Shown here piece after piece: positions 1 through 27,200 of a DNA stretch of 27,200 nucleotides. Position numbers and translations under genes: made by a program. The stretch comes from a virus. Location of the stretch: positions 1 to 27,200 of IMG/VR virus record IMGVR_UViG_3300047549_000018; one strand, given 5' to 3'. Positions within the stretch are counted from its first letter, which is position 1. Every line of letters begins with the position of its first letter. Below the pieces are notes generated by a model. It ran no database searches. It saw only the letters and a program-made list of their open reading frames with translations, and was not told where the DNA came from.

Positions 1-1017
1 AGTAGCCTTTAGTTCTTCCACTTCGATCCAACACAAGGGATGCTGATTTTTAAAATCATCAGTATCTCGCTCAGTTGGCACACCCTTGAACTTCTTGCGC
101 TTTACAGTAAGTTCTGCATAGTTTGCAACTTCACCAAGATTGTGCTCTTCAATATCCGAGAACACACCTTTAGTCTCAGTGATTACCTGCTTAGAAAACC
201 AGTCATAAACAGCTTGGAATTCTGGACGATCAAACTTGTAGTACTTGAACAAACAGTCTTTAATTGCGATCTTGTCTCGCTTAGTTTGCATCATGACTTT
301 CTTACCGTCTTTGAACTTATGCAGCTTAACACCTGAATCCTCAAGCTTCATTTGAAAGTATTCAGCACCAATCTTTGTATCGTCTGCATTGGTGAAGTCA
401 CGACCAAGTTTAATACTCAGATTGTCTCTGAATTCAATCTGTGTCAATGACTTGAGATAAAACGCAAGAGTACAGCGTACATCATGCATGTTGTAAGTTT
501 TCAGCTTATCAATCTCAGCATCTGTCAATTCAGCATCTACAGCATACGGTAGGTCTTCGATGTTGTCCATACGCATATTAAATTCCAACATCTTTAGACC
601 AGTGGCTTTTGCCTTGTTGTTAAAGTGATGAATACGGTACAAGTCAACTTGTGGGACAATCTGTTCATCTGTTTTGATACTATGACCGAAACCATTATCT
701 TTGAAAGAATCAATCTGCTTTTGTGCAAGCTTGTGTACAGCAGCAGCAACTTGCTTACCACTCTTAGCTTCCCAAGACCTACGATTGGTCAGTACTTCAT
801 GTAGGATGGGATAATCGAAACCTACGTTATTAAACCCCACCAAACGACCTTCCGTAGCTTCAATGTGATCTACACAAGCATAGATACGGTCAAGCTCATT
901 TGTGCGCTCAGAAACCTCAAATACTCGTGCAAACTTAGCATCTGCACGAATGACAGCAAACGTAAACGCTGACTTGTACGTTTCAATGTCATAAATCCAG
1001 TCTCTTGTCAAATCCAT
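1..1017 (-). CDS. DNA polymerase, N-terminal 3'-5' exonuclease part (partial)
   Basis: The frame is open from an ATG at 1017 to the window edge, so about 339 residues are visible and the C-terminus is missing. The N-terminus carries the three exonuclease motifs of a proofreading DNA polymerase: Exo I as WIYDIET near residue 10, Exo II as GFNNVGFDYP near residue 65, and Exo III as YNMHDV near residue 190. The polymerase palm lies outside the window, so family A or B cannot be decided. A GGAGAAG ribosome site precedes the ATG. It is the next gene after the primase-helicase on the same strand, as expected in a phage replisome cluster. A stand-alone exonuclease is possible but unlikely, because the frame continues well past the exonuclease domain. 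Confidence 0.85.
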   Translation of the reverse strand, partial: MDLTRDWIYDIETYKSAFTFAVIRADAKFARVFEVSERTNELDRIYACVDHIEATEGRLVGFNNVGFDYPILHEVLTNRRSWEAKSGKQVAAAVHKLAQKQIDSFKDNGFGHSIKTDEQIVPQVDLYRIHHFNNKAKATGLKMLEFNMRMDNIEDLPYAVDAELTDAEIDKLKTYNMHDVRCTLAFYLKSLTQIEFRDNLSIKLGRDFTNADDTKIGAEYFQMKLEDSGVKLHKFKDGKKVMMQTKRDKIAIKDCLFKYYKFDRPEFQAVYDWFSKQVITETKGVFSDIEEHNLGEVANYAELTVKRKKFKGVPTERDTDDFKNQHPLCWIEVEELKAT

Positions 1018-1029
1018 TTATACTTCTCC

Positions 1030-1064
1030 AATAAAATAAGCCCCAAGTCTATCACAACTTGAGG
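1030..1064 (-). terminator. Intrinsic terminator or attenuator between primase and polymerase
   Basis: Read on the minus strand, CCTCAAGT and ACTTGGGG form an 8-bp stem with one G-T pair around an 8-base loop, followed by a T-rich run. It lies between the primase-helicase stop and the polymerase start. Because the polymerase follows directly, it probably attenuates rather than ends transcription. Confidence 0.5.
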
Positions 1065-1077
1065 CCTATGTCAACTA

Positions 1078-2796
1078 TCAATGATTATTTAACCAGTCAT
1101 CCAAGCTGTGCAGTGTATGGGTGGCGTTGTCGTAGTAGATGAAACCAGCAGGACCAGTCAAACCGCATACACGATTTTTAGTTACACTAATCTCAGTACT
1201 ATTACGTGTGATTTCACTTTCAGCCATCTTATCACGTTTGAGCAAGATGTTAGCAGATGCAGATTTGATAATCGTACTAGAACCCATAATGTTTTGCTCA
1301 CTATCAGCACCGTTTTGACCTGCAGGTGTCTTACGCATGTGGTTAATGAAGATAAAAGTAACACCGTGACTCTTGATAAAGCCTTTAGCCCACTTCATGA
1401 ATTCAGCTTGCTCTTCATTGGATAGACCATCTAAGATATCTTGCAATGGGTCCAAAACAATTACTTTAGCACCACAAGCAGAGACTAACTCTTCAACAGT
1501 ATCTTGAATCTCTTCAATACTACCATCACGATTGTCTAGCAGATAAAAACGTGAATCACCATCTTCTTTAATGGTCAATTCCTTTGCTTTTTCTACTACA
1601 CGATCTGTAGTAAGGTACGCAATCTTTTCATCTTGACTTTCGATCAATGCAAGCTTTTTCTCTAGGTGACGAGACAGGAGTACTTCACCGTACTGACCTG
1701 CATCAAGTTCCATTGATACAATACCTACAGTATGTGGAGAGTTAAAAATCCAGTAGTAAATCAATTCATTCACCAGTGTAGTTTTACCGATACCTGTATC
1801 AGCAGCGATGTTGACAATGTGACCTAAAGGCATGCCACCAACAAACAGCTCATTGAGCTTTTCCATGAAAGGTGGAAATGGAATCTTAGCAACTGCAGTT
1901 TGACTGATGATGCGGTCGTACAATTTACTAGATGCTAACACACCTACAGGAACTTGTTTCTTAGCTTCATAGAAGTCATTGATAAACTCTTTAACTTTGT
2001 CTTTCTCAAGATATTCATTTGCGTCTTTATAACGCATAGGCATAATCTTGACTTTACCTTTTGGTAGTACTTTTAAAAGTTGTTCTGTGGCAGTTTGACC
2101 AGCTTTATCGTTATCATAAGAAATGATGATGTTCTCAAATGAATCAAAGAAACGATATTGGGCTGCAATTTGCTTTTGTGAATTAGCACCTGTAGTTGGA
2201 GATACTACAGCAGTTTCAAAAACACCACCTTTTTCTTGATTGTATTCTTCCAGCATTTGATATGCAGATAGCGCATCAATTTCACCTTCGGTAATTACTA
2301 CATAGCGACCACCACGGTTAAATTTGAACTGCATGAACAATTCACAATCTGCACCAGTACGACCCTTAGAGTAGAAATTCTTAGGTACTTCACGGACCTT
2401 GTAACCTACGAGTTGACCTTCTTGTGTACAAGGATAGTACTGTTCGATAACTTCGCCTGTATCCTCTGCAAAAGCATGACGTACACCAAACTTAGTATAT
2501 ACGTTGTCATCAATGTTACGAAAACCTTTTGCCTTAACAGAAGTTTCAGATTTAATATCTGCATTCTCTTCTGGTGTCAGAGCAGGTTTTGTACTTGGTT
2601 TAACTTCCATATTCTCCACTTCCTTTTTAACGCTAGAGCGAACCCTAGATGGTTTCTTTTGATTTGCTTCTTTGAACTCTTCAGATGGTACTGTGTGCTC
2701 ACAAACAAAGCAATGCGAAGAACCACCTTCATACACTGCTTTACCATCTGATGATCCGCAAGCTTCACAACTAGTATGTTTGATGAAAGCTGCCAT
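1078..2796 (-). CDS. Bifunctional primase-helicase, T7 gp4-like
   Basis: The 572-residue protein has the domain order of T7 gp4. A zinc ribbon with C10, C13, C29 and C32 would read the template for primer synthesis. A TOPRIM primase core follows, with VITEGEIDAL around residues 167-175 and the acidic SYDNDKAG around 226-233. The C-terminal RecA/DnaB-like helicase has a Walker A motif ADTGIGKTT at 332-340, a Walker B-like VIVLDPLQD and a downstream INHMRK sensor motif. It would prime the lagging strand and unwind DNA for the adjacent polymerase. Its length matches full-length T7 gp4 (566 residues). The ATG has a strong AAGGAG site. Confidence 0.95.
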   Translation of the reverse strand: MAAFIKHTSCEACGSSDGKAVYEGGSSHCFVCEHTVPSEEFKEANQKKPSRVRSSVKKEVENMEVKPSTKPALTPEENADIKSETSVKAKGFRNIDDNVYTKFGVRHAFAEDTGEVIEQYYPCTQEGQLVGYKVREVPKNFYSKGRTGADCELFMQFKFNRGGRYVVITEGEIDALSAYQMLEEYNQEKGGVFETAVVSPTTGANSQKQIAAQYRFFDSFENIIISYDNDKAGQTATEQLLKVLPKGKVKIMPMRYKDANEYLEKDKVKEFINDFYEAKKQVPVGVLASSKLYDRIISQTAVAKIPFPPFMEKLNELFVGGMPLGHIVNIAADTGIGKTTLVNELIYYWIFNSPHTVGIVSMELDAGQYGEVLLSRHLEKKLALIESQDEKIAYLTTDRVVEKAKELTIKEDGDSRFYLLDNRDGSIEEIQDTVEELVSACGAKVIVLDPLQDILDGLSNEEQAEFMKWAKGFIKSHGVTFIFINHMRKTPAGQNGADSEQNIMGSSTIIKSASANILLKRDKMAESEITRNSTEISVTKNRVCGLTGPAGFIYYDNATHTLHSLDDWLNNH

Positions 2797-2811
2797 TTTA
2801 CTCCTTATAGT

Positions 2812-3825
2812 TTATTCATTTTTTAACAACCATGAGTTACTGATGCACTTGAATGAGCGATCATGTACAGTGTTACTCTTCAGTACAACACCTTCACGGT
2901 TGCTACCGTTGAGTACAGACTTACCCTCTGCATATTCTAACAGACTTTGAATCGTTTGTTCTTTAATCTCTGTAGCTTCGCACAAGATAGGCACGTGCTT
3001 TAATCCCAAACGCTCACAAGCCGCTTTAAGTTGTACAGGTAGAATGTATCGACCAGTATGCACATTGTACATGTCATAGACGTAGAAGTCAAGTTGAGTT
3101 TTGTACTGATTACCTTGGATGCCTTCACCGATCATCTCACCTTGAATAGCCATACCCTTCATGAAATTGCGGCGCATGATATCTTCAATTTGAAACTTAC
3201 GTGCTATTTTCCAGAATGAATTTGCTTCATCTTCTTTCAAATCTAGGTTACGTGAACATACATGAAATACGTCTTCATCATCTAGATAGAACGTGCAAGA
3301 TGAACCATCGAGTTTTTCTGTGATTGACCACGTATCTTGTTGGTACTGCTCAAAAGATCGTGTAAGGTTTTGAATACGCTCTTGATCAGTCTTTGGTACA
3401 AGCGCAGGGAAATTACCTCGTGCCATACCAGCGAGTTGAGCATTCATTGGTTTCTCCCATTTGATAATACCAAGTACATCTGTTACGTCTGTACCTTCGA
3501 TATCTTCAAGATCAAAAAATACTACTGTAGACAGAGGTAACAGAAGACCTTGTGAGATTTGACCACGTAGTTTAATTGTACGTAGACGTTCACCCTCTAC
3601 ACCTTCAAATACTTTTGGAAAGTGTCCAGCTTTGGTTAGAAATGGTGCAAGGGCTGTTGGAACCCACGAATCCGGTTCAGCATATACAACCAAATCGTTA
3701 ACTTGGTACTTACCAACTGAGTCAACTACCCACCAACCATCTACACGATAAGCACAAATTTTATCTGCACCTTCAATAGATTTTACTTCTGCAATTTTAC
3801 GAATTGTTGCTAGTTTTCTTTCCAT
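2812..3825 (-). CDS. RNA ligase, Rnl5/DraRnl (DRB0094)-like
   Basis: The N-terminal ~100 residues look like the OB-type domain of the Deinococcus RNA ligase family: KLATIRKIAEVKSIEGAD, then LVVYAEPDSWVP. The C-terminal part is a nucleotidyltransferase, with motif I EKLDGSS (adenylated Lys about residue 171) and a motif IV-like REGVVLK near residue 310. Total length is 337 residues, close to the known family member of about 340. Rnl5 enzymes seal nicks in duplexes when the 3'-OH strand ends in RNA. The gene starts inside the 3' end of the HNH gene and is followed by the primase-helicase. A role in repairing nicked RNA, or RNA-DNA junctions during replication, is inference. Confidence 0.88.
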   Translation of the reverse strand: MERKLATIRKIAEVKSIEGADKICAYRVDGWWVVDSVGKYQVNDLVVYAEPDSWVPTALAPFLTKAGHFPKVFEGVEGERLRTIKLRGQISQGLLLPLSTVVFFDLEDIEGTDVTDVLGIIKWEKPMNAQLAGMARGNFPALVPKTDQERIQNLTRSFEQYQQDTWSITEKLDGSSCTFYLDDEDVFHVCSRNLDLKEDEANSFWKIARKFQIEDIMRRNFMKGMAIQGEMIGEGIQGNQYKTQLDFYVYDMYNVHTGRYILPVQLKAACERLGLKHVPILCEATEIKEQTIQSLLEYAEGKSVLNGSNREGVVLKSNTVHDRSFKCISNSWLLKNE

Positions 3826-4213
3826 AATTTAACCACTCCTTTGCTTTTTCAAGATTATAAACTGAATCTCTAAATAATCCTAGACCTTTATTACACGCAT
3901 TGCATAATAAACCTCGAACATTACCTGTCTCATGATCATGGTCAACTGCTACAACATCTAGAGATTGGCCTTGACGATTTTCTGGTAATTTCATTTGTAT
4001 ATTACAAATTCCACATCTACCTTTAAACACAATCCAAAGTGTATTGAAGTCATCAAGTGAAATTCCGTATTTCTTCATGAGAGAATGATTTCTTTGCATT
4101 TCTCTTGTCGAATCAAACTTCTTTCTAAGTTTATACGAATGTTCTTTACAACGTATTCCAGTTGTGATTGTATTGCAATTTTCTTCAATACATTTTGATC
4201 GTTTTCTAGTCAT
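3797..4213 (-). CDS. HNH endonuclease, recombination endonuclease VII-like
   Basis: The 138-residue protein has the endonuclease VII signature: GRCGIC (first zinc pair), the catalytic DHDHETG, and RGLLCNACNKGLG (second zinc pair), followed by a helix with LEKAKEWL. T4 endonuclease VII resolves branched DNA, but short relatives inserted between replication genes are often free-standing homing endonucleases. It overlaps the DNA ligase stop by one base upstream and the RNA ligase start by 29 bases downstream, so it is translated in the same unit. Resolvase and homing roles cannot be separated from sequence alone. Confidence 0.85.
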   Translation of the reverse strand: MTRKRSKCIEENCNTITTGIRCKEHSYKLRKKFDSTREMQRNHSLMKKYGISLDDFNTLWIVFKGRCGICNIQMKLPENRQGQSLDVVAVDHDHETGNVRGLLCNACNKGLGLFRDSVYNLEKAKEWLNYGKKTSNNS

Positions 4214-5109
4214 TACATGTCATCTTTATGTCGAATGCCAACCAGTACTGGAAAGCGAGGTAGATTATAACCTGTTCCAACGTCAAAGTACTTAACTTTT
4301 GCAAGTTGACCCATCAATGTTTCCCTGCGTTCCCACAAGTCTTCTCGAATTGCGTCAGTCATACCACTACCACAACTGAATGTATCGCCTTTAGAGGTGC
4401 GTAGGATCAACGATCCCATTGTATCTAGGGCTACCATACCATCTTTAGCTGTAGAGCGTTCTGTGCGTCCTAGCTCATTAATCTTTGCAGCGTTAGTATT
4501 TGTGTACTTAGGCTCCCAACCAATGATTTCAAATTCATTATCTACAAAGCGTTTGACCTTTTGTAGTTCTGGATTTTTAGTACCAGAGCGACCGCATTTA
4601 TATGGCGCATTTTCATCTCGTAGCATTACACCTTCTGCACCCATTTCAAGCATTTCAGCTTCGAAGTCATCAATATCCGACATATCTACTACAGGATAGT
4701 GTGGAAGCATTACGACTCTTTGAGGTACACCTGTCAATGTCTGCAGACGTTTATAGCGGTTAATCCAACTCGCTGTCGGGTGATACCTGTCGAACACATA
4801 GAACTTAAAATCAGGTTCACCACTCTGACGCATAACTCCAGAAGTACTTTGATTGAATACATCAGGTGCATTCTTATCGCCTACGATCAGTTCACCATCC
4901 ATACCTTCTAAAATATGCGCCCAATAGTTTACATAAGCTTGTATCTCCTTGTTTGGAATCGGTTTGAGACTGCGTGAGTAAGCCACACCCATAAATACAA
5001 TACAGCGAATACCATCAAGTTTTTCAGACATGTACATGCTAGACGGTTGTGTCTTGACTTTTGTATGCTCGATTGCTAATTGCGGCTTAAAGCCTTCTGG
5101 AATTGTCAT
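4213..5109 (-). CDS. ATP-dependent DNA ligase
   Basis: This 298-residue nucleotidyltransferase would seal Okazaki fragments. Motif I is SEKLDGIRC, with the adenylated lysine at residue 30. Other family marks are MDGELIVGD (motif III region), EGVMLRD (motif IV) and LQKVKRF (motif V), followed by an OB-fold-like tail containing EIIGWEP. The small size fits phage minimal ligases. I chose the ATG at 5109 because GGAG sits 7 bases upstream; a TTG one codon earlier is too close. The ATG overlaps the stop of the preceding small gene. Confidence 0.93.
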   Translation of the reverse strand: MTIPEGFKPQLAIEHTKVKTQPSSMYMSEKLDGIRCIVFMGVAYSRSLKPIPNKEIQAYVNYWAHILEGMDGELIVGDKNAPDVFNQSTSGVMRQSGEPDFKFYVFDRYHPTASWINRYKRLQTLTGVPQRVVMLPHYPVVDMSDIDDFEAEMLEMGAEGVMLRDENAPYKCGRSGTKNPELQKVKRFVDNEFEIIGWEPKYTNTNAAKINELGRTERSTAKDGMVALDTMGSLILRTSKGDTFSCGSGMTDAIREDLWERRETLMGQLAKVKYFDVGTGYNLPRFPVLVGIRHKDDM

Positions 5110-5219
5110 CAATGTTCTCCAATCTTAAAAATGCGATAGCGTTTGTTACCAATCTTCAAGTATACACCAGCATAGTAGAAAATTTTAGGGCTTTGATAAA
5201 TAATTTTTGGGAAAGTCAT
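5109..5219 (-). CDS. Small hypothetical protein (36 aa)
   Basis: An ATG-started frame of 36 residues overlaps the stop of the upstream 45-residue gene by 4 bases. Its own stop overlaps the DNA ligase ATG. The product is rich in Tyr, Lys and Ile (contains KIIYQSPKIFYYAGVYLKIG). The junctions suggest translational coupling into the ligase. No family is recognised. Confidence 0.55.
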   Translation of the reverse strand: MTFPKIIYQSPKIFYYAGVYLKIGNKRYRIFKIGEH

Positions 5220-5353
5220 CGTTGCACCACCTGTAAAATCATGTTAATACCTTGGATGACCATCTGTTGCTCCATTGGATTCAACTGATACCATGTGCGT
5301 TTATCACCAAACTTTGCAGCTACTGCAGACCAAAATTTTTCTACGTCAGACAT
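5216..5353 (-). CDS. Small hypothetical protein (45 aa)
   Basis: This frame of 45 residues starts MSDVEKFWSAVAAKFGD and looks like a single helical acidic protein. It starts one base after the stop of the upstream 71-residue gene and overlaps the next small gene by 4 bases. The start has AAGGAGAACGTTAAA in front of it. Function unknown. Confidence 0.6.
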   Translation of the reverse strand: MSDVEKFWSAVAAKFGDKRTWYQLNPMEQQMVIQGINMILQVVQR

Positions 5354-5354
5354 T

Positions 5355-5570
5355 TTAACGTTCTCCTTTTAGTTGACCAGCTTTAAAACATTCTTCAAGT
5401 ATATCACACAATCGAAGAAACTTATCGTCATCGTTGTTACAGATACCATAAAGCAATTCTGTTGCTAGTGGTAAATTGTGCTTACCATATGGGTTGTTTG
5501 GTACAGAAGATTTGGCAGTTAAAAGCCAGTGATCAAATTCACTGTTATCAGTAGTTGTTAACTTACTCAT
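5355..5570 (-). CDS. Hypothetical protein (71 aa)
   Basis: An acidic 71-residue protein containing FDHWLLTAKSSVPNNPYG and a helical C-terminal half. The start has AAAGGAA about 8 bases upstream and overlaps the 3' end of the upstream gene by 8 bases. No family or motif is recognised; its place in the run of leftward genes supports it as real. Confidence 0.65.
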   Translation of the reverse strand: MSKLTTTDNSEFDHWLLTAKSSVPNNPYGKHNLPLATELLYGICNNDDDKFLRLCDILEECFKAGQLKGER

Positions 5571-5970
5571 TTTTGCGTTCCTTTCGATAAGCTAATTCTT
5601 GTTTCATCAAGTCCTCTACGTAAGTGCCCTTGATGTGCTGTTGAGTATCAAGTATAGCATGGATATGATCAGTTGTCATAGCACTTAGGAAAATATAAAT
5701 TCCATGTGGAGCATGCTCTCCATCTTTGCCGTAGGATTTCCAAACAAAGTTTCTACGAATAGTCTCAAAAGTATCACTCAGGTATACATCCATTGCTGTA
5801 GCAGGTGTTGTATTTATGCTACGGCGTAAGTATTCGTTGCCACCATCTACGATATAGGTTTCACCAGAAAACTTATCTGTGTATTCTTTGTAATCGTGTC
5901 GGTGATAGCTACGCAGGTATGTACCATCAGGTGTCATGACAGCGTTGCAAATAATAGTTTCATTGTTCAT
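5563..5970 (-). CDS. Conserved phage hypothetical protein (135 aa)
   Basis: The protein reads MNNETIICNAVMTPDGTYLRS, then RHDYKEYTD, a VDGGNEYLRRS segment and MTTDHIHAILDTQQHIKG. It resembles a hypothetical family I associate with tailed phages, with the DGG-YLRR and DH-AI-TQ patterns, but I know no function. I prefer the ATG at 5970, with GGAG 5 bases upstream, over the in-frame GTG at 5976, which lies within the ribosome site itself. Confidence 0.75.
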   Translation of the reverse strand: MNNETIICNAVMTPDGTYLRSYHRHDYKEYTDKFSGETYIVDGGNEYLRRSINTTPATAMDVYLSDTFETIRRNFVWKSYGKDGEHAPHGIYIFLSAMTTDHIHAILDTQQHIKGTYVEDLMKQELAYRKERKNE

Positions 5971-6109
5971 CTTCACTCCATACTTCTATAATTTCAGGGT
6001 CATGTGCAGAGGCATCAAAGAATTGTAATGCGTATTTGATAGCTTCAGCTGCATTGCACACATCGCATTCGATTTGTTCTTCAACTTGTATTGTTACATA
6101 ATATTTCAT
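5960..6109 (-). CDS. Small hypothetical protein (49 aa)
   Basis: An acidic 49-residue frame starting MKYYVTIQVEEQIECDVCNAAEA and ending in IEVWSEDEQ. The beta-like start followed by an Ala-rich helix resembles small phage proteins that modify sensory or regulatory partners, but this is only an impression. It overlaps the next gene by 11 bases and contains that gene's ribosome site. No function assigned. Confidence 0.6.
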   Translation of the reverse strand: MKYYVTIQVEEQIECDVCNAAEAIKYALQFFDASAHDPEIIEVWSEDEQ

Positions 6110-6121
6110 ACTCGCTCCAAA

Positions 6122-6147
6122 CAATAAAAGGAGAGCCAAAGCCCTCC
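6122..6147 (-). terminator. Intrinsic terminator after the SPFH gene
   Basis: On the minus strand GGAGGGC and GCTCTCC make a 7-bp stem with one G-T pair around TTTG, followed by TTTTATTGT. It starts 6 bases past the stop of the SPFH gene, so it should end the 7820-6153 transcript or reduce readthrough into the replication genes. Confidence 0.7.
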
Positions 6148-6152
6148 CTGTT

Positions 6153-6950
6153 TTACTTAACGTTAATCATTCCCTTGAAGTCCATTGGTACAACAATAGT
6201 CTGTACACGACCTGCTGCAATACCTTCTGCAATCTTCATTTGTGCTTGAGCTTGCATATAAGCGATAGACTGACCAGAGTTAGAACTTAGTGCAGCCATA
6301 CGTTCAGATTCTTTCTTAGCGATATCAACTTCAGTTTGCTTAATCTTTAGTTCATTTTGAGCACGAACATAGTTGGTAGCAGACTGCAAGATTTCAGCGT
6401 TAGGCAGAATATTACGCACTTGCACAACTGTCAATGATACAGAGTTATCCAGTTTTTCAGCTTTTAGTTGATCATGTACAGTATCACGAATTTGCTCTTC
6501 GATCTTAGCACGGTTATCTGCAACTTCAAGTGACTTATAACCACGCACAACCTTGTATGCTGCGTTATTAACCAACGTACTCATATAAGAGTGCATCAGA
6601 TAGATATCACCTTTGTGTTCAGTGTGAAAGCTGCGACTCTTGGTTGAATACAGTTCCGCAACAGATGTTGAATTCAAACCATACACAACTGTAATATCAA
6701 AGTCAGCAAGAGGACTGTTATCTGCAGTCATTGGTGTTTTATTGTCGAGATTAACCGCAATATCTTTTGTTGGAAAAGTAAGAATTGAACCAACTAAAGT
6801 TTGATTCCATGTTCCCGGTTGAAGCTCATTACCTTCAATTTGTTTTGATGCATTGACCCGTACACCAACTTCACCAGTTTCAATACGAGTGCAACCTACA
6901 GAAGCCAAAGCAACTGCAACAGCAAGAATAAGACCTTTGATAAATTTCAT
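6153..6950 (-). CDS. SPFH/band 7 (prohibitin-like) lipoprotein
   Basis: The N-terminus is a lipoprotein signal peptide: MKFIKG, a hydrophobic stretch and a lipobox LASVGC with the modified Cys at residue 20. The mature part begins RIETGEVGVRV, the start of a band 7 domain. It ends in a long Ala/Glu/Lys/Gln helix (about residues 185-240), as in prohibitins and HflK/HflC, which form membrane rings and bind FtsH. The protein is probably anchored in the periplasmic membrane leaflet. I chose the ATG at 6950 because AGGAG lies 5 bases upstream; the in-frame GTG at 6956 overlaps that site. SPFH proteins occur in other phages; the function here is unknown, perhaps control of host proteolysis or the envelope. 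Confidence 0.88.
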   Translation of the reverse strand: MKFIKGLILAVAVALASVGCTRIETGEVGVRVNASKQIEGNELQPGTWNQTLVGSILTFPTKDIAVNLDNKTPMTADNSPLADFDITVVYGLNSTSVAELYSTKSRSFHTEHKGDIYLMHSYMSTLVNNAAYKVVRGYKSLEVADNRAKIEEQIRDTVHDQLKAEKLDNSVSLTVVQVRNILPNAEILQSATNYVRAQNELKIKQTEVDIAKKESERMAALSSNSGQSIAYMQAQAQMKIAEGIAAGRVQTIVVPMDFKGMINVK

Positions 6951-6965
6951 AAACACTCCTTTTAG

Positions 6966-7142
6966 TTAAAACAAAATAACAATGCCAGCCAGAATTGACA
7001 CAGCAATGAACCCGAAGAACAGCAAGTATAGCACAGTTTTTACTGCTTTCCACTTTGCAGATGTATCTGATTCTTTAAAAAAGAAAAATACTCCTGCTAC
7101 GATCAGTGTCACTAATGATAGCACGAAAATTAGTTTGATCAT
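6966..7142 (-). CDS. Small membrane protein, two transmembrane segments (58 aa)
   Basis: This frame of 58 residues has a hydrophobic N-terminal segment (KLIFVLSLVTLIVAGVFFFF), a short polar loop with KESDTSAKWKAVK, and a second hydrophobic segment to the C-terminus (LYLLFFGFIAVSILAGIVILF). It ends 15 bases before the SPFH start, and AAAGGAAAC precedes the ATG. The layout is holin-like, but pairing with an SPFH lipoprotein could equally mean a membrane partner. Unassigned. Confidence 0.7.
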   Translation of the reverse strand: MIKLIFVLSLVTLIVAGVFFFFKESDTSAKWKAVKTVLYLLFFGFIAVSILAGIVILF

Positions 7143-7152
7143 GTGTTTCCTT

Positions 7153-7326
7153 TCAAAGCTTTTCCATTCTGATATTACGCAAACTACTGCTCTTATGCAT
7201 TTGCATCAGATGCCAACTGGCTTCTTTGTCGCTGCAACTATAAGAACGAGCAACAATTGTACCATCGTTTTTAACTTCTTGCCATGTCAAACGAATATTT
7301 TTAATGTCTTTTGCTTTGAGCTTCAT
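7153..7326 (-). CDS. Hypothetical protein (57 aa)
   Basis: A basic 57-residue protein, MKLKAKDIKNIRLTWQEVKNDG, ending SSSLRNIRMEKL. Its start overlaps the upstream gene by 4 bases, and the next gene follows after 10 bases. No family recognised. Confidence 0.65.
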   Translation of the reverse strand: MKLKAKDIKNIRLTWQEVKNDGTIVARSYSCSDKEASWHLMQMHKSSSLRNIRMEKL

Positions 7327-7553
7327 GATCCCATCCCTTCAGATGCCATTGGTTTATAGATTGTGTTCTTAGTCTCAATTGTACCATCAAAATACTGCTG
7401 CACAATAACAGATGTGCGCACATTGTAACAGTTACCTAGTACCGGATGATCTAGCACAAGTGGTAAACTTGCAACAGGCTTTGTGATATCATCATTCCAA
7501 TGCCAAACCTTTGCTACACCGATATAATATACTACAGGTTTCTCTGTGTTCAT
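7323..7553 (-). CDS. Hypothetical protein (76 aa)
   Basis: A 76-residue protein rich in beta-forming residues (VVYYIGVAKVWHWND, then TSVIVQQYFDGTIETKN). AAGGAG lies 8 bases before the ATG and 3 bases separate it from the upstream stop. It is part of the leftward unit starting at 7820. Function unknown. Confidence 0.7.
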   Translation of the reverse strand: MNTEKPVVYYIGVAKVWHWNDDITKPVASLPLVLDHPVLGNCYNVRTSVIVQQYFDGTIETKNTIYKPMASEGMGS

Positions 7554-7556
7554 AAG

Positions 7557-7820
7557 TCACTCCTTAAACATTTGGTTGGTTACGTACGCTTCAATTTTAG
7601 CATCATCTATAGCTTCTTGTACAAGTTTATCTGCACTAGCATAGATAGCTTCTGATATTTCTAACGACCATTCATCGTTGATCAAATCTGTAACATCAAC
7701 TTCAGGATGATCATACAGATGAACTTTCAGTTGATCCCACTCAATGTCAAACTCATCGTCTAACGTGAATTCTACCATAACTTTTGTACCTGTGTTACCG
7801 ATTGTTGTGTTTATTTGCAT
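7557..7820 (-). CDS. Acidic hypothetical protein (87 aa), first leftward gene
   Basis: A strongly acidic 87-residue protein (VEFTLDDEFDIEWDQLK, later EAIDDAKIEAYV). It is the first gene to the left of the divergent control region, so it is likely among the first expressed on that strand. Small acidic early phage proteins often bind host enzymes or mimic DNA, but nothing specific supports that here. Confidence 0.7.
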   Translation of the reverse strand: MQINTTIGNTGTKVMVEFTLDDEFDIEWDQLKVHLYDHPEVDVTDLINDEWSLEISEAIYASADKLVQEAIDDAKIEAYVTNQMFKE

Positions 7821-8157
7821 ATGTATTCCTTATTGATTGACTTACTTGACTACATGAACGCAAGTTAAACTTACATATAACATTTGTTATACTATGTAAT
7901 ACACTATATAACTTGTATTAAACTCATGTTATAACTTTAGTTATTACTTCAGTTACTTCAGTAATGAACTTCAGCTTGAACCCCGAGCTGTCACCCTTCG
8001 CCGTACCCTTCCGTCCCTCGTCCCGTTTGGGATTGTAGCTCAAGTTCAACTCTTGTCAAGTACTTTGTGCAAAATAAATTTATTTGTACTAGATGTTGCA
8101 AAGCTCAAAACTTGTGCTATGATTCAGGCTTCAACTTAACAACCGAAAGGAACTTAC
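7821..8157. promoter_or_regulatory. Divergent intergenic control region
   Basis: These 337 bases separate the leftward and rightward arms and hold no convincing gene. The left part (7861-7965) is AT-rich with repeated GTTATA/TATAAC words and a dyad ATAACA-TT-TGTTAT at 7877-7890 that could be an operator. ACTTCAG occurs three times between 7945 and 7975. A C/T-rich GC island follows (7981-8035), including a TCCC-GTTT-GGGA hairpin near 8021-8032. A sigma70-like promoter faces right at 8096-8123. I could not place a leftward promoter with confidence. Confidence 0.6.
8096..8123 (+). promoter_or_regulatory. Sigma70-like promoter for the rightward arm
   Basis: TTGCAA at 8096-8101 and TATGAT at 8118-8123 are separated by 16 bases and lie 35 bases before the first rightward start codon. 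It is the best -35/-10 pair in the divergent region. Confidence 0.6.
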
Positions 8158-8601
8158 ATGATCTTGAAACCTGAATTTTTACATATGGTAGACCGTATGG
8201 GTCTTGATGATGGTGAACTTGCACTAGCTGAAATTGTATGGCAGCGCTGCGAGAAAGTAATGCAAGGTAAACCAACACAAGAAGCTGCTCTCGTGAGTAG
8301 CAAGTTGCAGCAGTTCTTGAAGTCTTATGCACATACACATCGTCAAGTATCGCTCACTACAGAAGAACTTCAGACGCTTACACAAGGTCTTTCTGAAGTA
8401 CTATGTGCAGATGAAGTGATGTTAACTAATCTAAAAGTGCGTATCGATCAGCTTTGGAATAAGAGTAACCCTGATGATAAAGACAGTGAAACTTATTTTA
8501 ACCTGATGAATCTTTATCGCAATGATCAACGCAAGCTAAAGAAACAGCACAAAACACTTGCTACAATTCAACACAAACTTAAACAAGCTCGGAAACTGTA
8601 A
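8158..8601 (+). CDS. Hypothetical protein, helical (147 aa)
   Basis: A 147-residue, mostly helical protein. It has a Gln/Leu-rich middle and a basic, coiled-coil-like C-terminus (YRNDQRKLKKQHKTLATIQHKLKQARKL). It is the first gene of the rightward arm, with AAAGGAA in front, so it is probably expressed early. The next gene starts 2 bases after its stop. No known family is recognised; a DNA-binding or host-takeover role would be guesswork. Confidence 0.75.
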   Translation: MILKPEFLHMVDRMGLDDGELALAEIVWQRCEKVMQGKPTQEAALVSSKLQQFLKSYAHTHRQVSLTTEELQTLTQGLSEVLCADEVMLTNLKVRIDQLWNKSNPDDKDSETYFNLMNLYRNDQRKLKKQHKTLATIQHKLKQARKL

Positions 8602-8603
8602 AG

Positions 8604-8948
8604 ATGACTCGCAAACGTTATGAAATTATTGCTACTGCCTTCGATAAGAAAGGTCGTGTACTAGGTACTGGAGTTAACGATTACAACCGTAGTCATCCAC
8701 TCATGAAGCACTTTGCTGTACAAGCTGGTGAATCAGAACAAAAGGATAAAATCCATGCAGAACTAGCTGCTGTACTTGCATCCGGTCGTAAAAATATTCA
8801 TAGCGTTTTTGTTCAACGGTTTCACAATGATGGTACAATGGCAACTGCCAAACCATGTCCAACTTGCAGGGCTATGCTCAAAGGCTTTGGTGTTAAAATT
8901 GTTCGTTATACCTCTGAAGAAGGAGTGAGAGAATATGAAGTTTTATAA
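8604..8948 (+). CDS. Cytidine deaminase-fold protein (zinc-dependent)
   Basis: The 114-residue protein carries the zinc signature of the cytidine deaminase superfamily: HAE (H51, E53) and PCPTC (C85, C88) followed by RAMLKGFGVKIVRY. H51, C85 and C88 would bind zinc and E53 would move the proton. It is shorter than typical dCMP deaminases and differs clearly from the second deaminase-fold protein 800 bases downstream. The substrate could be a free nucleotide, a nucleoside or a base in nucleic acid; sequence alone does not tell. Its 3' end overlaps the next gene by 14 bases. Confidence 0.85.
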   Translation: MTRKRYEIIATAFDKKGRVLGTGVNDYNRSHPLMKHFAVQAGESEQKDKIHAELAAVLASGRKNIHSVFVQRFHNDGTMATAKPCPTCRAMLKGFGVKIVRYTSEEGVREYEVL

Positions 8949-9183
8949 CCCGTTTAAAGCACACATTGTGCAATTTTCTAACGGTAAATATGCTGTGCGT
9001 AGGTGGAGTGTTATCACGTGGGAATACAAAGAACACACTACATACAATAACGAAGATATTTACTGGTGGCATGCTATGGAATATGTCCAAAAGTGGTGCA
9101 TGGTAAATACACTTGAAGAAGCAAAAGCTTTACGTGACAAACGCAAGATTAAAGTTAAGAAAGTGCAGGTAATTCATGACTAA
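8935..9183 (+). CDS. Hypothetical protein, NGKYxVR family copy 1 (82 aa)
   Basis: An 82-residue Trp/Tyr/Lys-rich protein with IVQFSNGKYAVRRW near the start and WCMVNTLEEAKALRDKRK toward the end. The next gene has the same two landmarks (IVRFANGKYGVR and FCMFDTLDQAKEC), so the two look like a tandem duplication. It overlaps both neighbours by 8-14 bases. Function unknown; the pattern of a short beta-hairpin followed by an EEAKAL helix occurs in small phage proteins. Confidence 0.75.
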   Translation: MKFYNPFKAHIVQFSNGKYAVRRWSVITWEYKEHTTYNNEDIYWWHAMEYVQKWCMVNTLEEAKALRDKRKIKVKKVQVIHD

Positions 9184-9394
9184 AAAATATCAAATTGTTC
9201 GATTTGCAAATGGTAAGTACGGAGTAAGGTCGAAAAGATTTTTCCGTGGTTATTTTTACTACAGTGCTAGTGGCTTTGATTATTCTTCAGCAATGCATGT
9301 GAATCAATTCTGTATGTTTGATACACTTGATCAAGCTAAGGAATGCTATGGTCGTTTAACAATTACTGTACAGGATATCATTTTCTATGGCTAA
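9176..9394 (+). CDS. Hypothetical protein, NGKYxVR family copy 2 (72 aa)
   Basis: A 72-residue basic, aromatic protein and apparent paralogue of the preceding gene: IVRFANGKYGVRSKRF aligns with IVQFSNGKYAVRRW, and FCMFDTLDQAKEC with WCMVNTLEEAKAL. It overlaps the dCMP deaminase start by 8 bases. A third, shorter relative may lie at 15244-15375. Function unknown. Confidence 0.75.
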   Translation: MTKKYQIVRFANGKYGVRSKRFFRGYFYYSASGFDYSSAMHVNQFCMFDTLDQAKECYGRLTITVQDIIFYG

Positions 9395-9839
9395 TCAAAA
9401 AGACCTTGATGCAACCTACATGGGAACTGCCATTCTTCACAGCAAGCTCTCCAAGGCACGTAGAGCACAGGTAGGAGCGATTTTAGTGACTAGGCAAGGT
9501 GTTACCCTCAGTGGCTTTAATGGGACTGCTGTAGGTCGTCCTAATGAATGTGAAGTATTGGTCAAAACCAGTGTACCTGAGCATTTGACTGATACATTAG
9601 TTACCAAAGCAGAGGTACTTCATGCAGAGAAAAACGCTATTCTAAAAGCTGCTCGTGAAGGTGTAAGCTGTGTAGATGCTACAATGTATGTTACACTAGC
9701 ACCTTGTGTACAATGCGCTGCTATGATGCTACAAGCTGGAGTTAAGCGTGTGGTATATCTGCAACAGTATCGAGATAATTCCGGTGTAGAGCTACTGCAA
9801 GAATCGAATGTAGTGGTACACTTGTACGATCAACTTTAA
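9387..9839 (+). CDS. dCMP deaminase
   Basis: A zinc-dependent deaminase of 150 residues that would convert dCMP to dUMP, the substrate for thymidylate synthase. It has HAEKNAI (H79, E81) and APCVQCA (C107, C110) at the spacing usual for phage deoxycytidylate deaminases, followed by GVKRVVYLQQYRDNSGVELL. The N-terminal GTAILHSKLSKARRAQVGAILV resembles the first helix and strand of that family. Together with the ThyX gene at 13287 it forms a dTMP-supply route. Confidence 0.9.
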   Translation: MANQKDLDATYMGTAILHSKLSKARRAQVGAILVTRQGVTLSGFNGTAVGRPNECEVLVKTSVPEHLTDTLVTKAEVLHAEKNAILKAAREGVSCVDATMYVTLAPCVQCAAMMLQAGVKRVVYLQQYRDNSGVELLQESNVVVHLYDQL

Positions 9840-9851
9840 GGAGAAATAGAC

Positions 9852-10154
9852 ATGTCATTGAAAGATCAAAAAGACGTATTGATTGCTTGGATTAATGGTG
9901 AGACTATTCAGTTTAAAAACTATAATGGATTATGGGAAGACTGCAATCAATTTTTTGAAACTGATAAAATTTATACAGACGACTCCCATGAATACCGCAT
10001 TAAACCAAAAGAAATTGTAACTACCACGCATATTAAACCTGATTCATATAATAAAGGACTTCATATCACTTATAGTGGACAAGTGTACCCTCACAATATT
10101 CGTCTAACATGGTCAGAAGACGGTGAAACACTGTTGAAAGCTGAGGTTATCTGA
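9852..10154 (+). CDS. YRIKP-family phage hypothetical protein (100 aa)
   Basis: The N-terminal half has the phage pattern LIAWINGETIQFKNYNG, a Trp, and YRIKPKE. The same arrangement occurs in the gene at 17605, so they are paralogues over about 50 residues. The C-terminal half differs. AAGGAGAAATAGAC precedes the ATG and the stop overlaps the next ATG. I know the family only as conserved phage hypotheticals. Confidence 0.78.
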   Translation: MSLKDQKDVLIAWINGETIQFKNYNGLWEDCNQFFETDKIYTDDSHEYRIKPKEIVTTTHIKPDSYNKGLHITYSGQVYPHNIRLTWSEDGETLLKAEVI

Positions 10155-10438
10155 TGAAAACATACAATGCAGCAGTGGTTGTAGAATCAGAAGTAACAAT
10201 TCGTATTAATCCGAATGTAGATACTGCAGAATTAATCAAAGAATTCAGCGAATGCATCTTTGGTGTAGAAACTATTGAAGAAATCGTAGAGTTTGCAGCT
10301 TCTCATATTGCACGAGGTGAACCAACGTTTATCGACGGTGTTGGTAGTATAGAGTATGATTACGGTCAAGAGTGGACAGATCATGTGATCATGCATTATA
10401 CTGTTTGGAACGATGTATCAACAAAGATTGTAGACTGA
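10154..10438 (+). CDS. Hypothetical protein (94 aa)
   Basis: An acidic 94-residue protein starting with a likely beta strand (KTYNAAVVVESEVTIRI), then a helix with ELIKEFSECIFG. Both ends overlap neighbours by one base (TGATG junctions), so it is translated in a coupled chain. No family recognised. Confidence 0.7.
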   Translation: MKTYNAAVVVESEVTIRINPNVDTAELIKEFSECIFGVETIEEIVEFAASHIARGEPTFIDGVGSIEYDYGQEWTDHVIMHYTVWNDVSTKIVD

Positions 10439-10647
10439 TGCTGCGTTGGTCTGGTACAATTTTCTACATGATCGGTATGCTGCTGACTGCACTAAATATT
10501 TTTCCTTTGAATCTAATATTTGGGGCAATCGGTGGTACACTCTGGTGCATCGTAGGCTTTAACTACAAAGACAAAGCTTTGATTTTAGTGGAGGCTGCTT
10601 CTGCAGCTATCTATTTGTTTGGACTATTACATTGGTGGATAAAATGA
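10438..10647 (+). CDS. Small membrane protein (69 aa)
   Basis: This 69-residue protein is largely hydrophobic. Segments IFYMIGMLLTALNIF, LNLIFGAIGGTLWCIVGF and ILVEAASAAIYLFGLL predict two or three membrane helices, separated by NYKDKA. It resembles small phage/cyanobacterial membrane proteins of unknown role. I chose the ATG at 10438 at the TGATG junction; the longer frame beginning at 10372 runs through the upstream gene. The next gene overlaps by 4 bases. Confidence 0.75.
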   Translation: MLRWSGTIFYMIGMLLTALNIFPLNLIFGAIGGTLWCIVGFNYKDKALILVEAASAAIYLFGLLHWWIK

Positions 10648-10871
10648 ACGAACGAATTGAAAAACTTTATACTCAGGCGTTGGAATACGCCGATAGTAAA
10701 GTACCACCGGAACGCCGATACAATGACATTTACTACGCCATTGTTTCAGGCAAACACGCCGAGTTGATTGTTGAACAGTGTTTTCGTATAGCATTAATCG
10801 AAGGCAAAGGATATTTAAATCCTGTAAAGTTGAGAAATGCTATGAAACAACATTTCGGAGTTGAAGAATGA
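10644..10871 (+). CDS. Phage hypothetical of the HFGVE-tail family (75 aa)
   Basis: The protein starts MNERIEKLYTQALEYAD, has AELIVEQCFRIALIEG in the middle and ends MKQHFGVEE. The gene at 15939 shares this plan (MNEVLTQIAKKAM, AELLIKECLSVIEE, VKQHFGVEK). This family is common in phages and has no known function to me. The ATG at 10644 overlaps the upstream TGA (ATGA). Confidence 0.8.
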   Translation: MNERIEKLYTQALEYADSKVPPERRYNDIYYAIVSGKHAELIVEQCFRIALIEGKGYLNPVKLRNAMKQHFGVEE

Positions 10872-11293
10872 ATAAAGAAAAACCTACGCTATTCCTAATC
10901 CGTGGAGTCCCCGGTTCAGGTAAATCAACGTTTGCAAACCTACTCAATCAATATGCGTTGACACTGATCAATTTGGAAGCTGATGATTATTTTACAAAGT
11001 ATAATACTGAGACTAGCACTTTTGATTATGACTTTGATCCAACTAAACTAAAAGATGCACATCAGTGGTGTCAATCTACTACTATGCATTTTCTAGAACA
11101 AGGGTTTAACGTTTCGGTGTCCAATACCAGTGTAACTGAATGGGAAGTCGCACAGTACATGGATATTGCAAATGCTTGTGGTGCTAATTTTGTATCTATG
11201 ATTGTAGAGAACTACCACGGCGGCAAGAACGTACATGGTTGTCCTGATGAAAAAGTACAGCAGATGAAACGTAAATTTTTTGTACAACTGTAA
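10868..11293 (+). CDS. P-loop polynucleotide kinase-like protein
   Basis: A 141-residue P-loop kinase with Walker A GVPGSGKS (residues 13-20), then NLEADDYF (acidic pair at 39-40, where polynucleotide kinases have the catalytic Asp). DAHQWC, VSNTSVTEWEVAQYM and NVHGCPDEKVQQMKRKF follow. This series matches the N4BP2-like branch of 5'-OH polynucleotide kinases. It lacks the phosphatase domain of T4 Pnkp. It sits directly before an Rnl1-type RNA ligase and a phosphoesterase, so its likely job is adding 5' phosphate to broken RNA before ligation. The substrate is inferred, not seen; another small-molecule kinase is possible. Confidence 0.82.
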   Translation: MNKEKPTLFLIRGVPGSGKSTFANLLNQYALTLINLEADDYFTKYNTETSTFDYDFDPTKLKDAHQWCQSTTMHFLEQGFNVSVSNTSVTEWEVAQYMDIANACGANFVSMIVENYHGGKNVHGCPDEKVQQMKRKFFVQL

Positions 11294-11303
11294 AGGATCA
11301 ATG

Positions 11304-12206
11304 ATGCTGTTAACATACGATCAACAGATGAATTTAGTCAATCGTGGTTTAGCTACGATGAAAAATGATGGCAAATACACTACGTTCAAATACCATCGTA
11401 GAGCCATGTACGATTATCTGTGGTATGACGTGCCTGAGTTGTTAGAATCGCGTGGACACGTATACTACAATAGCACAAAAGAACTAGTGCAAGCTGCACC
11501 ACGTAAGTCCTTCAATTACCTTGAACGTGGATATTGGAGTGAAATGCCTTTGGATACTCCTGTTGCAATGTACAAGAAAATCAATGGTTTTATGGCTTGC
11601 GCTACAATTCATAATGATGAACTGGTAGTATCTACTACTGGTACTACTACCAGTGAATATGCTCAGTGGGCTAAGGAGTTGCTATCTAGTGATTACAATC
11701 TCCATCTCTATGACTTGGTGCTTGAATCAGAGGTTACTACATTATTTGAAGTTGTAGTACCGCAAGACCCACACATCGTAAAAGAGCGTGAAGGTTTGCA
11801 TTTGCTTGGTGTACGTGAGAAAGCTAACGGTAATTTTCATCCTATGGGTGAACGTCCAATTACTTGTAGTCTTGAACAAGCACTAGAGATTGCAAAGCAT
11901 GATCGTGGTGAAGGTTTTATGCTATATCCTTTAATTGCTGATGCAGGTAATCCATTTGGATACCACAATTACAACCACTGCTGTAAACTAAAGACTCCAT
12001 ACTATGTTGGTAAGAAAAAGTTGATGCGCATGACAGCAAAGAATGTTGAAATCATGTACAAAAACGGCTTTGAAATTGCAAATTCCTTACCAGATATGTG
12101 GTATGATGTACCTCGTATGATCGTGAGTAACGTCCATAAAGACACATGGTTGGCTATGAACGATCAACAACGCAGGGTTGTAATTGAAGATTTTATGGGA
12201 GTGTAA
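11304..12206 (+). CDS. RNA ligase, T4 Rnl1-like
   Basis: A 300-residue ATP-dependent ligase. APRKSFNYLERG precedes motif I YKKINGF, the K-x-N-G form typical of Rnl1/Trl1 ligases, with the nucleotidyl lysine at about residue 92. Downstream are FEVVVPQDPHIVKEREGLHLLGVR (motif III/IIIa region), GEGFMLYPL (motif IV) and CKLKTPYYVGKKKLMRM (motif V). T4 Rnl1 reseals tRNA cut by host PrrC. The kinase gene ends just upstream and a phosphoesterase follows 2 bases downstream. AAGGA lies 6 bases before the ATG at 11304; the ATG at 11301 would leave only 3 bases. Confidence 0.88.
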   Translation: MLLTYDQQMNLVNRGLATMKNDGKYTTFKYHRRAMYDYLWYDVPELLESRGHVYYNSTKELVQAAPRKSFNYLERGYWSEMPLDTPVAMYKKINGFMACATIHNDELVVSTTGTTTSEYAQWAKELLSSDYNLHLYDLVLESEVTTLFEVVVPQDPHIVKEREGLHLLGVREKANGNFHPMGERPITCSLEQALEIAKHDRGEGFMLYPLIADAGNPFGYHNYNHCCKLKTPYYVGKKKLMRMTAKNVEIMYKNGFEIANSLPDMWYDVPRMIVSNVHKDTWLAMNDQQRRVVIEDFMGV

Positions 12207-12208
12207 AT

Positions 12209-12781
12209 ATGAAAATATTTTGTAGTGACCTTCATTTCGGTCATAAGCGAATTGTAGAGTTTACAAATCGTACCATTGATTGTAGTTCACAAGATAATCA
12301 TACACGCTGGTTAATTGACCTTTGGAATACAGAAGTATCCGCAGGTGATCTCGTGTATCATCTTGGGGATTTCTCGTTCTTTAAAAATTATGATGATGTG
12401 GCTAATGTAGTATGTCAACTTAAAGGTTCTAAGATTTTCATCAAAGGTAATCACGACAAGCGAGAACACCTAGATCAACTTGTAAAAGACAAATTGATCG
12501 CAGCATGGTATGATTACAAAGAGATTAAATTAGGTGATACACCTGTAGTACTGTTTCACTATCCCATCGCATCGTGGCATCGTCAAGGTTATGGTGCGTA
12601 TCACTTACATGGTCATTGTCATGGTAATTTTAAAGATTACAGAGGTAAAATGCTTGACGTAGGTATTGACTCAGTGTATAATCTGTATGGTAAGCATGGA
12701 TTCCTAGATGAAAATCAAATCATTGAGTTCATGAAACACGAGCAAATCTATATTTCAGATCATCACAAGGAGTATAAATGA
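12209..12781 (+). CDS. Calcineurin-type metallophosphoesterase
   Basis: All metal-binding motifs are present in 190 residues: D7-x-H9 (FCSDLHFGH), GD at 53-54 (YHLGDFSF), GNHD at 80-83, a lone H117 and HGHCHG at 134-139. Such enzymes hydrolyse phosphomono- or diesters with two metal ions. Stand-alone phage members are common and their substrates vary. Here it directly follows the kinase and RNA ligase, and bacterial Pnkp proteins fuse exactly these three activities. Removal of 2',3'-cyclic or 3' phosphate from RNA ends is therefore a plausible role by context. Confidence 0.9.
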   Translation: MKIFCSDLHFGHKRIVEFTNRTIDCSSQDNHTRWLIDLWNTEVSAGDLVYHLGDFSFFKNYDDVANVVCQLKGSKIFIKGNHDKREHLDQLVKDKLIAAWYDYKEIKLGDTPVVLFHYPIASWHRQGYGAYHLHGHCHGNFKDYRGKMLDVGIDSVYNLYGKHGFLDENQIIEFMKHEQIYISDHHKEYK

Positions 12782-13290
12782 AAGAGATTCATCCGAAGCT
12801 AGTTAAGAAGCTGGAGAAATTTGAAGCTGAGTGTCAGCAGGTAACTGCATTTGCTAAACTACTACCTCTATTTGCAGATCGTATTATTGATTGTGAATTT
12901 ACAGGTGATCGCTATTGTGAACTAGCTGGTCGTTACAAACAAATTTATTTTCCTTGGAATATCAACTGGTGCGTACATCGCCCAACTAATTTTCCAGAAG
13001 ATGCTAACTACCATGAAGGTTTGATTAACATCTATATTAATTGTTTGAGTCTATTTCATGATGACGTTTATCATATTGCACAAAAAGAATTGTGGGAAGC
13101 AATGAAAGATATTCCATGTTATTACACTGACGTTCTAAACTCTACGTTCTATTTCAAACCAGATGAAATCGAAGCTGGACTAGAAGCTTTAAATAATTGG
13201 TATATCAAAGTTAAAGATAGCACTCAGGATTACCTGAAAGAACAAAAACGCAAGCAATTGCAAGCACAACTACAGGAGTTAGATAAATGA
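12778..13290 (+). CDS. Hypothetical protein (170 aa)
   Basis: A 170-residue protein with helical ends. It starts KEIHPKLVKKLEKFEAECQQV and ends in a Lys/Gln-rich coiled-coil-like tail (LKEQKRKQLQAQLQELDK). The middle is Trp/Tyr/Cys-rich (YKQIYFPWNINWCVHRP). Overlaps of 4 bases on both sides tie it to the phosphoesterase and ThyX genes. I recognise no family and assign no function. Confidence 0.75.
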   Translation: MKEIHPKLVKKLEKFEAECQQVTAFAKLLPLFADRIIDCEFTGDRYCELAGRYKQIYFPWNINWCVHRPTNFPEDANYHEGLINIYINCLSLFHDDVYHIAQKELWEAMKDIPCYYTDVLNSTFYFKPDEIEAGLEALNNWYIKVKDSTQDYLKEQKRKQLQAQLQELDK

Positions 13291-14198
13291 TTGAAGTAAA
13301 AATTATCAAAGACAGTTATAACGCAGATTTAAAATCTCGTTTAACTACATTTGAGCTAGTCTATCCGAGGTTCATTCACGGTGAACTAATGACACACCGG
13401 ATGTTTAGCCGCAATGCAGCAAGCTCTCGTGCAATTCCAATCGATAAGGTTATTGAGCTACTGCAGACCAATCCAGCAATGCCTGTACATTGGGGTAAAA
13501 ATCAAGCAGGTATGCAAGCTAATACTGAGATTGACAATATCGAAGGTGCAAAAAAATTATGGTTAGCTGCTCGTGATAGCGCCATTAGTCATGCTATAGT
13601 TATGCGTGACATGGGACTGCATAAGCAGATCGTTAATCGTGTATTGGAGCCGTTTCAACTAATGAAAACAATCGTAACTGCCACAGAGCTTAACAACTGG
13701 TTTTGGCTACGGGCACACCCTGATGCACAACCTGAGATTAAAGAACTTGCAGAGAAAATGCTGGAAGTATATGAACAATCTACACCACAAGAATTGTTCG
13801 AAGATGAGTGGCATGTACCTTATGTCAGTACTCAACGTTCTCGATATACTGGTGAATTATTTTACGTTGATGAAAACGATAAATATATCTCAGCAAATAC
13901 TGCACGTATGATCAGTGCCAGTTGCTGCGCTCAAGTATCGTATCGCAAGAACGATGGAAGCCTAGAGAAAGCACACGTAGTATTTGACCGTTTGATTAAC
14001 TCTGTACCTGTACACGCAAGCCCTGTTGAACATATTGCATCACCAATTACAAAGGAAGCTGTTGAACGTGCTGTGCAGCCGGGAGCAGACCCTGCAGGTA
14101 TTACACATGTTGATATTAACGGTCATCCTTGGTCTGGTAATCTACGTGGTTGGGTACAATATCGCCAACTGATTGACAACAATGTAAAGGAAGGTTAA
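13287..14198 (+). CDS. thyX: Flavin-dependent thymidylate synthase (ThyX-like)
   Basis: The 303-residue protein has the ThyX signature region THRMFSRNAASSRAIP (residues 36-51). This fits the RHRx7S motif except that the first Arg is Thr. Further ThyX-like features are AKKLWLAARDSAISHA, the helix MGLHKQIVNRVLEPF, and HASPVEHIASP with RGWVQYRQLI near the end. ThyX makes dTMP from dUMP using methylene-tetrahydrofolate, FAD and NADPH, so no phage dihydrofolate reductase is needed. It pairs with the dCMP deaminase at 9387. It is longer than many bacterial ThyX proteins, as phage versions often are. Confidence 0.87.
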   Translation: MIEVKIIKDSYNADLKSRLTTFELVYPRFIHGELMTHRMFSRNAASSRAIPIDKVIELLQTNPAMPVHWGKNQAGMQANTEIDNIEGAKKLWLAARDSAISHAIVMRDMGLHKQIVNRVLEPFQLMKTIVTATELNNWFWLRAHPDAQPEIKELAEKMLEVYEQSTPQELFEDEWHVPYVSTQRSRYTGELFYVDENDKYISANTARMISASCCAQVSYRKNDGSLEKAHVVFDRLINSVPVHASPVEHIASPITKEAVERAVQPGADPAGITHVDINGHPWSGNLRGWVQYRQLIDNNVKEG

Positions 14199-14199
14199 T

Positions 14200-14418
14200 A
14201 TGATAAATGAAATTGACATCAAAGATTGGCAAATGCTGACAACACCTTTAAAACTACAGGAACTAAAAGAGGGTGATTTCTTTAGTGTATCAGGTAGTGA
14301 TAAAGTCTTTAAGCTAATTGCAGTTGCAAATGAAATTGTTTTTGCTGAAACAGCAGACATTTTTAATGCTTTTGCATTGCCTCGGTTCATGGATGTATTT
14401 GAATGGATTAAGAAATGA
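14200..14418 (+). CDS. Hypothetical protein (72 aa)
   Basis: A 72-residue protein starting MINEIDIKDWQMLTTPLKL, with GDFFSVSGSDKVFKLIAV in the middle and ending VFEWIKK. It starts after the ThyX stop with AAAGGAAGG in front and overlaps the HU-like gene by 4 bases. The strand-rich centre suggests a small beta fold. Function unknown. Confidence 0.7.
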   Translation: MINEIDIKDWQMLTTPLKLQELKEGDFFSVSGSDKVFKLIAVANEIVFAETADIFNAFALPRFMDVFEWIKK

Positions 14419-14747
14419 CTACAAAAAGAAAATATAAACCGCAAAATCGTAAAGCAGTTACTTTTAAAAAGTTGATTGAAGCTGTTGCAGAATCTTGTAA
14501 CTATCATAAGTATGAAGTTGAAGATGTACTGGTGCATCTGAGCAAAGTACTACAAAAGATTCTTGTTGAGGAAAAATCTGTACGATTAACAGGTCTAGGT
14601 AAAATCAACATGAAAAAATTAACTACACGTTCTACGAAAGACAAAGATGTGTGGTATGATACGTTCAGATTGTCAGTGCAACAAGACACTGCAATGAAAG
14701 AGTACTTAAAGGAAAATTATGGAAAATCAACAGACCTTGCCAGTTAA
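14415..14747 (+). CDS. HU/IHF-like DNA-binding protein
   Basis: The first 75 residues follow the bacterial HU/IHF plan: KLIEAVAESCNYHKYEVEDVLVHLSKVLQKIL forms the paired helices and SVRLTGLGKINMKK the first strands. The arm and C-terminal part are divergent (STKDKDVWYDTFRLSVQQD). HU proteins bend and compact DNA as dimers and help replication initiation and transcription. The basic N-terminal extension (TTKRKYKPQNRKAV) may add DNA contacts. Start overlaps the upstream gene by 4 bases. Confidence 0.75.
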   Translation: MTTKRKYKPQNRKAVTFKKLIEAVAESCNYHKYEVEDVLVHLSKVLQKILVEEKSVRLTGLGKINMKKLTTRSTKDKDVWYDTFRLSVQQDTAMKEYLKENYGKSTDLAS

Positions 14748-14865
14748 ATGGCCTTTTCCAACGTACAATAACCAACGTACAAAGGAAAGCCAGCAGTTGC
14801 TAGACAAGAAAAACCACACCAAAACCAAGGATGATCTATCTGACTTGGAAGAAGCTTTGTTTTAA
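14719..14865 (+). CDS. Small polar hypothetical protein (48 aa)
   Basis: A 48-residue frame overlapping the 3' end of the HU-like gene by 29 bases, preceded by AAAGGAAAATT. It is very polar: PFPTYNNQRTKESQQ, then a run of Lys and Asn, and an acidic end SDLEEALF. No motif; likely unstructured. Confidence is moderate because it is short and overlaps a neighbour. Confidence 0.5.
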   Translation: MENQQTLPVKWPFPTYNNQRTKESQQLLDKKNHTKTKDDLSDLEEALF

Positions 14866-14879
14866 TGAAAGGAAATAAT

Positions 14880-15068
14880 ATGACAGAACAAGAATTTAAA
14901 AGCGCTCTAGATGAAATTGTACTGAAAGGTGTCAATTCCGTAGGAAGCTCAACAGTATTAGGTGCTCTGGCTATCGTAACTCGATTCACCGAAATCATCT
15001 ATGATATGGAAATTGTATCCAAAATACAATCTTCATCAACAGAAAAAGGTCAACTGAAAAATGACTAA
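14880..15068 (+). CDS. Hypothetical protein (62 aa)
   Basis: A helical 62-residue protein (TEQEFKSALDEIVLKGVNSVGSS). I chose the ATG at 14880 because AGGA lies 6 bases upstream; the in-frame ATG at 14865 contributes that ribosome site. The 3' end overlaps the next gene by 8 bases. No family recognised. Confidence 0.65.
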   Translation: MTEQEFKSALDEIVLKGVNSVGSSTVLGALAIVTRFTEIIYDMEIVSKIQSSSTEKGQLKND

Positions 15069-15228
15069 AGACGATTTTCACTTAGCTATTCAGCAGCTGT
15101 TTGCACAAGCTAATGAAGCTGAACTCGAAATTGACTCAATTTATGAAGTACTTCACGGTCAAGCGCTTATTGCTGAAGTAATTCTTAAACTGAGTATTGA
15201 AAAAGCTTACAAGCAAAACTGGTGTTGA
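15061..15228 (+). CDS. Hypothetical protein (55 aa)
   Basis: An acidic, helical 55-residue protein (TKDDFHLAIQQLFAQANEAELEIDS) ending KQNWC. It overlaps the upstream gene by 8 bases. Its MTKDDF start and helical layout echo the preceding MTEQEF protein, so the two may be diverged duplicates. Function unknown. Confidence 0.6.
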   Translation: MTKDDFHLAIQQLFAQANEAELEIDSIYEVLHGQALIAEVILKLSIEKAYKQNWC

Positions 15229-15243
15229 ACGAAAGGAAACAAA

Positions 15244-15375
15244 ATGCGATATACTGTAAAATGGAACAACGGTTACTGGAAAGTATTCGATGCTGTACAA
15301 TACACTGATGTGCAATTGTGCGGTTTGTTTACAGAAGCCAAAGCTGTAGCTCTGCGACTGAACAACCGAGTCTAA
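15244..15375 (+). CDS. Small hypothetical protein, NGYWKV type (43 aa)
   Basis: This 43-residue frame starts RYTVKWNNGYWKVFD and ends FTEAKAVALRLNNRV. The layout of a strand with NG-Y followed by an EAKA helix recalls the NGKYxVR pair at 8935-9394, so it may be a distant relative. GAAAGGAAACAAA precedes the ATG and an intrinsic terminator follows. Confidence 0.65.
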   Translation: MRYTVKWNNGYWKVFDAVQYTDVQLCGLFTEAKAVALRLNNRV

Positions 15376-15391
15376 AGTTCAGGTATAACAT

Positions 15392-15430
15392 GGGTAGTGC
15401 CTTCATGGTGCTACCCTTCTTTTTCTTTTA
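15392..15430 (+). terminator. Intrinsic terminator
   Basis: GGGTAGTGCC and GGTGCTACCC form a 10-bp stem with two G-T pairs around TTCAT, followed by a T-rich run at 15417-15429. It ends the long 8158-15375 gene string or separates it from the next small unit. Confidence 0.85.
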
Positions 15431-15440
15431 GGAGTAACAT

Positions 15441-15629
15441 ATGCAAGATTTGTTGGAAATTGTCATTGTACGTAGCAAGTTATCAAAAACATTATACGAT
15501 GTAGTAGAGATTGATATGGATGGTGAAATTGTTAACTATATTACACACGATGTTGAGTTTGAACAAGCAGTAAAATATTTTGAAGAATTTTCAGAACCAC
15601 AGCAAGGTTTTGACGATATTCTGCTATAA
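15441..15629 (+). CDS. Acidic hypothetical protein (62 aa)
   Basis: An acidic 62-residue protein (LYDVVEIDMDGEIVNYITHDVEFEQAVKYFEEF). TAGGAGTAACAT precedes the ATG, within 25 bases of the terminator hairpin. Its stop codon lies inside an extended -10 element for the next unit. No function recognised. Confidence 0.7.
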   Translation: MQDLLEIVIVRSKLSKTLYDVVEIDMDGEIVNYITHDVEFEQAVKYFEEFSEPQQGFDDILL

Positions 15630-15630
15630 T
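15622..15630 (+). promoter_or_regulatory. Extended -10 promoter
   Basis: TGC-TATAAT overlaps the stop of the preceding gene and lies 35 bases before the start at 15665. No good -35 is present at normal spacing; TTGACG at 15610 is too close. Confidence 0.5.
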
Positions 15631-15664
15631 TCAGCTATCGTAACAACACAACGAAGGAAACATG

Positions 15665-15808
15665 ATGCAAAGCTCTTACCTACAGAACAACAAGCGCAAT
15701 AAAAAACGCTTTGATGACGCTGGTTATGAAGATAGTCCAATGAAGAACGATAAGAAGAAAAAGAAAGATTTCTCTCAAGATCGTCAACGTAAACGGGGTG
15801 AAGTATGA
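15665..15808 (+). CDS. Small highly basic hypothetical protein (47 aa)
   Basis: This 47-residue protein is dominated by Lys, Arg, Asn and Asp (NNKRNKKRFDDAGYEDSP, then KNDKKKKKDFSQDRQRKRG). It is probably unstructured and may bind nucleic acid. AGGA lies 6 bases before the ATG at 15665; the ATG at 15662 is closer. It overlaps the next gene by one base. Confidence 0.6.
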   Translation: MQSSYLQNNKRNKKRFDDAGYEDSPMKNDKKKKKDFSQDRQRKRGEV

Positions 15809-15939
15809 TGAGATTTATTCCAGATTTCGTCATTGGTGTTGTGTTAGCTATTAATGGTCTATCTATCTTCACTTGGGGATTTTGGATTATCTTTCTGTTG
15901 ATTCTCATGCGAGATGTTATCTTGGGGGTTTACGAATAA
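15808..15939 (+). CDS. Small membrane protein (43 aa)
   Basis: This 43-residue frame is hydrophobic over most of its length (FVIGVVLAINGLSIF, then FWIIFLLILM), with a short RDVILGVYE tail. One or two membrane helices are expected. An ATG at 15805 would add one Met. It lies in a string that ends in the SleB-type hydrolase, so a lysis role such as holin or antiholin is possible but unproven. Confidence 0.6.
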   Translation: MRFIPDFVIGVVLAINGLSIFTWGFWIIFLLILMRDVILGVYE

Positions 15940-16136
15940 TGAACGAAGTACTTACACAAATTGCAAAGAAAGCTATGGTTGAACATTGCATCAGTCATGT
16001 TCGATTGCGGGAGTTTGCTGAGTTGCTGATCAAAGAATGTTTAAGCGTTATTGAGGAAATGAATCCTCATGATCCTGAACGAGATATTGATGATATCTTT
16101 GAAGAAGTTAAACAACATTTTGGAGTAGAAAAATGA
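15939..16136 (+). CDS. Phage hypothetical of the HFGVE-tail family (65 aa)
   Basis: The protein starts MNEVLTQIAKKAM, has FAELLIKECLSVIEE and ends VKQHFGVEK, the plan also seen at 10644-10871. I chose the ATG at 15939, which overlaps the upstream TAA; the longer in-frame extension runs through the membrane-protein gene. Family common in phages, function unknown. Confidence 0.8.
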   Translation: MNEVLTQIAKKAMVEHCISHVRLREFAELLIKECLSVIEEMNPHDPERDIDDIFEEVKQHFGVEK

Positions 16137-16294
16137 TTACGATGTATTTTATCGGCATCTTGTGTTACATATTTTGTGTTTTTAAACTAACAGATTTCGT
16201 TTTCTATCACACAAGTAGTGACCTGTTTGGTGGTTTTGTATTTTTGTTTTTCACATGTTTACCACTTACACTTTTTCTGGATTCTATTACATGA
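16133..16294 (+). CDS. Small membrane protein, candidate holin (53 aa)
   Basis: A 53-residue protein with two hydrophobic segments, MYFIGILCYIFCVF and FGGFVFLFFTCLPLTLFL, joined by a polar loop (KLTDFVFYHTSSD). The ATG overlaps the upstream TGA (ATGA) and the stop overlaps the start of the cell-wall hydrolase. Size, two membrane spans and direct coupling to the hydrolase make it the best holin candidate in the window. No sequence family supports this. Confidence 0.6.
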   Translation: MITMYFIGILCYIFCVFKLTDFVFYHTSSDLFGGFVFLFFTCLPLTLFLDSIT

Positions 16295-16833
16295 AAGAAA
16301 CTATCAAACGTTGGGTAACGTATATTACAATTTTCATTGTGATTATGTGGTTCACTGATCAGTACAATGATTACAGACAACTCAAAGAGTTTGAACAAGT
16401 ACGTAAAGAATTGATCAGACAAGAGCAGGAAGCTGTCAAGAACCAAGAGCGTAATTGCTTGAAAAATGCACTATACTATGAGGCACGTAGTGAAGGTAAT
16501 GTAGGTATCTTGGCGGTTGCATCTGTCATTGAGAATCGCAAGAATCATGTGAATTACCCTAGTAGCTACTGTGGTGTCATTAAACAGCACAAGCAATTCA
16601 GCTATACCTTAGAAGGAAGACCTGATGTAGAACGCATAGAAGAGCGTTTAAAGGCTGCAGATAAGGTAATGTATGGGTATGTATCAGAAGTGGCAGATAA
16701 CATGCTAGAAGGTGAGTTTAAACCTGTTCTAGAGCATTCTGTACTGTGGTACGCTCACAAGTCTGTAAAAAATTATTGGACAAGAACAAAAGCTGTAGCT
16801 AATAAAATTGGAAAACACATCTATTATAAATAG
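16291..16833 (+). CDS. Cell wall hydrolase, SleB/Hydrolase_2 family (likely endolysin)
   Basis: A 180-residue protein. After a short basic start, residues 10-21 (TYITIFIVIMWF) form a membrane segment, then a charged coiled linker. The catalytic domain begins CLKNALYYEARSEGNVG, the SleB signature with the likely catalytic E64, and continues AVASVIENRK and IKQHKQFSYTLEGRP. Family members cleave peptidoglycan. The N-terminal segment suggests a signal-anchor (SAR-type) or membrane-tethered endolysin. I chose the ATG at 16291 at the ATGA junction with the membrane-protein gene; an earlier frame start would run into that gene. It could instead be an entry hydrolase. Confidence 0.85.
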   Translation: MKETIKRWVTYITIFIVIMWFTDQYNDYRQLKEFEQVRKELIRQEQEAVKNQERNCLKNALYYEARSEGNVGILAVASVIENRKNHVNYPSSYCGVIKQHKQFSYTLEGRPDVERIEERLKAADKVMYGYVSEVADNMLEGEFKPVLEHSVLWYAHKSVKNYWTRTKAVANKIGKHIYYK

Positions 16834-16836
16834 TTA

Positions 16837-16865
16837 TTGATTCTCCACTAATTCTGTGATATAAT
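16837..16865 (+). promoter_or_regulatory. Strong sigma70-type promoter with extended -10
   Basis: TTGATT at 16837-16842, a 17-base spacer, and TATAAT at 16860-16865 preceded by TGA. It lies 30 bases before the HNH gene start and is the most complete promoter in the rightward arm. Confidence 0.75.
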
Positions 16866-16895
16866 ACTATTTTACAAGTAATTATGGAGACTCAT

Positions 16896-17534
16896 ATGTT
16901 AATAAAAAAATGTTGCACATGCAAACAAGAAAAATTAGTTGGAGATTTTAACAAAAATAGTTCCACAAAAGATGGCTTACATCGACAATGTAAGAGTTGT
17001 ATTAAAGAATATAGAGACTCTAATGCGTCTAAAATTAAAGACAAAGTTAAAGAATCTAGATTAAAAAATGCAGAAAATATAAAACAATATTCTCAAAAAT
17101 ACCGAGAAGAACATAAAGAAGAGTTAAAACTTTATGCTAAAAAATATAGAGATGATAATAAAGAACAAATAAAACAAAAAGAAGCTGAAAAATATAAAAT
17201 TTTAAAAGAGAATACACCAGAAAAGATAATGTTTTATATGGCAAAAGCAAGAGCGAAAAGAAAAAATATACCATTCTCAATAGAGGTTAGTGATATTGTT
17301 ATCCCTAAGTTTTGTCCGATTTTGGGTATAGAGTTAGAGTATGGTAAAGGTAAACCACAAGATAGTTCACCAAGTTTAGATAAAATCATACCAAAATTGG
17401 GATATGTAAAAGGAAATATACAGGTAATAAGTCGAAAAGCAAACACAATAAAGACAGACGCATCAATTGAAGAATTACTACTTTTTTCTAGATGGATCTT
17501 AGAGAATTATTCAAACAAGGAAGAAAAAAATTAA
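16896..17534 (+). CDS. HNH-type (homing-like) endonuclease
   Basis: A 212-residue protein. The N-terminus has a zinc ribbon (CxxC at C6-C9 and C32-C35, with KDGLHRQCKSC). A long Lys/Glu/Tyr-rich helical linker follows. The C-terminal nuclease part has FCPILGIELEYG, then SLDKIIPKLGYVKGNIQVISRKANTIKTDASIEEL, a pattern of phage HNH endonucleases. GGAG 6 bases upstream fixes the ATG at 16896, not 16884. The gene is visibly more A-rich (many AAA, AGA, ATA codons) than its neighbours and has its own promoter, as expected for a mobile free-standing endonuclease. Confidence 0.8.
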   Translation: MLIKKCCTCKQEKLVGDFNKNSSTKDGLHRQCKSCIKEYRDSNASKIKDKVKESRLKNAENIKQYSQKYREEHKEELKLYAKKYRDDNKEQIKQKEAEKYKILKENTPEKIMFYMAKARAKRKNIPFSIEVSDIVIPKFCPILGIELEYGKGKPQDSSPSLDKIIPKLGYVKGNIQVISRKANTIKTDASIEELLLFSRWILENYSNKEEKN

Positions 17535-17564
17535 GAATGCATGGATCAAAACTAAGCAAACCTA

Positions 17565-17573
17565 TGCTACAAT
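17565..17573 (+). promoter_or_regulatory. Extended -10 promoter
   Basis: TGC-TACAAT lies 31 bases before the start at 17605, after the HNH gene. No clear -35. Confidence 0.45.
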
Positions 17574-17604
17574 TGGCAATCATCGTTTTTACAAGGAGTA
17601 ATTT

Positions 17605-17904
17605 ATGAACAAACCACACAAACATGCAGAACTTATTAAAGCATGGGCTGATGGTGCTGAGATTGAGTACTATGAAGACTTTTATGATTCATGGCGACCA
17701 GTATCTTCCCCAGCTTGGATTGAAGACATTAAATACCGTATCAAACCGCACGTAGAGAAAAAGTTTATTTTTGCTCAATATTTCGAAGATGCGCAATGTG
17801 TACCTGCGCGGATTTGGAATGAAGGTGAAAATAAACTGGGTATTCCTATCATTCAAGTAACCTTGACCAACGGTAAAGTAACAGCTGTTGAACTTACGAA
17901 ATAA
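17605..17904 (+). CDS. YRIKP-family phage hypothetical protein (99 aa)
   Basis: The N-terminal half (LIKAWADGAEIEYYEDFYDSW, then IKYRIKPHVEKK) matches the phage YRIKP family and the paralogue at 9852-10154. The C-terminal half (CVPARIWNEGENKLGIPIIQVTLTNGKVTAVEL) looks like beta strands. ACAAGGAGTAATTT precedes the ATG, and a promoter and terminator flank it, so it is a one-gene unit. Function unknown. Confidence 0.82.
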   Translation: MNKPHKHAELIKAWADGAEIEYYEDFYDSWRPVSSPAWIEDIKYRIKPHVEKKFIFAQYFEDAQCVPARIWNEGENKLGIPIIQVTLTNGKVTAVELTK

Positions 17905-17913
17905 CCTTTATTT

Positions 17914-17945
17914 CCCTGTGGGTATATCCTACAGGGATTTTTTTG
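17914..17945 (+). terminator. Intrinsic terminator
   Basis: CCCTGTGGG and CCTACAGGG form a 9-bp stem with one G-T pair around TATAT, followed by ATTTTTTTG. It begins 9 bases after the YRIKP gene. Confidence 0.9.
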
Positions 17946-17946
17946 T

Positions 17947-17954
17947 TGTATAAT
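17947..17954 (+). promoter_or_regulatory. -10 promoter element after the terminator
   Basis: TG-TATAAT sits directly behind the terminator T-run, 36 bases before the start at 17991. Any -35 would lie within the terminator hairpin. Confidence 0.45.
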
Positions 17955-17990
17955 TCACTCCAGACGTTAATTATTAAAAGGATTTCAAAC

Positions 17991-18155
17991 ATGCGAAAGT
18001 TCACTGATGTACTTGAAGATTATCTTTATCTACGTGAACAATTAAATAGTGATTACTATGATAACTGTTCGATTCAGAGCAGAAGTGATGCTCGGGAATC
18101 TATTGAAGAACTTAAGATTGAACTTGATGAATTTTTTAAAGGTGTTGAACAATGA
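17991..18155 (+). CDS. Phage hypothetical protein (54 aa)
   Basis: A 54-residue acidic helical protein (KFTDVLEDYLYLREQLNS, then SRSDARESIEELKIELDEFFKG), of a kind I associate with phages of Gram-negative hosts. AAAAGGATTTCAAAC sets the ATG at 17991. It overlaps the next gene by 4 bases. Function unknown. Confidence 0.75.
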   Translation: MRKFTDVLEDYLYLREQLNSDYYDNCSIQSRSDARESIEELKIELDEFFKGVEQ

Positions 18156-18460
18156 AGACATACAAATTCTACGCAGACCCCGGACACGGTTGGCTTGCGG
18201 TTAAAATTACCGAGTTGATGGAACTTGGTATTATTACCCAAATTAGTAACTATAGTTATATGCGAGGTGGTACTGCCTATATTGAGGAAGACATGGATGC
18301 ATCTTTGTTCTTTAATGCTTACCGTGATAAACATGGTGTGGACCCAAAGCACACATACAAGCATACAAACAATCGTAGTCCTATTCGCAACTATGATGGT
18401 TACAATCGAAATAAAGCTGTAGACTATGCTTTGTTGGCTTTGAAATCTGATACAATCTAA
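18152..18460 (+). CDS. Conserved phage hypothetical protein (102 aa)
   Basis: The sequence has FYADPGHGWLAVKITELMELGI, ISNYSYMRGGTAYIEED and ASLFFNAY, features of a small phage/plasmid family with conserved GHGWL and Y-EED-D patterns. No enzyme motif is evident. It is coupled to the upstream 54-residue gene by a 4-base overlap and contains the next promoter at its 3' end. Confidence 0.78.
   Translation: MKTYKFYADPGHGWLAVKITELMELGIITQISNYSYMRGGTAYIEEDMDASLFFNAYRDKHGVDPKHTYKHTNNRSPIRNYDGYNRNKAVDYALLALKSDTI
18448..18456 (+). promoter_or_regulatory. Extended -10 promoter
   Basis: TGA-TACAAT overlaps the end of the upstream gene, 27 bases before the start at 18484. Confidence 0.45.
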
Positions 18461-18483
18461 CTTAACTTTAATAGGAGAAAATC

Positions 18484-18861
18484 ATGGGCCTTGATATGTA
18501 TGCTTTTGTTGTCCCTGCATCTGCAGTAAAGGGTGACTTTGATGTTGATACAGAGTTCAAAAACGAATTGCAATACTGGCGTAAACACAACGCATTGCAC
18601 TCTTGGATGGAAAACCTTTACCGTTCAAAAGGAGGTGATGCTGAAAGTTTCAACTGCATTCCTTTGCTGCTTACAAAAGAGGATTTGCTGGAACTAATAG
18701 AAGATGCTAAAGGTCACAAGCTGCAGTCAGCTACAGGTTTCTTTTGGGGTTCTCAGTACGATTACAACGATGAAATTGCAAACGAAGATATTGAATTTGC
18801 ACACAAAGCTTTGGCTGAAATTGACAAAGGAAATGCAGTTTATTACGATAGCTGGTGGTAA
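18484..18861 (+). CDS. Conserved phage hypothetical protein, MGLDMY family (125 aa)
   Basis: The protein starts MGLDMYAFVVP, has YWRKHNALHSWMENLYRSKGG and GFFWGSQYDY, and ends AVYYDSWW. This set of landmarks marks a widespread phage family of about 120-150 residues. Some database entries label it phosphoglycerate kinase; the length and lack of kinase motifs make that label wrong here. AATAGGAGAAAATC precedes the ATG. Function unknown. Confidence 0.82.
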   Translation: MGLDMYAFVVPASAVKGDFDVDTEFKNELQYWRKHNALHSWMENLYRSKGGDAESFNCIPLLLTKEDLLELIEDAKGHKLQSATGFFWGSQYDYNDEIANEDIEFAHKALAEIDKGNAVYYDSWW

Positions 18862-18865
18862 TGTG

Positions 18866-18874
18866 TGATACAAT
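18866..18874 (+). promoter_or_regulatory. Extended -10 promoter
   Basis: TGA-TACAAT lies 24 bases before the start at 18899, in the short gap after the MGLDMY gene. Confidence 0.5.
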
Positions 18875-18898
18875 CTAGCCTTCAACAGGAGAATCTAC

Positions 18899-19153
18899 AT
18901 GCTGACAATGCGAGATACCAACATTGGTGAGTTCCAAGAAAAAGATTTTGGTAACTATTTTACTTACCGTAAGACTGACAATCCTTGGGCACTGCAAAAC
19001 AACCTCATGCATGAAGTTGATGTAGGTGATGGTGTGCGTTTTGCTAATGTTCTGAAAACAGTAGTACATATGTGCTGTGATGAAGATACCGAAGGTAAAG
19101 CTGTGCTTCATACTTGGAAGATCAAAAAGCATATTATTTATTCAAAGGATTAA
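18899..19153 (+). CDS. Hypothetical protein (84 aa)
   Basis: An 84-residue protein (MLTMRDTNIGEFQEKDFGNYF, later GVRFANVLKTVVHMCCDED, ending WKIKKHIIYSKD). It looks like a mixed beta protein. GGAG lies 7 bases before the ATG at 18899. It begins a short run of genes down to 19793. Function unknown. Confidence 0.72.
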   Translation: MLTMRDTNIGEFQEKDFGNYFTYRKTDNPWALQNNLMHEVDVGDGVRFANVLKTVVHMCCDEDTEGKAVLHTWKIKKHIIYSKD

Positions 19154-19154
19154 C

Positions 19155-19250
19155 ATGATAGCTTTATTTGCATTCGTAGCTTGTGTATTACTTGGTGCTC
19201 CTTGGTGGGCATTTGTAATTGGTTATTTATGTCTTCTGATTGAAGATTAA
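19155..19250 (+). CDS. Very small membrane protein (31 aa)
   Basis: A 31-residue frame that is hydrophobic almost throughout (IALFAFVACVLLG, WWAFVIGYLCLLIED). It begins 1 base after the upstream stop, where AAAGGAT provides a ribosome site, and the next gene follows after 8 bases. A single membrane helix or hairpin is expected. Function unknown. Confidence 0.55.
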   Translation: MIALFAFVACVLLGAPWWAFVIGYLCLLIED

Positions 19251-19258
19251 GGAGAAAT

Positions 19259-19591
19259 ATGAAACGAGAGATAAAAGTAAAAACTTATGATTTAAGTCTT
19301 TGGGGCCTACTTGATGGAAGATCACCAGAAGAAGTCAAAGCTGAATTAGATCGTATTACTAATGATCACCTTTCTTATATCAGAGAAGGTTGTACTTTAC
19401 GTTTTGATTTAAGCACCGGATATGATGGCGAGCTAGAACTTGCTTTGATCACCTCAAGACAAGAAACAGACGAAGAATACGCTAAACGTAATACTTCAGA
19501 AAATCTTGAAAAGGAAAGACTTAAAGCTCAACGATTACGAGAATATTTAAAACTAAAAGCTGAATTTGAAGGAGATAAAAATGGCACATGA
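19259..19591 (+). CDS. Phage hypothetical protein (110 aa)
   Basis: The protein starts MKREIKVKTYDLSLWGL and has LRFDLSTGYDGELELALITSRQETDEEYAKR, ending in a charged helix (EKERLKAQRLREYLKLKAEFEG). The ELEL-RQETDEEYxKR segment followed by a helix recurs in phage hypotheticals. AAGGAGAAAT precedes the ATG. It overlaps the zinc-ribbon gene by 11 bases. Function unknown. Confidence 0.78.
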   Translation: MKREIKVKTYDLSLWGLLDGRSPEEVKAELDRITNDHLSYIREGCTLRFDLSTGYDGELELALITSRQETDEEYAKRNTSENLEKERLKAQRLREYLKLKAEFEGDKNGT

Positions 19592-19793
19592 TGCTGGAAA
19601 AGGTGCAAAACCTCGTCCTTATAGTATTCCACAGGAGGAATATGTAGAACGCTTGGGTATTATCTTCGAAAAGAAACAGCAAACAGAAGTACCTAAATGT
19701 CCTGTTTGTGAAGGGGCTATGCACACACAAACCAATTGGCGTTTCTTCTATTGCGATAATGCAGATTGCAGTGGTTCAATTCATAAAAGTTGA
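19581..19793 (+). CDS. Small zinc-ribbon-like phage protein (70 aa)
   Basis: The N-terminal part (AHDAGKGAKPRPYSIPQEEYVERLGIIF) has the GxKPRPxSxPxEE pattern of a phage hypothetical family. The C-terminus has CPVC and CDNADC, the four cysteines of a likely zinc ribbon. I chose the ATG at 19581 because GGAGATAAAA lies directly upstream; the earlier in-frame ATG lacks a good site. Function unknown. Confidence 0.78.
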   Translation: MAHDAGKGAKPRPYSIPQEEYVERLGIIFEKKQQTEVPKCPVCEGAMHTQTNWRFFYCDNADCSGSIHKS

Positions 19794-19830
19794 CTAGATT
19801 GAAGGGTTATACGCATGACTCCAAAAAGTT

Positions 19831-19839
19831 TGCTATAAT
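19831..19839 (+). promoter_or_regulatory. Extended -10 promoter
   Basis: TGC-TATAAT lies 30 bases before the start of the peptidase-like gene at 19870. No clear -35 at 17 bases. Confidence 0.5.
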
Positions 19840-19869
19840 TCTTCCATCGACAACACTAATGGAGTTTAT

Positions 19870-20310
19870 ATGAAGACTGTTCAAGCTGTTACCCGTGGTG
19901 CAACTTCTACTGGTGAAACCCGTGATTGCACTGTACGTGCTCTCAGCAATGCAAGTGGCATGCACTATGATCAGGCACATGAACTACTGAAGAAACACGG
20001 TCGTAAGAATCGCCGTGGTGCATTCTTTAGTACCATGCTCAAAGCTTACACTGAAGCTGATTTTGTATTGGAGTCCGTGCATGGTACTACAAATAATGCT
20101 CGACACGCTGCACGTATCGCAAAGCGAGAAGCATCTGAAGGTATTACATTGGCTAAAATCCTACCTAAACTTGCTTTCGGTGAATACATTGTAAACACCA
20201 CTGGTCATGCTGTCGCTGTAGTTAACGGTAAGATCATTGATACTTTTGACAATCCGGCAGGTAAGCGAGTTGTTGCAGTGTTTAAAAAAGTTGAAAAGTT
20301 TGGTGAATAA
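19870..20310 (+). CDS. Papain-like (C39-like) cysteine peptidase-fold protein
   Basis: The 146-residue protein has DCTVRALSNASGMHYDQAHELLKKHGRK, with C20 placed at the start of a helix as in papain-like peptidases. A later strand reads GEYIVNTTGHAVAVVNGKIIDTFDN, with H113 and the polar D124 or N128. The Cys-His-Asp/Asn order and the GHAVAV-G-IIDT strand pair fit phage and bacterial C39-like proteins. It could cleave a host protein, or act as a transglutaminase or amidase of the same fold. It has its own promoter, and another promoter follows, so it is a single-gene unit. Confidence 0.68.
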   Translation: MKTVQAVTRGATSTGETRDCTVRALSNASGMHYDQAHELLKKHGRKNRRGAFFSTMLKAYTEADFVLESVHGTTNNARHAARIAKREASEGITLAKILPKLAFGEYIVNTTGHAVAVVNGKIIDTFDNPAGKRVVAVFKKVEKFGE

Positions 20311-20322
20311 CCTAGAATCTGC

Positions 20323-20330
20323 TGTATAAT
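20323..20330 (+). promoter_or_regulatory. -10 promoter element
   Basis: TG-TATAAT lies 30 bases before the start at 20361. A possible -35, TTGGTG at 20300, is 19 bases away. Confidence 0.45.
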
Positions 20331-20360
20331 CTGAACATACCAACTTGAAAGGAACGTCAA

Positions 20361-20669
20361 ATGCAACATCCTGAAACTCTTACGCAAGAACAACGAATTG
20401 ATTTGAAAGAAAAGCTGCAGTTGATTGCAGAGTGGTATTTCACTAAAGAAAACTATGTAGAAACATGCTGTGGTATTTGCTGCGCATTGAGTGACGCATT
20501 TCATAGTCGAATTTATTATGATTACATGGAGCTGCTTTTGATCGAAATGCGTGAAAGTGAATGGTTTGGAAAGTATACAATTACATACGAGCAATGGGAA
20601 GAACGAGCATATATGTGTTTGTTTCTGGTAGAATATCTCAAGGATACAATTCAAAAGGAGAAAGCATGA
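20361..20669 (+). CDS. Hypothetical protein (102 aa)
   Basis: A 102-residue helical, acidic protein with the Cys-rich stretch ENYVETCCGICCALSDAF and a Met/Glu-rich half (ELLLIEMRESEWFG). GAAAGGAACGTCAA precedes the ATG; it overlaps the next gene by 4 bases. The cysteines do not match a zinc motif I know. Function unknown. Confidence 0.7.
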   Translation: MQHPETLTQEQRIDLKEKLQLIAEWYFTKENYVETCCGICCALSDAFHSRIYYDYMELLLIEMRESEWFGKYTITYEQWEERAYMCLFLVEYLKDTIQKEKA

Positions 20670-20998
20670 AAGAATATAGCATCTCTGAAATCTTGCACTA
20701 CGCTGCAGATAATGAACTTGCCAGTAAGAAAGAACAGTATTGGGCGTATGGCGGTGGCAAAGAAAAGTTTTCTTGTCTTGCCGTACATACAGCTGTAGTT
20801 AAATTGCATCGTACTTTTACTTCTGATGAACAGATTACAATGTTGAAGCGAATCGAAGAGGGTCTAGAAGCCATGGGTTGTCCTGTTAATTCTGTTAATG
20901 CTTTTAATGATTGGGAGATGTTTTCAGAAGAAAACCAACAAGCTCGTTATGCATGGTTGAAATTTGCTGCTATGATGGCAGAAGAACAAGGAGTTTGA
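20666..20998 (+). CDS. Hypothetical protein (110 aa)
   Basis: The protein starts MKEYSISEILHYAADNELASKK, has EKFSCLAVHTAVVKLHR and EEGLEAMGCPVNSVNAFNDW, and ends FAAMMAEEQGV. I recall similar phage hypotheticals with the ISE-L-YAA start and SC-AV middle. AAGGAGAAAGC fixes the start at 20666. Function unknown. Confidence 0.74.
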   Translation: MKEYSISEILHYAADNELASKKEQYWAYGGGKEKFSCLAVHTAVVKLHRTFTSDEQITMLKRIEEGLEAMGCPVNSVNAFNDWEMFSEENQQARYAWLKFAAMMAEEQGV

Positions 20999-21000
20999 TC

Positions 21001-21162
21001 ATGCAGCAAATTATCACAGAATATGTAGTGCGAATACTAATCACTGATTTACCACAAGAGTATTACTACTACGACCAACAACAGGTAATCAAAGTTTTAA
21101 AAACATTGAAAGCACTGAAGAAAAACTACATGTACGAAGTAAACGTACATACTTTACACTAA
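21001..21162 (+). CDS. Hypothetical protein (53 aa)
   Basis: A 53-residue protein (QQIITEYVVRILITDLPQEYYYYD, then VIKVLKTLKALKKNYMYEVNV). It begins 2 bases after the upstream stop, whose end supplies AAGGAG. Strand-helix layout; function unknown. Confidence 0.6.
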   Translation: MQQIITEYVVRILITDLPQEYYYYDQQQVIKVLKTLKALKKNYMYEVNVHTLH

Positions 21163-21178
21163 CACTAAGGAGAACATT

Positions 21179-21412
21179 GTGCAAGTTGAAGTTAAAGAAA
21201 TCGTACAGAAACAAACCTTTAAACCAGTACAAGTTGTATTGAACTTTGAGAACAAAGAAGATTTTCGAATGTTCTTTGAAATTGTAGGATACAATGAAAG
21301 TATTCCAGCGTTAGTTGCAAAGGGTGCTGGAAATTATGAAAAAGATTATGAACATTGTCAGCATTTATTGACAGCTATTCATCGTGCAATGCGACAACAT
21401 GAAAATCCATGA
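21179..21412 (+). CDS. Hypothetical protein with GTG start (77 aa)
   Basis: A 77-residue protein (QVEVKEIVQKQTFKPVQVVLNFENKEDFRMFFEIVG, ending HRAMRQHENP). AAGGAG sits 6 bases before the GTG at 21179, and no ATG lies nearby in frame. It overlaps the next small gene by 4 bases. Function unknown. Confidence 0.72.
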   Translation: MQVEVKEIVQKQTFKPVQVVLNFENKEDFRMFFEIVGYNESIPALVAKGAGNYEKDYEHCQHLLTAIHRAMRQHENP

Positions 21413-21537
21413 CTAAGAAAACAAAGAAATTAAAGGTCAAACAACGCAATCATCTTGTTGCAATTGTCATGCGTAAAGCTGTACAAAAGCACAAGAATCG
21501 TAAGCGCGAAATGAAAAATCAACATAAGGAGGATTAA
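21409..21537 (+). CDS. Small basic phage protein (42 aa)
   Basis: A 42-residue, very basic frame (TKKTKKLKVKQRNHLVAIVMRKAVQKHKNRKREMKN). The KK-K-KQRNHLV start resembles short basic proteins common in phages. It overlaps the upstream gene by 4 bases, and its end carries AAGGAGG for the next gene. Nucleic acid binding is plausible from charge only. Confidence 0.65.
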   Translation: MTKKTKKLKVKQRNHLVAIVMRKAVQKHKNRKREMKNQHKED

Positions 21538-21538
21538 T

Positions 21539-21703
21539 ATGGGTAGCCCTGATCGTTTTACATTTGGTAAGTCCAATGGTTTTGGTCTTGGATTTTACTA
21601 CAGTAAATTTCCATACGAGCATTACCTTAGTTTGAATCTATTGTTCTGGTACGTAAGTATCGGTGTTGGAAAGGCTTATGATGAATATCAGGAAACAACG
21701 TAA
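21539..21703 (+). CDS. Hypothetical protein (54 aa)
   Basis: A 54-residue Gly/Phe/Tyr-rich protein (GSPDRFTFGKSNGFGLGFYYSKFPYEHYLSL, ending GKAYDEYQETT). A very strong AAGGAGG precedes the ATG. The 3' end overlaps the next gene by 23 bases. Function unknown. Confidence 0.65.
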   Translation: MGSPDRFTFGKSNGFGLGFYYSKFPYEHYLSLNLLFWYVSIGVGKAYDEYQETT

Positions 21704-21890
21704 GCGTAAACTGAAGTATTTACCTAGATATAACCAAGGTGGTAATAATCTATTTGCAGGACATTGTTGTAGAGGTTGTTACTTTGGTTATGGTCGATTC
21801 TTTAGTCTACAGCATTTATACAAGCATGAAGCTGCAGAAGATAATTATGATGGTAAACTGAAAAAGTATTGGAGAGATTATGAGTCTTAA
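21681..21890 (+). CDS. Small basic Cys/aromatic-rich protein (70 aa)
   Basis: A 70-residue protein with a basic start (NIRKQRKRKLKYLPRYNQGG) and GHCCRGCYFGYGRFFS, a Cys-rich turn that might bind metal. GGAAAGG lies 6 bases before the ATG at 21681; an ATG at 21678 is also possible. It overlaps the gene before by 23 bases and the macro-domain gene by 11. Function unknown. Confidence 0.6.
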   Translation: MNIRKQRKRKLKYLPRYNQGGNNLFAGHCCRGCYFGYGRFFSLQHLYKHEAAEDNYDGKLKKYWRDYES

Positions 21891-22371
21891 TTATCTCAAG
21901 CATGTTAAAGGTGATTTATTGCAGTTAGCTCGTGAAGGGCATTTTAACGTAATTGTACATGGTTGTAACTGCTTTTGTACTATGAGCAGTGGTATCGCCA
22001 AGCAAATCAAACAAGAGTATCCAGAGGCTTATGAAGCTGATTGTGCGACTGTTAAAGGTGCAGTAGATAAGCTAGGTACTTACTCTGTGATGCATGGTGA
22101 ACAATTTGATATCGTCAATGCATACACGCAGTATTCCTACAATCGCTACGATCAACCTAAAAACGATCGTTTTGACTATGAATCTTTTAGTAAAATTTTG
22201 CGTTCTCTTTCAAGGAACTACAAAGGATGTAACTTCGGTTTTCCTTACATTGGTATGGGATTAGCCGGTGGTGACAAGGATGTTATTATCGCTCAACTCG
22301 AAATGTTTGCTTTAATTGTTGAACTTGGTGGTGGTGGTACGGTTACATTGGTTGAATACTCAAAAGATTAA
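21880..22371 (+). CDS. Macro-domain protein (ADP-ribose binding)
   Basis: The 163-residue protein is a single macro domain. The start YLKHVKGDLLQLA is the usual first strand, VIVHGCNCFCTMSSGIAKQIKQEYPEA holds the adenosine and catalytic loop, and NFGFPYIGMGLAGGD is the phosphate-binding loop. Such domains bind or hydrolyse ADP-ribose derivatives, including ADP-ribose-1''-phosphate, a by-product of tRNA splicing by Tpt1, and can remove ADP-ribose from proteins or nucleic acids. The GFPYIGMGLAGGD form resembles Appr-1''-p phosphatases. A role against ADP-ribosylating host defences is an alternative. Confidence 0.85.
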   Translation: MSLNYLKHVKGDLLQLAREGHFNVIVHGCNCFCTMSSGIAKQIKQEYPEAYEADCATVKGAVDKLGTYSVMHGEQFDIVNAYTQYSYNRYDQPKNDRFDYESFSKILRSLSRNYKGCNFGFPYIGMGLAGGDKDVIIAQLEMFALIVELGGGGTVTLVEYSKD

Positions 22372-22411
22372 CCTTAATTTTTGGTCAAGTATCATGAACT
22401 CTAAAAATCTA

Positions 22412-22420
22412 TGATACAAT
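22412..22420 (+). promoter_or_regulatory. Extended -10 promoter before the tRNA-like gene
   Basis: TGA-TACAAT ends 6 bases before the tRNA-like acceptor stem. Transcription would start almost at the tRNA 5' end. Confidence 0.5.
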
Positions 22421-22426
22421 TCATGC

Positions 22427-22510
22427 ACTGAGATAGCTTAATGATAGAGCGGTGGGCACACAGGTAACGACGACTACCCATAAGTGCAGGTTCAACTCCT
22501 GTTCTCAGTA
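22427..22510 (+). tRNA. tRNA-like gene with a 20-nt anticodon loop
   Basis: The acceptor stem pairs ACTGAGA with TCTCAGT perfectly over 7 bp. The D arm pairs GCTT with GAGC (10-13/22-25 positions). The T arm is GCAGG-TTCAACT-CCTGT, with a normal 7-base loop. The discriminator is A, followed by CC without the final A. Between D and T arms a 5-bp anticodon stem, GTGGG with CCCAT, is in the right place, and AAGT is the variable loop. The loop at 22457-22476 has 20 bases instead of 7, and no simple deletion gives U33 plus an anticodon. In the D loop the usual GG is GA. It could be an interrupted, degenerate or repurposed tRNA. Confidence 0.7.
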
Positions 22511-22535
22511 CCTTTTAACTTCACAAGGAAATCGA

Positions 22536-22718
22536 ATGCAAGTTTTTCAACTGACAGGTGTTCATTATTACACTGGAGAACCATGGGACTATAGTCCAAT
22601 CTTTACCACCAAAGAAAAAGCACAAGAACAAATACAAAAAGAAATCTGTGCATACAAAGGTGACAATGGTTATGTGTGTCCATTTGACTTCGTGATAACT
22701 GAAATTGAGGTTCAATAG
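22536..22718 (+). CDS. Hypothetical protein, MQVF pair copy 1 (60 aa)
   Basis: A 60-residue protein starting MQVFQLTGVHYYTGEP, with FTTKEKAQEQIQKEI. It shares this plan with the next gene (MQVFIVMAEVSYSGNE, FATKESALKYIKYRK), so the two are a tandem duplicate. ACAAGGAAATCGA sets the ATG at 22536; a longer frame would begin inside the tRNA-like gene. Function unknown. Confidence 0.72.
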   Translation: MQVFQLTGVHYYTGEPWDYSPIFTTKEKAQEQIQKEICAYKGDNGYVCPFDFVITEIEVQ

Positions 22719-22894
22719 TGCAAGTTTTTATCGTAATGGCTGAAGTTTCATACAGTGGTAATGAGCACTCTGTTTGGGATGTTGAACGAGTATTTGCTAC
22801 CAAAGAGTCTGCTCTTAAATACATTAAGTATCGAAAGAGTCATGGTGCTCCTGATATAGAATTTCAAATTGAAACAGAAGAAGTTTACGCATAA
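22718..22894 (+). CDS. Hypothetical protein, MQVF pair copy 2, GTG start (58 aa)
   Basis: A GTG start overlaps the upstream TAG by one base, with GAGG 7 bases ahead. The 58-residue product has MQVFIVMAEVSYSGNEHSVWDV, FATKESALKYIKYRK and an acidic end. It is the paralogue of the preceding gene. Function unknown. Confidence 0.65.
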   Translation: MQVFIVMAEVSYSGNEHSVWDVERVFATKESALKYIKYRKSHGAPDIEFQIETEEVYA

Positions 22895-22903
22895 GGAGTT
22901 AAC

Positions 22904-23080
22904 ATGAAATCTAAAATCCAAAAAGTTCAGAAGTATAAAAACCAGTTCATCATTCAATGGAATCAAAAAGGTTCTGTTCGAGTTGAAACTGTAGGTGACA
23001 ATGGTATGAAGGTTCAAAAATCTGTGTTTGCTGCAAAGTACAACATCACTCGTGCAATTAACAAAGCTACAAAGGTTTAA
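22904..23080 (+). CDS. Small basic hypothetical protein (58 aa)
   Basis: A basic 58-residue protein (KSKIQKVQKYKNQFIIQWNQKGSV, ending AAKYNITRAINKATKV). TAAGGAGTTAAC precedes the ATG. A beta hairpin followed by a helix is likely. The next start lies 1 base after the stop. Function unknown. Confidence 0.65.
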   Translation: MKSKIQKVQKYKNQFIIQWNQKGSVRVETVGDNGMKVQKSVFAAKYNITRAINKATKV

Positions 23081-23081
23081 T

Positions 23082-23390
23082 ATGTCTCAGGCACTATCTC
23101 TGTATAAGCAAGAATGCGATATCATGGAACGTTTTGATTTTGCAAAGGTTGCAGCGATCATGAAAGTGATGGATTGGAAATATGCTGGTTCGAAGGAATC
23201 ACCTACTGTATCTGATCTTCAGTACACAGCAGAAAGCCTTATGAACGTAGTCCAGCGTGATATTAATACTACGTCAGATGCATTTGTTGTTGCAAGTACA
23301 GGTGGACTTGAAGTTGCAGCTTATTGCTATCGCGGAAATTGGAAGATGGAATTGAAATTTATTCCTGTGCGTTGCAATGCTGTGATATAA
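23082..23390 (+). CDS. Hypothetical protein (102 aa)
   Basis: A 102-residue protein: SLYKQECDIMERFDFAKVAAIMKVMDWKYAGS, then LQYTAESLMNVVQRD and ASTGGLEVAAYCYRGNWKMELKFIPV. The pattern of a WKY motif, a helix, then TGGLEVAAYxY strands occurs in phage hypotheticals. The start is weak (AAAGGTTTAAT) and sits directly behind the upstream stop. The 3' end overlaps the next promoter. Function unknown. Confidence 0.75.
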   Translation: MSQALSLYKQECDIMERFDFAKVAAIMKVMDWKYAGSKESPTVSDLQYTAESLMNVVQRDINTTSDAFVVASTGGLEVAAYCYRGNWKMELKFIPVRCNAVI

Positions 23391-23391
23391 T
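23383..23391 (+). promoter_or_regulatory. Extended -10 promoter
   Basis: TGA-TATAAT overlaps the end of the preceding gene, 25 bases before the start at 23417. Confidence 0.5.
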
Positions 23392-23416
23392 TAAAGCTCA
23401 ACAACTGGAGTAAATC

Positions 23417-23614
23417 ATGAAACTTTATCGAGCATGGGTCAATCAACCAAGTACTTTACAACCTTTACACAAATTGCATGGTAAATATTGTATTGTTCAT
23501 GATACTGGTGAAAACTCAGTTACTCTTTATTTTACTGAAGGTGATTTGCATTCGACAACTGCTTTACGTCAGTGCATCTCAAGGGTTTATCTTTCTGCAG
23601 CGGAGACAGTATGA
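23417..23614 (+). CDS. Phage hypothetical protein (65 aa)
   Basis: The 65-residue protein begins KLYRAWVNQPSTLQPLHKLHGKYCIV, then VTLYFTEGDLHSTTAL. The WVNQPSTLQPLHxLHG pattern is one I recognise from phage hypotheticals. ACTGGAGTAAATC precedes the ATG, and it overlaps the next gene by 4 bases. Function unknown. Confidence 0.78.
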   Translation: MKLYRAWVNQPSTLQPLHKLHGKYCIVHDTGENSVTLYFTEGDLHSTTALRQCISRVYLSAAETV

Positions 23615-23868
23615 AATGCAAATTCAACGAAGGTTCCAACTTTGATCGCAAAGGTCAGTGGATTATTGCCAAGTATCTTGATCAAGCGTGGGTTACTGGT
23701 ACTGTCGTGGAGACTCGTGTGAAGTACGGCGGTAAGGTCCAGCATAGTATCTTAAGTGATTCACCTACGTATGTTAATGATCAGTTGCGAGAAGTTGGTG
23801 ATCATTTCTTGGTACTTGAGGATAATGTAACAGAAGCTCAAATGCTGGAGGTGAACTATGATAGATGA
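23611..23868 (+). CDS. Hypothetical protein (85 aa)
   Basis: An 85-residue, strand-rich protein (GSNFDRKGQWIIAKYLDQAWVTGTVVETRV, then HFLVLEDNVTEAQMLEV). The RKGQWIIAKYLDQAWVTGTV stretch recalls a small beta-barrel. The start at 23611 is set by the ATGA junction; the in-frame extension to 23572 overlaps the upstream gene. It may belong with small phage beta-barrels; no function known. Confidence 0.72.
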   Translation: MKCKFNEGSNFDRKGQWIIAKYLDQAWVTGTVVETRVKYGGKVQHSILSDSPTYVNDQLREVGDHFLVLEDNVTEAQMLEVNYDR

Positions 23869-24055
23869 TTTCGATGATTTTACAAAGTCTAAAGCAATTG
23901 CTTTGTACCTTCAAGGTTATGGGTATAAAGCTCAGGTTGACACAAATACATTGACAGCTTATGTGCAATACCCTATAGGTGATACGTTTGTTGTAATGGC
24001 TATTCCTACATGGGAAGTTGCAAAAGAATTTATCAAAGTGCGTTCACAAGATTAA
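23858..24055 (+). CDS. Hypothetical protein (65 aa)
   Basis: A 65-residue acidic protein (IDDFDDFTKSKAIALYLQGYGYKAQVD, then IGDTFVVMAIPTWEVAKEFI), with a helix-strand-strand-helix look. TGGAGGTGAACT precedes the ATG and it overlaps the upstream gene by 11 bases. Function unknown. Confidence 0.7.
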   Translation: MIDDFDDFTKSKAIALYLQGYGYKAQVDTNTLTAYVQYPIGDTFVVMAIPTWEVAKEFIKVRSQD

Positions 24056-24060
24056 AACTG

Positions 24061-24069
24061 TGATATAAT
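24061..24069 (+). promoter_or_regulatory. Extended -10 promoter
   Basis: TGA-TATAAT lies 30 bases before the start at 24100, with no clear -35. Confidence 0.5.
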
Positions 24070-24099
24070 CTAGGCATACTAACCAAACAAGGAAACATC

Positions 24100-24522
24100 A
24101 TGGCTTACGTTACACAAGAAGTTATCACCAAAGCTCGTATTGCATTGAAAGCACTCAATAAAGAGTACGGTGTCAAAGCTACATTGTCTGGTAAAAATGA
24201 TAGTACATTGTATTTGACTATTGCAGAAGGTAGCATTGATTTTATTGGTAATTACTGCGAGAATGTAAAAGCCAAACGTATCCAGCATGATACACAGCAA
24301 GTTATCGATTGGGTTACAAAAGAACAGAATGTCAGCGTAAACCAGTATTATCTTGACAGTTCCTTTTCAGGTGTTGCACTGGAATATCTGGAGAAAGCTA
24401 AGGCTATCATGTATGTTGATCATTGGGATAAATCTGATATTCAGAGCGATTATTTCCACTGTGCGTACTATGTGAATATCAATGTTGGTCGTTGGAATAA
24501 GCCGTATAAATTTCAAAATTAA
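24100..24522 (+). CDS. Conserved phage/plasmid protein, LPD29-like (140 aa)
   Basis: The sequence reads AYVTQEVITKARIALKALNKEYGVKATLSGKN, then IDFIGNYCENV, VNQYYLDSSFSG and a tail AMYVDHWDKSDIQSDYF-HCAYYVNINVGRWNKPY. This agrees with a large-polyvalent-protein-associated domain (LPD29) found alone in phages and plasmids. Its biochemical role is not known to me. It is the last gene of the rightward arm; its own promoter lies upstream and an intrinsic terminator 9 bases downstream. Confidence 0.82.
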   Translation: MAYVTQEVITKARIALKALNKEYGVKATLSGKNDSTLYLTIAEGSIDFIGNYCENVKAKRIQHDTQQVIDWVTKEQNVSVNQYYLDSSFSGVALEYLEKAKAIMYVDHWDKSDIQSDYFHCAYYVNINVGRWNKPYKFQN

Positions 24523-24531
24523 AAATCCTAC

Positions 24532-24570
24532 GGCCCTTTCGGACTAAAAATCCGTTAGGGCTTTTTCTTT
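24532..24570 (+). terminator. Intrinsic terminator ending the rightward arm
   Basis: GGCCCT pairs with AGGGCT and the inner CGGA with TCCG, with a symmetric TT/TT internal loop and a CTAAAAA loop. TTTTCTTT follows. It begins 9 bases after the LPD29-like gene. Confidence 0.88.
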
Positions 24571-24664
24571 TGTAAAATCGTCAAAATCCGTGATATCAAA
24601 ACAAATCCAAAAACCTACTTGGGTATTTGCGAAACAAAAACGGTAAAACTAATTAATCGGCGGC

Positions 24665-24856
24665 GAATATAAGCGAACGGTTATATAAGCATATTCATAT
24701 ATAAGCGTTGACTTATATAAGCGTTGACTTATATAAGCGTTGACTTATATAAGCATATTCATATATAAGCGTTGACTTATATAAGCGTTGACTTATATAA
24801 GCATATTCATATATAAGCGTTGACTTATATAAGCGTTGACTTATATAAGTACATAA
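24665..24856 (+). repeat. Array of 16-bp AT-rich direct repeats (iterons)
   Basis: Ten units lie in exact 16-base register from 24681 to 24840, in three forms: a = TTATATAAGCGTTGAC, b = TTATATAAGCATATTC, c = ATATATAAGCGTTGAC. The order is b c a a b c a b c a. Degenerate in-register units flank both sides (24665-24680 and 24841-24856). A further copy with 14 of 16 matches lies among the DnaA boxes at 24955-24970. All units keep the core ATATAAG. Confidence 0.95.
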
Positions 24857-24874
24857 TCATATACGAATATAAAG

Positions 24875-25003
24875 TTATCCACAGGTTTTCCACAGGATCA
24901 AAGTTATGCACAGACCAGCAAGTATCATGCCAGAGTTATCCACAGGTTTCAGTCTTATATAAGAGTTGAAATTGTGCATAAGTATAACTAGCACTGTGGA
25001 TAA
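24875..25003. other. DnaA-box cluster, candidate origin of replication
   Basis: Perfect TTATCCACA boxes lie at 24875-24883 (+), 24936-24944 (+) and 24995-25003 (-). One-mismatch boxes lie at 24886-24894 (TTTTCCACA, +), 24904-24912 (TTATGCACA, +) and 24973-24981 (TTATGCACA, -). Six boxes within 129 bases next to an AT-rich repeat array is the classic form of a DnaA-dependent theta origin. The repeats could be binding sites for an initiator encoded elsewhere, or the unwinding element. Confidence 0.8.
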
Positions 25004-25246
25004 CTTCTCCCGATACGGTAGCGGCTTGGACAACAAAAACGGCTAAAAACGGGGTTTTAATCGATTCTAGGGGCATGGATAAAATTACAGTATTAAATTT
25101 TTAACTGTAGTACTGGCACGGGTTTTGCTACGCGTACGCGTGCGCGTGCATTGTATATAGTAAACGAAAATTGAAAACAAAGGTGTACATAGGGTTTTCA
25201 CTTGAAAAATAATTTGCGAGTTGCAGAAAAACAACGGTTTTATGTA

Positions 25247-25252
25247 TATAAT
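25247..25252 (+). promoter_or_regulatory. -10 promoter element after the origin
   Basis: TATAAT preceded by TATG lies 49 bases before the start at 25301. TTGCAG at 25221 is 20 bases away, which is long for a -35. Confidence 0.45.
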
Positions 25253-25300
25253 TGATCCCATGGTGCAGCGATAGGGCGACACCAAAACAAGGAAACCAGA

Positions 25301-25498
25301 ATGAAACTTTCCAAAATCAAACCCGGCGAATACGTTCTCACCGGTCACATGGCAAACGAGCTAGTGCAGTACACTATCGAAAAGAACGCCCATTTGTGGC
25401 AAGTGAATAAAATTTATGGCACTGGCCCGGATTTCAACTTAGGATATGATACAATGAGGGAAGCCAGCGCGGCAGTGATTGCCTACGCTGACAACTGA
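25301..25498 (+). CDS. Hypothetical protein (65 aa)
   Basis: A 65-residue protein (KLSKIKPGEYVLTGHMANELVQYTIEKNAHLWQVNKIYG, ending REASAAVIAYADN). Three strands and a final helix are likely. AAGGAAACCAGA precedes the ATG. It is the first gene past the origin. No family recognised. Confidence 0.7.
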   Translation: MKLSKIKPGEYVLTGHMANELVQYTIEKNAHLWQVNKIYGTGPDFNLGYDTMREASAAVIAYADN

Positions 25499-25508
25499 AA
25501 ACAAGACA

Positions 25509-25524
25509 CCCGGTGAAAGCCGGG
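25509..25524 (+). promoter_or_regulatory. Short GC hairpin in a leader
   Basis: CCCGG and CCGGG pair around TGAAAG, 10 bases after the stop at 25498 and 22 bases before the next ATG. There is no T-run, so it is unlikely to be a terminator. It is a possible RNA stability or translation element. Confidence 0.45.
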
Positions 25525-25546
25525 GATTGAAAACGAAAGATTTAAT

Positions 25547-25627
25547 ATGAAAAACGACACCATCCTAATTCTCTTGAATGTAGTACTCTGGTTTGCAATT
25601 CTCCCGTTAGTGTCTTACTTGGTTTAA
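25547..25627 (+). CDS. Tiny membrane peptide (26 aa)
   Basis: A 26-residue frame with one hydrophobic helix (TILILLNVVLWFAILPLVSYLV). No Shine-Dalgarno sequence is visible; GATTTAAT directly precedes the ATG, as RGTTTAAT does for three later genes of this block. Small and without homology evidence, so tentative. Confidence 0.4.
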   Translation: MKNDTILILLNVVLWFAILPLVSYLV

Positions 25628-25636
25628 ATTTTCAGT

Positions 25637-25704
25637 CATAATGCATCGTTTAATTATCGGTGCATTATGGCGGGTGATTTTACCCGGTTTAATGGATAAT
25701 CCAT
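25637..25704 (+). promoter_or_regulatory. Structured leader with TTTAAT-loop hairpin, copy 1
   Basis: A 12-bp stem (25637-25648 with 25658-25669, one T-G pair) closes a loop beginning TTTAAT. A second hairpin, CGGGT-GATTTT-ACCCG, lies at 25671-25686. GGTTTAAT is at 25686-25693 and the dyad ATGGAT-A-ATCCAT at 25692-25704, directly before the ATG at 25706. The same order of parts recurs at 26573-26640. Confidence 0.7.
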
Positions 25705-25705
25705 C

Positions 25706-25942
25706 ATGCAAAACAATCAATTCAAAGATACCCAGTTCGTCACCCTCAAAACCCTTGAGAATAACCCGCCAAAAGCTGGACAATGGGTTTTAATTGACGG
25801 TGCAACCCGTGGTCAGTATTTGGGGACAACCAACGCAGGGGTTATTGTTATGCGTTATCAGAACGGCAAATTCGGTAGCAAAGCAGATACAAAATCGAAT
25901 CATTATTTGCGGCAGTTTGCAAAAGTTAATGGTGCAAAATAA
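25706..25942 (+). CDS. Hypothetical protein (78 aa)
   Basis: A basic 78-residue protein (TQFVTLKTLENNPPKAGQWVLIDGATRGQYLGTTNAGVIVMRYQNGKFG). The strand-rich centre resembles a small SH3-like barrel. There is no clear Shine-Dalgarno sequence; the structured leader ends just upstream. Function unknown. Confidence 0.7.
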   Translation: MQNNQFKDTQFVTLKTLENNPPKAGQWVLIDGATRGQYLGTTNAGVIVMRYQNGKFGSKADTKSNHYLRQFAKVNGAK

Positions 25943-25968
25943 ACCAACGATTAACCCGAGAATATATC

Positions 25969-26190
25969 ATGAAATTCAATATTACAAAACCACGTTCAAA
26001 CCCCCGCATTATCGTGACGGTTTCAGATAATGGCATTCAATGTAAGGGTGTTTATATTGATTCAAAAGAGAATTGCAGCTCATTTACCCGTGCATTTGAT
26101 GACGAAAATCAGTGCATGGATTATCTAAAGGAAATGCAAGATAATGGTAGTGAATTTTCCATTCAAGTTAATCGAATCAACTGGAAATAA
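25969..26190 (+). CDS. Hypothetical protein (73 aa)
   Basis: A 73-residue protein (KFNITKPRSNPRIIVTVSDNGIQCKGVYID, ending SEFSIQVNRINWK). Alternating strands with one helix (DENQCMDYLKEMQ) are expected. The upstream spacer lacks a good ribosome site (only CCCGAGAATATATC). Function unknown. Confidence 0.68.
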   Translation: MKFNITKPRSNPRIIVTVSDNGIQCKGVYIDSKENCSSFTRAFDDENQCMDYLKEMQDNGSEFSIQVNRINWK

Positions 26191-26204
26191 TAAGGGGTTT
26201 AATT

Positions 26205-26555
26205 ATGTCCGCTTTCATTCTCTCAGATTTACATTTTTCGGTTCTCGCGTATTATGTCGGAAATATTACCGATATTGATCCGCAGGTTATCGCTGATAAA
26301 TTGAAATCGATTAATATTGAATCGGTTAATTATCGATATAAAGAAAAGACCCGCAAAACAAAATGCAAACTACAGCACAGTGGAGACAACTATTCTACCG
26401 CCGACATAATCCGGCTTATTCAGTGCTGGAGTTATCAGTCATGCGAAAATCAGTACTCGCTCGATTATCGGATGATGTCTGTGTATTTATTGTCATTTTT
26501 TGAAGAATATGAAATTACAGACGCTAGTTTACACTCTGACAAGTGGTGCATTTAA
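26205..26555 (+). CDS. Conserved phage/plasmid hypothetical protein (116 aa)
   Basis: The protein starts MSAFILSDLHFSVLAYYV, has SVNYRYKEKTRKTKCK and DIIRLIQCWSYQSCENQYS, and ends in an acidic SFFEEYEITDASLHSDKW. The MSAF-SD start with a Y-RY and LIQCW-YQSCE pattern is one I associate with phage and plasmid hypotheticals. GGGGTTTAATT lies directly before the ATG. Function unknown. SDLH at the start is not a phosphoesterase motif, since the other metal motifs are missing. Confidence 0.75.
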   Translation: MSAFILSDLHFSVLAYYVGNITDIDPQVIADKLKSINIESVNYRYKEKTRKTKCKLQHSGDNYSTADIIRLIQCWSYQSCENQYSLDYRMMSVYLLSFFEEYEITDASLHSDKWCI

Positions 26556-26572
26556 TTAAATAGTGTTTTCTT

Positions 26573-26640
26573 TATAATCTTCGGTTTAATCGCCGGAGAT
26601 TATAGGGGATAATATTATCCGATTTTCTCTCAGGTTTAAT
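26573..26640 (+). promoter_or_regulatory. Structured leader with TTTAAT-loop hairpin, copy 2
   Basis: A 12-bp stem (26573-26584 with 26593-26604, one T-G pair) closes the loop TTTAATCG. A perfect 14-bp palindrome, GGATAATATTATCC, lies at 26607-26620, then GATTTT at 26621-26626 and GGTTTAAT at 26633-26640, three bases before the ATG at 26644. The stem sequence differs from copy 1 while the layout is kept. Confidence 0.7.
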
Positions 26641-26643
26641 CCA

Positions 26644-27200
26644 ATGAAAACCAAAACGATTTACACCACCAAACCCAGCACCGGCCCACGAATCAGCGTT
26701 ACTAGCAAGCTGGATGGAATCCGCTCTTGGTCCCTTGAAGCTCTTACAACATGCCCAGGCAGTCGCACAGTAGGCGGCGACCTAGTGCCAGCGTGCAGCG
26801 GATGTTATGCGACTAGTGGCCATTACCGTTACCCGAACGTTAAAGCGCCGCGCCTACATAACGCTGAAGATTGGCAGCGCCCCGACTGGGTTAGCGACAT
26901 GGTGCAAGCCCTACAGAACGACCGTTTTTTTAGGTGGCTTGATTCGGGCGATTTGTACAGCGTGAAACTGGCAGAAAAGGTTTTAGAGGTTATGCAGCTA
27001 ACCCCGTGGTGTCAGCATTGGCTACCCACAAGGATGCAGAAATTCGACAAGTGGCACCCAGCACTGACCCGCATGCGAAAGCTCCCTAATGTCAGCGTGC
27101 GATTTTCAAGCGATAGTATAACGGGCGAGTTTACCGCAGGGATTCACGGGAGTACAATCACCGCCAGCACTGACCCGCAGGATATCCCCGAAGGCGTAAC
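26644..27200 (+). CDS. Cys-rich GP88-like phage/plasmid protein (partial, 5' end)
   Basis: The frame is open to the window edge (about 185 residues). It has SLEALTTCPGSRTVGGD, then CSGCYATSGHYRYPNVKAPRLHN, WVSDMVQALQNDRFFRWLDSGDLYS, LTPWCQHWLPTRMQKFDKW and VSVRFSSDS. The CPG, CxGCYA and SGD motifs mark a family found in phages and plasmids and annotated in part as GP88-like. The clustered cysteines might hold a metal site; the reaction is unknown. The gene is clearly GC-richer than the AT-rich genes before 24.5 kb. It contains KLDGIR near the start, identical to ligase motif I, probably by chance. Confidence 0.8.
   Translation, partial: MKTKTIYTTKPSTGPRISVTSKLDGIRSWSLEALTTCPGSRTVGGDLVPACSGCYATSGHYRYPNVKAPRLHNAEDWQRPDWVSDMVQALQNDRFFRWLDSGDLYSVKLAEKVLEVMQLTPWCQHWLPTRMQKFDKWHPALTRMRKLPNVSVRFSSDSITGEFTAGIHGSTITASTDPQDIPEGV

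Follow-up and report, generated by a model that had tools for sequence, protein, structure and literature searches.

What purpose would a phage have for a non-coding stretch in which DnaA boxes, a palindrome and a tandem array lie side by side? The question is raised by a virus record of 27.2 kb, a genome fragment that was analysed over its whole length and is referred to here as the window. The whole element sits within 778 bp of non-coding DNA (24523..25300), between genes at 24100-24522 and 25301-25498; the genes flanking it are co-directional, and its core palindrome lies ~340 bp from the next gene. The adjoining gene on the left (24100..24522, + strand) belongs to phrog_10415, a family of unassigned function, and has a homologous neighbour in Limnohabitans phage DC31 and in contig L004. 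An initial annotation had read the locus as a replication origin standing together with a T7-like primase-helicase, and that gene was indeed assigned to phrog_239 (1078..2796, - strand; 8e-166). To our knowledge, a start from a host-DnaA origin is not usually assumed for virulent phages with a T7-like primase-helicase. No known RNA elements were found in the window except one tRNA gene (window 22427-22510; Rfam match of 54.5 bits), which ARAGORN missed. The same phage fragment also encodes two RNA ligases and an ATP-dependent DNA ligase (window 2812-5112 and 11280-12206), an SPFH-domain protein (window 6153-6956) and a macro-domain protein (window 21880-22371).

Two isolated phages, DC31 and Curvibacter phage P26059A, carry the element as well, as BLAST showed; it is annotated in neither, and the counterparts lie inside a 931-bp gap in DC31 and at 72.4 kb in P26059A. 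The DnaA boxes go unmentioned in the papers on these phages. Further relatives came from IMG/VR, where a pattern scan returned 13 contigs and a 17-base scan 40, with DnaA boxes beside the 17-mer in 30 of the 40 and the layout of the window in 26 of those; some of these related contigs may be incomplete. Near-fixed spacing of the box cluster is shared by at least 26 IMG/VR contigs and by both isolated phages. Ten other contigs (L137, L140, L144, L145, L148, L151-L154 and L162) carry the 17-mer AGTCTTATATAAGAGTC without nearby DnaA boxes.

Next to the array, positions 24875 to 25003 hold six DnaA boxes, half of them perfect and half with a single mismatch, as the initial annotation had counted them. 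Box 1 (TTATCCACA, perfect; 24875..24883, + strand) occupies a position that is conserved in relatives, and is followed on the same strand by box 2 (TTTTCCACA, one mismatch; 24886..24894) and box 3 (TTATGCACA, one mismatch; 24904..24912), the latter being perfect in DC31 and others. The spacer GCAAGTATCATGCCAGAG (24918..24935, + strand), shared with DC31, L007, L016 and L017, leads from box 3 to box 4 (TTATCCACA, perfect; 24936..24944, + strand), which forms the left flank of the core palindrome. Beyond the palindrome, boxes 5 (TTATGCACA, one mismatch; 24973..24981) and 6 (TTATCCACA, perfect; 24995..25003) are inverted, on the - strand, and separated from each other by 13 bp, as in relatives. 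There are no perfect DnaA boxes elsewhere in the window (0.34 expected). One-mismatch boxes are not enriched over the window as a whole (12 found against 9.25 expected); what counts is the clustering, which is beyond chance. In the larger relatives, too, most or all of the perfect boxes fall inside the cluster, namely in DC31 (5/5) and in the related records G301 (3/3), G307 (4/4), G306 (4/5), G302 (5/6) and G305 (4/5), and in one of two cases each in P26059A and its near-twin G303.

The offsets of the boxes from the palindrome are constant to 1-2 bases across most relatives, although P26059A has only two boxes at ≤1 mismatch. Among the phages with conserved box spacing, primase-helicase identity ranges from 94% to 51%, and is 31% in one. 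The absence of related phages conserving the boxes had been named among the grounds for refuting the origin reading; such phages exist, and the layout is kept in diverse relatives.

The part of the element that is most conserved in relatives is an isolated copy of CTTATATAAG between the inverted DnaA boxes (24954-24963), within the core palindrome AGTCTTATATAAGAG (24951..24965). Across relatives the palindrome takes the form AGTCTTATATAAGA followed by G or C. To avoid bait bias, a scan was run with the DnaA-box layout alone, which returned 27 contigs. Fifteen of these (14 distinct sequences) have AGTCTTATATAAGA between the inverted boxes with zero mismatches, so that 14 bases are identical in 15/15 relatives found without the palindrome as bait, and the adjacent bases vary; in the other 12 contigs the DnaA cluster lacks the palindrome. 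Eight of 14 related records contain a single copy of CTTATATAAG, which is therefore the one at the palindrome site. Neither this invariant palindrome among the DnaA boxes nor the host operator that it matches had been noticed in the initial annotation.

That match is to the operator of SdhR, a regulator of the HutC subfamily of GntR proteins, for which the site TCTTATGTCTTATATAAGACATAAGA, including CTTATATAAGAC, has been predicted (PMC4494728). The phage core consists of GTCTTATATAAGA followed by G, which agrees with GTCTTATATAAGAC at 13/14 bases, or by C, which agrees at 14/14; the exact operator GTCTTATATAAGAC is found in L118, L122, L128 and L136 and the 13/14 form in the window, all scored against the published prediction rather than a footprint. 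Surveyed at the level of the order, the exact GTCTTATATAAGAC occurs in 17/60 Burkholderiales genomes, and at ≤1 mismatch in 55/100. Most of the exact host sites sampled adjoin a GntR gene and are usually flanked on their far side by malate dehydrogenase; one is beside isocitrate lyase and one beside ATP synthase subunit I. On the opposite strand of an ATP-synthase promoter in a Burkholderiales metagenome-assembled genome (L052), AGTCTTATATAAGAGTCTGTGGATAA is identical over 26 bases to phage contig L012. In L012 and three further phage contigs (L013, L138 and L146), AGTCTTATATAAGAGTC is arranged differently, directly abutting a DnaA-like box as it does in the L052 promoter; L138 carries terminase and portal-like genes.

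The resemblance to proteobacterial SdhR operators is confined to the GTCTTATATAAGAC core, at 13-14 of 14 bases, whereas the phage site differs from them in lying between DnaA boxes and far from gene starts. The phage has neither of the outer half-sites (TCTTAT...ATAAGA) that belong to the published motif, and in the window the flanks are GTTTCA and TTGAAA; several host operator sites also lack one or both half-sites. By a rough estimate, the chance that a 7-base half-site would match any of several hundred host motifs is a few per cent, and coincidence is unlikely.

To the left of the boxes lies an array of 16-bp units in perfect register (24664..24855, + strand), a candidate unwinding element and/or binding-site array. 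It comprises 12 in-register positions of TTATATAAG units: 11 copies with ≤1 mismatch to CTTATATAAG, which start at 24680, 24696 and so on to 24840 in exact 16-bp steps, and a degenerate twelfth unit, CGAATATAAG, at 24664. Ten units had originally been reported; the register stands and the count does not, as there are 11 from 24664 plus the last at 24840, whose tail differs from the other units. The order a b c a a b c a b c a given for them is correct when counting starts at 24664. Window-wide there are 14 copies of CTTATATAAG at ≤1 mismatch, namely the 11 of the array, the isolated copy in the palindrome and two elsewhere, against 1.17 on average and at most 4 in shuffled sequence. The motifs TTGACT and TATAAG recur within the array, and by stability the region falls in the lowest 0.4% of 100-bp stretches in the window, with three other stretches weaker; it ranks similarly in relatives. 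The GT...AC flanks seen in the SdhR operator are missing from the array units.

Conservation of the array is of a different kind from that of the palindrome. Units of 16 bp are present in the window, DC31, L004, L017, G312 and L003; in place of the array L007 has 8-bp TATAAGCA repeats, and 20-bp CAGTC repeats occur in L016 and also in DC31, there alongside 16-bp units. In L005 (L005:7850-7990) and L016 the 20-bp repeats containing CAGTC lie left of the DnaA cluster, as in several relatives. P26059A, L009 and others among the relatives compared have no array at all. Within the arrays, TATATAAG is identical in 22/22 distinct units from five phages, in a comparison whose limits were set by the TATAAG pattern, so that the ends are somewhat biased; the linkers differ. 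The proposal that TTATATAAGCGTTGAC is a fixed initiator site did not hold, since only TATATAAG and the 16-bp step are kept, the linkers vary from phage to phage, repeats of 8 or 20 bp replace the array in some relatives and P26059A has none. Most likely, the 16-bp array is an extension specific to certain lineages, evolving fast and built from the TATATAAG core.

Repeats of a related kind also occur away from the cluster. G302, whose primase-helicase is the nearest to that of the window (94%), has a tandem array of 49-bp units at both contig ends (L183:1890-2096 and L184:1-110), with CTTATATAAG and CTTATATAAT in each unit, 16 bp apart; there is no such array at the counterpart of this site in the window (26556-26643). 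DC31 has three more CTTATATAA-like sites, again spaced at 16 bp, in non-coding DNA 3 kb from the DnaA cluster (L093:17332-17373). These extra arrays fit a decoy or copy-control role better than an origin.

Which protein, then, would act at the boxes? The initial annotation had seen no initiator protein in the window, and none was recognisable in Pfam and PHROG scans either: no Rep-type initiator was found among the window proteins of more than ~75 aa and two small downstream genes, the window being a fragment. A DnaA gene was not found, and the 14 related records contain no DnaA C-terminal DNA-binding domain; a phage-encoded DnaA or GntR was rejected as a candidate, with no match above cut-off in those 14 records beyond one weak partial GntR match, below it, in G313. 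With no initiator gene in the window and no DnaA domain in the related records, host DnaA is the likely initiator. Besides the primase-helicase, the window encodes the N-terminal part of a DNA polymerase with a PolB-type 3'-5' exonuclease, truncated where the window stops (1..1017, - strand; phrog_1252, PF10108), and an HU/IHF-like DNA-binding protein (14415..14747, + strand; PF18291, PF00216, phrog_379). The latter is a possible architectural helper that, as a guess, could bend the origin.

We therefore consider the element to be, with fair probability, the replication origin of a freshwater phage family, fired by host DnaA with an SdhR-type gate or helper at the palindrome. The two isolated members of this family infect Comamonadaceae. 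Initiation would begin with the binding of host DnaA to the box cluster, as the boxes and their layout suggest. The AT-rich DNA of the central palindrome and of the array on its left would then open, and the phage's own primase-helicase and polymerase, whose genes are present, would load. A host regulator of the SdhR type (GntR/HutC) may sit on the palindrome between the inverted boxes, as a gate or as a helper, the direction of its effect being a matter of conjecture; judged from the operator match, such a protein could tie initiation to the state of the host TCA cycle and ATP synthase. That an SdhR-type host regulator binds the palindrome and affects initiation seems, from sequence evidence, possible rather than probable. 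More doubtful is the fuller proposal that a working SdhR operator at a fixed origin site lets host energy metabolism gate or assist initiation, and has been multiplied into the 16-bp array in some lineages.

The expected skew mark is missing. A GC-skew change had been anticipated at the element, but there is no sign switch there, and the switch in the window lies near 8 kb, at a divergent non-coding stretch (window 7821-8157) that is also the least stable DNA of the window. In DC31 the skew minimum at 35.1 kb coincides with the point of divergent transcription, and the origin-like locus is at 20.2 kb. Skew commonly follows transcription in phages; as it does so in these genomes, the lack of an origin mark is weak counter-evidence. 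Of the original reading, the DnaA-box element, origin-like and conserved in relatives, thus survives, without TTATATAAGCGTTGAC as initiator site and without the skew mark.

Comparison with known systems helps to place the element. Like bacterial oriC and other DnaA-box origins, it has TTATCCACA boxes densely packed on both strands next to AT-rich DNA, but it differs in its fixed layout around a GntR-type palindrome. At ≤1 mismatch this palindrome is absent from the dnaA loci of 30 Burkholderiales genomes, and the element was therefore not copied from a dnaA-side oriC. A general pairing of palindrome and DnaA box in hosts was also rejected: a 24-base pattern with ≤2 mismatches was found in 1/300 Burkholderiales genomes, the bait genome itself, and boxes lie ≤40 bp from 4/33 host operators, two of which are the same locus. 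A search for a plasmid source of the cluster found no similar plasmid DNA. In iteron plasmid origins of the P1, F, RK2 and pSC101 type, tandem repeats adjoin DnaA boxes and AT-rich DNA. The phage element too has direct repeats beside DnaA boxes, but its steps are of 16 bp, its array is optional within the family and no cognate Rep gene was found.

This likeness bears on the view that the element is an iteron origin at which an unrecognised phage initiator binds TATATAAG in 16-bp steps, the SdhR resemblance being an AT-rich coincidence. The invariance of TATATAAG in all 22 distinct units despite variable linkers would suit such a protein, as would the presence in L003 of an array without the core palindrome, and many phage proteins belong to no known family. 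We nevertheless regard it as unlikely, given the array-less P26059A, L009 and others, the extension of the host-operator match to the flanking G and T, and the lack of a Rep-type gene among the window proteins scanned. Quite improbable is a decoy, in which the palindromes would titrate SdhR and thereby de-repress TCA-cycle and ATP-synthase genes, with the boxes titrating DnaA or forming a separate origin. Here the operator match itself, the multi-copy arrays of several relatives and the off-cluster arrays of G302 (49-bp period) and DC31 (17332-17373) speak in its favour, but the operator match is weaker in the array units, and in most relatives the site occurs once, always at the same place between DnaA boxes, which fits a local function better.

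A T5-like injection-stop signal, halting DNA entry after the first segment has been transferred, has likewise only a slim chance of being the explanation. In T5 the signal is described as comprising repeats and palindromes as well as DnaA boxes (PMC13250531), all of which recur here in non-coding phage DNA, and the DC31 box cluster gives weak BLAST matches inside the left terminal repeat of T5, at ~6.1 kb. Those matches span 27 bases, mostly two DnaA boxes, with E values of 0.04 or worse; the two elements have nothing in common by sequence except the boxes, and the cluster here is laid out as a fixed dyad around an invariant 14-base palindrome. Very improbable, finally, is a transcription control region or a set of tandem promoters in place of an origin. 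The co-directional genes on both sides and the TTGACT and TATAAG motifs repeated in the array would be in keeping with it, but a promoter scan found no sigma-70-type site in the array and 5 sites overall against 6.9 in shuffles, leaving tandem promoters unsupported, and the distance from the palindrome to the next gene is long.

If the host-DnaA origin proposed here is real, then origin firing in abundant freshwater phages depends on the cell cycle machinery of the host. The operator match suggests that phage copying may be tied to the energy state of the host as well; were SdhR to bind, there would be a direct link, at the level of DNA, from host energy metabolism to phage replication. Two isolated pairs of phage and host, DC31 with Limnohabitans and P26059A with Curvibacter, offer systems in which this link could be tested.
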